Origin: Martelella limonii
Lineage (GTDB): Bacteria; Pseudomonadota; Alphaproteobacteria; Rhizobiales; Rhizobiaceae
Direction: 5' to 3'
Length of the DNA: 64,000 bases
Assembly: GCF_013344475.1 (NCBI RefSeq)
Contig: NZ_JABUOU010000002.1
Span: forward strand, 248,001-312,000
This document shows, piece by piece, positions 1-64,000 of this stretch; position 1 is the stretch's first letter; every line of letters starts with the position of its first letter. A program made the translations under genes and the position numbers. The notes below the pieces were generated by a model. It worked only from the letters and a program-made list of their open reading frames with translations. It searched no databases and was not told the DNA's origin.

Positions 1-118
1 CCGTCAGCCGGTTCTCGCGCACCAGCCGGCGGGTCCAGTCGGCCTTGCGCAGTCGGCGCATGCGGCGGTGACCGGTGATCCTGTCCACCAGGTGGGTCTT
101 GTCGTTCGCATCGCTCAT
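1..118 (-). CDS. hemB: Delta-aminolevulinic acid dehydratase, N-terminal fragment (cut by window edge)
   Basis: Only the first 39 codons are present; the gene runs off the left edge. The ATG is the complement of 116-118. The visible peptide starts MSDANDKTHLVDRITGHRR and continues with an Arg-rich stretch and WTRRLVRENRLT, the usual N-terminal arm of rhizobial porphobilinogen synthase. The enzyme condenses two 5-aminolevulinate molecules to porphobilinogen in haem synthesis. The active-site region lies outside the window, so the call rests on the N-terminal signature alone. It is divergent from the DUF6163 gene, a common rhizobial pairing. Confidence 0.8.
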   Translation of the reverse strand, partial: MSDANDKTHLVDRITGHRRMRRLRKADWTRRLVRENRLT

Positions 119-250
119 CGTGTTCTCCGCAGTGTCCTTGTTCCGGCCCGGCTTGTAGCATGCCGGGGGCTTGCGCAAAACACGACTTTTTGTCGCTGCC
201 ATCCATTCGTTCAGGGTTTGTCAGAGCCGGTTTTGAGCGTATAAGGCGCC

Positions 251-628
251 ATGAATTCAGAACAGACGCGCCCCCCTCAGCAAAGCTTCTCGCAGACCGC
301 CTTCGTCGCCTTCAAGCGCTGCGTGGCCGCATTCCTGCTGGTGATCGCGCTTTACAACTGGGCCGAGCTCATCGGCCTTGCGGGCGATGGCCGTTTCGAC
401 CTGATTTCGCCGGATCAGCGGATCGTCGAGGTGGTGCTGGCCGTCGCCTATCCGGTCGCGGCTGCAGGCTTGTGGTTCGGCGTTGGCTGGGGGCTGGTGC
501 TCTGGGTGATCGGAGCGGTTGTCGAGGTTGCCTTGTCGGCGACGCCGGCCTTTGTCGGTCTTCACATTTTGTTGTTTGGCCTCTACGGCGCCTTCTGGAT
601 TTACCTTGCCTTCATTCGCCACCGGTAG
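251..628 (+). CDS. DUF6163 family inner-membrane protein
   Basis: A 125-residue protein with four hydrophobic segments (roughly residues 19-40, 55-78, 80-98 and 100-122) separated by short loops, so a small polytopic inner-membrane protein. Its length and the pattern YNWAELIG, followed by a hydrophilic loop with FDLISPDQRIVEVVLA, match the family called DUF6163, found mainly in Hyphomicrobiales. Function is unknown. A longer overlapping frame starting at 160 has arginine-rich shadow composition and was not chosen. It sits between hemB (divergent) and an L,D-transpeptidase gene. Confidence 0.75.
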   Translation: MNSEQTRPPQQSFSQTAFVAFKRCVAAFLLVIALYNWAELIGLAGDGRFDLISPDQRIVEVVLAVAYPVAAAGLWFGVGWGLVLWVIGAVVEVALSATPAFVGLHILLFGLYGAFWIYLAFIRHR

Positions 629-749
629 AATGGCGCCAATGATAGCCGGGGTCGATTTGAAACCCGACAATAATTGGCCATATTGATATGCAAGGGCAGA
701 CCAACGCAGGCGTTTTTGACGCCCGAGGGACAAACGAGATTTGGAATCC

Positions 750-2036
750 ATGACAAAAGACCTGAACAAGATCACCAAGGCCGTTTCGCGGCGCAGCTTC
801 ATTGCTGCTGCAGCCGGTGTGGTGGCGCTTCCCAAGCTTGCGGCAGCCCAGACAGCTGTCGATGCTCTGATCAACACCCCCGGCCGCGGCAACTGGGACG
901 AGCAGTTCGATGCCGTCACGTCGCGCGCCCAGGCTGCGGTCAGCTCCAACCAGCCGATCCTCAGCCCCAATGCCCCGATGAACATCATGCAGGCGATGGC
1001 GGAATATCAGCGCATCAACGCCAATGGCGGCTGGCCGGAAGTCCACCCCAACGTGCCGCTGCAGTTCGGTGTCTACGATCAGTCCGTGCGCCAGCTGCGC
1101 CAGCGCCTGATGGTCTCCGGCGACATGCCGCAGGAAGCCGGCATGTCCGATCAGTACGACTCCTACGTCCAGGGCGCCGTCAAGCGCTTCCAGGCCCGCC
1201 ACGGCCTGGCCGAGACCGGCTATATCGACGAGTACACGCTGAAGGCGCTGAATGTCAGCGCGGCTGTGCGTCTGGCGCAGCTTGAGACCAATCTCGCCCG
1301 CGTCGAGGATCTCGGCTCAGACCTCGGTCAGCGTTACGTGCTGGTCAACATTCCCGCAGCCTATTGCGAGGCCGTTGAAAACGATGTCGTCGCGCTGCGC
1401 AACGTTGCCATCGTCGGCCGTCCCTCGCGCCCGACGCCGCTTCTCAGCTCGAAGATCTTCGAAGTCATCTTCAATCCGCCCTGGACCGTGCCGCGCTCGA
1501 TCATCCAGAAGGATATCATGCCGCTGATGCGCAAGGACCCGAACTATCTGGTCGACAACAAGATCCGCCTCTACAACGGCAAGGGTCAGGAGGTCGATCC
1601 GATGACGGTGGACTGGAACGCCGAGACCGCGCCGAACCTGACCTTCCGTCAGGATCCGGGTCCCAACAGCGCCATGGCCTCGACCAAGATCAACTTCCAC
1701 AACAAGTACGCGGTCTACATGCACGACACGCCCAGCCAGTCGCTTTTCAACGACGTGGTGCGTTTCGAATCGTCCGGCTGCGTGCGCATCAGCAATGTCC
1801 GCGACCTCGATGTATGGCTGTTGAAGAACACCCCCGGCTGGAACCGTCAGAAGATCGAGGAAACGATCCATGCCGGCATTTCGACGCCGGTGAATCTTGC
1901 CGATCCGGTGCCGAACCACTTCGTCTACATCACCGCATGGTCGACCAAGGACGGTATCGTCCAGTTCCGCGACGATATCTACAATCTCGATGGCGCACCG
2001 GAACTCGCTCTTCAGACGACGACCGGTATCGAATAA
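750..2036 (+). CDS. Tat-exported L,D-transpeptidase with peptidoglycan-binding domain
   Basis: About 428 residues. The N-terminus carries a twin-arginine signal (SRRSFIAAAAGVVALPKLAAAQ), predicting folded export to the periplasm. A PG_binding_1-like region (QLRQRLMVSGD ... AVKRFQARHGLAETGYID) precedes a YkuD catalytic domain. The YkuD signature is clear: MHDTPSQSLF supplies the conserved His and SSGCVRISN supplies the catalytic Cys. Family members make or edit 3-3 cross-links in peptidoglycan or attach proteins to it. A TTG at 741 lies 10 bases after GAGGGA (725-730) and could be the true start; ATG 750 was kept. Monocistronic, ending before a hairpin terminator. Confidence 0.88.
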   Translation: MTKDLNKITKAVSRRSFIAAAAGVVALPKLAAAQTAVDALINTPGRGNWDEQFDAVTSRAQAAVSSNQPILSPNAPMNIMQAMAEYQRINANGGWPEVHPNVPLQFGVYDQSVRQLRQRLMVSGDMPQEAGMSDQYDSYVQGAVKRFQARHGLAETGYIDEYTLKALNVSAAVRLAQLETNLARVEDLGSDLGQRYVLVNIPAAYCEAVENDVVALRNVAIVGRPSRPTPLLSSKIFEVIFNPPWTVPRSIIQKDIMPLMRKDPNYLVDNKIRLYNGKGQEVDPMTVDWNAETAPNLTFRQDPGPNSAMASTKINFHNKYAVYMHDTPSQSLFNDVVRFESSGCVRISNVRDLDVWLLKNTPGWNRQKIEETIHAGISTPVNLADPVPNHFVYITAWSTKDGIVQFRDDIYNLDGAPELALQTTTGIE

Positions 2037-2062
2037 ACCGATCCTTCGTATCGTGACTTGAA

Positions 2063-2097
2063 AATGCCGCCGTCAAGCCATGCTTGTCGGCGGCATT
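2063..2097 (+). terminator. Hairpin terminator after the L,D-transpeptidase gene
   Basis: AATGCCGCCG (2063-2072) pairs perfectly with CGGCGGCATT (2088-2097), and CAAGC/GCTTG pair inside it. It starts 26 bases after the stop. The T tract that follows is weak (cgtctatt), so termination efficiency is uncertain. Confidence 0.65.
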
Positions 2098-2181
2098 CGT
2101 CTATTGCACCTTTGAAAGGCCGGCGTTAGAACGCAATCGCCTTTACGGAACGCTTCAGCCCGAAACATTCAGGAGCCCGCG

Positions 2182-3486
2182 ATGACCAGCCAGACACCGT
2201 TTACCGAGAACTTCTTCAACCGCAATCTCGCCGATACCGATCCGGAAATCTTCGACGCGATCGGCAAGGAGCTCGGTCGTCAGCGCCATGAGATCGAATT
2301 GATCGCGTCCGAAAACATCGTCTCGCGCGCCGTGCTCGAAGCGCAGGGCTCGATCATGACCAACAAATATGCCGAGGGCTATCCGGGCAAGCGCTACTAT
2401 GGCGGCTGCCAGTTCGTCGATATCGCCGAGGAACTCGCGATCGAGCGCGCCAAGAAGCTGTTCGGCGTTGAATATGTCAACGTTCAGCCGAACTCCGGTT
2501 CGCAGATGAACCAGGCCGTGTTTCTGGCACTGTTGCAGCCGGGCGATACCTTCATGGGTCTCGATCTGAATTCGGGCGGGCACCTGACCCATGGTTCGCC
2601 GGTGAACATGTCCGGCAAATGGTTCAACGTTGTTTCCTACGGCGTCAGCCGGGAAGACAATCTCATCGATATGGATGAGGTCGCCGCCAAGGCCGAGGAG
2701 CACAAGCCGAAGCTGATCATTGCCGGCGGCACGGCCTATTCGCGCATCTGGGACTGGAAGCGGTTCCGCGAGATCGCCGATTCGGTGGGCGCCTATCTCA
2801 TGGTCGACATGGCCCACATCGCAGGCCTCGTCGCCGGCGGCGTGCATCCGTCGCCGTGCCCGCACGCCCATGTTGTTACCACCACGACCCACAAGTCGCT
2901 CCGCGGTCCACGCGGCGGCGTGATCATGACCAATGACGCCGATATTGCCAAGAAGGTGAACTCCGCGGTCTTCCCGGGCCTTCAGGGCGGTCCGCTGATG
3001 CACATCATCGCGGCAAAGGCCGTGGCCTTCGGCGAAGCGCTGCAGCCGGAGTTCAAGCAGTATGCCGAGCAGGTGGTGAAGAACGCCCGCGCGCTTGCCG
3101 GCTCGCTGATGGAAGGCGGTCTGGATGTCGTTTCCGGCGGCACCGACAACCACTCGATGCTGGTCGACCTGCGCAAGAAAAACGCCACCGGCAAGCGCGC
3201 CGAGGCAGCCCTTGGCCGCGCCTACATCACCTGCAACAAGAACGGCATCCCCTTCGACCCGGAAAAGCCCTTCGTGACCTCCGGCGTCCGCCTCGGCACG
3301 CCGGCCGGCACCACGCGCGGCTTCACCGAGAAGGAGTTCGCCGAGATCGGTTCGCTGATCGTGGAAGTCCTCGACGGGCTGAAGCAGTCGAACTCGGATG
3401 AGGGCAATGCCGCCGTCGAAGCCGCTGTGCGTGACAAGGTGGTCAACCTCACCGAGCGCTTCCCGATGTACGGCTATATGGGCTGA
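2182..3486 (+). CDS. glyA: Serine hydroxymethyltransferase
   Basis: A full-length 434-residue PLP enzyme that interconverts serine and glycine while charging tetrahydrofolate to 5,10-methylene-THF in the cytoplasm. The PLP lysine is K238 in [16 protein letters not shown]. The conserved substrate-binding segments [26 protein letters not shown] and [10 protein letters not shown] are intact. A good Shine-Dalgarno (AGGAG) precedes the ATG. nrdR follows three bases after the stop, so the two are almost certainly cotranscribed, as in other rhizobia. Confidence 0.97.
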
Positions 3487-3488
3487 GG

Positions 3489-3971
3489 ATGCGTTGCCCG
3501 TTCTGCAATTCGCTTGATACGCAGGTCAAGGATTCGCGCCCGGCGGAGGACAATACGTCCATCCGCCGCAGGCGCGTCTGTCCGGATTGCGGCGGGCGCT
3601 TCACCACCTTCGAACGCGTTCAATTGCGCGAACTGGTGGTGGTGAAGAAGAACGGTCGCAAGGTGCCGTTCGATCGCGACAAGCTGGTGCGCTCGTTCGA
3701 GATCGCGCTCAGAAAGCGCCCGGTCGAACGCGAGCGCATCGAGCGCGCCGTGTCGGGCATCGTCCGGCGCATGGAAAGCTCGGGCGAGCCGGAAGTGCAG
3801 TCGGAAGAAATCGGGCTTCTTGTGCTTGAGGCGTTGAAAAACCTCGACGATGTCGCCTTTGTCCGTTTCGCCTCGGTCTACCGCGACTTCTCGACCACGG
3901 AAGATTTCGAGGAGATCATCTCGGAATTTTCGGCAAAGCTTGCGCGTGAAACCGGCGTCGAGCACGACTGA
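3489..3971 (+). CDS. nrdR: Transcriptional repressor NrdR
   Basis: 160 residues. The N-terminal zinc ribbon has C3 and C6 (MRCPFC) and C31 and C34 (CPDCGGRF), followed by an ATP-cone (about residues 49-139). NrdR senses ATP/dATP and represses ribonucleotide reductase genes by binding NrdR boxes. It sits immediately after glyA. In related rhizobia this gene is usually followed by riboflavin genes and then nusB; here nusB is next. Confidence 0.96.
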
Positions 3972-4078
3972 AATACACCAAAACGCTTGCATGCCGTCTG
4001 CGCCCATGGTTTAGCGGCATCAGACGCGCGTTTGCGCAACCATAATCACCGCATCCCTGCCGGATTGCGAGGAGCAGC

Positions 4079-4543
4079 ATGACCACGGAAAAGACCGCCA
4101 ATCAGCGGGGCGCGGCGCGTCTCGCCGCCGTTCAGGCCCTTTATCAGATGGATATCGGCGGCACCGCGCTTGCCGATGTCCTGGCCGAATACGAAGTCTA
4201 TCGCCTCGGCAAGGAAGTTGACGGCGAAACCTATTTGAAGGCGGATGCGGCCTGGTTCCGCTCGATCGTGACCGGCGTCGTGAAGGATCAGAAGACGCTC
4301 GATCCGATGATCGCCGGTTCGATCTCTGAAGGCTGGACGCTGTCGCGTCTTGATTCGACGCTGCGCGCCATCCTGCGTGCCGGCGTGTTCGAGATCGTTT
4401 CCAAGCCCGATGTGCCGACCGCCGTCATCGTTACCGAATATGTCGAGATCGCCACCGCCTTCTTCGAGGGCGAGGAGGCAAAGCTCGTTCACGCCGTGCT
4501 CGACCGCATCGCCCGGCGCGAACGCGCCGAGCGCAAGCGCTGA
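4079..4543 (+). CDS. nusB: Transcription antitermination factor NusB
   Basis: 154 residues, all-helical NusB fold. Recognisable segments are [16 protein letters not shown] near the N-terminus, [16 protein letters not shown] in the middle, and the C-terminal [16 protein letters not shown]. NusB with NusE (S10) binds boxA RNA in rRNA antitermination complexes. The ATG follows a clear GAGGAGC Shine-Dalgarno. It is separated from nrdR by about 107 bases and is followed by a small hairpin (GCCTCT/AGAGGC, 4563-4578) and a palindromic repeat pair. Confidence 0.95.
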
Positions 4544-4585
4544 GCCCGTACCGCGGTTTATCGCCTCTTAAGAGAGGCCGCATAG

Positions 4586-4740
4586 CCCCCCAATCTTCTC
4601 GCCCCGGAGGGGAGAGATGTCGCGAAAGCGACAGTGAGGGGGGAGACCATCCAAACGGACGCCCTCACGGTCTGACAAGCTGCATCACCCTCACTGCCCC
4701 TTTCGGGGCATCTCTCCCGCAAGCGGGAGAGAGTATTGGG
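4586..4740. repeat. Inverted pair of rhizobial palindromic (REP-like) elements
   Basis: Two copies of one ~55-bp element in opposite orientation, at 4586-4643 and 4688-4740, fill the space between the converging nusB and ggt genes. Each copy contains two small hairpins. In copy A these are CCCC/GGGG (4602-4612) and TGTCGC/GCGACA (4618-4633). In copy B they are CCCGC/GCGGG (4716-4727) and TGCCCC/GGGGCA (4695-4710). The stem bases differ between copies but pairing is kept, while the flanking GAGAGATG and CAGTGAGGG are identical. Confidence 0.85.
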
Positions 4741-4793
4741 AGCAAGCCGCTAGCTCAGGAACCCACCGCCGGCATTAAGCGGGTCGAGGTTCG

Positions 4794-6596
4794 CTACTCC
4801 CCGAGCGCGATGCCTTCGCGTCTCGGATCGGCCGCGCCATAAAGCTTGCCATCCTCAATCGCGATCGCCTGCAGGCCGGAGGTCTGCGCGCCGAGCTTGA
4901 CCTTGAAGCCCATGGCTTCGAGCGGTGCCGCCATCGCCTCCGCATCGGTGCCTGCTTCGATGTCATAGGTGCCGAACCGGTTCAGCAGATGCGGCATGGC
5001 TACGGCATCCTGGATGTTCATGTCCCAGTCGAGATAGGCGATCACTGCCTGCGCCACATAGCCGATGATCGAGCTGCCGCCCGGCGAACCGATGACCAGC
5101 GCCGGCTTGCCATCCTTCATCACGATCGTCGGCGCCATCGATGAACGCGGACGCTTGCCGGGCTCGACGCGATTGGCGATCGGATAACCGGCATCGTCAT
5201 GGGTTTCGAAGGAAAAGTCGGTCAGTTCGTTGTTGAGCAGAAAGCCGGACCTGGTCATCAGCCGGCTGCCGAAACCGTTCTCGACGGTCGAGGTCATCGA
5301 CAGCGCATTGCCGTCGGCATCGACGATCACGATCTGGGTGGTCGAGGGCAGTTCGATCGCGTCACCGTCGCCATGGCGGATCATGGCGTGATCCCAGGCG
5401 GGCAGACCCGGTTCAACCGCTTCCAGCGCCTTGTCGCCATCGAGCAGCTTCGCGCGCATCCTGAGGTAATCGGGCGCGACCAGCCCCTTCAGCGGCATCG
5501 GCACGAAATCGGTATCGGCCATATAGCGGCCGCGATCGGCGAAGGCGAGGCGCGAGGCATCGCCGATCAACCGCCAGCTTTCGGGATTGTCCGGCCCAAG
5601 ACCGGCGAGGTCCTTCTCCGCCGTTAATCCGAGGATCTGCCCGACGGTCAGCGCGCCGGAAGAGGGCGGGCCCATGCCGCAGACGTCGTAGCCGTGATAG
5701 CCGACGCAGACCGGGTCTCGCTCCACCACCCGATAGGCGGCGAGGTCTTCCATCGACAACAGCCCCGGATTGCCCTCCGCCCCCTGCACGGTGTCGACGA
5801 TGTCCTCCGCGATCGGCCCGGAATAGATTGCGTCCGCCCCTTCGGCAGCAAGCGCCTTCAGGGTTTCGGCATAGGCGGGGTTCTTGAGAAGCGCGCCGGC
5901 GGCAAGCGGTTCATTGCCCGGCAGGAAATAGGTGCCGGTAGTCTCGAACCGGCCGAGCCTGTCCCGATCCTCGGCAATCTGGCCGGCCATCCGCGGCGAT
6001 ACGGCAAAGCCGTCCGAAGCAAGCGCGATCGCATCCTCGAAGAGCCCGTCCCAGGCCAGATTCCCCCAGCGTGTGTGCGCTTCCTCCATCAGCATCGGCG
6101 TGCCGGGCGTGCCGACGGAGAGCCCACCGACCACGGCATCGAAGAACTGAAGCGGCTGTCCTCCCGCATCGAGAAACAGTTCGGGCGTGGCAAGGCGCGG
6201 CGCTGTCTCGCGCCCATCCAGCGTCGTCAGCCGGTCTTCTTCAGCGTCGTACCAGACGAGAAACGCGCCGCCGCCAAGCCCGGAGGACTGCGGCTCCACA
6301 AGCCCCAGAACCGCCTGCACGGCGACCATCGCATCGGCAGCGCTGCCGCCTTTTTCGAGAATTTTCGCGCCAGCTTCGACGGCAAGCGGATTGGCTGCCG
6401 CCACCATCCATTTCTCTGCCTCGACCGGCTTGCCTTCGGCCTTGGCGGCAAGTGCCGCCTCGACGGCTGGCGGTGCGTCTGCAAAGCCTGTGGTGTCCGT
6501 TCCGACTTCCGGTGCCACGCTGTCTGCCGCCTGCTGTGCGGCGGCGGGCACGGAAAGCAGCGCAATCACGGCACTGCCTGCCAACAATCTCATCAT
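4794..6596 (-). CDS. ggt: Gamma-glutamyltransferase precursor
   Basis: 600 residues with a Sec signal (MMRLLAGSAVIALLSVPAAAQQ), so periplasmic. The Ntn-hydrolase precursor self-cleaves before a Thr; T419 in PSTTQIVIVDADGNA is the expected new N-terminal nucleophile. Other family marks are AVEAGAKILEKGGSAADAMVA near the N-terminus, ERDPVCVGYHGYDV, and the oxyanion/GSPGG segment (VIGSPGGSSIIGYV). It cleaves gamma-glutamyl amides such as glutathione. One detail differs from E. coli: the residue after the two Thr is Gln, not His. GGGAGA precedes the start. Convergent with nusB. Confidence 0.93.
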   Translation of the reverse strand: MMRLLAGSAVIALLSVPAAAQQAADSVAPEVGTDTTGFADAPPAVEAALAAKAEGKPVEAEKWMVAAANPLAVEAGAKILEKGGSAADAMVAVQAVLGLVEPQSSGLGGGAFLVWYDAEEDRLTTLDGRETAPRLATPELFLDAGGQPLQFFDAVVGGLSVGTPGTPMLMEEAHTRWGNLAWDGLFEDAIALASDGFAVSPRMAGQIAEDRDRLGRFETTGTYFLPGNEPLAAGALLKNPAYAETLKALAAEGADAIYSGPIAEDIVDTVQGAEGNPGLLSMEDLAAYRVVERDPVCVGYHGYDVCGMGPPSSGALTVGQILGLTAEKDLAGLGPDNPESWRLIGDASRLAFADRGRYMADTDFVPMPLKGLVAPDYLRMRAKLLDGDKALEAVEPGLPAWDHAMIRHGDGDAIELPSTTQIVIVDADGNALSMTSTVENGFGSRLMTRSGFLLNNELTDFSFETHDDAGYPIANRVEPGKRPRSSMAPTIVMKDGKPALVIGSPGGSSIIGYVAQAVIAYLDWDMNIQDAVAMPHLLNRFGTYDIEAGTDAEAMAAPLEAMGFKVKLGAQTSGLQAIAIEDGKLYGAADPRREGIALGE

Positions 6597-6800
6597 CGCT
6601 CGGTCTCCCTTTTCCGATCGGGCAGAGCGCAGTCATGCACGCTTACGCCTCGGTCATGGAAACATGGTAAGGCGAGACTGGCCTTGATGACAAATGGCTT
6701 CTTGCGCTGAAAACGAGGCGCGTTCGGCGATCTTGACTGGATCGGGAACATGTAACTCATCGAAACTGTTATCCTTCAGATAGCTGTCAAAGGTTCAACC

Positions 6801-8465
6801 ATGACTTCCAAAATCGCGATTATCGGATCCGGCCCCACCGGGATCTACACGCTCAAGGGGCTGATCGGCCGGCACATGCCGCTTGCCATCACCGTCTTCG
6901 AGCGCGAGGATGCACCCGGCAAGGGCATGCCCTACCAGCCGCACATCAATGACCGAGCAATGCTTTCCAATATCGCGAGCATCGAGATTCCGCCGGTCTG
7001 CGAGACGCTGACGGGATGGCTGCGCAGACAGACCGATCCGGTGCTGCAGGATCTCGGCATCGCGCGCGATGCGATTGCCGAGCGTGAGTTTTACCCGCGC
7101 GTGGTTCTTGGCGAATATTTCCAGGCCCAGTTTTACGGACTGGTGCGGGAAGGTCTCGAAAATGGTCACGATATCACGATCAGGGCAGGGCATCGGGTCG
7201 CTGATATTCAGCTTGCACGCGATGACGCCGAGTTGACGATCACCACGCCGGATGGCGAAACGGTGCGGGAAGTGTTTGACCATGTGGTGCTTGCAACCGG
7301 TCATGACTTTCCGGATACGACCGAGACGCGTCCCGGTTATTTCGTCTCGCCGTGGCCGGCACCGGCGCTGAAGTCAATTCCGCCCGTCAGTGTCGGTATT
7401 CTGGGCACATCTCTCAGCGGCATCGACGCGCTGATCACGGTCGCGACCGCGCATGGCGCTTTCCTCCTCGATGATCAGGGAGACCTGCAATATCAGCCGC
7501 ATGCCGGGACGGAGGGGTTTGAAGCGACCATGATGTCGCGCAAGGGGATCCTGCCGGAGGCGGATTTCTATTGCGAGATACCCTACAGGCCGCTTGAAGT
7601 CTGCACGGAAATAGCCATCGAAGCCTTGATCGCGACCCATGAGCACGGACTTCTCGACGCGGTGTTCGAACTGTTCCGACAGGAACTGGCGCTGGCAGAT
7701 CCTGACTATGCGGCACGCATAGGGCTCGGCATGCTGACGGTCGAAACACTGGCGGAGGCATATTTCAGCGAGCGCCAGACCAGTGATGCCTTCGTGCATG
7801 CGGCCCGCAATCTCGCCGAGGCGGACATGAACCGAAAGCGCCGCCAGACCGTGGAATGGCGCTATGCGATCCTGCGCATGCACGAGGTAATCGCCCGGGC
7901 GATCCCCCACCTCGACGAACACGATCTCAAGCGGTTCCACAGGCACTTCAAGACCGTGTTTGTCGATGACTACGCCACGGTGCCGCACGATTCGATCCGC
8001 CGCCTTCTCGCGCTCTACCGCGCCGACAAACTCGATGTGGTCGCGATCGGCAATGATGCCGATATCGACAATCAGAGCGTCCCGCGCGGTGCGGTGGTGC
8101 GGTTCGAGGGAGACGAGCTTCGCTTCGAGGCCTTCATCGATGCGACGGGCCAGCACGCGCTTTCGGCCCGCGACCTGCCGTTCCCGTCACTTCTGCGTCA
8201 GGGCGTGATCAATGGGGCGGTGACGCGCGCCGGGCTCATGTCTGCGGATGGCGGGATGGTGCGCACCGGCGGCGTCGATCTCGACGATGCCTTCCGTCCG
8301 AACTTCACGGACAATCTCACGCGCAATCTCTATTGCGGTTCGATCTCGTTCCTGCTGCACAAGCTGCCATTCGTCCAGGGCATCACCTCTGCGCGCGATA
8401 TCGGCGTCGTGATCGCCTCTGCCATTCTCGCAAGCGAAAACGAGGCGGAGCGGACGGCCGCCTGA
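6801..8465 (+). CDS. FAD/NAD(P)-binding protein (HpyO-like family)
   Basis: 554 residues. It opens with a dinucleotide-binding motif IAIIGSGPTGIYTLKGL and an acidic residue in ITVFERED that would bind the ribose of FAD. A second nucleotide-binding segment appears as VSVGILGTSLSGIDA (about residues 195-210). The N-terminal pattern with PYQPHINDRAMLSNIA matches the FAD-NAD(P)-binding family that includes uncharacterised oxidoreductases and HpyO-type urate hydroxylases. Substrate is unknown. Standalone gene, divergent from ggt, with AAAGG seven bases upstream of the ATG. Confidence 0.8.
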   Translation: MTSKIAIIGSGPTGIYTLKGLIGRHMPLAITVFEREDAPGKGMPYQPHINDRAMLSNIASIEIPPVCETLTGWLRRQTDPVLQDLGIARDAIAEREFYPRVVLGEYFQAQFYGLVREGLENGHDITIRAGHRVADIQLARDDAELTITTPDGETVREVFDHVVLATGHDFPDTTETRPGYFVSPWPAPALKSIPPVSVGILGTSLSGIDALITVATAHGAFLLDDQGDLQYQPHAGTEGFEATMMSRKGILPEADFYCEIPYRPLEVCTEIAIEALIATHEHGLLDAVFELFRQELALADPDYAARIGLGMLTVETLAEAYFSERQTSDAFVHAARNLAEADMNRKRRQTVEWRYAILRMHEVIARAIPHLDEHDLKRFHRHFKTVFVDDYATVPHDSIRRLLALYRADKLDVVAIGNDADIDNQSVPRGAVVRFEGDELRFEAFIDATGQHALSARDLPFPSLLRQGVINGAVTRAGLMSADGGMVRTGGVDLDDAFRPNFTDNLTRNLYCGSISFLLHKLPFVQGITSARDIGVVIASAILASENEAERTAA

Positions 8466-8518
8466 TCGGGTCTGCTGGCAGATCTCGTGAGACTGCGAGG
8501 GAGGACAGGGCGAGACAA

Positions 8519-9262
8519 TTACAGCGTGGCATCTCCCGCAAGACTCGCGCTGTCGCCGGTCGCGATCATGCCTGGTGCCTCGATCGTGCAGTAGATGCCG
8601 AAATTGCGCCGGTTGTGACGCAGGATCGAGCGCAGGATATCCGGATTTTCCGGAAGCTCCGGCTGCGGCGTCAAGGTCATGCCGCAGCGGCGGGTCTCTT
8701 CATAGCCCACCACCAGCGCATCGCCGAGGTTCAGCCGTTCCGTGACCCAGGCCTTTTCGGGAAAGCCCTGAAGCCCGTGGGTTTCGATGACGACATTTGG
8801 ACGGAAGCGCCGACTGGACACGGTATCGGTGCCGGCAAGCGTTGCCAGATGTTTCAGGGCATCGGTGGTGATCAGATGAAGCGGGGAGGGCAGATAGCGG
8901 TTGGTCGCGGTCGGCCCCTCGTCATCGGCGTTGCGCGCATAGGGTCGGACATCGACGGCGAAGCCGAAATGTTCGCCGAGCCGTTCGGCGAGAACGTCAT
9001 CATCGACCGGCATCCAGTCGTCACCCGGAAAGCCGATCTCGGGCCTCTGGTCCTCGCCGAGCCTCGACGACAGAAACAGCGCGGGGCGCCAGCGCAGCTC
9101 CTTTTCCGGCGCAGCCGGCGCGCCGGTCGCGGCATCGCAGACGCACCACGCACGATCGAATGCTATGCCGTCGCTGCCAAGGACTGCCGATGACAGCATC
9201 TCGCCGCCGAGCGAACTGACCGGATAGCGCCAGATTTCGATGATTTCGCCCAGTGTGTCCAT
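8519..9262 (-). CDS. MOSC domain-containing protein
   Basis: 247 residues from the ATG at 9262, chosen because AGAGGAC lies just upstream; an in-frame ATG 20 codons earlier lacks this. The N-terminal beta-barrel part (EIIEIWRYPVSSLGGEML) and the C-terminal region with the near-invariant Cys (ETRRCGMTLTPQ) match MOSC-domain proteins, relatives of the molybdenum cofactor sulfurase C-terminus. Such proteins handle sulfur or molybdenum cofactor chemistry; the exact role here is unknown. Sits between convergent FAD protein and tauR. Confidence 0.85.
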   Translation of the reverse strand: MDTLGEIIEIWRYPVSSLGGEMLSSAVLGSDGIAFDRAWCVCDAATGAPAAPEKELRWRPALFLSSRLGEDQRPEIGFPGDDWMPVDDDVLAERLGEHFGFAVDVRPYARNADDEGPTATNRYLPSPLHLITTDALKHLATLAGTDTVSSRRFRPNVVIETHGLQGFPEKAWVTERLNLGDALVVGYEETRRCGMTLTPQPELPENPDILRSILRHNRRNFGIYCTIEAPGMIATGDSASLAGDATL

Positions 9263-9369
9263 GCCGTCCTCTTGTTCATGCGAATGCGCAGGGATAGCGG
9301 CTGCTGCCACGCGCAAAGTCAAGACCGGAACCGATTTTCGCGTGATTGGTTCCGCGGTTCCGGTAAATT

Positions 9370-10848
9370 TCAGCCGTTCATCGCCGCTTTCACGGCGGCA
9401 TCGATCAGCGCGATCCCGCGCGGAATGTCGTCCGAATCGATCGAGCCATAGCCGAGTCTGAACAGCGGGCAGGGATCGGGCGGGGTTTCAAAGAACACGG
9501 CGCCCGGCTCGATCAGCACGCCATCGGCCTTCAGCCGTTCGGCCAAAGCCGCGCTGTCGAGCCCGTCCGGGCCTTTCAGCCAGACGCTGGCGCCACCCGC
9601 GACGGCAGCGCTTTCAAGCGTCAGGCAGGTTTTCGCTAGCGCCTGTTCCAGCGCCGCCCGCCGCTTCACCAGCGCGCCGCGCAGCCGCACGATATGCGCA
9701 TCGTAATGGCCGAGCGCCAGGAAATAGGCGGTCATGCGCTGAAGGTGGCCCGGCGGATGGCGCAGGATCATGGCGCGGAGCGCCCGCGCCTTGGCGATCA
9801 GCGGCGCCGGCGCAACGAGATATCCGATCCGAAGACCGGGAAACAGCGACTTGGAAAAGCTGCCGATATAGAGAACGCGACCCTTGGCATCGAGCGATTT
9901 GAGCGCAGGCGCGGACGGACCGAGATAGGACATCTCGAAATCATAGTCATCTTCCACGATCACGAAATCCTGCGCCGCTGCCCGGTTCAGAAGATCCTGT
10001 CTGCGCGAGAGCGGCATGGTGGAGCCGGTCGGAATATGATGGCTCGGCGTGATCATGACGAGCCTGGTATTTTCGGGCAGGCTTTCGGGATCGAGGCCGA
10101 ATTTGTCCACGGGCAGGAAGGCGGTCGGGCTGCGTGAGCGGCGCAGCGTTTCCGCGATATCGGGATAGCCCGGTTCCTCCGTTACCGCCAGCCTGTCGGC
10201 ACGGCACAGGAGTTCGACCACGAGATAGAGCGCGTTCTGCGCGCCCAGGGTCACCAGCACTTCATCCGGTCGCGCATGAATGCCGCGGCGGGGGAGCGTG
10301 TTGGAGCAGATGTAATCGATGAGCAGCGGGTCATCGGCGCCGTAGCGGTCGGCGGAAAGGTCGGCGAAATCGCGGGTGCCGAGCGCGCGGCGTGCGCAAT
10401 CGCGCCAGGCATGGTGGTCGAAAAGCCGGGCATCGGGCTGGCCGTAGATGAAGGGGTAGCGATAGCTGCGCCAGTCGGCCGGCTTGCGGATGACCCGTCG
10501 CGGTGATTGTTCAGCGGAGAGCCAGTCGTTCCAGTGCAGTGTGCCGGGCTCGGTCTTAACCTCCGAAAGTCTCAGCTTCCTGTGGGGCGCCGTGTCGGCG
10601 ACGGCAACGCCCGACCGTGGCAAGGTCGCGAGATAACCCTGGCCGACGAGCTCCTGATAGACCAGCGTTACGGTCATGCGCGAAATGCCAAGCGCCTCGG
10701 CAAGCTTGCGGCTGGAGGGCAGCCGGGTGCCGGGGCTGGTGCGCCCTTCCAGAATGGCGCGCACCAGCGCTGCCGCGAGCTGGCCCTGCAATGTGGGCGC
10801 ATCTGCCTGGCGCAGGAAAATGCTCTCGGCGGAGATCGTGCTCTTCAT
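9370..10848 (-). CDS. tauR: MocR-family (GntR/aminotransferase) regulator, probable TauR
   Basis: 492 residues. The N-terminal winged HTH of GntR type (about residues 15-80: GTRLPSSRKLAEALGISRMTVTLVYQELVGQGYL) is fused to a fold-type I aminotransferase domain with the PLP-binding lysine in SFSKSLFPGLRIGYL. MocR regulators use the aminotransferase domain to sense amino compounds. It is transcribed divergently from a taurine TRAP operon, and CTGGAC direct repeats lie between them, so TauR, the activator of taurine catabolism, is the most likely identity. The start codon overlaps the first repeat, so the gene may be autoregulated. Confidence 0.85.
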   Translation of the reverse strand: MKSTISAESIFLRQADAPTLQGQLAAALVRAILEGRTSPGTRLPSSRKLAEALGISRMTVTLVYQELVGQGYLATLPRSGVAVADTAPHRKLRLSEVKTEPGTLHWNDWLSAEQSPRRVIRKPADWRSYRYPFIYGQPDARLFDHHAWRDCARRALGTRDFADLSADRYGADDPLLIDYICSNTLPRRGIHARPDEVLVTLGAQNALYLVVELLCRADRLAVTEEPGYPDIAETLRRSRSPTAFLPVDKFGLDPESLPENTRLVMITPSHHIPTGSTMPLSRRQDLLNRAAAQDFVIVEDDYDFEMSYLGPSAPALKSLDAKGRVLYIGSFSKSLFPGLRIGYLVAPAPLIAKARALRAMILRHPPGHLQRMTAYFLALGHYDAHIVRLRGALVKRRAALEQALAKTCLTLESAAVAGGASVWLKGPDGLDSAALAERLKADGVLIEPGAVFFETPPDPCPLFRLGYGSIDSDDIPRGIALIDAAVKAAMNG

Positions 10849-10878
10849 CTGGACCTAACTAAGCTTCCATCTGGACAT
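10847..10878 (+). promoter_or_regulatory. Candidate TauR-binding direct repeats
   Basis: ATCTGGAC occurs at 10847-10854 and again at 10869-10876, 22 bp apart (two helical turns, same face). The extended first copy reads CTGGACCTAA and the second CTGGACATAT. From memory, TauR of Rhodobacter capsulatus binds two direct repeats of CTGGAC(C/T)TAA form. The site sits in the tauR-tauK divergent region, with the first repeat touching the tauR start codon. Confidence 0.65.
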
Positions 10879-10970
10879 ATCGCGAAACCGCGCTTGCTGC
10901 AATCTTGCCGATCGTCAAACGACCGCACACGCAAATGCGGCTTCTCTACCGAAACCCAGGGGAACTACTC

Positions 10971-11972
10971 ATGACCATTCTTACCCGTTTTGTGACCGGC
11001 GCCGTGGCGGCCTTCGCGATCAGCCTGCCGGCTGCCGCGACCGAATATCGCATCGCTGTCGGCGATGGCGCAGGCGGCACGCAGGAAGCGCTTGGCAATG
11101 CTTTCATCGCAGCGCTTGAAGAGCAGTCCGGCGGCGAAATGACCGGCAAGCTGTTCCTGAACGGCCAGCTCGGCGACGAGCAGGACACGGTGACGGCAGC
11201 TGCGACCGGGACGCTCGACTTCTCGATCCTCGCCATCAACAACATCACCCCGTTCTCGCCTTCCGTCGGCACGCTGACGCTGCCTTACGTGATCCTCAGC
11301 CAGGAAGACGCCGAAACGCTGACCCAGGGCGAGATCGGCCAGGAGATGATCGAACAGACCATCGAGGACGCCGGCGTGCGGATCATCGGCTGGGCCTATT
11401 CCGGCTTCCGGGTGCTGACCAATTCCAAGAAGCCGGTTTCGACCGTAGACGATCTTCAGGGCCTCGTGATCCGCGTTCCCAAGAACGAGATCATGATCGA
11501 GACCTACAAGAGCTGGGGCGTGAACCCGACGCCGATGGCCTGGGGCGAAACCTTCGCGGCGCTTCAGCAGAAGGTCGTCGATGGTCAGGATAACCCCTAC
11601 ATGACCGTCTATGCGATGAAGTTCGATGAAGTGCAGAAATACATCACCAACCTGCACTACATCTTCTCGATCGAGCCGCTGATCGTTTCCGAGGCGCTGT
11701 TTGAAAGCCTGTCGGAAGAAGAGCAGCAGCAGGTTCTGGCCGCCGGCGAAGCCGCGACCAAAGCGTCTTCCGAATTCCTGAAGGCCGAGGAAGCCAAGAT
11801 CCGTGAAGAACTCGTCAGCCGCGGCATGGAGATCACCGATCCGGCCGATGGCGAGAAGGAATTCATCGAGCTGGCGACGACGGCCGTCTGGCCGAAGTTC
11901 TACGATCAGATTGGCGGCAAGGACGTGCTCGACAACGTGCTGAACGCACTCGGCCGCGAACCGGCGAAGTAA
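10971..11972 (+). CDS. tauK: TRAP transporter substrate-binding protein, probable taurine binding (DctP/TauK type)
   Basis: 333 residues from the ATG at 10971, which has AGGGGA seven bases upstream. The N-terminus is a Sec signal (FVTGAVAAFAISLPAAATEYRI). The body has the DctP fold with the conserved arginine region VIRVPKNEIMIETYKSWGVNPTPMAWGETFAALQQKVVDGQDNP, which normally contacts an acidic group of the ligand. It delivers ligand to the DctQ/DctM pair encoded next. Taurine as ligand is inferred from the linked tauXY and xsc genes and from the TauR-type regulator. Confidence 0.85.
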   Translation: MTILTRFVTGAVAAFAISLPAAATEYRIAVGDGAGGTQEALGNAFIAALEEQSGGEMTGKLFLNGQLGDEQDTVTAAATGTLDFSILAINNITPFSPSVGTLTLPYVILSQEDAETLTQGEIGQEMIEQTIEDAGVRIIGWAYSGFRVLTNSKKPVSTVDDLQGLVIRVPKNEIMIETYKSWGVNPTPMAWGETFAALQQKVVDGQDNPYMTVYAMKFDEVQKYITNLHYIFSIEPLIVSEALFESLSEEEQQQVLAAGEAATKASSEFLKAEEAKIREELVSRGMEITDPADGEKEFIELATTAVWPKFYDQIGGKDVLDNVLNALGREPAK

Positions 11973-12028
11973 TGGGGTTGGGGGCGCTGCGCGGTGTTCG
12001 TCGCTGCCAAGTCCCGCCTCCCTCTCCG

Positions 12029-12109
12029 CGTCATGCTCGGGCTTGACCCGAGCATCCAGGCCACTCGGAATGCGTTGCCTGGACCCTCGGGTCAAGCCCG
12101 AGGGTGACG
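12029..12109. repeat. Palindromic (REP-like) element, CTCGGGCTTGACCCGAG family
   Basis: Two arms, 12029-12060 and 12078-12109, are inverted relative to each other. Each arm is itself a hairpin (CTCGGGCTTGACCCGAG type), ending in ATCCAGG or beginning with CCTGGA. Outer bases CCTCTCC/GGAGAGG extend the pairing to about 12021-12119. It lies between tauK and tauL inside the operon. The same family recurs at 17820-17935, 34930-35083, 43373-43510 and as a remnant near 46841-46868. Confidence 0.85.
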
Positions 12110-12202
12110 CAAGGAGAGGGGATGCGCCATAACAAGCGACGCTCTCGTGCGCCGCACCCCATCCAATCCTTCGCCTTCCACGCCAATCCTCCCGAGGTTC
12201 AC

Positions 12203-12760
12203 ATGTCCGCGTTCTGGTCATTTGCCGACAGGTTCGAAAGCCATGTCTGCCGCGTGCTGCTGGCCGTGTTCGTGACGCTCTTGTTCGTGCAGATCGTCGC
12301 CCGCCAGCTGTTCGGCTTCTCGATCACATGGATCGAAGAGCTGTCGGTCATCCTGTTCGTCTGGTTTGCCTATTTCGGCGCATCCTATGCCGCGCGCATT
12401 GCCGCCCACAACCGCGTCACCTTTCACCTCAACGCCTTGCCGCGCAAGAAGGCGCGAATTGTCGAAGCGGTCGGCGATGCGTTCTGGATCGCGTTCAACA
12501 TCGTGTTCATCGTGGAATCGATCGAGTTCATAGGCCGGCTGAAGCCGTTCGTGAAGGCCCAGACGCTCGGATGGGAGATGCGCTACATCTACCTCGCGCT
12601 GCCGATCGCCTTCACGCTGATGACGCTGCGCATTCTCCAGGTCAACTACATGAAACTCGTGATGGGGATCGATCCCGAAGACCCCGACAAGGTCAGCGTC
12701 GAGGCTGCGATGGAATTCGCCGCCGACGAGCAGCGCGCCTTTGACAAGAGGCATGCGTGA
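12203..12760 (+). CDS. tauL: TRAP transporter small membrane subunit (DctQ/TauL type)
   Basis: 185 residues from the ATG at 12203 (GAGG just upstream); the longer frame from 12104 reads through a palindromic repeat and is unlikely. Four transmembrane segments are visible, with the family motif RQLFGFSITWIEELSVILFVWFAYFGASYA in the second and third. DctQ subunits pair with the large DctM subunit and help receive ligand from the binding protein. The stop overlaps the tauM start by four bases (ATGA). Confidence 0.88.
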   Translation: MSAFWSFADRFESHVCRVLLAVFVTLLFVQIVARQLFGFSITWIEELSVILFVWFAYFGASYAARIAAHNRVTFHLNALPRKKARIVEAVGDAFWIAFNIVFIVESIEFIGRLKPFVKAQTLGWEMRYIYLALPIAFTLMTLRILQVNYMKLVMGIDPEDPDKVSVEAAMEFAADEQRAFDKRHA

Positions 12761-14100
12761 TGGACGGCTTTCTGATCGAAATCCTGTTTGGCGCCTTCCT
12801 GCTGCTTCTGGTTCTCGGCGCGCCGATCACCGTGGCGCTCGGCGTCGCCTCGCTTGCCGCCATGCTCTATCTCGGCGACAACCCGATCAAGATGGTGCAG
12901 ATGGCGTGGTCGTCCGTGGGGTCGTTCCCGCTGATGGCGCTGCCCTCCTTCATTCTGGCGGGCGCGCTGATGGAGGCGGCCGGCCTTTCCCGGCGCCTGA
13001 TCGCCTTCGCCGAAAGCCTGGCCGGTCCGTTCACCGGCGGGCTTGGGGCTGCCACCATCATGGCCTGCCTGTTCTTCGGCGCGATTTCGGGCTCTGGCCC
13101 TGCGACGACCGCGGCGGTCGGCATGCTGATGATCCCGGCGATGGCGCGTCAGGGCTATGGTCCCGGCTATGCGGCATCCGTCACGGCGGCGGCCGGCGGC
13201 CTCGGCATCATCATTCCGCCCTCGATCCCGATGGTGATCTTCGGCATTTCGGCCATGGGCATGCAGCCGCCGCCGGAGGCGATCGAGGCCCATGGCGTGT
13301 TCCAGTCGGTGTCGATCTCCAAGCTGTTCATCGCCGGCGTCCTGCCGGGCGTGGTGATGGCGGGCGGACTTCTGGCCATGAACTATATCCGCTGCCGCAT
13401 TCGCGGCTTCCACGGATCGGACGCGCCGTTCTCGCTGCGCCGCGTCGCGAGCGCTGCCTATCACGGCTTCTGGGCGCTGCTTGCTCCGGTGGTCATCCTC
13501 GGCGGCATCTATTCGGGCTTTTTCACGCCGACCGAAGCTGCGATCGTCGCGATCTTCTACACGCTGTTCGTCGGCGCGGTGATCTACCGCGAACTCGATG
13601 TCCGGATGGTGATCAAGGCGCTCGACACCACTACCTGGCTTGCGGGGCGCGTGCTGCTGGTGCTGTTTGCAGCCACGATCTTCGGTCGGATCCTCGTCGA
13701 AAATGATGTGCCTGGCGTGATCGCCGGTGGTATCCTGTCGCTCACGGACAACCTCTATGTGATCTGGGCCATGGTCATTGGTCTGTTGCTGATCATCGGC
13801 ATGTTCATGGAAACGCTCGCCGCGATCATGATCCTGGTCCCGGTCATGCTGCCGGTCGCCTACATGATGGGCATCGATCCGATCCAGTTCGGCATCGTCA
13901 TGATCTGCACGCTGTCCGTCGGCTTCCAGACCCCGCCGCTTGGCGAGAACCTGTTCATCGCGTCCGGCATTTCCGGGATATCGATCGAGCGGATCAGCCT
14001 GCGCGCGATCCCGTTCGCGATCGCCTCGGTCATCGCAATCTTCATCATCGCCTGCTTCCCGGCCATCTCTTTGTGGTTGCCGCGGATGATGGGCTACTAG
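12757..14100 (+). CDS. tauM: TRAP transporter large permease subunit (DctM/TauM type)
   Basis: 447 residues, about 11-12 transmembrane segments. Family marks include GAPITVALGVASLAAMLYLG near the N-terminus, the FFGAISGSGPATTAAVG turn, IPPSIPMVIFG and the second repeat GFFTPTEAAIVAIFYT plus GFQTPPLGENLF. DctM carries the sodium-coupled transport pathway. ATGA overlap with tauL shows translational coupling. Taurine specificity is inferred from the operon. Confidence 0.9.
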   Translation: MMDGFLIEILFGAFLLLLVLGAPITVALGVASLAAMLYLGDNPIKMVQMAWSSVGSFPLMALPSFILAGALMEAAGLSRRLIAFAESLAGPFTGGLGAATIMACLFFGAISGSGPATTAAVGMLMIPAMARQGYGPGYAASVTAAAGGLGIIIPPSIPMVIFGISAMGMQPPPEAIEAHGVFQSVSISKLFIAGVLPGVVMAGGLLAMNYIRCRIRGFHGSDAPFSLRRVASAAYHGFWALLAPVVILGGIYSGFFTPTEAAIVAIFYTLFVGAVIYRELDVRMVIKALDTTTWLAGRVLLVLFAATIFGRILVENDVPGVIAGGILSLTDNLYVIWAMVIGLLLIIGMFMETLAAIMILVPVMLPVAYMMGIDPIQFGIVMICTLSVGFQTPPLGENLFIASGISGISIERISLRAIPFAIASVIAIFIIACFPAISLWLPRMMGY

Positions 14101-14116
14101 GCAAGGAAACTTCCCC

Positions 14117-14515
14117 ATGACGAAAACTACGCTTACCGCCGCCGATCTGAAAGACACGTTCGATGCCTTCAACCGGCACGATATCGATGGCGTGATGACG
14201 CATTTTGCCGAGGACTGCGTGTTCTTCACCGTGGCCGGCGACCATGAATACGGCAACCGGATCGAGGGCAAGGCGGCGATCGCCAAGGCTTTCGAGGGCG
14301 TTTGGACGGCGATGCCGGACGTAGAGTGGGCCGATCACAGCCATTTCATGTCCGAGGACGGCAGCCGCGGCGTCAGCCAGTGGACCTTCCGTGCCACCAA
14401 TCCCGATGGTTCGCGCACCGAAGTGCAGGGCGTTGACCTGTTTCGGATCCGTGACGGCAAGATTGTCGAGAAGCAGGCGATCCGCAAGCAGCGCCCTGCG
14501 ATACCAGCCAAGTGA
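14117..14515 (+). CDS. tauX: NTF2-like (SnoaL) protein, probable taurine dehydrogenase small subunit
   Basis: 132 residues with an NTF2/SnoaL-like fold: FDAFNRHDIDGVMTHFAEDCVFFT and IEGKAAIAKAFEGVWTAMPDVEW are typical. It lies between tauM and a DadA-type FAD oxidoreductase, the position of tauX, the small subunit of taurine dehydrogenase in alphaproteobacterial tauXY clusters. The dehydrogenase oxidises taurine to sulfoacetaldehyde and ammonium. Family assignment is visible in the sequence; the subunit role comes from gene order. Confidence 0.75.
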   Translation: MTKTTLTAADLKDTFDAFNRHDIDGVMTHFAEDCVFFTVAGDHEYGNRIEGKAAIAKAFEGVWTAMPDVEWADHSHFMSEDGSRGVSQWTFRATNPDGSRTEVQGVDLFRIRDGKIVEKQAIRKQRPAIPAK

Positions 14516-14522
14516 GGCCATC

Positions 14523-15914
14523 ATGCAGGTCAACGAAAAGCGTTTGGGCTCAAAGCCATTCGATCCACATTACGATCCGCTGACGGCCCGCACGCTCGGG
14601 CCGGGCAGCGATTATGCGCCGACCTACTGGATCGGCACGGCGGGCGCGTTTCCGGACGATGACGGACCGGTGACTGCTGACATGGAGGCGGAGGCGGTGG
14701 TGATCGGTTCCGGCTATACCGGGCTGTCCGCCGCGATCCACCTTGCCAAGATGCACGGCATCAAGGCGACCGTGCTGGAGGCGAACGGCGTTGCCTATGG
14801 CTGCTCCACCCGCAATGGCGGGCAGGCGCAGATCAGTTCCGGTCGCCTCAAGCGCAGCCAGTGGATCGAGCGCTGGGACCTGCCGACGGCGCGCGCGCTC
14901 CATGACGAGATCGTCGAGGCCTTCGATCTGTTTCGTGGCCTGATCCGCGACCATCAGATCGCCTGCGAGCCGCAGGATGGCGGGCACTACTATATTGCCC
15001 ACAAGGCTTCCGCCATGCCTGCTCTCGAAGCCGAGACGAAGGTGCTCAACGACAAGTTCGGCTATGGCGCGCGTATGCTGAGCCGCGAGGAAGTGCATGA
15101 AACGGTTGCCCGCGACATGGAAGCCCATGGCGCGATGTGGGAGCCGGATGGCACCGGCATTCACGCTGCCAAGCTTGCCTTCGGCTATCTCCGCGTCGCC
15201 CGCGAACTTGGCGCGAAGGTTCATGTCGACAGCCCGGTGGAGGGCTGGGAATACCGGGATGGCTTCCATCACCTGAAGACGCCGCGCGGCGTGGTGCGGA
15301 CAAAGCGGGTGGCGGTGGCAACCGCTGCCTATGCGCCCCGCAGCCTGCACCCCCGCGTCAAGGACCGGCTCCTGCCGATCATGTCCAACAGCGTCGTCAC
15401 CCGCGTGCTGAACGAGGATGAACTGAAGGCGATCGGCATCAGGAAGCTGTCGCCGCTGACCGATACGCGGACGCTGCGCAACTACTACCGCCTGCTGCCC
15501 GACAACCGGCTGCAGATCGGTTCGCGCGCTGCGATCACTGGCCGCGACGCCGCCAACCCGGCGCATCTGAAAGGGCTTCGCGATGCGATCGGCCGCAAGT
15601 TCCCGGCGCTCGGCGATGTCGAGCTTGACTATAGCTGGTGGGGTTGGGTGGACGTGTCGCACGACATGATGCCGCGCATCACCGGCATGCCGGATCTGCC
15701 CGGCGCCTTTTACGCGCTCGGCTATGGCGGCAACGGGGTGATGTATTCGGCGATGGCCGGCCGCCGCATGGCGCAGCTCGTCGCTGGCGAACCGATCCCG
15801 GACCTGCCGATCTACGGCAATGAACTGAAACACGAGGGCTGGAAAACGCCCTTCCGCCGGCTCGGCCAATGGGGCCTCTATCAACTCTATCACTATCGTG
15901 ACGAACGGACGTAA
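14523..15914 (+). CDS. tauY: FAD-dependent oxidoreductase, probable taurine dehydrogenase large subunit
   Basis: 463 residues from the ATG at 14523 with GAGG upstream, starting eight bases after the tauX stop. The Rossmann FAD motif is VVIGSGYTGLSAAIHLA (about residues 59-75), with ATVLEANG after the second strand and the DadA-like CSTRNGGQAQISSGRLK. The C-terminal FAD contact is ALGYGGNGVMYSAMAGRRMA. It belongs to the DAO family of amine/amino acid dehydrogenases. With TauX it should convert taurine to sulfoacetaldehyde, the substrate of Xsc encoded next; electrons probably go to the respiratory chain. Confidence 0.85.
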   Translation: MQVNEKRLGSKPFDPHYDPLTARTLGPGSDYAPTYWIGTAGAFPDDDGPVTADMEAEAVVIGSGYTGLSAAIHLAKMHGIKATVLEANGVAYGCSTRNGGQAQISSGRLKRSQWIERWDLPTARALHDEIVEAFDLFRGLIRDHQIACEPQDGGHYYIAHKASAMPALEAETKVLNDKFGYGARMLSREEVHETVARDMEAHGAMWEPDGTGIHAAKLAFGYLRVARELGAKVHVDSPVEGWEYRDGFHHLKTPRGVVRTKRVAVATAAYAPRSLHPRVKDRLLPIMSNSVVTRVLNEDELKAIGIRKLSPLTDTRTLRNYYRLLPDNRLQIGSRAAITGRDAANPAHLKGLRDAIGRKFPALGDVELDYSWWGWVDVSHDMMPRITGMPDLPGAFYALGYGGNGVMYSAMAGRRMAQLVAGEPIPDLPIYGNELKHEGWKTPFRRLGQWGLYQLYHYRDERT

Positions 15915-15926
15915 GGACCACAAACC

Positions 15927-17708
15927 ATGAAAATGACCACCGAGGAAGCATTCGTCAAAGTGCTGCAGATGCATGGCATCGAACACGCATTCGGCATTAT
16001 CGGCTCGGCCATGATGCCGGTCAGCGACCTGTTTCCGAAAGCCGGAATCACCTTCTGGGACTGCGCCCACGAAACCAATGCCGGCCTGATGGCCGACGGC
16101 TTCACCCGCTCGACCGGCAAGATGTCGATGGCGATCGCCCAGAACGGTCCCGGCGTCACCGGCTTCGTGACCCCGGTGAAGACTGCCTACTGGAACCACA
16201 CGCCGCTGCTTCTCGTCACGCCGCAGGCCGCCAACAAGACCATCGGCCAGGGCGGTTTCCAGGAAATGGAGCAGATGCGGCTCTTTGCCGATTGCGTCTG
16301 CTATCAGGAAGAGGTCCGCGACGCGTCGCGCATTCCCGAAGTGCTGAACCGGGTGATCATGGAAGCGTGGCGCAATTCCGCGCCTGCGCAGATGAACATT
16401 CCGCGCGACATGTGGACCCAGGTGATCGACGTTGATCTGCCGCAGGTGGTTGCCTTCGAACGCCCGGCGGGCGGCGAGCAGGCGGTGGCGCAAGCCGCAA
16501 AGCTTCTTTCGGAAGCGAAATTCCCGGTGATCCTGTCGGGCGCGGGCGTGGTGCTGTCCGGCGCGATCCCGGACCTGATCCAGCTTGCAGAACGGCTCGA
16601 TGCGCCGGTCTGCTCCAACTACCAGCACAATGACAGCTTCCCCGGTTCCCATCCGCTCGCCATGGGCCCGCTCGGCTATAACGGCTCGAAAGCCGGCATG
16701 GAGATCATTGCCAAGGCCGATGTGGTGCTGGCGCTCGGCACCCGTCTCAATCCGTTCTCGACGCTGCCGGGTTACGGTATCGACTACTGGCCGAAGGATG
16801 CGAAGATCATCCAGGTCGACATCAACGCCTCGCGCATCGGCCTCACCAAGAAGGTGACCGTCGGCATTCAGGGCGATGCGGGCAAGGTGGCGCGCGGCAT
16901 TCTGGCCCAGCTTTCCGCAGATGCGGGCGATGCCGGGCGTGCGGACCGCAAGCATCTCGTCTCGCAGACCAAGTCGCGCTGGGCGCAGGAGCTGACCAGC
17001 CTCGACCACGAGGACGACGATCCGGGCACGGAATGGAATTCCGGCGCGCGCGAACGCGATGCCGATCTGATGTCGCCGCGTCAGGCATGGCGCGCAATCA
17101 TGCAGGCGGTGCCGCAGGAGGCGATCGTCTCGTCCGACATCGGCAACAATTGTGCGATCGGCAATGCCTATCCGACCTTCGAAAAGGGCCGGAAATATCT
17201 GGCGCCCGGCCTGTTCGGTCCGTGCGGCTACGGTTTCCCGGCGATCCTCGGCGCCAAGATCGGCAATCCGGATACGCCGGTGATCGGCTTTGCCGGCGAC
17301 GGCGCGTTCGGCATCTCCATGAACGAGATGACCGCATGCGGTCGAGAACACTGGCCGGCGATCACCATGGTGATCTTCCGCAACTATCAGTGGGGTGCGG
17401 AAAAGCGCAACACGACGCTCTGGTACGACAATAATTTCGTCGGCACCGAGCTCGACCGCGATACGTCCTACGCGGCAATCGCGAAGGCCTGCGGCGCGAA
17501 CGGCGTTCAGGTGCGCAGCCAGCAGGAACTGACGGAGGCGCTTTCAACCGCGGTCGAGCGGCAGCTGTCCCACAAGGAAACGACCTTCATCGAGGTGCTG
17601 CTCAACCAGGAACTCGGCGAACCCTTCCGCCGCGACGCCATGAAGAAGCCGGTCGTCGTCGCTGGCATCGACGCCGGCGACATGCGCCCGCAGAAGGGTG
17701 CGGCCTGA
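15927..17708 (+). CDS. xsc: Sulfoacetaldehyde acetyltransferase
   Basis: 593 residues of the thiamine diphosphate acetolactate-synthase superfamily with an Xsc-specific N-terminus (MKMTTEEAFVKVLQMHGIEH). The ThDP-binding GDG...N motif is GFAGDGAFGISMNEMT with FRNYQWGAEKRN downstream. Xsc splits sulfoacetaldehyde with phosphate to acetyl phosphate and sulfite. It closes the taurine operon, 12 bases after tauY. The phosphate acetyltransferase gene (pta) often found after xsc is absent here, so acetyl phosphate must be handled by a gene elsewhere. Confidence 0.95.
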   Translation: MKMTTEEAFVKVLQMHGIEHAFGIIGSAMMPVSDLFPKAGITFWDCAHETNAGLMADGFTRSTGKMSMAIAQNGPGVTGFVTPVKTAYWNHTPLLLVTPQAANKTIGQGGFQEMEQMRLFADCVCYQEEVRDASRIPEVLNRVIMEAWRNSAPAQMNIPRDMWTQVIDVDLPQVVAFERPAGGEQAVAQAAKLLSEAKFPVILSGAGVVLSGAIPDLIQLAERLDAPVCSNYQHNDSFPGSHPLAMGPLGYNGSKAGMEIIAKADVVLALGTRLNPFSTLPGYGIDYWPKDAKIIQVDINASRIGLTKKVTVGIQGDAGKVARGILAQLSADAGDAGRADRKHLVSQTKSRWAQELTSLDHEDDDPGTEWNSGARERDADLMSPRQAWRAIMQAVPQEAIVSSDIGNNCAIGNAYPTFEKGRKYLAPGLFGPCGYGFPAILGAKIGNPDTPVIGFAGDGAFGISMNEMTACGREHWPAITMVIFRNYQWGAEKRNTTLWYDNNFVGTELDRDTSYAAIAKACGANGVQVRSQQELTEALSTAVERQLSHKETTFIEVLLNQELGEPFRRDAMKKPVVVAGIDAGDMRPQKGAA

Positions 17709-17737
17709 GCGGCAGGCTGAGGCCAGGCAGAAAACGG

Positions 17738-17997
17738 TCTCCCCCTCGAGGGGGAGATTGAGACTACTGACAAAGCCAGAGCTTCAGAATTTTTCGCGCG
17801 CTCCAAGTTCACCCACCGGTGTCATGCTCGGACTTGATCCGAGCATCCAGGCGGTTGAAGCGATTGAATTCATCAAGCTCTGCTGCGAGTGCTTGCCATG
17901 CGGCCTGGATCCTCGTGTCAAGCACGAGGATGACACAGAACTTGATGACAGGTTCGTCAATAAACGCAATCTCCCCCCTCAAGGGGGAGATTGAGAC
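17738..17997. repeat. Nested palindromic repeats between xsc and dinB
   Basis: The 365-base gap between converging xsc and dinB is mostly repeat. The outer arms are a perfect palindrome TCTCCCCCTCGAGGGGGAGA (17738-17757) and a related copy at 17968-17992, each followed by ATTGAGACT. Between them sits a member of the CTCGGGCTTGACCCGAG family with arms at about 17820-17851 and 17906-17936. No coding signal was seen in the gap. Confidence 0.85.
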
Positions 17998-18073
17998 TGC
18001 GGAAATTTCGCGCGGTGGCTGCTGCGAGACGAACTTCCATTCCGTTTCGCAAAGAACGCGACGACGCGCAAAA

Positions 18074-19378
18074 TCAATCCCGTCCGCCCGATTTCGGCCG
18101 GTCCGGCCTGAACGTGTAGCCGGTCTCCACTGCGGCAAGACCGAACTTGCCGCGCAGCCGGTCAATGGCGCCTTCGGCGGCGGCGCGTTTGGCGGCGCCC
18201 GGATCGACGAGGTCCGGCGGATCGGCCGTTGCGGGATCGCAAAGATCCGCAATGCCGATCCCGATCAGCCGGTATCGGGTACCGTCCGTTTCACTCTTCA
18301 AGAGATCCAGCCCGTTGGAAAATATCCGGTCGGCAAGCTGGGTCGGTGCGCTCAGGTGCCGGTTGCGGGTGCGGGTCTTGAAGTCGGCGGTCTTCAATTT
18401 CAGGACCACGGTGTGGCCCGCCACACCCGCCGCCTTGGCCCGTCCGGCGGTCTTTTCGCTGAGCCGCCTGAGGATCGCGCTCAGCGCCTCGAGATCGGCG
18501 ATATCGGTGTTGAACGTGGTCTCGTTGGAAATGCTCTTCGCCTCGCGCTCCGGCTTGACGCTGCGGGTGTCCTCGCCGCGGGCAAGGTGGTAGAGCCGCG
18601 GCCCGATGACGCCGTAGCGGCGCAGCAAATCGTTCTTCTCCATCTTCTGGAATTGGCCGATCGTGGTGATGCCGTCGCGCTTCAGCGTTTCGGTGAACGC
18701 CTTGCCGACGCCCCAGATCATGCTGACCGGCTTGTCCGCCAGGAAGCCCATGGCCTCCGCCTCGCCAATGACCGAAAAGCCGCGCGGCTTTTGAAAGTCC
18801 GAGGCAATCTTCGCCAGGAACTTGCAGTAGGAGAGGCCGATGGAAATGGTGATGCCAAGCTCGCCCTCGACCCGGCGGGCAAAGCGCGCCAGCGTGAGCG
18901 CGGGGCTTGCCTTGTGCAGCCTTTCTGTGCCCGCCAGATCGAGAAAGGCCTCGTCGATGGAAAGCGGCTCGACCAGCGGCGTCAGCTCCAGCATCATGGC
19001 GCGGAGCTGACGGCCGACCGCGACATATTTTTCCATGTTGGGCCGGATCACCACGGCGTCGGGGCAGGCTTCCAGCGCCTTGAACATCGGCATCGCCGAT
19101 TTCACGCCGCTGATGCGGGCGATGTAGCAGGCGGTCGAGACCACGCCGCGCTTGCCGCCGCCAATGATCACTGGCTTGTCTGCAAGCTCCGGATTGTCGC
19201 GCTTCTCGATCGCGGCGTAAAATGCGTCGCAATCGATATGGGCCATGGAAAGCGTATTGAGCTCGCTGTGGCGCAGCAGGCGCGGGCTGCCGCAGTGACG
19301 GCAGCGGCGGGCATCGCCGGAAACGCCGTTCAGGCAATCACGGCACAAGGCATCCAGATGTGGCATCGTGTCGGCCAT
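18074..19378 (-). CDS. dinB: DNA polymerase IV (Y-family) with N-terminal zinc motif
   Basis: 434 residues from the ATG at 19378. The N-terminus has a four-Cys motif (C12, C15, C26, C29 in LCRDCL ... CRHCG), a common extension in rhizobial DinB. The catalytic core follows: [20 protein letters not shown] and [11 protein letters not shown] supply the metal-binding acids; the helix-hairpin-helix and little-finger parts are complete. It performs error-prone translesion synthesis. An in-frame ATG at 19435 was rejected because an SOS box (19387-19401) sits just upstream of 19378, where a promoter is expected. Confidence 0.93.
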
Positions 19379-19386
19379 GGCGATCG

Positions 19387-19401
19387 GAACAAAAGTTGAA
19401 C
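19387..19401 (-). promoter_or_regulatory. LexA (SOS) box of dinB
   Basis: GAAC-N7-GAAC (GTTC-N7-GTTC on the coding strand), the direct-repeat LexA site known for alphaproteobacteria. It ends nine bases upstream of the dinB ATG, so LexA bound here would block transcription start. Confidence 0.8.
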
Positions 19402-19453
19402 AGCCGAAACTAACGCCGCGCCGGACCTCTGGCAAGCCGGCCCTATGCCGTCA

Positions 19454-20107
19454 TCAACCGTTTTCGGCAATGTGGCGGCGGATGAGCTGATCCGCATGGT
19501 TCCAGCCGGTTGCTACCACCGATGGCGCCTCGGTTTTCGGCGCCATGGCGCGGTAATCCTCGTTGATCAGCAGGTTGATGGTCAGCGCGCCTGGAAGACA
19601 TTCGGAGACAGAGCGGCAGTTGTAGAGCATGTCGTCCACAAAGATCAGGGCCGGCGGGTGCCTGGCGCAAAGCGATCTGAGGACCTCGCCCTTGGGCTCT
19701 TCCGATGCGATCAGCGGAAAGCGGAAGCCGTGGCGGGCAAGAAGCCGCCGGCGGGCATCGCGATGCTGCGGCGGCATGGCGGTGAGAAGCAGCACGTCGG
19801 CAATCTCGCTGATGCCCTCCAGCGTTTCGCGTGCGGTTTCGAAGGGGTGCTGCCAGTCCTCCTGGGCATCGTAGAATGCAGACAGGAAGGCGCCGACGCC
19901 CGAATCAGGGATTGCAGCGCCGGTTTCGAGCGACGTGACATTGCCGTTGAGACTGAAGGTCCTCAGCACCAACTCGTGGTCATTGGCTTTTAGAAACGCC
20001 TTGAACGGCTCGAGGAATTGCAGCACCACCTCATCGACATCCACGACGACCAGCGGCCGGTCCCCGATTTTCAGGCCTGCATTGTCCTGATCGATGCGCG
20101 TACTCAC
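19454..20107 (-). CDS. HAD-superfamily hydrolase-like protein
   Basis: 217 residues. HAD motif I is visible as VVVDVDEVVLQ, motif II probably as LLLTAMPPQH, and motif III/IV as ALIFVDDMLYNCRSV, so the metal-binding aspartates are present. The first aspartates (DVDE) fit a phosphohydrolase. Substrate is unknown. The start overlaps the stop of the DUF3572 gene by four bases, so the two are cotranscribed from the divK divergent region. Confidence 0.75.
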   Translation of the reverse strand: MSTRIDQDNAGLKIGDRPLVVVDVDEVVLQFLEPFKAFLKANDHELVLRTFSLNGNVTSLETGAAIPDSGVGAFLSAFYDAQEDWQHPFETARETLEGISEIADVLLLTAMPPQHRDARRRLLARHGFRFPLIASEEPKGEVLRSLCARHPPALIFVDDMLYNCRSVSECLPGALTINLLINEDYRAMAPKTEAPSVVATGWNHADQLIRRHIAENG

Positions 20108-20400
20108 GCGCGCTGTCCGTCATAGTCGAGCTTCTGCCAGGCGCGGTTGATGGTTTCCGGTTTCACGTTGCAATCATGGCAGAAGGCCATCAGCGTCGGT
20201 TCGTGTCCGGCGATGAAGCCGATCATCGCCTGTTCGAAACCGGGGCTTTCAGAAAGCGCGCGCAACTCGCCGACATCGACGCCGGTCAGCGCCGAAAACC
20301 GGCTCAGAAGCTCCGGTTCGCCAGCAAGCCACACCAGGATTTCGATTGCCAGCTGATGCTCGGGCGAGGAATTTTCCGAAGGCTCTTCAAATTTTTGCAC
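20104..20400 (-). CDS. DUF3572 family protein
   Basis: 98 residues, acidic, helical, with the family pattern [30 protein letters not shown] and MAFCHDCN near the C-terminus. Function unknown. It is divergent from divK, an arrangement kept in many rhizobia, and is the first gene of the two-gene unit with the HAD protein. Confidence 0.85.
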
Positions 20401-20528
20401 GTGGATTTCCGTTTCTTAACCAAATCGGCCTAAAGTCGATCAGTGATGCGCAGGGTGAGACCGATTCTAGCGTTTCACCGGCGTGTTGCAAGCCGGACCA
20501 GTGTGCCGGTGCCAGGGGATTGCGTCAT

Positions 20529-20900
20529 ATGGCGAAACAGGTTCTGATTGTCGAAGATAACGATTTGAATATGAAGCTGTTTCGCGATCTGGTTGAGGCA
20601 TCGGGCTATGAGGCGGTGGAAAGCCGCACGGGTGCGGATGCGGTGGAACTGGCGCGGCGTTACCGGCCGGGGCTGATCCTGATGGATATCCAGCTGCCGG
20701 AACGCTCGGGCATCGATATCGCCCGCAGCTTGAAAGCCGACAGCGAATTGGCCAAGATACCGATCATCGCGATCACGGCCTTTGCCATGCGCGGCGACGA
20801 GGAGCGGATCCGCGATGCCGGGTGCGATGCCTATCTTTCCAAGCCCGTCTCGGTTCCACATTTCATCAAGACCGTGAAGACTTATCTGGGCGATGCCTGA
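20529..20900 (+). CDS. divK: Single-domain response regulator DivK
   Basis: 123 residues, a stand-alone receiver domain. Acidic pocket E9-D10, phospho-acceptor D53 in [13 protein letters not shown], and the conserved Lys in YLSKPVS are all present. DivK controls polarity and cell-cycle kinases upstream of CtrA in alphaproteobacteria. The start is the ATG at 20529 rather than the far-upstream frame opening at 20346. A CtrA-like half-site TTAACCAA lies at 20416-20423 in the divergent promoter region. Confidence 0.93.
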
Positions 20901-20913
20901 GGAAACGAACGTA

Positions 20914-22185
20914 ATGAGCTTCGGCGAAGAAAGCATCGTTCTGATCGGCGGCGAGGGGGCTGTGGCCCACACGCTGACGGCGATGCTGAGCTCGTGGCCG
21001 GTCGGTTTCTATCAGGCGGATTTTTCCGACAGCGACGGCATGATGGCGGCGGTCAATGCCGCAAGCCTCATTCTGGTTGCGGTCGATGACGAGGATGCAG
21101 GGCCGGCGCTGTCATGCTGCGGGATCCTGAAGGAACATGATTCGGGCATTGCCGCCCCTGTCGCGATCATCACGCCTGAAAAGGCCGATGCCGCGCTGAG
21201 GCTCGCCGCCCTTCGGGCCGGCGCTGACGACGTGATCGGCCTGGAGCATAATCTGAATGCGGCGGCCGCGCGCATTTCCGCGCTGCTGCGGTTTTTTGCG
21301 CTTCAAAAGGAGGCTGGCTCGTGGGAGCGGACGGCAAGCCGCACGCATGCCGATCCGGTGCCGGATGACAGCGTGAAGGTGCTGGTGGTGGCGGAAGATG
21401 CCGCGCTCCGGCAGGATATCCTGAAATCCATGTTGTCGCTGACGACCACGATTGCCACGGGGGACCTCCAGGAAGCGCTTTATCTGTCTGCGAGCCAGCG
21501 ATTCGATCTCGTTCTGGTGCATGGTGGATCAGAGCTTTCCGATGCGATGCGGATCTGCGGCCAGCTCCGCTGCGTGCCGGGCATGCGGTTCGTGCCGCTC
21601 TTCGCGCTGTCCGAGCAGGGCGGCCTTTCCCTGGTTTCAGGTGAAGCGGCCCGCGCTGCGGACGATTGCATGGATTGGCCGGGAGAGACGGGTGAACTGG
21701 TTCTCAGGTCGCTTCTGCATCTGCGCCGCAAGCGGTTCCTCGCAACCCTCGGCGTCGGCATCGACATTGCTACAGAGGAAATGTCCTCGGAAGAAGAAAG
21801 CAATGGCCTGCTTGCTCCCGACGGCTTTGCCCGGGCGCTCAATGCTTTGAAGCGTGAAGCAAGCGAGGCGGGCGAGCCGCTTTACATGGGCGTGCTGCGC
21901 GTGCCGGAAACGGTTGCCGATGAGAGTGCCGGCGCCGTGGCGGCCCTGATCCGCTATCATCTGCAGGGCCGTGAGGCGGCAAGTCACGTCGAAGCCGGCC
22001 TGTTTGCGATTCTCTATCCCGATCGCGGCAAGGATGATGCCGAGCATGCCATCCACGCGTTGCATGCGATGCTCGACGCAAGCTGGCGCCAGATTGCCGA
22101 CGAGCGCGCGCGCGCCGGACTGCTGGGCTCGGCGCGTGGTGATGACATTCCTGTATTTAAGTCAGCGCTGATGGAAGTGGGCTAA
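20914..22185 (+). CDS. Degenerate PleD-like protein (two pseudo-receivers, no GGDEF signature)
   Basis: 423 residues from the ATG at 20914, which has GAGGAAA eight bases upstream. Position after divK and size match PleD (REC-REC-GGDEF). However, both receiver-like domains lack the acidic pair and phospho-Asp: the first reads IVLIGGEG and LILVAVDDEDAG, the second VKVLVVAEDAAL and LVLVHGGSEL. Where GG(D/E)EF should stand the protein has HVEAGLFAILYP, and the usual DPLTGLxNRR is replaced by APDGFARALNALKRE. It cannot be an active diguanylate cyclase by known rules. A retained structural or regulatory role is possible since the frame is intact. Confidence 0.75.
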   Translation: MSFGEESIVLIGGEGAVAHTLTAMLSSWPVGFYQADFSDSDGMMAAVNAASLILVAVDDEDAGPALSCCGILKEHDSGIAAPVAIITPEKADAALRLAALRAGADDVIGLEHNLNAAAARISALLRFFALQKEAGSWERTASRTHADPVPDDSVKVLVVAEDAALRQDILKSMLSLTTTIATGDLQEALYLSASQRFDLVLVHGGSELSDAMRICGQLRCVPGMRFVPLFALSEQGGLSLVSGEAARAADDCMDWPGETGELVLRSLLHLRRKRFLATLGVGIDIATEEMSSEEESNGLLAPDGFARALNALKREASEAGEPLYMGVLRVPETVADESAGAVAALIRYHLQGREAASHVEAGLFAILYPDRGKDDAEHAIHALHAMLDASWRQIADERARAGLLGSARGDDIPVFKSALMEVG

Positions 22186-22517
22186 AACCGCCGTCAAAGG
22201 ACGCCAGTTTTTTTGCCGCTTTATAGTGTTTTTTCTGAAAGAACGCCGAAATTAACCATAAAATAGACTGATTTCTGTTCGAACAGTGGAAATAAGTTGA
22301 TTATTTTCAGTGTGCGTTCAAAGTTACTGAAACTGCGTCAAGCAGTTGCCCCATGATGCTCAGGTCCGCCGCATCTCCTGGTCTCGTGGGGTCGGCCGGT
22401 TGATGGCTTGCGGGCTTCCTCGTGCCCTTGCCGTCAACCGGCCGCTCTTATGTTAGCGCTTGCCAATGCGGATTTTGCAGGCTTCGCTGCGCTCGATCCA
22501 CCCTTCAGTTCAGACGT
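22186..22517. other. Intergenic region after the PleD-like gene
   Basis: 332 bases without a supported gene. The first half is AT-rich and contains a TTAACCAT octamer (22252-22259). The second half holds a long hairpin (22394-22443). The ribosomal protein L33 gene (rpmG) commonly found after pleD in this order is not present. Confidence 0.6.
22394..22443 (+). terminator. Long stem-loop, possible terminator
   Basis: GGCCGGTTGATGGC (22394-22407) pairs with GCCGTCAACCGGCC (22430-22443) with one G-T wobble; GGGC/GCCC pair again in the loop. Only a short T-rich tail follows. It could end a pleD transcript, a minus-strand msrB transcript, or an unrecognised small RNA. Confidence 0.45.
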
Positions 22518-22931
22518 TCAGGATTCGTCCGGCACGAAGTGCATGGAATGGCCGTTCATGCAGTAGCGAAGCCCCGTCGGCTTCGGACCGTCCGGAAAGA
22601 CGTGGCCGAGATGACCGCCGCAATTGGCGCAGCGGATTTCGGTGCGCACCATGCCATGGGTGGCATCGCGGTGTTCGGTGACGGCGTTTTCGCTGACGGC
22701 TTCGAAGAAGCTCGGCCAGCCGCAGCCTGCATCAAACTTGGTGTCCGAGCGGAACAGCGGCTCATTGCACGCCGCGCAGTAATAGGTTCCGATCTCGAAA
22801 CTGTCCCAGTACGGACCCGTAAACGGACGCTCCGTGCCATGTTCGCGCATGATGTGGTATTGCTCGGGCGTCAATTTGTCGCGCCATTCGGCTTCGGTTA
22901 CCTGATTTTTCTGTTTATTGCTGTCTGTCAA
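22518..22931 (-). CDS. msrB: Peptide-methionine (R)-S-oxide reductase
   Basis: 137 residues starting at a TTG (22929-22931) with GGAG correctly spaced upstream; earlier in-frame codons encode no MsrB sequence. Zinc cysteines C52, C55, C101 and C104 ([15 protein letters not shown]), probable resolving C70 (DAGCGWPSF) and catalytic C124 (RYCMNGHSM) are all present. MsrB reduces methionine-R-sulfoxide in proteins with thioredoxin. Divergent from the mrp operon. Confidence 0.93.
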
Positions 22932-23093
22932 AGTCGCGCTCCAACGGTTTTTCACGTTTAATGGGCTGGTTTTACGAGATAGATGTGTCGTAGTCTCAAG
23001 AAAAGCAATGCCTTGAAGGAGCAACTGGCCGCCACGACCGTGGCATTCGGTGCTTTCGGAAAAGACTTGAGCGCAGATGAACGGCTGATGATA

Positions 23094-23112
23094 TGCAGGC
23101 ACACCGCCTGCA
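23094..23112 (+). promoter_or_regulatory. Small inverted repeat upstream of mrpA
   Basis: TGCAGGC (23094-23100) and GCCTGCA (23106-23112) flank ACACC, 33 bases before the mrpA start. It could be an operator or a leader hairpin; no regulator is identifiable. Confidence 0.35.
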
Positions 23113-23145
23113 CATGCGTCCGGCGGACTAGATTTTGGAGATGCC

Positions 23146-25503
23146 ATGTCGCCCAGTGAGACGACACTCATAATGCTGGCCCTTTTCCTGCCTCTGCTCG
23201 GGGCAGTGCTTTCTCCCATAGTCTATCGCATCTTCAGGTCATTTGCTCCCTGGCTTCTGGCGCTCTTGCCGCTGTTTTCGCTGATCCAGTTCGTGCGCCT
23301 GATACCGCGCGTCGCCGAAGGCGACGCGCTGACCGGCGGCTATGACTGGGTGCCGAGCCTTGGCCTGCGGTTCTCCTTCCTGATCGACGGGCTGTCGCTG
23401 ACCTTCGCGCTCTTGATCACCGGCATCGGCACGCTGATCGTGCTTTACGGCGGCGGCTACATGAAGGGCCATCCGCAACAGGCCCGGTTCCTGTCGTTCA
23501 TGTTCATGTTCATGGCGGCCATGCTCGGCGTTGTCATCTCCGATGGCCTGCTGATGCTGTTCATCTTCTGGGAGCTGACCTCGATCACCTCCTTCCTGCT
23601 GATCGGCTTCGATCATGAAAAGGATGCCTCGCGCCGCGCCGCGATCCAGGCGCTGGTGGTGACCGGCGGCGGTGGTCTGCTGCTTCTGGCAGGCGTCCTG
23701 ACCATCCAGTACATCACCGGCGCAAATGCGCTGTCAGAGCTTCTTGCAAGCGGCAATGTTCTGCGCGACAGCCCGATCTATCTCGCGGCCTTCATCCTTG
23801 TCCTCGGTGGCGCCTTTACCAAGTCCGCGCAGTTCCCGTTCCATTTCTGGCTGCCGAACGCGATGGAAGCGCCAACCCCGGTTTCGGCCTATCTGCACTC
23901 CGCCACCATGGTGAAGGCTGGCGTCTATCTGCTGATGCGGCTCAACCCGGTCATGGGCGATACCGCATTGTGGATGACCGTCCTGCCGGTGTTCGGCGGA
24001 ACGACCTTGCTGATCGGCACCATTCTTGCCGTGCGCCAGACCGATCTGAAACTGATGCTTGCCTATACGACCGTCGCCTCGCTCGGCCTGATGGTGATGA
24101 TGACCGGCATGGGCATCGAGCATGCCGTCGAAGGCGCGGTGCTTTACCTGATCGCCCACGCGCTGTTCAAGGGCAGCCTGTTCATGGTGGCCGGCCTCAT
24201 CGATCACGAGAGCGGCACCCGCGATCTCACCAAACTTGGCGGGCTTGCAAAGGCCATGCCGATTACTTTTGCGGCAGGGCTTGCCGGCGCAATCTCCATG
24301 GGTGGTCTGCCGCCCTTCGTCGGCTTTCTCGCCAAGGAAGGCATCTATGAGGCGCTTGATGCCGGCACGATGTTTGCGACGATCTTTCTGATCGTGGCGC
24401 TGATCGGCAATGCACTGATGTTTGCCGTCGGCTTCGGCGTTGGTCTCAGGCCCTTCATCGGCAAGAAGACCGAAACCCCGAAACACGCCCATGAGGGGCC
24501 GGTTCTGATGTGGCTCGGGCCGGTGGCGCTCGGCATTGCAGGCTTGCTGGCGGCGGTGTTCGCGCATTATTTCAACGACCATTTTTCCGGGCCGATGGCG
24601 AGCGCCGTCGCGGGCGAGGCGGTCGAGATCCATCTGTCGCTGGTGCCCCATATCGGCCTGCCGCTAGCGCTCTCCGCGCTGACCGTTTTGATTGCGTTTG
24701 TCTGCTACTGGAAGCTTGACGCGCTGCGCAGCGCCTTCGCGGCGATGCTGCCCCGCTCCGGCCCGGACGCCTGGTTCGATTGCTTCATGCGCGTTCTGGT
24801 GCGCACCGCCTTCAAGGTAACGCAGACGGTGCAGCCGGGACGGCTGGAATTCTACATCACGGCCACCTTCGTCATCGTCGCGATCGTTCTTCTCGGCTCG
24901 CTGGTCTCCTTCGGGGAACTGCCGGAATGGCGCGGCCTGCCGGAAGAGTTCCATCTCGCGCACTGGGCAATCCTGCTGCTTGCGATCATCGGTCTTGGCG
25001 CCGTCATCGGCGCGCACAACCGGCTGACGGCGATCGTGACGCTTGGCATCCAGGGGTTTGCGGTGGCGGTGCTGTTCCTGCTGCTTGGCGCGCCGGACCT
25101 GTCGTTCACGCAGTTCATGGTCGAAACCCTGTCCGTCGTGATCCTGGCGCTGGTCATGACCCGCCTCAACCTGACGCCGTCGGACCACCGCGGCATGGGC
25201 CAGCGAATTTTCGACGGCGCGATCGCCGTTGCCTGCGGTCTCGGTTTCTCGATGCTGCTGATGCGCGTGACCGAAGTGCCCTTCGATGACCGGCTGTCGG
25301 TTTTCTTCAGCACCTATTCCAAGGTGATTGCCCACGGCCATAACGTCGTCAACGTCATCATCGTCGACTTCCGCGGCACGGATACGCTGGGCGAGATTGC
25401 GGTGGTGATGATCACCGGACTTGCGATCCTGGCGCTCATCCGCGTGCGCAACGGCAAGACCGGCACGAAGCCCAAGAAACCGACCGAAAGCGAGGTCCGA
25501 TGA
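23146..25503 (+). CDS. mrpA: Mrp/Pha cation:proton antiporter subunit A
   Basis: 785 residues, strongly hydrophobic, related to respiratory complex I NuoL. The conserved MrpA/NuoL segments are present: [19 protein letters not shown] (with the key Glu), [40 protein letters not shown], and [16 protein letters not shown]-terminal MrpB-like part follows. TTGGAG precedes the start. First gene of a seven-subunit operon with overlapping junctions; the complex exchanges Na+ or K+ for protons and supports growth at high pH or salt. Confidence 0.95.
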
Positions 25504-25919
25504 ACACGCTGATTTTCCGAACGGCGGCGCCTTTTCTGTCCGCGCTGATGATGCTGTTTTCGATCTTTGTGCTGCTGCGCGGGCATAATGCACCGGGCGG
25601 CGGCTTCATCGGCGGGCTGATCGCCGCTTCCGCGATCGCGATCTTCGGGATTGCGATGGGGGTTTCGGCGGTGCGCCGGGCGATCTATTTTCATCCGCTG
25701 GCCATCGCGGGCGCGGGGCTTCTGTTGTCCACGCTGTCCGGTCTCGTCTCGATCTTCGCGCGCACGCCGTTCATGACGGCACACTGGATCTATCCGGAAA
25801 TTTACGGCGTGGAGATTCCGATCTCCACGGTCACGACCTTCGACATCGGCGTCTATCTCGTCGTCTTCGGCGCGATTTCGTCGATCTTCCTGGCGCTTGA
25901 GGAAAGGGACCACGTCTGA
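25500..25919 (+). CDS. mrpB: Mrp/Pha antiporter subunit B
   Basis: 139 residues, four transmembrane segments, with the MrpB signature [21 protein letters not shown]. Its ATG overlaps the mrpA stop by four bases. MrpB is a core subunit of the antiporter complex. It is separate here, unlike fused AB forms reported in some rhizobial pha operons. Confidence 0.93.
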
Positions 25920-26296
25920 TGGAGTTCGTGCTTTCCTGCCTAGTCGGGATATTCTTTGCAGCCGCGATCTATCTGATGCTGTCACGTCACAGCGTCCGCA
26001 TCATGCTTGGCATCGCGATCCTCGGCAATGCGGTCAATCTTCTGATCTTCACGGCCGGCCGGATCACGGGCTTCGTTCCGCCGATCATTCCGAAAGCGAT
26101 GGACACGCTGCCTTCCGGCACGGCAAATCCGCTGCCGCAGGCACTGATCCTGACCGCGATCGTGATCTCGTTTTCCTTCTTCGCCTTCCTTCTGGTTTTG
26201 ACCTACCGCGCCTATCAGGATCTCGACACCGACGATACTGAAGATATGCGCGCTGCAGAGCCCAAGGACCAGCCCATGCCGCCGCTCGGCTACTGA
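25919..26296 (+). CDS. mrpC: Mrp/Pha antiporter subunit C
   Basis: 125 residues, NuoK-like, three transmembrane segments. LMLSRHSVRIMLGIAILGNAVNLLIFT carries the NuoK-like Glu-free helix typical of MrpC, and NPLPQALILTAIVISFSFFAFLL is the conserved last helix. The start overlaps the mrpB stop by one base. Confidence 0.93.
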   Translation: MEFVLSCLVGIFFAAAIYLMLSRHSVRIMLGIAILGNAVNLLIFTAGRITGFVPPIIPKAMDTLPSGTANPLPQALILTAIVISFSFFAFLLVLTYRAYQDLDTDDTEDMRAAEPKDQPMPPLGY

Positions 26297-26318
26297 TCGG
26301 GATATCAAGACTGAACCC

Positions 26319-27872
26319 ATGGCCGTTTCCGCTCACCAAACCGACCTTTCAGCCGCTCTGATCATGGCGCCCACGTCCCTGACGGAGTGGCTCGTGGTCT
26401 TGCCCGTCGTGACCTGCATCACCATCGGCGCCGTGCTGATGATGATCCGCAAGCACACGGTCTGGCATCCGCTCATCGCCATTCCGGCGCTTGTCTTCCT
26501 TGTGGTCATCGATTCCATGCTGCTCTATGCGGTGTTGAAATACGGACCGATCACCATGGTCGCCGGCAAATGGCTGCCGCCGTTCGGCATCGCCTTCACC
26601 GTCGACCTCATGGGCGCGCTTTTTGCGCTCGCCGCAGCGATTGCGGGCCTTGCGGGCGGCGTCTTCGCGCTTGGCGATATCAACAAGAGCGGCCGGCGCT
26701 ACGGCTTCTATCCGTTTCTGATGTTGCTGATTGCTGGCGTTTCCGGCGCCTTTCTCACCGGCGACATCTTCAACCTCTATGTCTGGTTCGAGGTGCTGCT
26801 GATCTCGTCCTTCGGGATGCTGATCCTGGGCTCCACCCATGAACAGCTGGACGGGGCGATGAAATATGCGGTGCTGAACCTGATCGGCACCACGCTGTTC
26901 CTGATTGCGGTCGCCTTCATCTATGCCGTGTTCGGCACGCTCAACATGGCTGATATCGCGATCAAGGCGCGTGCGGCGCCGGCGCTTCCGACGGCAACGA
27001 TTGCGGCGCTTTTCGTTCTCGCCTTCAGCATGAAGGCTGCGGCGTTTCCGGTGAATTTCTGGCTTCCCGCGTCCTATCACACGCCGCGCACCGTGGTTTC
27101 CGCGCTGTTCGGCGGGCTGCTGACCAAGGTTGGCGTCTACGCGCTGTTGCGTGTCATGGTGATGATCCTGCCAGCTGATCTTTCGGCGCTGTCCTCGATC
27201 ATCGGGATCGTGGCGTTCCTGACGATGGCGCTTGCGGGGCTTGGCGCCATTGCCCAGCACGATATTAGAAGGGCCGTCGGCTATATCGTGATCGTCGGGA
27301 TCGGCAATTGTCTTGCCGGTGTCGCGATCGGCGGGGTCGAGGGTCTGCAGGGCGCGCTGTTCTACGCGCTCCACTCGATGATCCTGATGACGCTGCTTTA
27401 CTTCCTCACGGGGCTTGCGGGCAAACTCGCCGGAGGTTTTTCGCTTAACAGTATTGGCGGGATCTACCGCCGCTATCCGGTGTTTGCCGGCATCAGCCTT
27501 GGCGCGTTCTTTGCCGCAGCAGGACTGCCGCCATTCTCGGGCTTCTGGCCGAAAGCCATACTGGTGCGCGCAAGTGTTGACAGCGGCACGTGGTGGCTTG
27601 CGGCGGCGATCCTGTTTGCCGGCTTCTGCTCCACCATCGCGCTTGGCCGGATCTTTCTCCTGGCCTACTGGCGGCCCGGCGAGGCTGAGCCTGCCGAACG
27701 GATCAGGATACCGCTGTCCGAATGGGTTCCGATCATTGCGCTTTCCGCTGTCGTGGTTGCGTTCGGGGTCTATCCCGAGCCGCTTCTTCGGGTCACCGAT
27801 CTGGCTGTCCAGTCGATCCTGTCGCCGGAGGGTTATTTCCTGTCTGTCTTCCCGAGCGGGAGTGCGCCATGA
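26319..27872 (+). CDS. mrpD: Mrp/Pha antiporter subunit D
   Basis: 517 residues, about 14 transmembrane segments, NuoN/NuoM-like. Key segments: FNLYVWFEVLLISSFGML (conserved Glu), FSMKAAAFPVNFWLPASYHTPRTVVSALFGGLLTKVGVYALLR (conserved Lys), and ALHSMILMTLLYFLTGLAG. Proton-translocating antiporter-like subunit. The N-terminus may instead begin at the ATG at 26364; neither has a strong Shine-Dalgarno. Confidence 0.93.
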   Translation: MAVSAHQTDLSAALIMAPTSLTEWLVVLPVVTCITIGAVLMMIRKHTVWHPLIAIPALVFLVVIDSMLLYAVLKYGPITMVAGKWLPPFGIAFTVDLMGALFALAAAIAGLAGGVFALGDINKSGRRYGFYPFLMLLIAGVSGAFLTGDIFNLYVWFEVLLISSFGMLILGSTHEQLDGAMKYAVLNLIGTTLFLIAVAFIYAVFGTLNMADIAIKARAAPALPTATIAALFVLAFSMKAAAFPVNFWLPASYHTPRTVVSALFGGLLTKVGVYALLRVMVMILPADLSALSSIIGIVAFLTMALAGLGAIAQHDIRRAVGYIVIVGIGNCLAGVAIGGVEGLQGALFYALHSMILMTLLYFLTGLAGKLAGGFSLNSIGGIYRRYPVFAGISLGAFFAAAGLPPFSGFWPKAILVRASVDSGTWWLAAAILFAGFCSTIALGRIFLLAYWRPGEAEPAERIRIPLSEWVPIIALSAVVVAFGVYPEPLLRVTDLAVQSILSPEGYFLSVFPSGSAP

Positions 27873-28342
27873 GAATTCTGCTTGCCAATCTGGTTCTTGC
27901 GATCTTCTGGGTTGCCGTGACCGGCAGCGCCTCGCTGCACAATCTGGTCTTCGGCTTCATCATCGGCGCGATCTCGGTGGCGCTGGTGCGCCATCAGATC
28001 GGAGGGGCGGGCTATTTCACGCGGGCAAAGCGCCTCACGACGCTGTTTCTTCTGTTCCTCTACGAATTGATGGTTTCGGCCTGGTCGGTTGCCAAGCTCG
28101 TGTGCACGCCGCGCATGGTCCTGAAGCCCGGGATTTTCCGCTACGAGCTATCTCTGGAGAAGGATTTCGAGATCGTCCTGCTTGCCAACATGATCACGCT
28201 CACGCCCGGTACGCTGACCGTCGACGTTTCGGATGACAAGAAGTACCTCTATATTCATGCGCTCGACTGCGCAGATCCGGACGCGATCCGAAAGAGCATC
28301 GCCGAAGGGTTCGAAGCCAAGATCAGGGAGGCATTCGCGTAA
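27869..28342 (+). CDS. mrpE: Mrp/Pha antiporter subunit E
   Basis: 157 residues. Two or three transmembrane segments then a cytoplasmic domain with the family motif [31 protein letters not shown]. The ATG at 27869 overlaps the mrpD stop (ATGA); the longer upstream frame is mrpD read in the wrong phase. Confidence 0.92.
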
Positions 28343-28734
28343 TGACGCCTGAAGAGATCGTAAGGCTCGCTGCCGATATTTCGCTTGCGCTGCTGTCGAT
28401 TACGTTGCTGGTGACCGCCTTTCGGGTGGTGCGCGGGCCGACATTGCCGGACCGCGTGCTTGCCCTTGATATGCTGGTTGCGGTCGGAATGGGCTTCATC
28501 GTCGTGATTGCGGTGCGCTCCGGCTTCACGCTCTATATCGACATCGCGATCGCGCTGGGGCTCGTCGGGTTTCTGGCGACGATCGCTTTCGCGCGCTTCA
28601 TCCGCTCGAGCGGGATGCGTGACGACACCGAGACGGGCTTCAAGGTGAAGCCGCATCCGATGGCCTTTGACGAGGGGCCCGACGGCGAGGATGTTCCGGT
28701 GGTCGATGCCGATGGCGAAAAGGTCAAGGGGTAG
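28342..28734 (+). CDS. mrpF: Mrp/Pha antiporter subunit F
   Basis: 130 residues. Three transmembrane segments with [27 protein letters not shown], the MrpF hallmark containing the conserved Asp. The C-terminal ~35 residues form an acidic hydrophilic tail ([18 protein letters not shown]), longer than in many MrpF proteins. Start overlaps the mrpE stop by one base. Confidence 0.92.
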
Positions 28735-28738
28735 GGCA

Positions 28739-29080
28739 ATGGCACAGTATATTCTGGCAGGTCTGGTTTCCATTCTGATGCTGGGCGGCGCGGTCTTCGC
28801 GCTCACGGCTTCGATCGGGCTTTTGCGCCTTCCAGATCTCTATTCGCGCATGCACGCGGCATCCAAGGCAGGCACCGTCGGTGCCGGCTTGATCTTCCTG
28901 GCCGTCGGCCTGCACGCTCAGGAACTTTCCACCTTCGTGCGCGCCTGTGCGGGCATTGTCTTCTTCATCATTACTGCGCCGATTTCAGCACATCTGCTTG
29001 CGCGCGCCTCTCACGAAGTTGGCTACCCGCTTGACGAGAAGACGGTAATTGATGAGTTGCAAAGTAGAACTGACACGTGA
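28739..29080 (+). CDS. mrpG: Mrp/Pha antiporter subunit G
   Basis: 113 residues from the ATG at 28739, four bases after mrpF. Three transmembrane segments with the MrpG signature ASIGLLRLPDLYSRMHAASKAGTVGAGLI. Last gene of the operon; no obvious intrinsic terminator follows. Confidence 0.92.
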   Translation: MAQYILAGLVSILMLGGAVFALTASIGLLRLPDLYSRMHAASKAGTVGAGLIFLAVGLHAQELSTFVRACAGIVFFIITAPISAHLLARASHEVGYPLDEKTVIDELQSRTDT

Positions 29081-29429
29081 TGGCGTGTTTCTCCGAGTTT
29101 GGAATTTTTCTAAGTATTAAGCCCAAGAGCTCGTGTGAGATTTGCAGCAGGCTTCCTATCGCGCGAAATAAAGATCAAGTTATGGCGATTTAAACTTTAC
29201 ATTTCCGAGTGAAATGGTATTCCCTCCCAGAGCGCGAAGTTAATTCGCTCGAGAGTGGAAATAATTCAGCCCTCTTCGTAAGGCCAAACGATCGTACCTT
29301 CCTGGAAGCATCGCTTCCACTTCTGTACAGATTCGACGTTGAGCATCACGCGATGCCTGAAGTGTATTTCGGGTTGCGACGAGCAGACGAGTCGAGCGGC
29401 CTTCAGGGGAAGAAAAACAGGAGTGACGA
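29081..29429. other. AT-rich leader region upstream of mucR
   Basis: 349 bases with clearly lower GC than the neighbours and no supported gene. A 74-codon GTG frame (29209-29433) lacks a ribosome site and resembles no known protein. Long AT-rich upstream regions are usual for mucR/ros, whose product binds AT-rich DNA and represses its own gene, so this is probably the regulatory region. Confidence 0.55.
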
Positions 29430-29852
29430 ATGACGGATGCAATGGTCGATCGCGACAATCAGGCCCTGGTGGAACTGACCGCCGACATCGTGGCAGCGTA
29501 TGTTAGCAACCATGTCATCCAGACCGGCGATTTGCCCAGTCTTATCCATGAGGTGCATACCGCGCTCAGCAACACGGCGAAACCTCAGGCCGTGGCGGTC
29601 GCACAGGAAAAGCAGAAGCCGGCTGTCTCGGTGCGCAAGTCGATCAGCGGCGACCACCTTGTTTGTCTGGAATGCGGCGGGAATTTCAAGTCGCTGAAGC
29701 GTCACCTGATGACGCATCACGATCTGAGCCCGAACGCCTACCGCGAAAAATGGGAACTGCCGGCGGACTATCCGATGGTTGCCCCGTCCTATGCCGAGGC
29801 CCGTTCGCGCCTTGCCAAGGAGATGGGTCTCGGTCAGCGCCGCGGCCGCTAA
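29430..29852 (+). CDS. mucR: MucR/Ros-family zinc-finger transcriptional regulator
   Basis: 140 residues. The single prokaryotic zinc finger is complete: C79 and C82 (CLECGGNF), H92 and H96 or H97 (KRHLMTHH), followed by the conserved [21 protein letters not shown]. The N-terminal half (about residues 10-50) is the oligomerisation region. MucR proteins are H-NS-like silencers of AT-rich promoters controlling exopolysaccharide, motility and cell-cycle genes. Followed by a strong terminator. Confidence 0.95.
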
Positions 29853-29877
29853 GACAGACGCTCTCGCTACAGTGTGG

Positions 29878-29912
29878 ATGCCGGCAACCTGATGGTCGCC
29901 GGCATTTTTTTT
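29878..29912 (+). terminator. Intrinsic terminator of mucR
   Basis: ATGCCGGC (29878-29885) pairs with GCCGGCAT (29898-29905), followed by eight T in a row. Classic Rho-independent form 26 bases after the mucR stop. Confidence 0.92.
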
Positions 29913-29975
29913 ATGCGCAGGTGACAGGTCCCGGATTTCACGGCGGGTACGATCGGTTTTGCAACCATAAGAAAG

Positions 29976-30009
29976 CGTTTACCTTGCATGATGCTCGGAT
30001 AGGTAAACG
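29976..30009. promoter_or_regulatory. Perfect inverted repeat CGTTTACC/GGTAAACG upstream of the GafY-like gene
   Basis: CGTTTACC (29976-29983) and GGTAAACG (30002-30009) are exact inverted copies with an 18-base spacer. They lie just upstream of the TAGGA-N6-TCCTA palindrome and about 140 bases before the regulator gene, so a repressor or activator site is plausible. Confidence 0.45.
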
Positions 30010-30020
30010 GTTGATCAATG

Positions 30021-30036
30021 TAGGAAAATAATCCTA
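30021..30036. promoter_or_regulatory. Palindromic operator candidate TAGGA-N6-TCCTA, site 1
   Basis: TAGGAAAATAATCCTA, a perfect TAGGA/TCCTA inverted repeat. Its first 15 bases are repeated exactly at 41013-41027 next to the presumed GTA promoter. Confidence 0.6.
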
Positions 30037-30117
30037 TTATTGGCAAAAATAAATAAACAAAATCAGAGGGGGATCGTAAGGATGAACCGGATTCCGTCCC
30101 CGCTTCCTGGGCCGATG

Positions 30118-30133
30118 TAAGAATAAAATCCTA
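30118..30133 (-). promoter_or_regulatory. Palindromic operator candidate, site 2 (imperfect)
   Basis: On the minus strand it reads TAGGATTTTATTCTTA, sharing TAGGA and the AT core with site 1 but with a weaker right arm. It ends 17 bases before the GafY-like start codon, overlapping the ribosome-binding region, which would suit autoregulation. Confidence 0.4.
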
Positions 30134-30150
30134 TTTTTCAGGGAGCTAAT

Positions 30151-30567
30151 ATGACCGAGCATCACATAGTTTCGCCGACGGCATTCCGTCAGTCCTCGCC
30201 GCATTCTCAACCATGGTGCATCGAGCGGGCAAGCCAGATGTCGGATATTCGCAAGGCCTGCCGCATCGTTCTCCTGATCACCAAGGAGATGGCGGTGGTT
30301 GCCGGGGAGCGGATCTCGATCCGCGCGGAGCGCCGCAGGTCTGTTTCGCATTACCGGCAGATCGCCATGTATGTCTGCCACGTATCGCTGCAATTGTCGC
30401 TGAGCGAGATCGGCCAGGCCTTCGGACGGGACCGCACCACCGTTGCCTATTCGTGCCGGGTGATCGAGGACCGGCGCGACGACCGGGCATTCGACGAGTT
30501 CATCGCCGCTGTGGAGCGGCTTGCCTATAATGTCGTCACGGCCGCCGAGGTGCGCCATGATGGCTGA
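30151..30567 (+). CDS. DnaA domain IV-like HTH regulator, probable GTA activator GafY
   Basis: 138 residues with AGGGAG six bases before the ATG. Residues about 60-115 form a DnaA domain IV-like helix-turn-helix: HYRQIAMYVCHVSLQLSLSEIGQAFGRDRTT then VAYSCRVIEDRRDD. The rest of DnaA is absent, so this is not a replication initiator. It overlaps a DUF6456 gene by 11 bases. In Caulobacter the GTA activators GafY and GafZ correspond to the N- and C-terminal parts of Rhodobacter GafA, which has a DnaA-like HTH; that paired organisation and a shared operator with the GTA promoter support the GafY role. Inference, not proven. Confidence 0.65.
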   Translation: MTEHHIVSPTAFRQSSPHSQPWCIERASQMSDIRKACRIVLLITKEMAVVAGERISIRAERRRSVSHYRQIAMYVCHVSLQLSLSEIGQAFGRDRTTVAYSCRVIEDRRDDRAFDEFIAAVERLAYNVVTAAEVRHDG

Positions 30568-31048
30568 GCGTGGTGAGAGGAGCCCGCTTGAAACGCTGGC
30601 GCGGTTGAAGACGCGTGATGGGGCGCCGTTTCTGCCGCTGGAGGCGGTCATTGCCGGCGAGCGACTTTTGTCCGACTTCAATCACGCCATGCTGCAGCCG
30701 CGCCTGACCGCATCGCTGTCGCCGCGGCTTGAGACGCGCACGCGCGGGCAGGCGGCATCGTGCCCGTCCGATAGCGCGATCGATGCTCGCCGGCGCGTTG
30801 CGAGCGCGATGAAGGCGATCGGGCCGGAACTGGCCGATATAGCCCTGGATTTCTGCTGCTTCATGAAGGGTCTGGAGCAGATCGAGCGCGAACGCCAATG
30901 GCCGGTGCGCTCGGCCAAGCTGATGGTGCGGGCAGCGCTTGCGGCACTTGCCCGCCACTACGCGCCGCCGGCTGCAAGGACCGGGATCCGAAGCTGGGCC
31001 GCCGAAGGCTACCGGCCGGATATCTCCGCCCTCTTGGCGGAGGAATAG
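30557..31048 (+). CDS. DUF6456 protein, probable GTA antiterminator GafZ
   Basis: 163 residues from the ATG at 30557. Two conserved parts: SPLETLARLKTRDGAPFLPLEAVIAGERLLSDFNHAML near the N-terminus and IALDFCCFMKGLEQIERERQWPVRSAKLMVRAALAALARHY towards the C-terminus, the DUF6456 pattern. Translationally coupled to the DnaA-like HTH gene. GafZ of Caulobacter has been described as an antiterminator that lets RNA polymerase pass terminators inside the GTA cluster; the GTA cluster in this window contains such terminators. Domain call is firm; GafZ equivalence is inferred. Confidence 0.65.
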   Translation: MMAERGERSPLETLARLKTRDGAPFLPLEAVIAGERLLSDFNHAMLQPRLTASLSPRLETRTRGQAASCPSDSAIDARRRVASAMKAIGPELADIALDFCCFMKGLEQIERERQWPVRSAKLMVRAALAALARHYAPPAARTGIRSWAAEGYRPDISALLAEE

Positions 31049-31053
31049 TCCGT

Positions 31054-31479
31054 TCAGGCCGAAAGCCTGCGCGCGGCCGTGTCGCGGATCTTGGTCACCA
31101 TGGCATTCAGCCCGTTGGCACGCTGGGCGGAAAGATGGTCGACAAGGCCGATCTTCCTGAAGGTGTCGATCGCATCCGTCTTGACGATGTCCGATGCCTT
31201 GCGGCCCGAATAGACTGTGAGCACGATCGAAACCAGGCCACGGACGATGAAGGCATCGGAATCGCCGCGAAAGCGCATCACCGGATCGTCACCTGCTTCC
31301 GGCTCCGAGACCAGCCAGACCTGGCTGGCACAGCCGTGAACGCGGTTGTCCTCGATTTTCTCGTCTTCCGGAAGACCGGGGAGGGCCTTGCCGAGTTCGA
31401 TCACATAGCGATAGCGATCCTCCCAGTCGTCGAGGAAGGAAAAGTCTTCGATAATCTGATCGAGTGTCTGGGTCATCAT
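31054..31479 (-). CDS. sufE: SufE family sulfur acceptor protein
   Basis: 141 residues. The catalytic Cys is C50 in RVHGCASQVWL, which accepts persulfide sulfur from SufS for Fe-S cluster assembly. IIEDFSFLDDWEDRYRYVIELGKALPGLP is the conserved N-terminal helix region. Complete length for SufE. Convergent with the DUF6456 gene, with five bases between them. Confidence 0.93.
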   Translation of the reverse strand: MMTQTLDQIIEDFSFLDDWEDRYRYVIELGKALPGLPEDEKIEDNRVHGCASQVWLVSEPEAGDDPVMRFRGDSDAFIVRGLVSIVLTVYSGRKASDIVKTDAIDTFRKIGLVDHLSAQRANGLNAMVTKIRDTAARRLSA

Positions 31480-31562
31480 CCGCTCTTTCGCTTGATTTCT
31501 GCCCGATATAGTCCGGCGCGGCGGAAATTGGAATGACCGGGGCGCGAAGTAAACGGCGCGAT

Positions 31563-32063
31563 CTAGCGCGGCCGGGGGGTCGGGACGGGTACGACCTGGA
31601 CAGGGGCGGTTGAAGGGGGCGCCTCGTCGATCGCGCCGGTCTGGATCAGGTCGGGCGTGGTTTCGGCAGCGGGTGCCGGCTGTTCGGCGGCCACGGGTTC
31701 CGGTTCGATAACCGGACGGGCGAGCTTCGGCGTTGCTGCCGTCTGGAGCGCGGGCTTTTCAGCCGTGTCGCCGAAATGCTGGCCGAGATAGAGATAGACG
31801 ATTTCGGCGCCCTGGCGGGCGCGGCGTCCGAGAAAGCCGAGCATGCCCGCGCCATCGGTGCAGACCTCGGGTCGCTGATCGCAGATGTCGCTCATATATT
31901 CGAATGTGCCGCGTGCGGCGGAAACGGCGCCGCCGATATCCTGACCGCTCGGAAGCGCCTGCTGCTCACGCGTTGCCGCATCGCCAAGCATCAGCGGCGC
32001 GAAGAACGGCACCACCAGCAACAGCAGGAAAATCATGAATGCGGCTTTCAGCAGAAATCTCAT
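31563..32063 (-). CDS. DUF5330 family membrane-anchored protein
   Basis: 166 residues: an N-terminal membrane anchor (residues 4-27), then a conserved globular part with two Cys (MSDICDQRPEVCTDGAG) and FLGRRARQGAEIVYLYLGQHFGD, then a ~75-residue Pro/Ala/Glu-rich tail. The pattern matches DUF5330 of Hyphomicrobiales; function unknown. Probably in the periplasm. Confidence 0.8.
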   Translation of the reverse strand: MRFLLKAAFMIFLLLLVVPFFAPLMLGDAATREQQALPSGQDIGGAVSAARGTFEYMSDICDQRPEVCTDGAGMLGFLGRRARQGAEIVYLYLGQHFGDTAEKPALQTAATPKLARPVIEPEPVAAEQPAPAAETTPDLIQTGAIDEAPPSTAPVQVVPVPTPRPR

Positions 32064-32444
32064 TGGCTCCCGGCCCGTTGGTTGCGTCCGCAGCGCGTTT
32101 CAGATCAGCATTATATTAAGGCGGTAAATGAGCCGCTAAAAGGGCGCGTGAAAATTTCTCCGATTGCAGGAAACGGGGCCGGAAGATCAGGCTGTTGTGG
32201 CAAATCAGCATGGAATATCATAAGCCTAGGTCAGTCTTCGTGCCCTTTGCGTTCCGCTGCAAGGCGCTTCGGGTATTAACCATAGGGAGCGATTTTCCGC
32301 GTCAGGCATGCGGTCATCCGGCTCTGACACTGGCCGCGGAGGGGGCGATCCATTACCTTTGCCATGGATATGCCCGCCGACGGCCGGGTGCCGCGAGGCG
32401 CCTGCGGCCCGTTGGTTTCGGGCAGATACGATAAGAATCAGGTG
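32064..32444. other. Divergent intergenic region with a CtrA-like half-site
   Basis: 381 bases between divergently transcribed DUF5330 and peptidoglycan-binding genes. It contains TTAACCAT at 32276-32283. An in-frame extension of the downstream gene starts at 32364 but has no ribosome site. Nothing else recognised. Confidence 0.5.
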
Positions 32445-33347
32445 ATGATCAGAATGGCGAAGAAGACGGCGAAGAAAACCGGCAAGCGCAGGAAGAAATC
32501 TCCTTCGCTGATCCGGCGCACTGCGTCTTCGATCGGCGGCCTGCTTGCCCGCCACCCCGCCAAGCTTGGCGGGCCGGTGGTGTTCGGCGTTGTCTTCAGT
32601 TTCGTCTCCGCCAATGCGCTGTGGTATCAGCCCGGCCCGCATCCAAGCCCGATGATGAAGACGCGGCTGCCCTCCGATCCCTATTCCGTGCCGGGACGGC
32701 GCAAGGCGGCTGCGACGGATTTCGAAACATTCCGCATTGAGCTGGAAGAGGGCACACGGCAGGACAAGCCCGAGGACGACCTCATTGCCATACTGGAGCA
32801 GGTGGAGGCCAACCCGCCGCCGGTTGCAGCAGACGCGCCGGCGCCGGTGGAAGAGACACCGGCTGCAGCACCCGCCGAACAGCCGGTTGACATTCTGGCG
32901 CTGCAACAGGCGCTTGCCGCACGCGGCTACTACAAGGCCAAGCCTGATGGCGTGACCGGCCCGATTACGGAAGCCGCGATCAAGGCGTTTCAGGCCGATG
33001 AGGGCATTGCGGTTACAGGCAAGGCCGACGGCGCGCTGATGGCGCTTGTCAGCATGCCTCTGCCCAAACCGCGTTCGCAGACCGTGCCATCCGCCGATCC
33101 CGTTGCCGAACTGCTTGAAGCAGAGGACGAGGCCCCTGCTATCGAGATCAGCGCTGCCGACCCGATGGTGATCGAGATCCAGCGCGGACTGATCAATATC
33201 GCCTATGACGGCGTGGTGGCCGACGGCGTCGCCGGCAACACGACGCGTGAAGCGATCCTGGAATTCCAGAAGCATTACCGGTTGCCCGAAACGGGAGAGC
33301 CGAGCGCAAGCGTGCGTGACAAGCTGATAGAAATCGGCGCATTGTAG
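32445..33347 (+). CDS. Membrane protein with two peptidoglycan-binding domains
   Basis: About 300 residues. A very basic cytoplasmic N-terminus (AKKTAKKTGKRRKKS) precedes one transmembrane segment (GGPVVFGVVFSFVSANALW), then a Pro/Ala-rich linker and two PG_binding_1 domains: DILALQQALAARGYYKAKPD with AIKAFQADEGIAVTG, and MVIEIQRGLINIAYDGVVAD with AILEFQKHYRLPETG. Likely a periplasmic cell-wall anchor. The start was placed at ATG 32445 because upstream residues look non-coding; ATG 32454 is also possible. Confidence 0.82.
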   Translation: MIRMAKKTAKKTGKRRKKSPSLIRRTASSIGGLLARHPAKLGGPVVFGVVFSFVSANALWYQPGPHPSPMMKTRLPSDPYSVPGRRKAAATDFETFRIELEEGTRQDKPEDDLIAILEQVEANPPPVAADAPAPVEETPAAAPAEQPVDILALQQALAARGYYKAKPDGVTGPITEAAIKAFQADEGIAVTGKADGALMALVSMPLPKPRSQTVPSADPVAELLEAEDEAPAIEISAADPMVIEIQRGLINIAYDGVVADGVAGNTTREAILEFQKHYRLPETGEPSASVRDKLIEIGAL

Positions 33348-33435
33348 CGCCCTGTTGTTCCTTCATATGCGCATCTGCCATGGCGGGTGCTGGATGGCAG
33401 CCCTGTGATTGTTGCCGTAAACGGGAAAGACCGGC

Positions 33436-33777
33436 ATGCGCCTTCGCTCAGATATATTTGCCTCGGCGCTGGTGCGCAGGGCCTTTGCCGCAGGCGGCTT
33501 TGCCGCGGTCGAGCGCAAGGGTTCACCCGATGCCGGGGCGATTGCCATCCGGCAGGTGTTTCGAAACGGCGAGGAGACGCTCTATCTTCCCGCACCCCAG
33601 AGCTTTGCCGAGGAGGGAGCGACCGACCGCCTGTTCGAGGCGCGGCTGGTTGCGGCCTCCTCTGAAAAGGTGGCGGAGATGCTCGAGCGCGAGATGCGCT
33701 TTGACAGTGACCTCTGGGTGGTTGCGCTGGAATGCGATGATATTGACGGATTTTTCGAGATAGCGGACGGCAGCTGA
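33436..33777 (+). CDS. DUF1491 family protein
   Basis: 113 residues with the DUF1491 pattern: MRLRSDIFASALVRRAFAAGGFAAVERKG at the start, GAIAIRQVF and a C-terminal MRFDSDLWVVALE. Small soluble protein of unknown function, frequent in Hyphomicrobiales and usually near peptidoglycan-binding or cell-envelope genes as here. Confidence 0.85.
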   Translation: MRLRSDIFASALVRRAFAAGGFAAVERKGSPDAGAIAIRQVFRNGEETLYLPAPQSFAEEGATDRLFEARLVAASSEKVAEMLEREMRFDSDLWVVALECDDIDGFFEIADGS

Positions 33778-33855
33778 TCTTGGCTGCGGCCGGAAGCGCT
33801 GCGCTTCGGGCGGTTCACCTCCAGCGCTTTGGGTCGCCCACGATCGCGACCGGTT

Positions 33856-34794
33856 TCACGCCGAGCGGCGAGCGGCGGTCTGCTGCTTTTCGGTGGCCGT
33901 GCGGGTTTCGCGCGCGCGCTGCCATTCCATAAGCTCCTGCACGCATTGGGCAGGCTTCAGCGGGCCGACGATCTTTTCGACGGCAAACTCGGTGGTTTCG
34001 TTGTCCTTGCGCTCAAGCCTTGCGACGCGCGGCAGAATGTAGCGCGTATCCTCGCCATTGGTGCCGAGCGCAATCAGCGCGACGGCCAGACGGCGGCCCG
34101 TGGGTTCTGCGAGGATTTCGCGGGCCAGCACCCGGTCGCCGCCGAGCGCGCGCGTGAAGGTTTCGGTGAAGAAGGATTTTTCGGCGCGTCGGGCGAAGCG
34201 GACGAGAAGGGCGGTCTGCAACTCGCTCAGCGTTGCCAGTCCGAGCCGGTCTGTGTCGTCGGTTCCGGCCGCCATCGCCTTCAGCGTGCGGCGCAGAACC
34301 TCGCTGTCATCGCGGGTGCCGGCGTCGATATTGTCGAAATTGCCCTCGGGCTCCTGCCGGTCTTCGGCACGCCGTGCGCCGATCAGCGCCTGGATGACCT
34401 TCTGCGACAGGTCCGCGCGGTGGATGATGGCGCGGATATGTTCTTCGGTGGTGGTTTCGATGAGCGCGATCAGCGTGTCATCGGTGATCGCGGGTGAACG
34501 GGCAAGGAACGGCGCGGCTATCGCGATTTCGCGGCTGCCGATATAGCGGCAGACATCCTGCGGCACGTTGGCATGGCAGGAAAGGGCGGCCACCGCCTGA
34601 CGGCGCGCTTCCACCGACGAGGCCTCGTAGACGGGAGCGAAGAGTTCGGCGAACCGCCGGCGTTCGGCAGCGCTCGGATTGTCGAGCGAACCGAAACCCG
34701 ACACCGTCGCCATCAGCACGACGTCGAGATTGCGCGTATTCTTCAGCCCTTCAAGTTCCCGATACCGATCGACCAAGGTCGTACTCCCCGACAA
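33856..34794 (-). CDS. DUF2336 family HEAT-like repeat protein
   Basis: 312 residues, alpha-helical throughout. DUF2336 features include RRRFAELFAPVYEASSVEARRQAVAALS, APFLARSPAITDDTLIALIE and HIRAIIHRADLSQKVIQALI, which look like HEAT-type repeats. Function unknown. A near-consensus CtrA site (TTAT-N7-TTAAC, 34830-34845) lies about 36 bases upstream of the start. Confidence 0.85.
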   Translation of the reverse strand: MSGSTTLVDRYRELEGLKNTRNLDVVLMATVSGFGSLDNPSAAERRRFAELFAPVYEASSVEARRQAVAALSCHANVPQDVCRYIGSREIAIAAPFLARSPAITDDTLIALIETTTEEHIRAIIHRADLSQKVIQALIGARRAEDRQEPEGNFDNIDAGTRDDSEVLRRTLKAMAAGTDDTDRLGLATLSELQTALLVRFARRAEKSFFTETFTRALGGDRVLAREILAEPTGRRLAVALIALGTNGEDTRYILPRVARLERKDNETTEFAVEKIVGPLKPAQCVQELMEWQRARETRTATEKQQTAARRSA

Positions 34795-34829
34795 ATGTCT
34801 TCTAACGACAACAGGTTAGGGAGAAAACG

Positions 34830-34848
34830 TTATAAAGATGTTAACCAT
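34830..34848 (+). promoter_or_regulatory. CtrA-like site upstream of the DUF2336 gene
   Basis: TTAT-N7-TTAAC (34830-34845), one mismatch from the TTAA-N7-TTAAC consensus, and it contains the rhizobial half-site TTAACCAT (34841-34848). The same octamer occurs at 22252 and 32276. Confidence 0.5.
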
Positions 34849-34929
34849 AGCGAAGGGAGCGGGGTAATGCAGCGGGTGACAGACGTTCTGATCGCACCGG
34901 TGTGGGTATCGGCCTCTCCGCTCTCTCGG

Positions 34930-35083
34930 CGTCATCCTCGGCCTTGTGCCGAGGATCTAAGCACATCACCACACGACAGGCGTGTCGTTGAGCGCTGCCC
35001 GTGGCGCCGTTGTGTGTGGCGACCCGCCAACTCTTCTCGCGACAAACGTGATTAGATCCTCGGCACAAGGCCGAGGATGACGC
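34930..35083. repeat. Palindromic (REP-like) element, long-arm copy
   Basis: Arms 34930-34960 and 35052-35083 are near-perfect inverted copies of ~31 bp, each containing the hairpin CCTCGGCCTTGTGCCGAGG or its complement. The ~90-bp spacer holds another small inverted repeat (ACGACAGGCGTGTCGT, about 34972-34987). It fills most of the 350-base gap between DUF2336 and livF, in which no gene was seen. Confidence 0.85.
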
Positions 35084-35144
35084 AGGTGGATTTGGCGGGC
35101 GCAGGAAGGGGGTAAACCGGGGAGGGCAGGCCAAGCCTGCTGCC

Positions 35145-35867
35145 TCATATCGCCAGATATTCCTCGCGCAGTTCGGCATTTTCCAGCACTTCCGCCGCGG
35201 TTCCGGAGAAGACGATCTGACCGGTGTCCATGATCACCGCCTTGTCGGAGAGGCGGAGCGCTGCCACCGCGTTCTGCTCGACGATGATGGTGGTGATGCC
35301 AAGGTCGCGGATCTGACGGACGATGCTTTCGATCTCGTGGACGATGACGGGGGCGAGGCCCTCATAGGGTTCATCGAGAAACAGGATCTTGATGTCGCGG
35401 GCAAGCGCGCGGGCAACGGCCAGCATCTGCTGTTCGCCGCCGGACATGGTGACGGCGTCCTGCTTGCGGCGTTCGGCAAGACGGGGGAAATGGTCGTAGA
35501 TCCTTTCGATGGTCCAGCCCTTTTCGCCGGAGACCTGGGCAAGGATCAGGTTTTCCTCGACCGTCAGCCCGCCGATGATGCGGCGGTCTTCGGGAACCAA
35601 CTGGACGCCCATCTTGGCGGCCTGGAAGGCGCGCTTGTTGTGGAGCGGTTCGCCGTCGAGCCAGATTTCGCCGCTCTTGAGCCCCGGATTGTCGAGGCGG
35701 GCAAGCGTCCTGAGCGTGGTGGTCTTGCCGGCGCCGTTGCGGCCGAGGAGCGACAGCACCTCGCCCTTGGCGATATCGAAGGAGACGCCCTGGACGATGT
35801 AGCTTTCGCCATACCAGGCGTGAATGTCGCGGACGCTGAAGAATGCATCGCCTTTTTCGGTGGCCAT
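35145..35867 (-). CDS. livF: Branched-chain amino acid type ABC transporter ATP-binding protein LivF
   Basis: 240 residues from ATG 35867, chosen for its GAGGAG ribosome site; ATG 35909, overlapping the livG stop (ATGA), is the alternative. Walker A is LLGRNGAGKTTTLRTLARL, the ABC signature MSGGEQQMLAVARALA and Walker B ILFLDEPYEGLAP. LivF family: GVQLVPEDRRIIGGLTVEENL. Last gene of a five-gene uptake operon on the minus strand. Confidence 0.93.
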   Translation of the reverse strand: MATEKGDAFFSVRDIHAWYGESYIVQGVSFDIAKGEVLSLLGRNGAGKTTTLRTLARLDNPGLKSGEIWLDGEPLHNKRAFQAAKMGVQLVPEDRRIIGGLTVEENLILAQVSGEKGWTIERIYDHFPRLAERRKQDAVTMSGGEQQMLAVARALARDIKILFLDEPYEGLAPVIVHEIESIVRQIRDLGITTIIVEQNAVAALRLSDKAVIMDTGQIVFSGTAAEVLENAELREEYLAI

Positions 35868-35905
35868 CCGGTTCTGCTCCTCGCCGAAATTGTTGCGCAG
35901 CATGT

Positions 35906-36673
35906 TCATGTCTCTGATTCCCCGAGATAGGCTTCCCTGACCTTCGGATTGCCGCGCACCTCGTCGGGAGAACCTTCCGCGATGATGCGGCCCTGCGCAA
36001 GAACCGAAATCTTGTCGGCAAGGGAGAACACAACATGCATGTCGTGCTCGATGATCACCTTGGTCATGCCACGCGCCTTGATCCGCTGGAGAAGCTCGAT
36101 GGTGCGGTTGGTATCGTGGCGGGCCATGCCGGCGGTCGGCTCGTCCAGCAACAGAAGCTTGGGCTTCTGGATCAGGCACATGGCAAGCTCCAGGCGGCGT
36201 TTGTCGCCGCGTGACAGCGAGCCAGCCTCATGGTTTCGGCGCGCCGAAAGGCCGATGTCTTCAAGCGTCGCCTCGGCCTCCTCGCGGACCTGTCTCTCCC
36301 CGGCCAGCGCCCGGATCGCATTGAGCCGGAATGCACCGTCCCGCCTTGCAAAGGCGGGGATCATGACGTTTTCGAGAAGCGTCAGGTCCGGGAAGATCTC
36401 GGGCGTCTGGAAAACACGCGAGACGCCCATCTGGTTGATCTCGTGGGGCGGGTGTTTGGTCAGCGTCTTGCCATCGAAGACGACCCTGCCATGGGTCGGC
36501 TTCAACCGGCCGATGCAGACGTTGAGAAGCGTGGACTTGCCCGCGCCATTGGGGCCGATAATGGCGTGGACCTTGCCGCTTTCGACCTCGAGATTGACAT
36601 CGGAGAGCGCCCTCAGGCCGCCGAATGTCTTGTGCACGTCATCCACATGGAGAACGATGTTGTTGTCGGCCAT
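35906..36673 (-). CDS. livG: Branched-chain amino acid type ABC transporter ATP-binding protein LivG
   Basis: 255 residues from ATG 36673, starting four bases after the livM stop. Walker A IIGPNGAGKSTLLNVCIGR, signature SLSRGDKRRLELAMCL, Walker B LLLLDEPTAGM, and the H-loop IIEHDMHVV. The signature's Arg in place of the second Gly of LSGG (SLSRGD) is usual in the LivG/UrtD group. Energises the LivHM permease. Confidence 0.93.
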   Translation of the reverse strand: MADNNIVLHVDDVHKTFGGLRALSDVNLEVESGKVHAIIGPNGAGKSTLLNVCIGRLKPTHGRVVFDGKTLTKHPPHEINQMGVSRVFQTPEIFPDLTLLENVMIPAFARRDGAFRLNAIRALAGERQVREEAEATLEDIGLSARRNHEAGSLSRGDKRRLELAMCLIQKPKLLLLDEPTAGMARHDTNRTIELLQRIKARGMTKVIIEHDMHVVFSLADKISVLAQGRIIAEGSPDEVRGNPKVREAYLGESET

Positions 36674-36677
36674 GGTG

Positions 36678-37826
36678 CTACTCCGCTGGCTGGACTTCGG
36701 CGACGGATTGTTCCTGCGCCTTGCCGGAGCCGCCGCCACCGATGCGGGCGCGGACCCGTTTGACGCCTTCCATGATGCCGCCGGGCAGGAAGATAACGAT
36801 CGCCATGAAGATCAGGCCGAGGGTGAGGTGCCAGCCTTCGCCGACGAACAGGGAGATCAACTTGACGACCGGGGTCTCGATCGCGTTCGGCAGGAAGGAG
36901 AAGGTCTGGTGCAGGGCCTGTTCGTTGAAGGACGAGAAGATGTTCTCGAAATACTTGATGATCACGGCGCCGATCACGGGGCCGACCAGCGTGCCGACGC
37001 CGCCGAGAATGGTCATCAGCACGACTTCGCCCGAGGCCGTCCACTGCATGCGCTCGGCGCCCGCCAGCGGATCGGTGACCGCCATCAGCGCGCCGGCGAG
37101 GCCCGCGAACATGCCGGAAATGATGAAGGCGGAGCGCAGATAGGGCCGCGTGTTGAAGCCGGTATACATCATCCGGTTCTGGTTCGATTTCACCGCCTTC
37201 AGCATCATGCCGAAGGGCGAACGGAAGATGCGGATGGTGAGGTAGAAGCAGATCAGGAGCGCGATGGCGCAGAAATAAAAACCCGGATAGCCCTGCAGCT
37301 CGAGCCCGAAGAATTCGGGCGAGGGCAGGCCTGCGCCGGCCTCGGAGAACATCCGGTCGAGGATGCGCGGATCATTGTGCGAGAGCTGCAGGCCGGTTTC
37401 GCCATTGGTGATCGGGGTCAGCACCGAATAGGCGAGGTTGTAGCTCATCTGGGCGAAGGCGAGCGTCAGGATCGAGAAATAGATGCCCGAGCGGCGCAGC
37501 GTCACGAAGCCGATGACGGCGGCGAACAGGCCGGAACAGATCATCGCGAAGATGATTGCGGGGATTGCGTTCATGGTCAGAAGCTTGAACGACCAGACCG
37601 CGGCATAGGAGCCGACGCCGAGGAAGGCGGCATGGCCGAACGAGAGATAGCCGGTGAGCCCGAACAGGATGTTGAAGCCGATGGCGAAGATGCCGAAGAT
37701 CGCGAATTTCTGCAGGAGCGCCGGATAGGCCGCACCCAGCGGCATGAACAGGATGGGCGCTGCCAGCACGATCGCCGAGAAGATGATGAACAGCAGCCAG
37801 TCGTTGCGGGAGAGGTTGGCGAACAT
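36678..37826 (-). CDS. livM: Branched-chain amino acid type ABC transporter permease LivM
   Basis: 382 residues, about ten transmembrane segments, with [22 protein letters not shown] and [24 protein letters not shown], the LivM core, and [16 protein letters not shown] near the C-terminus. A ~25-residue Gly/Glu-rich cytoplasmic tail ends the protein. Starts six bases after livH. Confidence 0.92.
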
Positions 37827-37832
37827 GCGGAT

Positions 37833-38849
37833 CTATTCCTCCATCACGCCGCGGCGGCCCATGAGCCCGCGCGGCATGGTCAAGAGAATGATGACGGCGA
37901 CGAGGTAGATGATGACCTGGTCGATGCCGGGGATGATGGCCTTGACCTCGTTCATCGAGGCGAAGGACTGGAGAATGCCGAGGGTGAAGCCGGCGATGAT
38001 CGCGCCGGGCAGCGAACCCATGCCGCCGACGACCACGACCACGAAGGAAAGCACCAGGAAATCCATGCCGAGGTGATAGTTCGGCGGCAGGATGGGCGTG
38101 TACATCACGCCCGCAAGGCCCGCGACCACGGCGGCGATGCCGAAGACGACGGTGAAGCGTTTTTCGATGTCGACGCCGAGCAGGCCGACGGTTTCCCGGT
38201 CGCGCATGCCGGCGCGGACCACCATGCCGTAGGTCGTGAATTGCAGGAAGGCGAAGACCGCGCCGATGATGAGGAGGGCCGTGACGAAATAGATCAGACG
38301 CCACCAGGGATAGACGATGAAGGAATCGGCCATGCCGATCCAAGCGCCGATATTGGCGGTGCCGGCAAAGGCAGAAGGTGCCGATTGAGGGATCGGGTTG
38401 GCGCCGAAGATCTGCTTGATGATTTCCTGGAGCACGATGGCAAGGCCGAAGGTGACGAGGATCTGGTCGGCATGAGGCCGCTTGTAGAAGAACCGGATGA
38501 GCCCGCGTTCCATGACGAGTCCGAAGAGCAGCATCACCGGGATCGCAAGCAGGATCGACAGCGGCACGGACCAGTTGATGATTGCAGCGCCCGTGTCACC
38601 GAAGGCATATTCCATGTAGGGGATCGGGCGCGGCGCAAACAGCGCGCCTTCCGCCTTTGGCGGCTGGACCGGCCATGTGATCAGCGCGTTGAAGGCCACG
38701 GAGCAGAAGGCGCCCAGCATGAACAGTGCGCCGTGGGCGAAATTGACCACGCCAAGCGTGCCGAAGACCAGGGTCAGGCCAAGGGCGATCAGCGAATAGG
38801 CCGCGCCCTTGTCCAGACCGTTCAGAATTTGAATGATGATGGCGTCCAT
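37833..38849 (-). CDS. livH: Branched-chain amino acid type ABC transporter permease LivH
   Basis: 338 residues. LNGLDKGAAYSLIALGLTLVFGTLGVVNFAHGALFMLGAF is the typical LivH N-terminus and GGMGSLPGAIIAGFTLGILQS the conserved C-terminal part. It has a ~70-residue insertion with a hydrophilic loop (PPKAEGALFAPRPIPY), longer than E. coli LivH. Confidence 0.92.
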   Translation of the reverse strand: MDAIIIQILNGLDKGAAYSLIALGLTLVFGTLGVVNFAHGALFMLGAFCSVAFNALITWPVQPPKAEGALFAPRPIPYMEYAFGDTGAAIINWSVPLSILLAIPVMLLFGLVMERGLIRFFYKRPHADQILVTFGLAIVLQEIIKQIFGANPIPQSAPSAFAGTANIGAWIGMADSFIVYPWWRLIYFVTALLIIGAVFAFLQFTTYGMVVRAGMRDRETVGLLGVDIEKRFTVVFGIAAVVAGLAGVMYTPILPPNYHLGMDFLVLSFVVVVVGGMGSLPGAIIAGFTLGILQSFASMNEVKAIIPGIDQVIIYLVAVIILLTMPRGLMGRRGVMEE

Positions 38850-38925
38850 GACCCGCTATCCGCTGTTGAGATGCGTGGGGCCGGGGGCGATTGCAGCACC
38901 CGGCCCGTTGTTCAACTGCCCGAAC

Positions 38926-40275
38926 TCAGCACTGCTTGGCGGTATCGGGGCCAAGCTCGCCGCCGAAGATCGACGGGTCGTAATCGACCTGGGCGCGCGG
39001 CACGATCTCTACCACCTTCAGGAGGTCGTATTCGTTTTCCGGCTTCGGATTACCGCGGACCACGAGAACGTCTTTCATGCACTGATGGTCGGCGGCGCGG
39101 TAGAGCGTCGGGCCGTTGCCGAGACCGTCGAACTCGAAGCCTTCCAGCGCCTTGATGACTTCCGGGGCGTAGAAGGTTCCGGCGCGCTCGACGGCATCGG
39201 CGTAAAGGAGAGCCTGGACGTAGCAGGTCTGTGCGGCCTGGGACGGCGGGAAGCCGTATTCGGCCCCGAACGACTGAACCAGCGCCTTCGTGCCGTCATC
39301 CTCGAGCGACCATAGCCAGTTGGCCGAGCCGAGGATGTTCTGGGCGGCGGAACCGGCACCCTTTGCCATCAGGTCGGAGAACAGCGGGACCACGATCTCG
39401 AAATTCTTGCCGTTGACCTGCTTGTCCTTGAGGCCGAACTGGACGGCCTGGGTCAGAGAATTGACCATGTCGCCGCCATAGTGGTTGAGGATCAGCACGT
39501 CGGCGCCGGAATTGAGAACCGGGGTGATGTACTGCGAGAAGTCGCCCGCACCGACCGGGGTCTTGACCGTCTGAACGGTTTCCCAGCCAAGCGCCTCGGT
39601 GGCGTTCTTCATCGATTCTTCCTGGGTCCAGCCCCAGGTATAGTCGGCGGTCAGGTGATAGGCGCGGCGGTCCTTGCCGTATTCGGCGGCAAGCACCGGG
39701 CCGAGCGCTTCGCCGGACTGGTAGGCGTTGAAGAAGTGACGGAAGCCGTAGCGACGCTTGTCCTTGCCGGTGGTGTCGTTGGAGTGGGTAAGGCCTGCCA
39801 TGAAGATGACGCCCATGTCCTGGCAGAGGCTCTGAACGGCAACGGCCACGCCCGACGAGGAACCGCCGGTGATCATCACCGCGCCGTCCTTTTCGATCAT
39901 GCGCTTGGCGCCGTCGCGGGCGGCATCCGACTTGGTCTGGGTGTCGCCGGTGACGTAATCGACCTTCTTGCCGAGAATGCCGTTGCCCTTCAGCGTCTTG
40001 GACGAGAAGGTGGCGAGCATGCCGCCGTCGCCTTCGCCGTTCAGATGCTTGGCGGCGAGTTGAAGGGCTTTCAGTTCATCGAGGCCTTCATCGGCGTAGG
40101 GGCCTGTCTGGGGCACGTTGAAGCCGAGCACGACATTGCTGCCGGTCGGCATGTTGCAGGACATCATGTCCTGAGCGTAGGCGCCGCGAACGAAATGCAT
40201 GGGGGCTGCGAGGGTGATGCCGGCTGCAGCACCTGCTCTGAGCAGGCTGCGCCGGTTCATGATAAAGCGAGACAT
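38926..40275 (-). CDS. ABC transporter periplasmic substrate-binding protein (LivK-like)
   Basis: 449 residues with a Tat-like signal (MNRRSLLRAGAAAGITLAAPMHFVRGAYAQ). The type I periplasmic-binding fold is clear: VVLGFNVPQTGPYADEGLDELKALQLAAKHLNG, ITGGSSSGVAVAVQ, and ADVLILNHYGGDMVNSLTQA. It differs enough from classical LivK that the ligand (branched amino acid, amide or other) cannot be named. First gene of the operon, feeding livHMGF. Confidence 0.88.
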   Translation of the reverse strand: MSRFIMNRRSLLRAGAAAGITLAAPMHFVRGAYAQDMMSCNMPTGSNVVLGFNVPQTGPYADEGLDELKALQLAAKHLNGEGDGGMLATFSSKTLKGNGILGKKVDYVTGDTQTKSDAARDGAKRMIEKDGAVMITGGSSSGVAVAVQSLCQDMGVIFMAGLTHSNDTTGKDKRRYGFRHFFNAYQSGEALGPVLAAEYGKDRRAYHLTADYTWGWTQEESMKNATEALGWETVQTVKTPVGAGDFSQYITPVLNSGADVLILNHYGGDMVNSLTQAVQFGLKDKQVNGKNFEIVVPLFSDLMAKGAGSAAQNILGSANWLWSLEDDGTKALVQSFGAEYGFPPSQAAQTCYVQALLYADAVERAGTFYAPEVIKALEGFEFDGLGNGPTLYRAADHQCMKDVLVVRGNPKPENEYDLLKVVEIVPRAQVDYDPSIFGGELGPDTAKQC

Positions 40276-40497
40276 TCAGACTCCTCCCAAGTCTTGAAAA
40301 GGGCTGCGCCCTCCTCGGCGCAGACACGCTCGTCCTCCGGAGCGCATGGCCGGATGCTAGCAAGTGGGCGAATTGTCGCAATTGACCGATAGTGATAAGA
40401 CCTTTGTTTAAGTCGTCTCTTGCTTACGCAGGCCGCCATGGGTTGAAGGCAAAGCCCGATCAGCGCATATAGGCGCAAGCGGCGCAAAGGATGGATG

Positions 40498-40971
40498 ATG
40501 GCTGACGAAACGGTGCAACCGTTCTGGCGGGTCAAACGACTCGACGAGATGGACAATCGCGAATGGGAATCCCTCTGCGATGGTTGCGGGCTGTGCTGCC
40601 TGAACAAGCTGGAAGACTGGGAAACGGGCGAGGTGGCTTACACCTCGGTTGCATGCCGGCTTCTGGATGGCCATTCATGCCAGTGTTCTGATTATGAGCA
40701 CCGCCAGAAGACGGTGCCGGAATGCATCCAGCTCGACCTCGAGGGCGTGGAGGAGATCGCGTGGTTGCCGCCGACCTGCGCCTATCGGCTTGTCCATGAG
40801 GGGCAGGATCTCTACTGGTGGCATTACCTGGTTTCCGGCGACCGCGAGACGGTGCACCAGGCCGGGATTTCGGCGCGCGACCGGACAATCAGCGAGCTCA
40901 AGGTGGCGGTCGAGGATTATGAGGATTACCTGATCGAATGGCCTGTTCTGACCGGCGAAAAGACCGGCTAG
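40498..40971 (+). CDS. YcgN family cysteine cluster protein (UPF0260)
   Basis: 157 residues. The Cys cluster is complete: LCDGCGLCCLNKLED, a second Cys in SVACRLLD, HSCQCSDYEHR, and PECIQ/PTCAY further on, probably a metal or Fe-S site. FWRVKRLDEMDNREWESLCDGCG is the family opening. Function unknown. AAAGGA precedes ATG 40498; ATG 40495 is also in frame. Confidence 0.9.
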   Translation: MADETVQPFWRVKRLDEMDNREWESLCDGCGLCCLNKLEDWETGEVAYTSVACRLLDGHSCQCSDYEHRQKTVPECIQLDLEGVEEIAWLPPTCAYRLVHEGQDLYWWHYLVSGDRETVHQAGISARDRTISELKVAVEDYEDYLIEWPVLTGEKTG

Positions 40972-41012
40972 GCGTCTTCGATCAATTTCAGAATAAGAAA
41001 TAATACCTAAAA

Positions 41013-41055
41013 TAGGAAAATAATCCTTGACGCCGTAACGGTGGTTTGATAGGTT
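41013..41055 (+). promoter_or_regulatory. Presumed GTA promoter with palindromic activator site
   Basis: -35 box TTGACG (41027-41032), 17-base spacer, -10 box TAGGTT (41050-41055). The palindrome TAGGAAAATAATCCTT (41013-41028) abuts the -35 and would be centred near -41.5, the usual place for a class II activator. It shares 15 identical bases with the site upstream of the GafY-like gene. A second small inverted repeat CCTA-AAA-TAGG overlaps it (41006-41016). Confidence 0.6.
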
Positions 41056-41061
41056 CTCAAT

Positions 41062-41150
41062 ACGGTCGGGAAAGTGCGGGTTGATCCTGCAGCTCCCGTC
41101 TCACTCATTCGTCACTCAGACTGGCCCGGTTTTTCGACCGGGCTTTTTTT
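41062..41150 (+). ncRNA. Structured GTA leader or small RNA ending in a terminator
   Basis: From the predicted start near 41062 the RNA would fold into a 5' hairpin (CGGGA 41067-41071 with TCCCG 41094-41098; TGCGGG 41075-41080 with CCTGCA 41086-41091; loop TTGAT), then ~25 unpaired bases, then an intrinsic terminator. This is the shape of a ~90-nt small RNA, but its position directly before the terminase gene makes a premature-termination leader for the GTA operon at least as likely. No known RNA family was recognised. Confidence 0.4.
41124..41150 (+). terminator. Intrinsic terminator before the first GTA gene
   Basis: GCCCGGT (41124-41130) pairs with ACCGGGC (41137-41143), loop TTTTCG, followed by seven T. 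It stands between the presumed promoter and the terminase small subunit gene. Confidence 0.88.
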
Positions 41151-41196
41151 ATGGTCGAACGGCCGGCTTGTCTGAGCCTGCCGGAAGGAGCTTGCT

Positions 41197-41697
41197 GTGG
41201 CTGACCATTTCGACATTTCGCTGTTCGGCCTCTGGCCGCGCAATCCGCGCTATGAGGGCGGTCAACATTTCGATGGCGGGACGGCGCGCGCCGAGGCGGG
41301 TTACCATTTCATCGAGCCGAAGACGCGCCGCGGAGGCGGCGATGACGACATGCGGCTGCTGCTCAATGATCTGACCGCGGAGATGCGGGCGCAATATACT
41401 TTCTTCAAGCGACTGAGGATGCGGGCGGCAAAGCGCGCGAGCCAGAATGACGAGGCCGATCAGCGCGCCGAGGTGAAGGCGGCGACCGATGCGATCGCGC
41501 TGATCATCCGGACTTTGGAAAAGGCGGACGAGTTGCAGCGGCGGCTTGCCGCCGCACGCAAGGACGAGGAAGAGCGTCAACTGAATTTCAGGGATTACGA
41601 TCATGCCAAAGCCCACTTCCTCGACCTCATCGAACAGCGGGCCGAGGAATTGGCGGAACGAAAGCTTGCCGGGCGCGAAACCGCTGCCGGAAGCTGA
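41197..41697 (+). CDS. GTA terminase small subunit-like protein (g1 position)
   Basis: 166 residues from GTG 41197, with AAGGAG six bases upstream. The middle and C-terminus are charged, helical and probably coiled coil (EMRAQYTFFKRLRMRAAKRA ... IIRTLEKADELQRRLAAARKDEEER). It overlaps the large terminase gene by 95 bases. Position, size and helical character fit the RcGTA g1 small terminase; direct sequence recognition is weak. Confidence 0.6.
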   Translation: MADHFDISLFGLWPRNPRYEGGQHFDGGTARAEAGYHFIEPKTRRGGGDDDMRLLLNDLTAEMRAQYTFFKRLRMRAAKRASQNDEADQRAEVKAATDAIALIIRTLEKADELQRRLAAARKDEEERQLNFRDYDHAKAHFLDLIEQRAEELAERKLAGRETAAGS

Positions 41698-42934
41698 TCC
41701 GTTTCATTATGCAGCCTTTCTTGCCAAGGACTGGCGGTTTCTGGCGCGGCCCGAGCAGTTGCCGCCTGCCGATGACTGGCGGACATGGCTCCTGATGGGC
41801 GGTCGCGGCTCGGGCAAGACCCGCGCAGGCGCCGAATGGGTGCATGAACTGGCGATTTCGGATGGCGCCCGCAGCGAGTTGCGGATTGCGCTGGTGGCGG
41901 AGACGCTGGGCGATGCGCGCGAGGTGATGATCGACGGCGTTTCCGGCATCTGCCGGGTGGCACGGCGGATGAAGCCGGATTTCGAGATCACCCGGCGCAG
42001 GCTCATCTGGCCGAACGGGGCGGTGGCGCATCTGTTTTCCTCGGAAGATCCGGAGGCCTTGCGCGGCCCGCAGTTTCACTATGCCTGGTGCGACGAACTG
42101 GCGAAGTGGCGTTATGGCGAGGAATGCTGGGACATGCTGCAGTTTGGACTGCGGCTCGGCGACGCACCCCGGCAGATGGTGACGACGACCCCGCGGGCGG
42201 TGCCGCTGTTGAAACAGCTGATGGCGGAGGACGACACGGTGCTGGCACGGATTGCGACTGCCGATAACCGCGCCAATCTGGCTCCGGGCTTCATCAAGGC
42301 GCTTTCGAACCGGTATGGCGGAACGCGGCTCGGGCGGCAGGAGCTTGACGGCGAACTGATCGAGGACCGCGAGGATGCGCTGTGGCGCCGCAGCGAACTG
42401 GAAACGATCGTGGCGCGGCGCGCCATGGCATCCGGACGGATCGTGGTGGCGGTCGATCCGCCGGCGGGGTCCGGGCGCAACTCGGTCTGCGGCATAGTGG
42501 TGGCGGGCGCGATGGAAAATGGCGGCGCCCTGGTGCTGGCCGATTGTTCTGTGGAAGGCGGGACGCCGGCGCAATGGGCGCGGGCGGTGGTCGAGGCCTA
42601 TCGCCGTTTCGATGCCGACCGGGTGGTGGCGGAGATCAACCAGGGCGGCGACATGGTGACGGCGATGCTGAGGAGCGTGGACGAGCGCCTGCCGGTTGCC
42701 ACCGTCAGGGCCAAGCGCGGCAAGTTTCTGCGCGCGGAGCCAGTTGCGGCACTCTATGAGCAGGGACGTGTGCGCCATGCCGGGCATTTCGCGCGGCTTG
42801 TCGACCAGATGTGCGATTTTGGCCCGGACGGACTTTCGGCGGGGCGCTCGCCCGACCGGCTGGATGCGCTGGTCTGGGCGCTGACCGCGCTGCTTCTGGA
42901 GGGCAACGGCATGCCGAGGGTCAGGGGCGTCTAG
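41603..42934 (+). CDS. GTA terminase large subunit (DNA packaging ATPase, g2)
   Basis: 443 residues. Walker A GGRGSGKT (residues 66-73), Walker B region HYAWCDELAKW, and the coupling motif MVTTTPRAVPLLKQLM form the ATPase. The nuclease domain starts IVVAVDPPAGSG and continues to RSPDRLDALVWALTALL, the conserved acidic C-terminus. The protein loads random host DNA into GTA capsids. Start ATG lies within the preceding gene, so the two are translationally linked. Confidence 0.93.
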   Translation: MPKPTSSTSSNSGPRNWRNESLPGAKPLPEADPFHYAAFLAKDWRFLARPEQLPPADDWRTWLLMGGRGSGKTRAGAEWVHELAISDGARSELRIALVAETLGDAREVMIDGVSGICRVARRMKPDFEITRRRLIWPNGAVAHLFSSEDPEALRGPQFHYAWCDELAKWRYGEECWDMLQFGLRLGDAPRQMVTTTPRAVPLLKQLMAEDDTVLARIATADNRANLAPGFIKALSNRYGGTRLGRQELDGELIEDREDALWRRSELETIVARRAMASGRIVVAVDPPAGSGRNSVCGIVVAGAMENGGALVLADCSVEGGTPAQWARAVVEAYRRFDADRVVAEINQGGDMVTAMLRSVDERLPVATVRAKRGKFLRAEPVAALYEQGRVRHAGHFARLVDQMCDFGPDGLSAGRSPDRLDALVWALTALLLEGNGMPRVRGV

Positions 42935-43006
42935 CCGGGCGCTGTGCGGCTTGCGCGTCACAATCGAGCGTGCTAGCCGGAGCCCGAACAGCGCAAGGGT
43001 CTCGGC

Positions 43007-43324
43007 ATGATACGACACATTGTTTTCTTCTCTGTTCCCGAAGGGGGCGATGCGGATGCGATCGAGGCCGGACTTTCGATGCTGACGGAAAATCCGCATG
43101 CGACGGTGCTGGAAATCGGCCGCAATACGCGCACCGATCTCTATGACGCCCAGGTGGATTTCATCGTCTATGGTGAGTTCGAGGACGAAGCGGCGCTTGC
43201 GGCCTACCGGGCGCATCCGATCTACCAGAAGTCGACGGCGACGGTTCGCCCGCTTCGGGAAATGCGGATTGCGGCGGATTATGATGCCGACAAGGCGGTC
43301 AGGACGTCGCTGTTTGCGGGGTAG
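43007..43324 (+). CDS. Dabb-domain (stress-responsive alpha/beta barrel) protein inside the GTA cluster
   Basis: 105 residues. MIRHIVFFSVPEGGDADAIEAGL and a C-terminal DFIVYGEFEDEAALAAYRAHPIYQ match the Dabb ferredoxin-like fold. Such proteins are small dimers of unknown or varied enzymatic role and are not GTA components. It lies in the same orientation between terminase and portal genes and is followed by palindromic repeat remnants, which suggests a host gene inserted in, or residing in, the cluster. Confidence 0.85.
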   Translation: MIRHIVFFSVPEGGDADAIEAGLSMLTENPHATVLEIGRNTRTDLYDAQVDFIVYGEFEDEAALAAYRAHPIYQKSTATVRPLREMRIAADYDADKAVRTSLFAG

Positions 43325-43372
43325 GTGTCAGGGCGGTTGGGCGTGATATCCGCGCGAGCCTGAGAACGCCGC

Positions 43373-43510
43373 CTGGACCCTCGGGTCAAGCCCGAGAGTG
43401 ACGCCATCTGAAGGTGTTATCATTCGGTGGCGAAGCAGCACCAGAGGCTTAGAGGGTATGCGCAACCCCGGCATGTGTCATGCTCTTGCTCGACAGGAGC
43501 ATCCAGGATG
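43373..43510. repeat. Palindromic (REP-like) element arms within the GTA cluster
   Basis: Two arms of the CTCGGGTCAAGCCCGAG family: 43373-43405 (CCTGGACCCTCGGGTCAAGC then CCGAGAGTGACG) and 43476-43510 (TGTCATGCTC then a GAGCATCCAGG end). They are ordered opposite to the copies at 12029 and 34930. Together with a terminator they fill the 313-base gap before the portal gene. Confidence 0.75.
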
Positions 43511-43587
43511 TGCGGGGAAACGACGCGATCCTTCGCAACCTGTATCTGTGGTTGCATAGCGTGATGGATAGATTTTTCGATCAGTTC

Positions 43588-43614
43588 AGCTCCGGCTTGC
43601 CGGGGCTTTTTTTG
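43588..43614 (+). terminator. Intrinsic terminator before the portal gene
   Basis: AGCTCCGGC (43588-43596) pairs with GCCGGGGCT (43599-43607) with one wobble, loop TT, then seven T. It lies 24 bases before the portal start codon. Confidence 0.88.
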
Positions 43615-43637
43615 TTTTGAAAACAGAGAGGTGAGGC

Positions 43638-44792
43638 ATGAAGATGCCGTTCCATCTGCCGGGCCGGCGGCCGGCGGGCGTGGTTTCCGCGTCTGAAAGA
43701 AAGGCGGCGCCGGCAATGCTTTCCGCGCTTCAGATCAGCGGCGAGGCGCGCTGGACCGGGCGGTCCTATGCATCGCTGTCGCGCGAGGGATTCATGAAGA
43801 ACCCGGTGGCGCACCGCGCGATCCGGTTGATCGCCGAGGCGTCTGCGGCGATGCCGTGGCAGCTTTTCGAGAATGGCACGCTCATTACCGATCACCCGCT
43901 TCTGTCGCTGCTGAAGCGACCGAACGGGCGGATGAGCGGATCGGATTTCTTCGAGGCGCTTTACGGCCATCTGCTCCTGTCCGGCAATGCCTATGTCGAG
44001 CCGGTGTTGATCGGCGACGCTCTGCGCGAACTGCACCTGCTGCGACCCGACCGGGTGCGGGTGATCGAGGGGCGGGACGGCTGGCCGGAGGCTTATGAGT
44101 ATCGCGCCGGGTCGCATGTCAGCCGCTATCCGGCCGAGGGCCTGACGGTGCTGCACATGCGGCTTTTTCATCCGCTTGATGATCACAGCGGACTTTCGCC
44201 CCTTGCCGCCGCGCAGATGGCGCTTGACCTGCACAATGCCTCGTCGGTCTGGAACAAGGCGCTCCTCGACAATTCGGCGCGTCCCTCGGGCGCACTGGTC
44301 TATCAGCCGAAGGATGGCGGGAACCTGACTGAAGAGCAGTATGAGCGGCTGAAGCAGGAGCTGGAGGAGGGCTATGCCGGCCCGGTGAAGGCAGGACGCC
44401 CGCTTCTGCTGGAAGGCGGGCTCGACTGGAAGGCGATGGGGCTCACGCCACGCGACATGGATTTCACCGAGGCCCGCAATGGGGCAGCGCGCGACATTGC
44501 GCTCGCCATCGGCGTGCCGCCGATGATGCTCGGGATTCCCGGCGACAACACCTATTCGAACTACCAGGAGGCGAACCGCGCCTTCTACCGTCTGACGGTG
44601 CTGCCGCTGATCGCGCGCACTTCTGCGGCTCTGACAAGCTGGCTGCAGCCGCTTTATGGCGAGGGTCTGCGGCTCGAGGCAGATCTCGACCAGGTGACGG
44701 CGCTTTCGGCCGAGCGCGACGCGCTCTGGGCCCGGATGGCGTCTGCCGATTTTCTTTCTGACGCCGAGAAGCGCGAGGCCGTTGGCTACTGA
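43638..44792 (+). CDS. GTA portal protein (HK97 family, g3)
   Basis: 384 residues. HK97-type portal features: NPVAHRAIRLIAEASAAMPW, FFEALYGHLLLSGNAYVEPV, the crown/stem region GLSPLAAAQMALDLHNASSVWNK and the conserved FTEARNGAARDIALAIGVPPMMLG then DNTYSNYQEANRAFYR. Forms the dodecameric ring for DNA entry and tail attachment. GAGAGG precedes the start. Confidence 0.95.
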   Translation: MKMPFHLPGRRPAGVVSASERKAAPAMLSALQISGEARWTGRSYASLSREGFMKNPVAHRAIRLIAEASAAMPWQLFENGTLITDHPLLSLLKRPNGRMSGSDFFEALYGHLLLSGNAYVEPVLIGDALRELHLLRPDRVRVIEGRDGWPEAYEYRAGSHVSRYPAEGLTVLHMRLFHPLDDHSGLSPLAAAQMALDLHNASSVWNKALLDNSARPSGALVYQPKDGGNLTEEQYERLKQELEEGYAGPVKAGRPLLLEGGLDWKAMGLTPRDMDFTEARNGAARDIALAIGVPPMMLGIPGDNTYSNYQEANRAFYRLTVLPLIARTSAALTSWLQPLYGEGLRLEADLDQVTALSAERDALWARMASADFLSDAEKREAVGY

Positions 44793-44822
44793 CCCGCGAA
44801 GGCAATTTCCGAAGGAGTGGAT

Positions 44823-45509
44823 ATGGGAACCATGCTGGCCGACGAACTGAAATATGCCGACCTGTCGCTGACCGATCTTGCGGGCGATGGCTCGTTTTCG
44901 GGCTATGCGAGCCTCTTTGGCGAGATCGATCTCGGCAAGGACATGATCGAGCGCGGCGCGTTTTCGCGATCGCTGCAGAAGCGCGGCGCCGGCGGTGTGC
45001 GCATGCTGTTTCAGCATGATCCGTGCGAGCCGATCGGGGCTTGGACGAAGATCCGCGAGGACGGCCGCGGGCTTTATGTCGAGGGCGTGCTGTCGGCCGA
45101 TGTGGCACGGGCCCGCGAGGTGCATGCGCTGATGAAGGCCGGAGGCCTGGATGGGCTTTCGATCGGGTTTCAGACGGTCAGGGCGCGCACCGATGCGAAA
45201 TCCGGCGTGCGCCGGGTGCTGGAGGCGGACCTGTGGGAAATTTCGATCGTCACCTTTCCGATGCTGCCATCGGCGCGGATCGCCAATGTGAAGCAGGCAG
45301 GTGACATGTTTCCGACAATTCGAGAATTCGAGCGATGGCTGACGCGGGATGCCGGCCTCTCCCGAAAGGCGGCGCGCCGGCTTCTGGCCGGCGGCTATGA
45401 GGCGCTGATTGGCAGGCAAGATGCGGCCAGTGGCGCCGGTGGGACGGATGACGAGCGGCTTGTGACGCTGATGCAGCGGGCAAGCGCAATGATGGCGTCC
45501 CGACACTGA
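44823..45509 (+). CDS. GTA prohead protease (HK97 family, g4)
   Basis: 228 residues from ATG 44823 (GAAGGAG upstream; GTG 44817 is too close to that site). GYASLFGEIDLGKDMIERGAFSRSL is the family opening; the catalytic His is in MLFQHDP and Ser in LDGLSIGFQT. It cleaves the capsid protein N-terminal scaffold during maturation. The C-terminal ~65 residues (REFERWLTRDAGLSRKAARRLLAGG) are an additional helical part typical of alphaproteobacterial GTA proteases. Confidence 0.92.
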   Translation: MGTMLADELKYADLSLTDLAGDGSFSGYASLFGEIDLGKDMIERGAFSRSLQKRGAGGVRMLFQHDPCEPIGAWTKIREDGRGLYVEGVLSADVARAREVHALMKAGGLDGLSIGFQTVRARTDAKSGVRRVLEADLWEISIVTFPMLPSARIANVKQAGDMFPTIREFERWLTRDAGLSRKAARRLLAGGYEALIGRQDAASGAGGTDDERLVTLMQRASAMMASRH

Positions 45510-45567
45510 TGAGAGTGCGGCGCCGGAGGGTGCTGCAATAAACGCAATGAACCGAGAGGACACGACC

Positions 45568-46806
45568 GTGACCAGGATTTTGATGAGGACCGCGCCCGAG
45601 ATCAAGAGCGCGACGATCAACCAGGCTTTCGAGGACTTCATGTCGAGCTTCGAAGCCTTCAAGGAAGCCAATGACCGCCGGCTCGGCGAAATCGAGAGCA
45701 AGATGGGCGAGGACGCGGTGACACGCGACAAGGTCGAGCGCATCAACCGGGCGATGGACGCCCAGTCGCGGCTGATCGACGAGATTCAGCTGAAGAAGGC
45801 GCGTCCCTCGCTCGGTCGGGCAAACAGCCTTGCCGCAAGCGAGCACAAGGCAGCGTTTGAAAACTATATCCGCCGTGGCGACGAGCAGGGCCTGAGGGCG
45901 CTGGAAGCGAAGGCGATCTCGACCACGGAAAGCGATGGCGGCTATCTGGTGCCGGATGAAACCGATACCGAGATCGGCCGCCGGCTGACGGCGGTATCGC
46001 CGATCCGCAAGCTTGCGACAGTGCGCCAGGTTTCGGGGGCGGTGCTGAAGAAGCCGTTCATCGCATCGGGCTTCACCGCCGGCTGGGTGGGCGAGATCGC
46101 CGACCGCGACCAGACGGCGACGCCCGACATTTCCGAGCTGTCGTTTCCGACGATGGAACTCTACGCAATGCCGGCTGCAAGCGCGTCGCTTCTGGACGAT
46201 GCTGCGGTTGATGTGGAGAGCTGGATTGCGAGCGAGATCGACATCGCCTTTGCCGAGCAGGAAAGCCACGCCTTCATCAACGGCAACAGCGCGACCATGC
46301 CCAAGGGGTTTCTGAGCTACACCAATGTGGCGGAGAATGCCTGGGAATGGGGCAAGATCGGCTATGTGGCGACCGGCGTCGACGGAGCGTTCAAGCCTGC
46401 CGATCCTTCCGACACGCTGATCGAGACGATCTATTCGCTGAAGGCAGCGCATCGCCAGAATGCGCATTTCGTCATGAACCGCAAGACGCAAGGACTGATC
46501 CGCAAGTTCAAGGACGATGACGGCAATTATCTCTGGCAGCCGCCGGCGGGCCTTGGTCAGTCCGCCTCCCTGATGGGTTTTCCGGTGACCGAAGCCGAGG
46601 ACATGCCGGATATCGGCGTGGATGCAACGTCAATCGCATTCGGCGATTTCGCCGCCGGCTATCTGGTGGTCGACCGTACCGGCGTGCGGGTGCTGCGCGA
46701 TCCCTATTCTGCCAAGCCTTATGTGCTGTTCTACACCACCAAGCGCGTTGGCGGCGGGGTGCAGAACTTCGAGGCGATCAAGCTGATCAAGTTCGGCGAG
46801 GCGTAA
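45568..46806 (+). CDS. GTA major capsid protein (HK97 fold, g5)
   Basis: About 412 residues from GTG 45568 (AGAGGA eight bases upstream); an ATG at 45547 is the alternative. Residues ~20-90 are a coiled-coil scaffold delta domain (FEAFKEANDRRLGEIESKM ... VERINRAMDAQSRLIDEIQ) removed on maturation. The HK97 fold follows: STTESDGGYLVPDETDTEIGRRL, PAASASLLDDAAVDVESWI and FYTTKRVGGGVQNFEAIKLIKF at the end. Confidence 0.95.
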   Translation: MTRILMRTAPEIKSATINQAFEDFMSSFEAFKEANDRRLGEIESKMGEDAVTRDKVERINRAMDAQSRLIDEIQLKKARPSLGRANSLAASEHKAAFENYIRRGDEQGLRALEAKAISTTESDGGYLVPDETDTEIGRRLTAVSPIRKLATVRQVSGAVLKKPFIASGFTAGWVGEIADRDQTATPDISELSFPTMELYAMPAASASLLDDAAVDVESWIASEIDIAFAEQESHAFINGNSATMPKGFLSYTNVAENAWEWGKIGYVATGVDGAFKPADPSDTLIETIYSLKAAHRQNAHFVMNRKTQGLIRKFKDDDGNYLWQPPAGLGQSASLMGFPVTEAEDMPDIGVDATSIAFGDFAAGYLVVDRTGVRVLRDPYSAKPYVLFYTTKRVGGGVQNFEAIKLIKFGEA

Positions 46807-46840
46807 GGGCGGCTGCCTTCGAGGGGCGGGTTTTCTGGCC

Positions 46841-46868
46841 GATCCTGAGGTCAGATCCGAGGATGCCC
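46841..46868. repeat. Remnant single arm of the REP-like family
   Basis: GATCCTGAGGTCAGATCCGAG followed by GATG resembles one degraded arm of the GATCCTCGGGTCAAGCCCGAGGATGAC repeat. No partner arm is visible nearby. Confidence 0.45.
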
Positions 46869-46895
46869 CGAACGCAGAAACGTCTGTGACAAGAC

Positions 46896-46923
46896 AGCCC
46901 CGGCGGTTGCGCCGGGGCTTTTT
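46896..46923 (+). terminator. Intrinsic terminator after the capsid gene
   Basis: AGCCCCGGC (46896-46904) pairs perfectly with GCCGGGGCT (46911-46919), loop GGTTGC, then a five-T run. It stands 22 bases before the connector gene start and separates head from connector/tail genes. Confidence 0.85.
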
Positions 46924-46945
46924 CGTGGCCGAAGGACATTTGACG

Positions 46946-47512
46946 ATGAGCTATGCACTGATAACGCCGCCGGGCGAAGAGCCGGTTAGCCTCGATGAGG
47001 CCAAGATGTTCATGCGCCTCGATGGCAATGAAGAAGATGACGTCGTGACGGCTCTGATCGTTGCTGCCCGCGAATATCTGGAGAGCGTCACCGGGCTCTC
47101 GCTGGTGACGCAGACATGGCGGCTTTATCGCGACAGCTGGCCCCAGAGCGGGATGATTTCGCTGGCGCACGGGCCGGTGCAGGCTGTGACCAAGGTCACG
47201 GCCTATGATGGCGACGGCGAGGCGACCGAGGTGGCGCTTGACGCAGCGCGGCTCGACGGACGGGCGCGTCCGGCGCGGCTTTACCTGCCGGGCATGGGCG
47301 GATGGCGCGCGCGCACCAACGGCATCGAGGTCGACTTTATCGCAGGTTTCGGTGGGGCGGCGGCGGTGCCGGAGGTGGCGAAACAGGCGATCCTCAGACA
47401 TGTGGCCCACATGTTCGTGTTTCGCGGTGCGGTTGGTCCCGATCAGCAGCCGGCAGGAGCGCCTGAAGGCTACGACCGGCTGGTTGCGCCGCTCAAGGCC
47501 TGGAGGCTCTGA
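46946..47512 (+). CDS. GTA head-tail connector protein (g6)
   Basis: 188 residues from ATG 46946 (GAAGGA upstream). The N-terminal helix set is the gp6-like connector pattern: EEPVSLDEAKMFMRLDGNEEDDVVTALIVAAREYLESVTGLSLVTQTWRL, and it ends with VAKQAILRHVAHMFVFRG, typical of phiE125 gp8/HK97 gp6-like adaptors. It bridges portal and stopper. Stop overlaps the next start (ATGA-like). Confidence 0.9.
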   Translation: MSYALITPPGEEPVSLDEAKMFMRLDGNEEDDVVTALIVAAREYLESVTGLSLVTQTWRLYRDSWPQSGMISLAHGPVQAVTKVTAYDGDGEATEVALDAARLDGRARPARLYLPGMGGWRARTNGIEVDFIAGFGGAAAVPEVAKQAILRHVAHMFVFRGAVGPDQQPAGAPEGYDRLVAPLKAWRL

Positions 47513-47841
47513 TGCGGACGTTCGATCCAGGCGCCTTTTCGGCGCGGTTGGAACTGCTGTCGCCGGTGATTGTGCGGGACGGGCAGGGCGGTGCGACGGA
47601 GACGTTTTCAACACGCGACGCGCTCTGGGCGCGGATCGAGCCGGTTTCGATTGCGCTCGACGAGGAAGCCAATGGCGAGGTGTTCCGGCTGACGCATGAA
47701 ATCTGGATCCGAAAACGCGACGATCTAACGCCCGGCATGCGGTTTCGCCGCGGTGCGCGGATGTTCGCGATCAAGGGCTGGCGCGACCCCGACGAGAGCG
47801 GACGCTATCTCGTCTGCCGTTGTGAGGAGGTTGCGCCATGA
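47512..47841 (+). CDS. GTA head closure (stopper) protein (g7)
   Basis: 109 residues, mostly beta. FSARLELLSPVIVRDGQGGATETFSTRDALWARIEPVS and GMRFRRGARMFAIKGWRDPDESGRYLVCRCEE match SPP1 gp16-like head closure proteins. One-base overlap with the connector and four-base overlap with the next gene. Confidence 0.9.
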   Translation: MRTFDPGAFSARLELLSPVIVRDGQGGATETFSTRDALWARIEPVSIALDEEANGEVFRLTHEIWIRKRDDLTPGMRFRRGARMFAIKGWRDPDESGRYLVCRCEEVAP

Positions 47842-48245
47842 GTTCTCAAGAGAACGCGCTCCTGGCCGCTATCCACGCTCTGCTTTCCGGGGATGGCGAA
47901 CTGACGGGTCTGATCGGCCCGAACGCGATTTTCGACCGGCTGCTGCAGCGACCGCAGTTGCCGGCAATCGTTTTCGGCGACTGCGAAACCGTGGATCTCT
48001 CCACGGCGGACGGAAGGCTTTGCGAGCATTTTCTGACGCTCGAAATCTGGTCGGAGGCGCATGGGCGAAAGCTGGCGCAGGACATCGAGGCGCGGGTGAG
48101 GGCGGTGCTCGACGATGCGGCCCCTTCGCTCGACGGCGCTGTTCTGGTGAACCTCGCATATCGCTCGACCAGAGTGAAAAGGGTGGCGCGGACCGGCTAT
48201 TTCCTCGCCGAAATGCGGTTTCGCGCGGTCACCGAACCGGTGTGA
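47838..48245 (+). CDS. GTA tail completion protein (DUF3168, g8)
   Basis: 135 residues. ENALLAAIHALLSGDGELTGLIG and FLTLEIWSEAHGRKLAQDIEARVRAVLDDA match DUF3168, the tail terminator/completion family that caps the tail tube at the head interface. Tight overlaps with neighbours show one operon. Confidence 0.9.
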   Translation: MSSQENALLAAIHALLSGDGELTGLIGPNAIFDRLLQRPQLPAIVFGDCETVDLSTADGRLCEHFLTLEIWSEAHGRKLAQDIEARVRAVLDDAAPSLDGAVLVNLAYRSTRVKRVARTGYFLAEMRFRAVTEPV

Positions 48246-48271
48246 TCTTTTGATTGAAAACGGAGAGTTCC

Positions 48272-48682
48272 ATGACTGCCCAGAAAGGCAAGGACCTGCT
48301 TTTGAAGCTGCATAATGGCAGCGGCTACGAGACTGTCGCGGGCCTGCGCGCGCGCCGCCTCGCCTTTAATGCGGAGACGGTGGATATCACCGATTCCGAA
48401 AGCGCCGGCCGGTGGCGGGAATTGCTCGCCGGGGCGGGTGTCCAGCGCGCGTCGATGTCGGGCTCGGGGATATTCAAGGACCAGGCGTCCGATGAAACGG
48501 TGCGGGCGGCCTTCTTTGCGGGAGCGCTGGTGCAGGCGCAGATCGTGATCCCGGGTTTCGGTATGATCGCCGGTCCGTTCCAGATATCCGCACTCGAGTA
48601 CTCCGGCCAGCACAATGGCGAGGTCCAGTTCGAGATCGCGCTGGAATCCGGCGGCGCGGTGAGCTTCGGGGCGATCGCATGA
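48272..48682 (+). CDS. GTA major tail protein (TP901-1 family, g9)
   Basis: 136 residues from ATG 48272 with GGAGAG upstream (the TTG at 48254 is less likely). KGKDLLLKLHNGSGYETVAGLRARRLAFNAETVDITDSESAGRWRELLAG is the conserved tail-tube opening and GEVQFEIALESGGAVSF the C-terminus. Forms the tail tube rings. Confidence 0.92.
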   Translation: MTAQKGKDLLLKLHNGSGYETVAGLRARRLAFNAETVDITDSESAGRWRELLAGAGVQRASMSGSGIFKDQASDETVRAAFFAGALVQAQIVIPGFGMIAGPFQISALEYSGQHNGEVQFEIALESGGAVSFGAIA

Positions 48683-49029
48683 TGCGGGCGCGCGCGAACC
48701 GGCATCGCGGAGAGGTGGAAGCGGTCTTTGATGGCGAGCGCCGGATCCTCTGCCTGACGCTTGGGGCCCTTGCAGAGCTCGAAACGGCATTTGCCGCCGA
48801 TGGCCTCGGTGATCTCGGCGCTCGGCTTGCTTCTGGCAGGCTGAGGGCGCGCGATCTGATCGCCATCATCGGAGCGGGTCTCAGAGGCGGCGGAAACGCG
48901 ATTGACGACGAGGAGGTTGCAGCGCTGGGGATCGAGGGGGGCATTGCCGCCTATGCCGGCCTCGTCGGCGAGCTTCTGACCGTCACCTTCACCGGAGGGG
49001 AAGCGCCGCGAAAGGCGGACCCTTCGTAG
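48679..49029 (+). CDS. GTA gp10 tail-assembly chaperone family protein
   Basis: 116 residues, four-base overlap with the major tail gene. EVEAVFDGERRILCLTLGALAELETAFAADGLGDLGARLASGRLRARDLIAIIGAGLRGGG matches the GTA gp10 family (Phage_TAC type). It is expected to coat the tape measure during tail assembly. The downstream reading frame (49014-49244) encodes the second chaperone without its own start, so this gene may also yield a C-terminally extended product by -1 frameshifting. Confidence 0.88.
   Translation: MMRARANRHRGEVEAVFDGERRILCLTLGALAELETAFAADGLGDLGARLASGRLRARDLIAIIGAGLRGGGNAIDDEEVAALGIEGGIAAYAGLVGELLTVTFTGGEAPRKADPS
48936..48942 (+). promoter_or_regulatory. Candidate slippery heptamer G-GGG-GGC in gp10
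   Basis: In the gp10 frame the codons read GAG GGG GGC, giving a canonical X-XXY-YYZ -1 slip site. It is downstream of the last -1-frame stop (48903-48905). A second, simpler candidate is A-AAG at 49011-49014 (codons CGA AAG), which would give a cleaner fusion sequence. Confidence 0.35.
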
Positions 49030-49244
49030 CCGCAGCGGCAGAGCCGGCACCTCCCGTCGCCGACCCGTTCCCCTGGCGGGCGGCGATCCATACCGGTCTC
49101 TGCACGCTGCGGCTTTCACCCGAGGTTTTCTGGGCACTGTCGCCGATGGAGTTTGCGGCGATGGCCGGGGCGCTTTCTCCGGCGGAAGCCTATCCGAGCC
49201 GGGCAACGCTCGATGAGCTTTTGATCCGTTTTCCCGACAATTGA
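49014..49244 (+). CDS. GTA small tail-assembly chaperone (rcc01693/TIGR02216 type), likely frameshift product
   Basis: This frame encodes PFPWRAAIHTGLCTLRLSPE then VFWALSPMEFAAMAGAL ... TLDELLIRFPDN, matching the small RcGTA g10.1 family. It is open from 48906 to the stop at 49242-49244 but contains no ATG, GTG or TTG before 49146, by which point most of the conserved domain has passed. It sits at -1 relative to gp10 and overlaps its end. A -1 slip at CGA-AAG (49009-49014) would join 112 residues of gp10 to 76 residues of this frame. Start and mechanism are inferred. Confidence 0.65.
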   Translation, partial: GGPFVAAAAEPAPPVADPFPWRAAIHTGLCTLRLSPEVFWALSPMEFAAMAGALSPAEAYPSRATLDELLIRFPDN

Positions 49245-49253
49245 GAGGGTTTC

Positions 49254-49835
49254 ATGGACATTGAAGAGACAAATCTGGAGCGCGCACGTGAAGGCGCGGG
49301 CGCCCTGCATGATGTGCTGGTCGATCTGGAGACGCAATCCGACAGGTTTTCCCATGCGCTGACGGGTGCGTTGAAGGATGCCACCATCGGCGGAAAGGGC
49401 TTGCAGACCGTTCTTGGCGATTTAGGCCGGCGGTTGAATGACCTGGCGCTGAATGCGGCGCTGAAACCCCTCGAAGGCGTGATCTCCAGCCAGCTCGGCT
49501 CTTTGACGGAAGGGCTGGTGCGCGTCGTTGCGCATGCCAAGGGCGGTGTGCCAGGCCGGGTCACGCCATTCGCCTCGGGCGGGATCGTTTCGACGCCGAC
49601 CTATTTCGGCATGAATGGCGGGCTGGGACTGATGGGCGAAGCGGGAAGCGAGGCGATCCTGCCGCTCAGGCGCGGTCCAGATGGCGCGCTTGGCGTTGCT
49701 GCAGGCGGCGGTGGCGGCGGCGCGCGGATCGTCTTCAACGTGTCCACCCCCGACGCGGAGAGCTTCCGCAAGAGCGAGGGGCAGATATCGGCCATGCTGG
49801 CGCGGACGGTGCGTTCCGGCCAGCGCAATATCTGA
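49254..49835 (+). CDS. GTA short tail tape-measure protein (g11)
   Basis: 193 residues, much shorter than phage tape measures, as usual for GTAs with short-looking measure proteins. Helical N-terminus (RAREGAGALHDVLVDLETQSDRFSHALTGALKDATIGG), then FASGGIVSTPTYFGMNGGLGLMGEAGSEAILPLRRGPDG, the conserved tail-tape C-terminal motif, and a Gly-rich segment. GAGAGGG precedes the start. Confidence 0.92.
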   Translation: MDIEETNLERAREGAGALHDVLVDLETQSDRFSHALTGALKDATIGGKGLQTVLGDLGRRLNDLALNAALKPLEGVISSQLGSLTEGLVRVVAHAKGGVPGRVTPFASGGIVSTPTYFGMNGGLGLMGEAGSEAILPLRRGPDGALGVAAGGGGGGARIVFNVSTPDAESFRKSEGQISAMLARTVRSGQRNI

Positions 49836-49845
49836 GGAGGCGGAG

Positions 49846-50475
49846 ATGAGCGCGAGTTTTCATGAGGTGCGATTTCCGCTCAGGCTTTCGCTGTCCGTCA
49901 GCGGCGGTCCTGTCCGGCGCACCGACATCGTCAACCTTTCCAACGGTCATGAGGCCAGAAACCAGCGCTGGCGCGATTCCCGCCGGTCCTATGACGCGGG
50001 GTCGGCGCTGAGATCGGTCTCCGATCTTTACGAGTTGATGGGCTTCTTCGAGGCGCGCGGCGGGCAGCTCTACGGTTTCCGGTTTCGAGATCCCGTCGAT
50101 TTCAAGTCCTGCGGTCCGCTTTCGCAGCCCGACGCCGGCGACCAGTGGATCGGAACCGGCGACGGTGCGGCGAACCAATTTCAGTTGATCAAGACCTACG
50201 GCGACAGCGCAGCATCTCTCGCCCGCGCGATCACCAAGCCGGTTGCCGAAAGCGTGAAGGTTTCCGTGAACGGGAACGAGGTGAGCGGCTTCTCGGTCGA
50301 CCGCACGACCGGGCTGGTGACGCTTGCGAGCCCTCCGCCAAGCGGGGCGTCGGTGTTTGCCGGCTACGAATTCGACGTGCCGGTGCGGTTTGATATCGAC
50401 CGCATCGACATCAACATGAAGACGTTCAACGCCGGTAGCGTGCCATCGATACCGCTGGTGGAGGTGAAGCCGTGA
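49846..50475 (+). CDS. GTA distal tail protein (TIGR02217/DUF2460, g12)
   Basis: 209 residues from ATG 49846 (GAGG and GGAG upstream). FHEVRFPLRLSLSVSGGPVRRTDIVNLSNGHEARNQRW and MGFFEARGGQLYGFRFRDPVDFKSC are the DUF2460 hallmarks. A distal tail/hub component at the baseplate. Overlaps the next gene start (GTGA). Confidence 0.93.
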   Translation: MSASFHEVRFPLRLSLSVSGGPVRRTDIVNLSNGHEARNQRWRDSRRSYDAGSALRSVSDLYELMGFFEARGGQLYGFRFRDPVDFKSCGPLSQPDAGDQWIGTGDGAANQFQLIKTYGDSAASLARAITKPVAESVKVSVNGNEVSGFSVDRTTGLVTLASPPPSGASVFAGYEFDVPVRFDIDRIDINMKTFNAGSVPSIPLVEVKP

Positions 50476-51362
50476 GGGAAATAGAAACGGGGCTGAAGGC
50501 GCATCTGGAAGGCGACGCAACCACCGTCTGTTCCTGCTGGCGGGTTGTGCTGAAGGATGGGACGGTTTTGGGGTTCACCGAACACGACCACGACCTTGCA
50601 TTCGCCGAGACGACATTTCTGGCAGCGAGCGGTTTTACGGCATCCAATGTCGAGATGGAGGAAGGGCTTGCTGCGAACACGAGCGAGTTGGCGGGTGGCT
50701 TTTCCAGCGGGGCGATCACGGAGGAAGCACTTTCTGCGGGGCGCTATGATGGAGCAAGGGTCGAGGCCTATCTGGTGAACTGGCGTGATCCCTCGCAGCA
50801 CCAGCGCATGCATGTTCACGAAATCGGTGAAGTGACGCGCGAGGGCGGGGGATTTACGGCGGAACTCAGGTCCGTTTCACATCGTCTCTCCCAACCGCAG
50901 GGACGCAGCTTTTCGCGGCGCTGCGATGCCGCGCTTGGCGACCGCCGGTGTGGCGTCGATATGACCGCCGCCGGGCTCACCGCCACCGGGACGATCGCGG
51001 CGGTAAGCAGTAACACCCAGTTGACGGTTTCGTTGAGCGGGGAATTCGCCAGAGGCTTCTTCACCTTCGGCGTTCTCACCTTCGAAACGGGCCCGCTTTC
51101 AGGGCTGAGGGTGGATATCGAAAACAATCACGGGGCCGCTGCGGCGATGAGCATTGAGCTTTGGCTTCCGCTGGAATCCATGCCGGCGCCGGGCGATGCG
51201 ATCAGGCTGACGGCAGGCTGCGACAAGTCCTTTTCCGCCTGCCGGGAGAAATTCGGAAATCATCTCAACTTCCGCGGCTTTCCCCATGTGCCGGGCGCCG
51301 ACTTTGCGTATTCCTACGTGAACGGCGAAAGCGAGCATGACGGACGGGCAATCTACAAATGA
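50472..51362 (+). CDS. GTA baseplate hub protein (DUF2163/TIGR02218, g13)
   Basis: 296 residues from a GTG overlapping the preceding stop. TTVCSCWRVVLKDGTVLGFTEHDHDLAF is the DUF2163 opening, and the C-terminus has conserved Cys: SRRCDAALGDRRCGVD and GCDKSFSACREKFGNHLNFRGFPHVPGADF, known in the RcGTA hub as metal-cluster-binding positions. Part of the tail tip. Confidence 0.93.
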   Translation: MREIETGLKAHLEGDATTVCSCWRVVLKDGTVLGFTEHDHDLAFAETTFLAASGFTASNVEMEEGLAANTSELAGGFSSGAITEEALSAGRYDGARVEAYLVNWRDPSQHQRMHVHEIGEVTREGGGFTAELRSVSHRLSQPQGRSFSRRCDAALGDRRCGVDMTAAGLTATGTIAAVSSNTQLTVSLSGEFARGFFTFGVLTFETGPLSGLRVDIENNHGAAAAMSIELWLPLESMPAPGDAIRLTAGCDKSFSACREKFGNHLNFRGFPHVPGADFAYSYVNGESEHDGRAIYK

Positions 51363-51796
51363 CCGGACCTGGCGAAGACGCGGTCGCAGCCGCGGAGCGC
51401 TGGCTGGGCACGCCCTATCGTCACCAGGCGAGCGAGATGGGCGTCGGCTGCGATTGCCTTGGGCTGATCCGCGGCGTCTGGCAGACGCTTTATGGCAGCG
51501 CCCCTGAGGCACCTTCGCCTTACGCGGCCGATTGGGCGGAACGTTGCGGCGAGGAGCGCCTTCTGGCGGCGGCGCTTCGCTATTGCGGGCCAGCGATCGA
51601 GCCGAGTGCGATGCGGCCCGGCGATATTCTTCTCTTTCGCTGGCGCGCGCAGTTTGCCGCCAAACATGCAGGCATACTGAGCGATGCCGACCATTTCATT
51701 CACGCTTACGAGCAGGCAGGGGTGATCCGCTCCGCTCTTGTACCGGCCTGGCGGCGCAAGATCGCCGGCGTTTTCCGTTTTCCTGACCGAGATTGA
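51359..51796 (+). CDS. GTA NlpC/P60 peptidase (g14)
   Basis: 145 residues. The catalytic Cys is C33 in GVGCDCLGLIRGVW; the His is in AAKHAGILSD with DHFIHAYEQAGVI following. NlpC/P60 peptidases cut peptidoglycan stem peptides; in GTAs this one is thought to open the recipient cell wall during DNA entry. Four-base overlap with the hub gene. Confidence 0.93.
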   Translation: MTGPGEDAVAAAERWLGTPYRHQASEMGVGCDCLGLIRGVWQTLYGSAPEAPSPYAADWAERCGEERLLAAALRYCGPAIEPSAMRPGDILLFRWRAQFAAKHAGILSDADHFIHAYEQAGVIRSALVPAWRRKIAGVFRFPDRD

Positions 51797-51805
51797 GGTT
51801 TCCCG

Positions 51806-54800
51806 ATGGCGACTATCGTGTTTCAGGCTGCCGGTGCCGTGTTCGGCGGTCTCTTGGGGCCGTTCGGCGCCGTTGCCGGCAGAGCGATCGGCGCGCTTGC
51901 CGGCAATGCGCTCGACGGCGTGCTCTTTTCAGGCGGGCAGAAGGTCAAGGGCGGACACCTTTCGAGTGCCCGGATCGGCGGGGCCGAAGAGGGGGGCGCC
52001 ATTCCGCGGGTCTACGGAACCGCAAGGATCGGCGGCACGCTGATCTGGGCAACCCGCTTCGAAGAGGAAGTGACGGAGGAGCGCGCCGGCGGCAAGGCAT
52101 CGGGTTCTTCGGTGGAGAGCTTCGCCTATTTCGGCAATTTCGCCTTTGGCATCTGCGAGGGCCCCGTTGCCGCGATCCGCCGCGTGTGGGCCGACGGCCG
52201 CGAACTCGATCTCGAAAACATCGGGATGCGGTTTTATCAAGGCTCCGACAATCAACTGCCGGATCCGCTGATCGAGGCCAAGCAGGGCGTTGGCCGTGCA
52301 CCGGCCTATCGAGGCCTGTGCTATGTCGTCTTCGAGCGCTTGCCACTGGACGGCTTCGGCAACAGGATTCCGCTCTTTCAATTCGAAGTGCTGAAACCGA
52401 CCGGCGCGCTCGAAAGCCAGATACGGGCGATGGCGATCATTCCCGGCGCAACCGAGCACGGACTGTGCCCGTTTCCCGTGACAGAGGCTCTCGGCAGCGG
52501 GCAGCAGCGCATCATCAACCGGAATACCCTGACGCGGGCGACGGACTGGGAGGCCTCTATCGACGAACTGATGGCGCTTTGCCCCAATCTGGAACGGGTC
52601 GCCCTGGTCGTGGCTTGGTTCGGCACGGATTTGCGGGCGGGCCACTGCCGGATCGTCCCCGGTGTGGAAACGCCCTTCCGAAAAGAGGAAAGCACGCCGT
52701 GGCGGGTCTCTGGCTTCGACCGGGGGTATGCTCATATCGTTTCATCGCATGACGGCGGCCCGGCCTATGGTGGAACGCCGAATGATGCCGGACTGATTGC
52801 AGCGATCCGCGATTTGAAGGCGCGCGGTCTCGCCGTCTATATCTATCCGTTCCTGATGATGGATGTGCCGGCTGGCAACGGTCTGCCGGATCCGCATGGC
52901 GGCGCCGAGCAGGCGCGCTATCCGTGGCGCGGGCGGATCACCTGCCATCCGGCCGCAGGCCAGCCGGGAACCACTGATCGCAGCGCTTCTGCCCGCAGCC
53001 AGGTTGATGCTTTCCTCGGCGATGCCGTTTCCGCGCAGTTCACGAGAGTTGGCGGCCGGGTGAATTTTGCCGGCGACGATACCGGCTATCGCCGTTTCAT
53101 CCTGCACTGTGCCCATGTGGCGGATGCCGCTGGTGGCGTCGACGGCTTCATCATCGGTTCCGAAATGAAGGGCATGACGTCCATTCGCGACGAAAATGAT
53201 GACTTTCCATTCGTGGAGGGGCTGATTGCGCTTGCGACTGATGTGCGCGCCATATTAGGCGTGCGCGCACATGTGACCTACGCCGCCGATTGGAGCGAAT
53301 ATTTCGGATATCATCCGGATGATGGCAGCGGGGACGTTTATTTCAATCTCGATCCGCTCTGGGCGCATCACAATATCGCGGCCGTCAGTATCGACAATTA
53401 CATGCCGATTTCGGACTGGCGCGACAGTGACCTTGGTACGGAAAACCCGGATGGTTTCAAGGTCGCAAACGATCCTGCCGCGCTTATGGGCCAGATCACA
53501 TCCGGCGAAGGGTTTGACTGGTACTATGCAAATGCTGCCGATCGGTCGGCGCGCGTGCGCACCCCGATCACCGACGGACTTGCCGGAAAGCCATGGATCT
53601 ATCGCTACAAGGATATCGAGAACTGGTGGCGCAACCCTCACTACAACCGGGTCGGCGGCATCGAATCGGCAACGCCGTCGCCCTGGTCACCGATGTCCAA
53701 GCCGGTGTGGTTTTCCGAACTCGGCTGCGGCGCTGTCGACAAGGGGGCAGGGCAGCCCAATGTGTTTGCGGATCCGAAGTCTGCAGAATCGGCCTATCCC
53801 TATTTTTCGTCGGGAGAAAGGTCGGATAGCGAGCAGCGCCGGTTTCTGGAGGCCCAGCTCGCCCGGTCGGAAACGGCCGAAACGCCGGTCGACCCCGGTC
53901 ACGTGTTCCTGTGGTGCTGGGATGCAAGGCCTTATCCGGCCTTCCCTCGGAACACCGCACTCTGGAGCGACGGTGCGAACTGGCATACGGGCCATTGGTT
54001 GAATGGCCGGTTGGGGGCATCGACCCTTGCCGACACGGTGCGTGCGCTTTTGCTGGATCACGGCTTCGACGCGTGCGATGTGCGCATGCTTAATGGTGAC
54101 CTGACGGGCTATCAGCAGGCTGACATCGACAGCGCGCGAAACCTGCTGGAGCCGCTTCTTTCTCTTTATTCAGCCGATGTCATCGAACGCGAGGGAGAGC
54201 TTCATTTCCGTTCGCGCCTGCAGGCAAGCCTGCCGCCGACTCTGATCGACGTGACGGCGGAGCGAGAGGATGCAGGCGCCTTCCGGGAGCTGCGCAGCCA
54301 TGAGAGCGATCTCGCGGGAGAGGCGGTGGTTTCCTATTTTGACCCGGCGATCGATTATGAGCAGGCGAGCGTGCGATCGAGCCGAATCGTCGCCGCAAAC
54401 AATCGTGTTCTGCGATACGGCTTGCCGACCGTGGTGGGCGAAACGACGGCGCTTTCGCTGGCGGGACAAATGCTGCGCGAGAACCGGGTTGGGCAGCGCA
54501 CGGTGTCGATCGATCTCTCACCGCAGACGAGGGCGCTCGAAATCGGGGACGTCTTCACCGTCGATGGCGGCCCGGCAGGACGCTTCATCATTTCACGCGT
54601 CGAGCTTGGGGAGGCCCTCACGGTGGAGGCGCGTTCGTTTGCACCGATGGTGGGCGCTTCCTTGCCGCTTGCGGCCGCTGCGCGCGCGAACACGGGCGGG
54701 ACAGACGGTTTTGCGCCTCGGGTCTTGCTACTCGATCTTCCTCGCGACGGGAACGCAGACGCGGAGCGGTTTGCGCGCGTCGCGGTGTTCGCACGGCCAT

Positions 54801-55645
54801 GGCGCCGCGTGTTCGTTTCCTCGTCGGCGACGGCGGAAGGGTATACGGCCAATGTGATCGTGGAACGCCCTGCGGGGACGGCGCGTCTGGCAGAAGCGCT
54901 CTCATCCGGAGTGAGCGGGCGCTTTGATTTTGGCGCAGATCTGGTCATCGATCTCGATTTCGGCGGGCTTTCCTCGGCCTCGAGGGAGGCGGTGCTCAGC
55001 GGGGCAAACCGGATCTGCTTGCGCGCGCAGAACGGCGTCTTCGAAATCATCGGCTTCTTGAACGCAAGCGAGACTGCGCCAGGTCGCTGGCGGCTGAGCG
55101 GGCTGCTGCGAGGGCTTCATGGCACGGAGGATGCGATGTGGGCGGGAAGTGAAACCGGCGCCGATGCGGTCGTCCTCGGCGATGCCGTAATACCTCTCGG
55201 GCTCGACGCGCGGCATGTCGGACTTTCCCGCAACTACATGGTGGAGCAGGCCTACGGCCAGAAAGACCCGCATGCGCCTTACGCCTTCGCGGGTGGGTTG
55301 AGGGCGCAAACCCCGCTTTCTCCCGTTCATCTTCGTGCACGAAGGCTTGGCTCAGGCGATGTGCGCTTTGACTGGGTACGCCGCTCCAGGCTTGACGCGG
55401 ACGACTGGGCGGCCGCTGAGATCCCGCTGGACGAGGACAGCGAACGCTATCTCGTGGAAGTGTTCGACGGGGCGTTGCTGGTGCGAAGCTTCGAGGTTTC
55501 CGAGCCCAATCTGAACTATCCCGAAAGCTCCCAGGTGAGTGACTTCGGAGCCCCTGCAACCGCGATGACGGTGAGGCTCCGCCAAATGGGCCGCAAGGTG
55601 CCGCATGGCATTCCGGTCCAGAAAGAATTCCTCCTCCCATATTGA
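51806..55645 (+). CDS. GTA megatron/host-specificity protein with TIM-barrel glycosidase-like domain (g15)
   Basis: 1279 residues, the largest gene here. N-terminal Gly/Ala hydrophobic stretch (VFGGLLGPFGAVAGRAIGALAGNA), then tail-tip hub sequence. Residues ~440-770 are a GTA TIM-barrel-like domain (GGVDGFIIGSEMKGMTSIRD, HVTYAADWSEYFGYHPDDGS, KPVWFSELGCGAVDKGAGQPN), resembling glycoside hydrolases. The rest matches the phage tail protein/rift regions. It forms the tail tip and probably contacts recipient cells or capsule. Confidence 0.93.
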   Translation: MATIVFQAAGAVFGGLLGPFGAVAGRAIGALAGNALDGVLFSGGQKVKGGHLSSARIGGAEEGGAIPRVYGTARIGGTLIWATRFEEEVTEERAGGKASGSSVESFAYFGNFAFGICEGPVAAIRRVWADGRELDLENIGMRFYQGSDNQLPDPLIEAKQGVGRAPAYRGLCYVVFERLPLDGFGNRIPLFQFEVLKPTGALESQIRAMAIIPGATEHGLCPFPVTEALGSGQQRIINRNTLTRATDWEASIDELMALCPNLERVALVVAWFGTDLRAGHCRIVPGVETPFRKEESTPWRVSGFDRGYAHIVSSHDGGPAYGGTPNDAGLIAAIRDLKARGLAVYIYPFLMMDVPAGNGLPDPHGGAEQARYPWRGRITCHPAAGQPGTTDRSASARSQVDAFLGDAVSAQFTRVGGRVNFAGDDTGYRRFILHCAHVADAAGGVDGFIIGSEMKGMTSIRDENDDFPFVEGLIALATDVRAILGVRAHVTYAADWSEYFGYHPDDGSGDVYFNLDPLWAHHNIAAVSIDNYMPISDWRDSDLGTENPDGFKVANDPAALMGQITSGEGFDWYYANAADRSARVRTPITDGLAGKPWIYRYKDIENWWRNPHYNRVGGIESATPSPWSPMSKPVWFSELGCGAVDKGAGQPNVFADPKSAESAYPYFSSGERSDSEQRRFLEAQLARSETAETPVDPGHVFLWCWDARPYPAFPRNTALWSDGANWHTGHWLNGRLGASTLADTVRALLLDHGFDACDVRMLNGDLTGYQQADIDSARNLLEPLLSLYSADVIEREGELHFRSRLQASLPPTLIDVTAEREDAGAFRELRSHESDLAGEAVVSYFDPAIDYEQASVRSSRIVAANNRVLRYGLPTVVGETTALSLAGQMLRENRVGQRTVSIDLSPQTRALEIGDVFTVDGGPAGRFIISRVELGEALTVEARSFAPMVGASLPLAAAARANTGGTDGFAPRVLLLDLPRDGNADAERFARVAVFARPWRRVFVSSSATAEGYTANVIVERPAGTARLAEALSSGVSGRFDFGADLVIDLDFGGLSSASREAVLSGANRICLRAQNGVFEIIGFLNASETAPGRWRLSGLLRGLHGTEDAMWAGSETGADAVVLGDAVIPLGLDARHVGLSRNYMVEQAYGQKDPHAPYAFAGGLRAQTPLSPVHLRARRLGSGDVRFDWVRRSRLDADDWAAAEIPLDEDSERYLVEVFDGALLVRSFEVSEPNLNYPESSQVSDFGAPATAMTVRLRQMGRKVPHGIPVQKEFLLPY

Positions 55646-55662
55646 AACGAAAGGATGACGCT

Positions 55663-55872
55663 ATGGATGACGCGAAGAAGTGGTATCTTTCCAAGACTGT
55701 CTGGGGCGCGTTGCTGGCCGTCGCCGCTCCGCTTCTGCAGCTTGCCGGCATCTATCTCGATGAAGGTATGCAGACCGAACTGGCCGCCTCGATCACAACC
55801 ATCGCCGGCGCTGCGGGCGGGGTTCTGGCGCTGATTGGACGAATTTCGGCAAGGTCGGCGCTGACGCGCTGA
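55663..55872 (+). CDS. Small membrane protein at the end of the GTA cluster (possible holin)
   Basis: 69 residues from ATG 55663 (AAGGA upstream, 17 bases after the preceding stop). Charged N-terminus (MDDAKKWYLSKTVWG), a hydrophobic segment (ALLAVAAPLLQLAGIYL), a short acidic loop, and a second hydrophobic stretch (SITTIAGAAGGVLALIG), then a basic end. Two short membrane helices and phage-cluster position suit a holin-like role in particle release, but no family was firmly recognised. Confidence 0.6.
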   Translation: MDDAKKWYLSKTVWGALLAVAAPLLQLAGIYLDEGMQTELAASITTIAGAAGGVLALIGRISARSALTR

Positions 55873-56030
55873 GATATATGACCGTCCGAAGTTCTGTCTT
55901 TGGGCGGCCATACGAAAGCAGACGAAAACCTGATGAGACGCAATTCTGTGGGGCTATTCATTTGCAGTTCAGCCGCATATCCTTATGAGGATTGATGGAT
56001 GGAAACAGTAAGGGCGAAGAAGAAGGTTTG

Positions 56031-56273
56031 ATGTCTTTGAACCGTATATACATTCTGGCGTTGGCTGGGCTGATGCTCGGCGCCCACGGCGTGCCTGCGA
56101 TGGCCGCCGACTGTGCTGCCGCTGCAAGGCAGGTCGCCGCAAGCACTGGCGGCGACTTGCTTTCGGCCGTTCCCGCGCCGGACGGTTCGAATTCATGCAT
56201 GGTGACGGTAATCGTGCCTGCAAATGACGGGCAGCCGCCTCGCAAGATTACCCGCCGCGTGCCGGCAAGCTGA
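56031..56273 (+). CDS. feuN: Small periplasmic protein, probable FeuN inhibitor of FeuPQ
   Basis: 80 residues from ATG 56031, chosen because AAGG precedes it and it yields a clean signal peptide (MSLNRIYILALAGLMLGAHG then VPAMAA). The mature part is ~57 residues with two Cys (DCAAAARQV ... SNSCMVTVIVP). In Sinorhizobium meliloti a small periplasmic protein, FeuN, is encoded directly upstream of feuPQ and restrains FeuQ. Position, size and export signal match; sequence similarity was not testable. Confidence 0.7.
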   Translation: MSLNRIYILALAGLMLGAHGVPAMAADCAAAARQVAASTGGDLLSAVPAPDGSNSCMVTVIVPANDGQPPRKITRRVPAS

Positions 56274-56311
56274 CAGAATCGGGCCGGTGGCTCACAGAGC
56301 GGACGACTGCA

Positions 56312-56971
56312 ATGCGAATTCTCCTGATCGAAGATGATGAAAACCTGAACCGTCAGCTTGCCCAGATGTTGCGGGATGCGGACTATGTGGTCGACTGCGC
56401 CCATGATGGCGAGGAGGGCCATTTCCTGGGCGAGACCGAGCCATATGACGCGGTCATTCTCGATATTGGCCTCCCGCAAATGGATGGCGTGACCGTTCTC
56501 GACAAGTGGCGCCAGGCCGGACGCAATATGCCCGTTCTCATCCTGACAGCGCGCGACCGTTGGAGCGACAAGGTGGCTGGCATCGACGCCGGCGCTGATG
56601 ACTATGTGACCAAACCCTTCCATATCGAAGAAGTCATGGCGCGCATCAGGGCGCTGATCCGCCGTGCAGCAGGCCATGCGACAGCGACGATCAGTTGCGG
56701 ACCGATCGAACTCGACGTGAAGGGGTCGAAAGCCACAGTCAACGGTGAACTTCTGCGCCTGACCTCGCACGAGTACCGCCTTCTGTCCTATCTGATGCAT
56801 CATCAGGGCGAGGTCGTTTCAAGGACCGAGCTTACCGAGCATCTCTATGATCAGGATTTCGATCGCGACTCGAACACGATCGAGGTTTTTGTAGGCCGGT
56901 TGCGCAAGAAGATCGGGGCTGACTGGATCGAGACGATTCGCGGCCTCGGCTACCGTATGCAGGCGCCTTGA
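56312..56971 (+). CDS. feuP: OmpR-family response regulator FeuP
   Basis: 219 residues. Receiver with E7-D8-D9 acidic pocket, phospho-acceptor D51 (VILDIGLPQMDG) and Lys in YVTKPFH. The C-terminal winged helix (RLTSHEYRLLSYLMHHQGEVVSRTELTEHLYDQD ... IEVFVGRLRKKIG) binds DNA. In S. meliloti FeuP controls ndvA and periplasmic cyclic glucan export. Overlaps feuQ. Confidence 0.9.
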   Translation: MRILLIEDDENLNRQLAQMLRDADYVVDCAHDGEEGHFLGETEPYDAVILDIGLPQMDGVTVLDKWRQAGRNMPVLILTARDRWSDKVAGIDAGADDYVTKPFHIEEVMARIRALIRRAAGHATATISCGPIELDVKGSKATVNGELLRLTSHEYRLLSYLMHHQGEVVSRTELTEHLYDQDFDRDSNTIEVFVGRLRKKIGADWIETIRGLGYRMQAP

Positions 56972-58350
56972 TGCGGCTCTGGAAGTCCCTCACGCTGCGT
57001 TCGCTGGCGGTGACGACCCTTTGGTTCGTCATCGCCTTGCTGGTGATTGCGGTGGTGATTTCGGCGCTTTATCGCAATGCGGCTGAACGTGGCTTCAGGC
57101 AGCTGCTTCAGGCCGAAATGTTCAATGTCATCAACTCGGTTTCGATCGACGACAAGGGTGAGCTCAAGGGCGCGCCACAGCTTGGAAACCTCAACTACCA
57201 GCAGCCCCAGACCGGCTGGTACTGGATCGTCGATCCACTCTACGACAAGTCGAAGTCGCCTCTGAAATCGCCGTCGCTCGGAGCACTCGATCTGCCTGTG
57301 ACGCCTGAAAGCGAAGTGCCTTATGGCGGCGACTATCGCCGAACCTATATCGTTCGCGACGATCACGACAATGATGTTTCCGTCATCGAAACCGTGGTCG
57401 TGATGGACGAGAATGATCGTGCAACGCGGATCAGGGTTTCAGGCAACCGCGATGCGGTGGACAGTGATGTGCGCTGGTTTTCCCGCAGGCTATATCTTGC
57501 GCTCGCGCTGTTCGGCATCGCGAGCATCCTGCTGAATGGACTGATCATTCTCTGGGCGCTACGCCCGCTTGACCGTGCAAGGGTCGCCCTCAGCCAGATT
57601 TCCGACAAGGGTGATGGTGAGATGCGCGGCCAGTTTCCTGTCGAAATTCAGCCTCTCGCCGACGAGATCAACGCACTTCTTTCCAACAACCGTGCGATCG
57701 TCGAACGCGCTCGCATGCAGGTCGGCAACCTCGCCCATTCCCTTAAGACGCCAATCGCCGTGCTCTTGAACGAGGCGCAGGGCATGAGCGAAAAGGAAGG
57801 CAAGCTTATCGCATCGCAGGTCGTGATGATGCAGTCTCAGGTTCAGGCCTATCTCAACAGGGCGAGAATCGCGGCCCAGACCGAATCGGTCCTGACCCGT
57901 TGTGAAGCCGAGCCTGTGCTGGAGCGGCTGGTGCGGGTGATGCGCAGACTTAATCCGGAAACATCTTTCGATTTCTCGTGTGAAAACGGGCTTGTTCTTG
58001 CGACGGAGCAACATGATCTGGAAGAAGTCGTTGGCAATCTTCTGGAAAATGCTGCCCGTTTTGCGGATTACGAAGTCAAGGTCAGCGCCCGCCGGTTGAC
58101 GGACGCGTTGACCCAAGGAGACTGGGCAGAGATCACGGTTGAAGACGACGGCCCCGGGCTGACGCCGGAAGAGATCCAGCGTGCGATGAAACGTGGTCAC
58201 AGGCTCGACGAAAGCGGGGCTGGCTCCGGCTTGGGATTGTCAATCGTCGACGACATCGTCCAGGCCTATGGTGGGCGTTTTGAGCTGACGGGCCTCGAGC
58301 ATTCCGGTCTGCATGCGAAAGTTGTTTTGCCTGCCAAGAATAGAAAATAG
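56971..58350 (+). CDS. feuQ: Sensor histidine kinase FeuQ
   Basis: 459 residues from ATG 56971, overlapping the feuP stop. Two membrane helices (about residues 13-33 and 175-198) flank a ~140-residue periplasmic sensor with PhoQ-like character; FeuN would act here. The HisKA site is H256 in GNLAHSLKTPIAVLLNEA; N box EEVVGNLLENAARFA, and G boxes VEDDGPGLTPEE and GSGLGLSIVDDI are intact. Phosphorylates FeuP. Confidence 0.9.
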   Translation: MRLWKSLTLRSLAVTTLWFVIALLVIAVVISALYRNAAERGFRQLLQAEMFNVINSVSIDDKGELKGAPQLGNLNYQQPQTGWYWIVDPLYDKSKSPLKSPSLGALDLPVTPESEVPYGGDYRRTYIVRDDHDNDVSVIETVVVMDENDRATRIRVSGNRDAVDSDVRWFSRRLYLALALFGIASILLNGLIILWALRPLDRARVALSQISDKGDGEMRGQFPVEIQPLADEINALLSNNRAIVERARMQVGNLAHSLKTPIAVLLNEAQGMSEKEGKLIASQVVMMQSQVQAYLNRARIAAQTESVLTRCEAEPVLERLVRVMRRLNPETSFDFSCENGLVLATEQHDLEEVVGNLLENAARFADYEVKVSARRLTDALTQGDWAEITVEDDGPGLTPEEIQRAMKRGHRLDESGAGSGLGLSIVDDIVQAYGGRFELTGLEHSGLHAKVVLPAKNRK

Positions 58351-58491
58351 TTTTGTTTCAGGGTAGATAAAGCGAATTATGGCCACAATCGGTACTTAGC
58401 CCAAGCTGGACGCAGGTCGCCGCAGGGCGGCTTCGATGTTCATGATTCTGATTCTTCTTCATTGACCATAATCATAACGGCGGACCATCTC

Positions 58492-58899
58492 GTGATTAGA
58501 AAATGGCATGTGATTGCTCTTGTTTCCATCATCTCGGGCTGCTCCACGACCGGTGGCGTTCCAACCCTCTCATCCCCAATTCCCGCTCAGCAGTCGACAC
58601 CGCAGGCAGCTGCGCTCGGGGGCGGTCTGGTGCAGAGAAGCGGCGCCTCTTTGTCGGCCTTTGATCAGGCGAACGCCTTGCAGGCCGAGCAGTATGCACT
58701 TGCGGCAGCTCCGGCGGGAGAAGCCGTAGACTGGCAGGGCAAGAATGCCCGTGGCAGCGTGACCGCAGCGAGCCCCTATCAGGTCGGTGATCAGAACTGT
58801 CGTCAGTATACGCAGCGCATCCTTGCTGGCGGATCGGAGTATGTCGGACGCGGCGCGGCCTGTCGGGATGCCGGCGGCTCCTGGAGCCTTCTCAACTGA
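58492..58899 (+). CDS. Surface-antigen-like lipoprotein
   Basis: 135 residues from GTG 58492, which gives a compact lipoprotein signal IRKWHVIALVSIISGC with the lipobox ISGC; a TTG at 58462 would add ten unlikely residues. The C-terminus, CRQYTQRILAGGSEYVGRGAACRDAGGSWSL, resembles RT0821/17-kDa-surface-antigen-like proteins. Probably outer-membrane anchored. It lies between feuQ and the ccm operon. Confidence 0.75.
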   Translation: MIRKWHVIALVSIISGCSTTGGVPTLSSPIPAQQSTPQAAALGGGLVQRSGASLSAFDQANALQAEQYALAAAPAGEAVDWQGKNARGSVTAASPYQVGDQNCRQYTQRILAGGSEYVGRGAACRDAGGSWSLLN

Positions 58900-58997
58900 A
58901 CTGCCGGATCCGGCTTTCATGCGGCGTTTTGTGGCAGGCGAATGGCATGGTGCTCTGAAGTGTTGGAATTTCTCCAGCGGTAACGTACGAAGAGCGC

Positions 58998-60128
58998 ATG
59001 ATGTTTGTGACCGCCGCCATTTTATTGACTGTTCTTGTCGCCTTCGCGGTGTCATTGCCGCTCTTGCGGCGCAGACAACGTGCAGACGCGGGTGGGCAGG
59101 GGGTAGATCCGGTCTACCGCGCCCAGCTTCGCGAGATCGAGCACGAGCATGAACTCGGCACACTGGACGATGTGGCCTACGGCGCAGCGCGCGCTGAGAT
59201 CGGGCGGCGCCTGATCGCCGCGGAGGCGCTGCGCAAGACGGCGGGAGAACGTCATGCGGACGGCCTGTCGCGCCATCCATGGGCTTTAGCGGTTGGCGTT
59301 TTGGCCGTTCTTGCTGCTGCCGGATCGCTGTACATGCTTATTGGTACGCCCGGCGCGACAGATCTTCCGTTGTCTGCCCGACTGAATGCCCCTGAACCGG
59401 AGCTTGCCGTGCTGATTGCGCAGGTGGAGCGCCATCTTGCGCAAAATCCCGACGACGTTGATGGGTGGGATGTAATCGCGCCTGTCTATCTCCGCGACAA
59501 CAGGCTGCAGCCGGCGCGTGACGCCTACGAGAACGCGATCAGAACCGGCGGTCCCAGCGTGGAGCGGTTGATGGGGCTTGGCCAGACACTCGTTGCCTTG
59601 AATGCAGGTGTCGTGGATGGGCAAGCCTCGGCGGTATTCCGGCAGCTAGAGGCGCTTTCGCCAGGCAATCTCGATGCCCGCTTCTATCTTGCCCTCGCCG
59701 ATGAACAGGCGGGCGACCATCGGGTTGCGCTCGATCGGTTCGTCGCCCTTCAGGAGGCGTTGCCGGAAAATGCGGGAGGGCGCGAGGTCGTCATGAAGCA
59801 CATCACCTTCAACCGAAGCCGGCTTGACGAAGCGCAGGGTATCGGCCCGAGCGAGCAGGATATCGAAGCCGCCGCATCGCTATCAAGGGAACAGCGTGCG
59901 GAGATGATCGAGGGCATGGTGCAAGGGCTTGCGATGCGTCTGAACGATGAGCCGGATGACGTTGATGGGTGGATGCGCCTGATCCGGTCATATGCCGTGC
60001 TGGGCGACACTGACGCGGCGAAGGCTGCGGTCGATGAAGCCTTGGCCTTCTTCGGCAAGGGCACCGCGAAAGCGGGGCAAATCGAAGCTCTGGCCGCCGA
60101 ACTTTCTCTTTCTGGAAGCCGATCATGA
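58998..60128 (+). CDS. ccmI: Cytochrome c biogenesis protein CcmI (CycH)
   Basis: 376 residues. Two N-terminal membrane helices (residues 3-25 and 95-115) flank a loop with the CcmI pattern [40 protein letters not shown]. The C-terminal domain is a TPR-like periplasmic part ([32 protein letters not shown]). It chaperones apocytochrome c to the haem ligation complex. First of four overlapping genes. Confidence 0.93.
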
Positions 60129-60574
60129 CGCGGAAGCAAAAAAGGCTGGCCGTCATCGGCGGCGGCGTGGCGGTCATCGCGCTTGCGGTCATTCTCGTGC
60201 TCTTTGCATTGAGCAGGAGCGTCTCCTATTTCTTCATGCCTTCTGATTTCAATACGGCCACTATCGGGCCTGATACCCGTATCAGACTGGGCGGTCTCGT
60301 CGAGGAAGGGTCGGTCGAGCGGAACAAGGGGACTGATGTCAAGTTTGCCGTCACCGACGGAAGTGCCTCGGTGACGGTGGTCTACAGCGGCATTCTTCCA
60401 GACCTGTTTCGTGAAGGCCAGGGTGTTGTCACAGAAGGCAGGATGGGCGCGGACGGGGTTTTTGTCGCCGAAACGGTGCTCGCCAAGCATGATGAAAATT
60501 ACATGCCCAAGGAAGTGGCTGATCGTCTGAAAGCAGAAGGGGTCTGGGAAGGGGAGGACGGAGGCAAGCCATGA
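60125..60574 (+). CDS. ccmE: Cytochrome c maturation haem chaperone CcmE (CycJ)
   Basis: 149 residues. One membrane anchor (residues 8-30), an OB-fold periplasmic domain and the haem-binding H122 in [11 protein letters not shown], with Tyr126 following. CcmE holds haem covalently and passes it to CcmF. Starts within the ccmI stop (ATGA). Confidence 0.95.
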
Positions 60575-62568
60575 CTGTCGAACTTGGACTCTATGCGCTG
60601 ATCCTCGCACTCGCCGTCTCACTGCTGACGGCGACGCTGCCGTTGCTCGGCGCAAGGCGCAACGATCTTGCGCTCATGGGTATTGCCCGCAGCGGGACAT
60701 TGGCTCTCTTCGCGCTTGTGGCGTTCGCCTTTGCCATTCTGATCAGAAGCTATCTTCTGTCCGACTTTTCGGTTCGAAATGTCTGGGAGAATTCCCATTC
60801 GCTGATGCCGCTGATCTACAAGTTTTCCGGCACGTGGGGCAATCACGAAGGCTCCATGTTGCTATGGTTGCTGATCCTATCGTTCTTCAGCGCGCTGGTG
60901 GCGGCATTCGGGCGGAACCTGCCCGAGCAGCTGCGTGCCAATGTTCTTTCCGTCCAGGCGCTGATCGCCAGCGCGTTCCTTCTTTTCATCCTTCTGACGT
61001 CGAACCCTTTCGACCGGATCTTTCCGGCGCCGGCAGAGGGGCGGGAACTCAATCCAATCCTTCAGGATATCGGTCTCGCCATTCACCCGCCGCTACTTTA
61101 TCTCGGCTATGTGGGTTTTTCCGTTTGTTTCTCCTTTGCCGTGGCTGCCCTCATGAGTGGTCGCATCGACTCGGCCTGGGCTCTCTGGGTGCGCCCCTGG
61201 GCTCTCCTTGCCTGGGTTTTCCTGACCGCAGGCATAGCGATGGGCTCCTACTGGGCCTATTACGAGCTTGGCTGGGGCGGCTGGTGGTTCTGGGATCCGG
61301 TTGAAAACGCATCCTTCATGCCGTGGCTAGCAGGGACGGCGTTGCTGCATTCGGCGCTTGTCATGGAAAAGCGGGAGGCGCTCAAGATCTGGACCGTCCT
61401 TCTTTCGATCCTTACCTTTTCGCTGTCCCTTCTCGGAACCTTTCTCGTCCGCTCGGGCGTTTTGACCTCCGTACACGCCTTTGCGACCGATCCGACCCGC
61501 GGGATCTTCATTTTGGCGATCCTTGCCTTTTTCATCGGCGGCGCGCTGGTGCTGTTCGCCTGGCGCGTGCCGCTCCTGAAAGCGGGCGGCCTGTTTTCAC
61601 CGATCTCGCGTGAAGGGGCGCTGGTCTTCAACAACCTCATCTTGACGGTTGCGACGGGAACCGTGCTGATCGGTACGCTCTATCCGCTCCTGCTGGAGAC
61701 GCTTACGGGCGAAAAGATTTCGGTCGGGCCGCCCTTCTTCAACCTCACCTTTGGCCTTTTGATGATACCGCTGTTGCTGGCGGTGCCATTTGGTCCGATG
61801 CTTTCTTGGAAGAGGGGAGATATGAAGGCTGCATCGGAGCGCCTGTTTGTCGCTGCCGTTCTGGCGCTGATCTTTGCCGCTGCCTTCTTCTATTTCCATA
61901 GCGGGGGTCCGGTTCTGGCGATTGCGGGCATTGCGATCGCCTTCTGGCTGATATTTGGCGCCATAGCGGATATCTGGGCGCGCGCCGGTTTTCTGCGCAT
62001 GCCGTTTGCCAGAGCATGGCCGCGTTTCACCGGCCTGCCGCGCTCGGCTTTTGGCGCAGCGCTTGCACATCTCGGGCTGGGCGTGAGCGTACTTGGCATC
62101 ATGGCCGTGTCGCTCTACGAAACCGAAACCGTACTCGAAATGTCACCGGGTGAAACGGTTGTGCTCAGCGGTTACACGGTCCGGTTCGACGGAACCCAAG
62201 AGGTGCGTGGTCCGAATTACATCGACGATCAGGGCGGGTTCTCGATCAAGCGGGGAGAGGGCGACTGGATTGCGCAAACGCAGTCGGCAAAGCGTGTTTA
62301 CGTCTCCAGCAACATGCCGACGACCGAGGCCGGCATCATCACATTCGGGCTGAGCCAACTTTACATTTCGCTTGGCGATCCGCGCGATGATGGCTCCTGG
62401 GTCGTGCGGGTTTGGTGGAAGCCGTTCATCCTTTGCATCTGGCTCGGTTGCGTGTCGATGGCAGCTGGCGGCGCGCTTTCGCTTTCCGACCGGCGTTTGC
62501 GGGTTGGCGTTCCCACCCGCAGCCGCAGGCCTATGCCTTCGGCACCCCGCGTGGAGGCAGCGGAGTGA
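60571..62568 (+). CDS. ccmF: Haem lyase subunit CcmF (CycK)
   Basis: 665 residues, about 15 transmembrane helices. The haem-handling WWD motif is intact: [19 protein letters not shown]. Also conserved are [18 protein letters not shown] and [14 protein letters not shown]. CcmF with CcmH ligates haem to apocytochrome c. Overlaps both neighbours by one to four bases. Confidence 0.96.
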
Positions 62569-63023
62569 TGCGCGCCGTGCTTTCGCTTCTGGTTCTGCTG
62601 TTGCCGTTCGCTGCCGCTGCGGTGGAACCGGACGAGATGCTTGCCGATCCTTCGCTGGAGGCGCGCGCGCGCGAAATTTCCAGCGAGTTGCGCTGCATGG
62701 TTTGCCAGAACCAGTCGATAGACGATTCGAACGCCGATCTTGCCCGCGATCTGCGCCTTCTCGTGCGCAACCGGCTGTCTGCGGGTGATAGCAATGCGGA
62801 AGTGATCGACTATGTCGTTTCCAGATATGGCGAGTTCGTCCTGCTGAGACCGCGTCTTTCGATGCGGACCTATCTTCTCTGGGGCGCTCCTATCCTTCTG
62901 ATCGTGCTCGGCGTGTGCGGTCTCTGGGTGCTTTCCCGGTCGCGCGGAAATACGGAAAAGCCGCTTACGCAGGAAGAAGAAGAGCGGCTCGAACGGCTTC
63001 TTTCCGATGGCAAAGACCATTAA
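62568..63023 (+). CDS. ccmH: Cytochrome c maturation thioredoxin-like subunit CcmH (CycL)
   Basis: 151 residues from ATG 62568, overlapping the ccmF stop. Signal [20 protein letters not shown], then redox pair C43 and C46 in [23 protein letters not shown], a helical domain, and a C-terminal membrane anchor ([20 protein letters not shown]). Reduces apocytochrome c thiols for haem attachment. Confidence 0.95.
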
Positions 63024-63124
63024 CAATCCGTCATTTAGCGGAAAGAGCGCTGTAAGGTACGGTCTTTTAAGCTCCCCTCTATTCGATTTGACTACCCTCA
63101 ACCATCGACCCTAGAGGATACCCC

Positions 63125-64000
63125 ATGTTCCATCAGTCCACCGGACCGAATAAGTACAGGTCACTTCTGAAAGCCTCTGTCGCTGCTGGTTTTGCCGCTG
63201 CGCTGTTTACTGCCAGCGTTCCGCTGACAGCGACGGAAGCGCTTGCTGACCCGGTTCATGTTCAGGCGCCCGAGATTCCGGGCTTTGCAGACGTCGTGGA
63301 AGCTGTGTCGCCGGCGGTCGTGTCTGTCGTCGTCGAAAGCAATGTCCAGCCAGTGGCGCAGCAGGATGGCAGCTTCGGCTTCGGTTTCGGTGGACGCGGA
63401 TTCGACAACCTTCCCGATGACCACCCCCTCAAGCGTTTCTTCAAGGATTTCGGCGCTCCGAATGAGCCGGCTCCCCCTCCGCAGGCCCGCAAGGGTGGCC
63501 CGCGTCCTGTTGCTCAGGGATCGGGCTTCTTCGTATCCGAAGACGGCTACCTCGTCACCAACAACCACGTTGTTCGCGAAGGCGACGCATTCTCGGTGCG
63601 CATGGACGATGGCACTGAATACGATGCCAAGCTGATCGGAACCGACCCGCGGACAGATCTGGCCGTCCTGAAGGTCGATGCCGACCGCGAGTTCACCTAT
63701 GTGAAATTTGCCGATGATTCCAATCTGCGTGTCGGCGACTGGGTCGTCGCAGTCGGCAATCCGTTTGGCCTCGGCGGTACTGTGACCTCGGGCATCGTTT
63801 CGGCGCTCGGCCGCGATATCTCTTCTGGTCCCTATGACGACTATATTCAGGTCGATGCTGCCGTGAACCACGGCAATTCGGGTGGCCCGACGTTCGATCT
63901 GAGTGGAGAGGTCGTTGGCGTCAACACCGCGATCTTCTCGCCGTCTGGCGGCAATGTCGGTATCGCCTTTGCAATTCCGTCGCATCTCGCCCAGGACGTG
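63125..64000 (+). CDS. degP: DegP/HtrA periplasmic serine protease, N-terminal part (cut by window edge)
   Basis: 292 codons visible, no stop. Signal region YRSLLKASVAAGFAAALFTA then a long Gly/Pro-rich linker. The trypsin-like domain has H148 (VTNNHVV), D178 (TDLAVL) and S252 (NHGNSGGP), the HtrA triad. AGAGGA precedes the ATG. PDZ domains would lie past the edge. Follows the ccm operon as in related rhizobia. Confidence 0.95.
   Translation, partial: MFHQSTGPNKYRSLLKASVAAGFAAALFTASVPLTATEALADPVHVQAPEIPGFADVVEAVSPAVVSVVVESNVQPVAQQDGSFGFGFGGRGFDNLPDDHPLKRFFKDFGAPNEPAPPPQARKGGPRPVAQGSGFFVSEDGYLVTNNHVVREGDAFSVRMDDGTEYDAKLIGTDPRTDLAVLKVDADREFTYVKFADDSNLRVGDWVVAVGNPFGLGGTVTSGIVSALGRDISSGPYDDYIQVDAAVNHGNSGGPTFDLSGEVVGVNTAIFSPSGGNVGIAFAIPSHLAQDV

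Follow-up and report, generated by a model that had tools for sequence, protein, structure and literature searches.

A 64-kb stretch of the Martelella genome (the window) contained the same palindrome before a GafY/GafZ-like gene pair and at the promoter of a GTA cluster, a domesticated virus of rhizobia and their relatives, which raises the question of which protein recognizes it. TAGGAAAATAATCCT was present as two exact plus-strand copies, at 30021-30035 and 41013-41027, and an imperfect third copy near the gafY start, also foreseen by the original prediction, was confirmed at 30118. The 15-base operator had 3 matches in the window at up to 3 mismatches compared to a mean of 0.26 in shuffles, and a count of 3 was reached by 0 of 100 shuffles, in agreement with the earlier view that a chance match was very unlikely. 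In the 4.54 Mb Martelella genome AGGAAAATAATCCT occurred in two copies only, before gafYZ and flush with the GTA promoter's -35 box. Without regard to its spacer, AGGA-N6-TCCT was not rare (42 places vs 46 for the backwards control) and this uninformative count was dropped as genome-wide evidence, while sites with an all-A/T spacer were enriched (10 places vs 0 for TCCT-W6-AGGA). By crude gene calls, these 10 sites included the window's own two, one at a repressor gene described below, two in a single intergenic stretch (L020) with 128 bp between them, one at a gene boundary (L023), three within long open frames (L021, L022 and L026) and one without a clear assignment (L025). Lysis genes had been proposed as a further target, but none was recognised among the 10 AT-spacer sites at the level of these crude gene calls. 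Judged from its sequence, the palindrome is a conserved operator, AGGA-N6-TCCT.

The gene pair followed the gene order that defines GafY/GafZ, as had been supposed. The first gene (30151..30567, + strand) encodes a DnaA domain IV-type HTH protein (Pfam Bac_DnaA_C, 1e-15) whose matches to the NCBIfam PRK06030 models lay under the model cut-offs, and the second (30560..31048, + strand), with a start overlapping the gafY end, encodes a DUF6456 protein (Pfam, 2.3e-41). A gafZ match was located inside the examined flanks of 79/80 named gafY loci. Operator A (30021..30035, + strand, with AGGAAAATAATCCT at 30022-30035) is an exact copy of the GTA operator and takes up the interval between TTGATC and TATTAT, a promoter-like pair (30011-30040) that was one of 2 found when both strands were scanned vs 0.7 in shuffles. 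Operator B (AAGAATAAAATCCT, 30118..30133, + strand) retains 7/8 half-site bases and is located directly 5' of the ribosome-binding site and start codon; taken as a 15-base match (30118-30132) it reads TAAGAATAAAATCCT, with 3 mismatches to operator A, and most named relatives have TGTATGAATTAATTCCTATT or a near variant at this position. The two operators are 97 bp apart in the Martelella window and 105-109 bp apart in 60/68 two-site gafYZ loci of relatives.

Conservation of the palindrome near the GTA clusters of relatives, which the original prediction had called for, was found at 51/52 GTA promoters and at the gafY promoters of 79/80 named genomes, the latter relative to 59/3006 flanking and 36/1225 AT-matched windows; counts across related genomes are not independent. 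For the 80 gafY loci the backwards motif was found in 19 and dinucleotide shuffles gave a mean of 4.1 and a largest value of 7. The top dyad in gafY promoters was GGA-N6-TCC (58/79 vs 5.1 in shuffles), corresponding to site A, although this is no independent proof since the 79 loci were preselected for having the site and were cut at site B. The gafYZ-promoter operators also had GGAA-N4-TTCC geometry, as a rule with one mismatch each.

At the GTA promoter the operator (41013..41027, + strand; consensus of aligned relatives TAGGAAAAtAnTCCTTGAC) shares its last base with a predicted -35 box, TTGACG (41027..41032, + strand), which was assigned by sequence and conservation and was not listed by a consensus promoter scan. 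A degenerate operator-like sequence read from the sequence, TAAGAAATAATACCTA (40994..41009, + strand), is located 19 bp upstream of the main operator, and second sites at this distance were clearer in L325 and L334. The predicted -10 box TAGGTT (41050..41055, + strand) belongs to a conserved TAGGnT. Between the two boxes is a small conserved palindrome, CCGTAACGG (41033..41041, + strand), a candidate GafZ-binding element; gCGTgACGGT was conserved in the spacer of relatives, and inverted-repeat arms of at least 3 were present in 36/43 GTA promoter spacers vs about 12% of shuffles. An intrinsic terminator-like hairpin followed by T6 (41123..41144, + strand; 1 found, 0.5 in shuffles) lies between the promoter and the first GTA gene, and a leader terminator was found in 18/41 GTA leaders and in no shuffles. 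The first open reading frame (41197..41697, + strand) holds the small-terminase position and had no Pfam match, and the large terminase follows (41603..42934, + strand; Terminase_6N, 8.3e-36).

The count of 51/52 refers to GTA promoters from repressor-bearing genomes that were located by a profile search excluding the operator. This profile begins downstream of the operator and was trained, with leave-one-out, on 41 promoters first found by the operator, two mis-anchored rows (L222 and L242) of the 43-row alignment having been excluded. Identical promoters were counted once and G096, in which the repressor match is the HTH part only, was scored as repressor-bearing. This count was used in place of that of operators upstream of terL (27/30), which includes chance matches (e.g. 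L154, L155 and L163).

Taking the predicted start 7 bases after the -10 box, the center of the GTA operator (41020.5) is at about -41.5, so the spacing arithmetic of the original prediction, with the site abutting the -35 box, was right and the position fits a class II activator site. The HTH protein itself had been proposed as the possible binder, with GafY (30151-30567) a class II activator of the GTA promoter that autoregulates its own gene. In Caulobacter and Rhodobacter, GafY and GafA act on both promoters as DNA-binding activators according to the portions covered of PMC9632790 and PMC6363796, and alignment and dyad counts of relatives' promoters revealed no second conserved GafY element 5' of the GTA operator, so GafY could use the same palindrome. 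The mapped Caulobacter element for GafY, however, is located elsewhere, at about -123 to -113 (around -118), and contains ACTATG in the text covered of PMC11150451, and a GafYZ motif could not be predicted there. The palindrome instead resembles the sites of RogA, reported in the Caulobacter gafYZ promoter as two GGAA-N4-TTCC inverted repeats in the part covered of PMC9632790, which have the GGA-N6-TCC geometry in common with AGGA-N6-TCCT. The placement of operator B directly before the ribosome-binding site and of operator A in a promoter-like spacer would likewise suit a repressor, given the predicted starts. Class II activation by GafY at this site is thus unlikely. A repressor and GafY might also compete for one palindrome with GafY acting partly as an anti-repressor; the class II position and the absence of any further conserved GTA-promoter element would then agree with the evidence for a repressor. 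Such sharing is very improbable, as nothing in the sequences indicates that GafY recognises AGGA-N6-TCCT and the promoter of the repressor gene itself does not require the arrangement.

The third operator-bearing gene was located elsewhere in the genome (G000:C29:397038-397709) and encodes a LexA/lambda-CI-like repressor. Among the best 30 of 109 Rhizobiaceae matches, the site upstream of this gene had at least 7/8 half-site bases in 30 and 8/8 in 25, and an AT-spacer site was present within 300 bp in 29/30, compared to 1 for the backwards motif and 0.8 in shuffles. The site was kept in 8/12 gafY-less Rhizobiaceae (backwards motif 0, shuffles 0.4) and was missing or too weak in four (G019, G044, G066 and G085). 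This persistence in genomes without gafY supports the link to the repressor, and the retention of the site by the LexA/CI-like gene in genomes with neither a gafY nor a gafZ match argues against GafY as the binder. Outside the Rhizobiaceae, the repressor-gene site was found in 15/29 loci (best 29 of 68; shuffles 1.0, backwards motif 7) and was missing or too weak in 14/29, and repressor loci without gafZ had it in 10/17 (shuffles 0.6, backwards motif 4). The backwards motif in 7/29 makes this evidence weaker than the shuffles suggest; confidence in the repressor is unchanged as the Rhizobiaceae result, 8/12 vs 0, carries the argument. An AT-rich site upstream of gafZ outside the Rhizobiaceae was present in 7/16 loci with the repressor and 2/13 without, a weak indication of an operator on the gafY side there. 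Reading the repressor-gene site as a hairpin terminator was also weighed but not adopted, as AGGA/TCCT persisted while pairing outside these letters did not.

In our view, the palindrome most likely serves as operator for a RogA-type repressor that acts directly on its own gene, on gafYZ and on the GTA promoter. That one regulator links the gafYZ and GTA promoters was upheld by the conservation of the same operator at both among relatives, while the HTH protein as that regulator was not, given the operator at a LexA/CI-like gene in genomes without gafY. The site might instead belong to another XRE or nucleoid-type regulator, either RtrA/B- or CdxA/B-like or the MucR/Ros protein (29430-29852, ROS_MUCR match) encoded by the upstream neighbour of gafYZ. 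MucR-type proteins generally favour AT-rich DNA and need no strict palindrome, which counts against MucR as owner. In Caulobacter, gafYZ has several XRE repressors, but their motifs there consist of one strong and one weak half-site in the text covered (PMC10688885). The site before the LexA/CI-like gene is left unexplained by all such regulators, and their ownership of it appears extremely improbable.

The 224-residue repressor combines a Cro/CI-type HTH at the N-terminus with a LexA/CI-like S24 domain at the C-terminus, the layout of RogA (HTH and S24, about 213 residues). The S24 domain was matched by sequence (Peptidase_S24, 8.6e-24) and the HTH fell below its cut-off; the predicted structure (pLDDT 83.8) has a helical N-terminus and its best PDB matches were LexA (3k2z) and full-length lambda repressor (3bdn). 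Self-cleavage residues were retained among 70 homologues (Ala-Gly in 68, Ser in 69 and Lys in 68). Caulobacter RogA is reported to lack key catalytic residues in the literature covered, whereas the Martelella-type family keeps them, so we regard the Martelella repressor as a putative orthologue of RogA; the loss was reported for one species and is not taken to define the RogA family. Since the family keeps A-G, Ser and Lys, the residues with which LexA/CI proteins cleave themselves, DNA damage may induce the repressor-controlled genes. The natural trigger of GTA production in Caulobacter is described as unknown in the sources covered, and self-cleavage under DNA damage is a testable candidate trigger.

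Three recognisable GTA promoters came from repressor-less genomes, with the operator absent in two (G612 and G132, where the remaining promoter was recognisable) and present in one; six other repressor-less genomes (G018, G628, G142, G174, G177 and G265) had no recognisable promoter core and were excluded. In G612, which has gafY, the site was missing from both the gafY and GTA promoters while the -10 box, spacer palindrome and start region of the latter were retained, which argues against GafY as the binder. Its genus sister G404 has both the repressor gene and the gafY site. G118, with no repressor match in its assembly, had an 8/8 GTA site and a weaker gafY site, which favors GafY.

We infer a circuit in which a repressor dimer would bind AGGA-N6-TCCT and shut off its own gene. 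It would block gafYZ from a pair of sites, perhaps looped, that are separated by about nine or ten helical turns, and the GTA structural promoter directly, by covering the 5' border of its -35 box. Removal of the repressor would free both gafYZ and the GTA promoter, and GafZ would then probably bind the small palindrome between -35 and -10, letting polymerase past the terminator just downstream. No description of a GTA operator in the Rhizobiaceae was present among the literature matches listed. The occurrence of the operator at three genes across the family offers a direct handle on GTA control, with one repressor and three short sites.

The components resemble the RogA-gafYZ-GTA circuit of Caulobacter crescentus (Gozzi 2022; Tran and Le 2024) as far as the text covered describes it, including the GafY/GafZ-like pair, GTA cluster, LexA/CI-like repressor and two GGA-N6-TCC inverted repeats in the gafYZ promoter. 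The spacer palindrome is located where GafZ binds an inverted repeat, the GafZ-binding element (ZBE), between the Caulobacter GTA -35 and -10, with a terminator to pass, although its sequence differs from the Caulobacter element (PMC11150451, in part). RogA enrichment in Caulobacter was reported only at gafYZ and CCNA_02002 in the portion covered of PMC9632790, and so neither at the GTA promoter nor at its own. Here, in contrast, the operator is also fused to the GTA -35 and located upstream of the repressor gene. The -35 itself, TTGAC, is close to consensus, a leader terminator precedes the first gene (18/41 promoters read) and the self-cleavage A-G, Ser and Lys are kept. The probable direct repression of the GTA promoter differs from the Caulobacter wiring, which suggests two wirings of one circuit, with control of the activators only in Caulobacter and of the activators and particle promoter together here. 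In Rhodobacter capsulatus (Fogg 2019; Sherlock and Fogg 2022), GafA, whose two ends are matched by GafY and GafZ, likewise combines autoregulation and direct GTA control, but is a single fused protein with CtrA and quorum-sensing input; an AGGA-N6-TCCT operator was not described in the text covered.

A CI-like repressor with self-cleavage residues is also a feature of lambda CI/LexA with a Q-dependent late promoter. The lambda late promoter, in the manner proposed for the GTA promoter, has an antiterminator element between -35 and -10 and a terminator shortly downstream of the start. We tentatively raise the possibility that Rhizobiaceae GTAs keep a working prophage-style switch, in which a self-cleaving, RecA-responsive CI/LexA-like repressor would act on itself, on the activator operon through a loop and on the particle genes directly, at a lambda-PR'-like promoter with a near-consensus -35, a GafZ spacer element and a leader terminator for GafZ to overcome. 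GTA release would then be SOS-inducible. Unlike in lambda, the repressor gene sits on a different contig and occurs widely among alphaproteobacteria, including where a GTA is absent, and the activator and particle-gene promoters carry one common operator type.

The palindrome AGGA-N6-TCCT was found upstream of the gafY-like gene (30151-30567, + strand) and the overlapping gafZ-like gene (30560-31048, + strand) as site A (30021-30035) and, in degenerate form, site B (30118-30133), and again at the GTA promoter (41013-41027). A sequence check confirmed the positions given in the original prediction for both exact copies and for the degenerate one, and likewise the neighbours: a protein of the DnaA domain IV type, one with DUF6456, and the GTA cluster (terminase, portal, capsid). 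Across the whole 4.54 Mb assembly the 14-mer core has two occurrences and no more, and the palindrome was kept in relatives at both the gafY and GTA promoters. The finding holds up and goes further than the original prediction could have known. The HTH protein itself had been suggested as perhaps the regulator; instead, this is most likely a RogA-type repressor encoded outside the window. The operator was unreported among the matches listed for literature on Rhizobiales GTA operators and Martelella GTAs, and the GTA regulation literature was drawn on as excerpts (PMC9632790, PMC11150451, PMC9638019, PMC6363796, PMC13236601, PMC10688885).

The gafY sample comprised the best 80 of 126 loci, most titled Rhizobiaceae and some Rhizobiales only, with near relatives included; among these the closest named match to the gafY-like protein of this Martelella window was from M. 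mediterranea IOP_24 (86%). Ahead of the gafY match, the 450 bp read contained a site with seven or more of its eight half-site bases at all 80 loci (all 8 in 21/80), and a site with an AT-rich spacer was present in 79/80. Under the same spacer requirement sites occurred in 59/3006 flanking windows and 36/1225 AT-matched, overlapping windows, while dinucleotide shuffles gave a mean of 4.1/80 and the backwards motif, with reversed half-sites, 19/80. Half-site spacing made a difference: N6 sites were present in 79/80 loci, N7 in 1, N8 in 3, N4 in 38 and N5 in 31, the N4 and N5 counts putatively arising from A-rich sequence overlapping those N6 sites. Most gafY promoters (68 loci) carried two sites; their separation was 105-109 bp at 60 loci, 97 bp at two, 100 bp at one and different again at the other five, with site B directly upstream of the gafY ribosome-binding site. 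The window's own gafYZ promoter falls into the 97-bp class, and since the 97 and 107 classes are about one helical turn apart, the spacing suggests that both dimers would lie on the same DNA face. A MucR/Ros-type regulator gene (29430-29852) adjoins gafYZ on the upstream side.

Alignment of the GTA promoters gave a common order of TAGGAAAAtAnTCCTTGAC, gCGTgACGGT, a TAGGnT-type -10 and a conserved start region, GTCGgaaA..TGnG, with no further conservation upstream of TAGGAAAAtAnTCCTTGAC (43 rows, two mis-anchored). A promoter profile was built from the region downstream of the operator only, leaving out each row in turn, a design meant to lessen the circularity of 41 training promoters originally found via the operator. 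Fifty-five distinct GTA promoters scored over the best of 240 control windows, and the operator was present at 51/52 in genomes with the repressor gene versus 1/3 in those without (Fisher p = 0.006, relatedness uncorrected). The sole operator-less promoter of the 52 was at a locus outside Rhizobiaceae (L332). Two loci that share the order of the Rhizobiaceae but lie in a different family (L333 and L334) had the operator, and one from outside the order (L338) had an exact site fused to TTGA at a promoter below the profile threshold. Tandem operators 19 bp apart lie upstream of the GTA -35 in L325 and L334, an arrangement that suggests cooperative binding. At 41033-41075, both the spacer palindrome (of the type ACCGTGACGGT) and the initial transcribed bases (of the type GTCGGAAAA..TGCG) are conserved throughout the Rhizobiaceae that were read and, in part, outside the family; the initial bases could serve GafZ as a pause or loading element. 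Downstream of the GTA promoter and ahead of the first GTA gene lies a strong intrinsic terminator-like hairpin (41123-41144), and such elements were present in 18/41 GTA leaders.

Four S24-type proteins were identified in the Martelella genome. One of their genes, C29:397038-397709, has the palindrome AGGATTTTATTCCT 78 bp upstream of its start, and AGGA-N6-TCCT was absent from the fetched flanks of the other three. Among the best 30 of 109 Rhizobiaceae matches to this repressor gene, the upstream operator was complete in 25 (8/8 half-site bases) and had seven or more of these bases in all 30; with an AT-rich spacer and a distance of up to 300 bp required, 29/30 retained a site (backwards motif 1, shuffles 0.8). 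The repressor gene occurred without a gafY match in 13/121 Rhizobiaceae genomes, of which twelve were read and G030 was left out because of its GTA terminase. Eight of the twelve had an AT-rich-spacer site at the repressor gene, four of them with 8/8 bases (shuffles 0.4/12, backwards motif 0), and none was found there in G019, G044, G066 and G085. In Rhizobiaceae, the operator tracks the repressor gene even where GafY is absent. Outside this family 15/29 repressor genes (best 29 of 68) had the operator, comprising 10/17 without gafZ and 5/12 with gafZ, against 24/699 control windows and 1.0/29 shuffles; because the backwards motif reached 7/29, the repressor-gene evidence there is suggestive only.

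Genomes lacking the repressor provided a natural test. Of 393 Rhizobiaceae genomes with a completeness of 95% or more, 369 had the repressor gene and 309 had gafY; in at least four, gafY was present and the repressor gene missing (G018, G118, and G612 and G628, both assigned by difference from a list showing 20 of the 24 repressor-less genomes). G612 had no site upstream of gafY, and its GTA promoter kept the spacer palindrome, a -10 and the start region but has no operator (4/8 half-site bases). G404, a sister genome in that genus, carries the repressor gene together with two sites at gafY. G018 had neither a gafY site nor a recognisable GTA promoter. G118 is a counter-case: it has no repressor match, yet the site at its GTA promoter persists, as does a weak one at gafY. 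G132, a repressor-less genome of another order or family, had a recognisable GTA promoter without the operator, and AT-rich sites upstream of gafZ loci outside Rhizobiaceae were found in 7/16 with the repressor and 2/13 without. In G096 the repressor is shortened to its DNA-binding part (~70 matched residues), and sites were kept at the GTA and repressor genes with none found at gafY. The repressor match was weak and short (E about 1e-25) in L220 and in genus g96 (G096, G407, G459, G501, G537, G567), the operator ahead of the G096 match being intact.

The repressor family retains the self-cleaving LexA/CI positions, with Ala-Gly in 68/70, Ser in 69/70 and Lys in 68/70 rows (one row being the HTH part only). 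The AlphaFold model (mean pLDDT 83.8, pTM 0.52) has a helical N-terminal domain and a LexA-like beta domain, with Ala-Gly in a low-confidence loop (104-109), and its best solved-structure matches were LexA and lambda repressor. Caulobacter RogA, as described in the excerpted PMC9632790, is LexA-like with 213 residues but lacks the key cleavage residues that the family described here keeps, and the protein is therefore given the looser name RogA-type, as a possible RogA orthologue. The same excerpts describe two GGAA-N4-TTCC repeats in the Caulobacter gafYZ region and state that the GafYZ motif could not be predicted. In the excerpted PMC11150451, Caulobacter GafY acts from about -118, and GafZ works at an inverted repeat located in the spacer from -35 to -10. 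With a near-consensus -35, the Caulobacter GTA promoter no longer depended on GafYZ. As the Rhizobiaceae GTA promoter has a -35 near consensus (TTGAC), direct repression would be the expected control.

In the proposed model, RogA-type dimers would bind and repress three promoters, the repressor's own, gafYZ and GTA, possibly with looping. Release of the repressor would free the gafYZ and GTA promoters, and GafZ may then aid polymerase past the leader terminator by antitermination. Two further AT-spacer operators 128 bp apart were located in an intergenic region (L020:2217-2358; G000:C1:247716-247857), following a frame that we read as ABC-transporter ATPase-like and upstream of a small frame without a Pfam match (L020:2641-2949), and this pair is a possible further target of the repressor.
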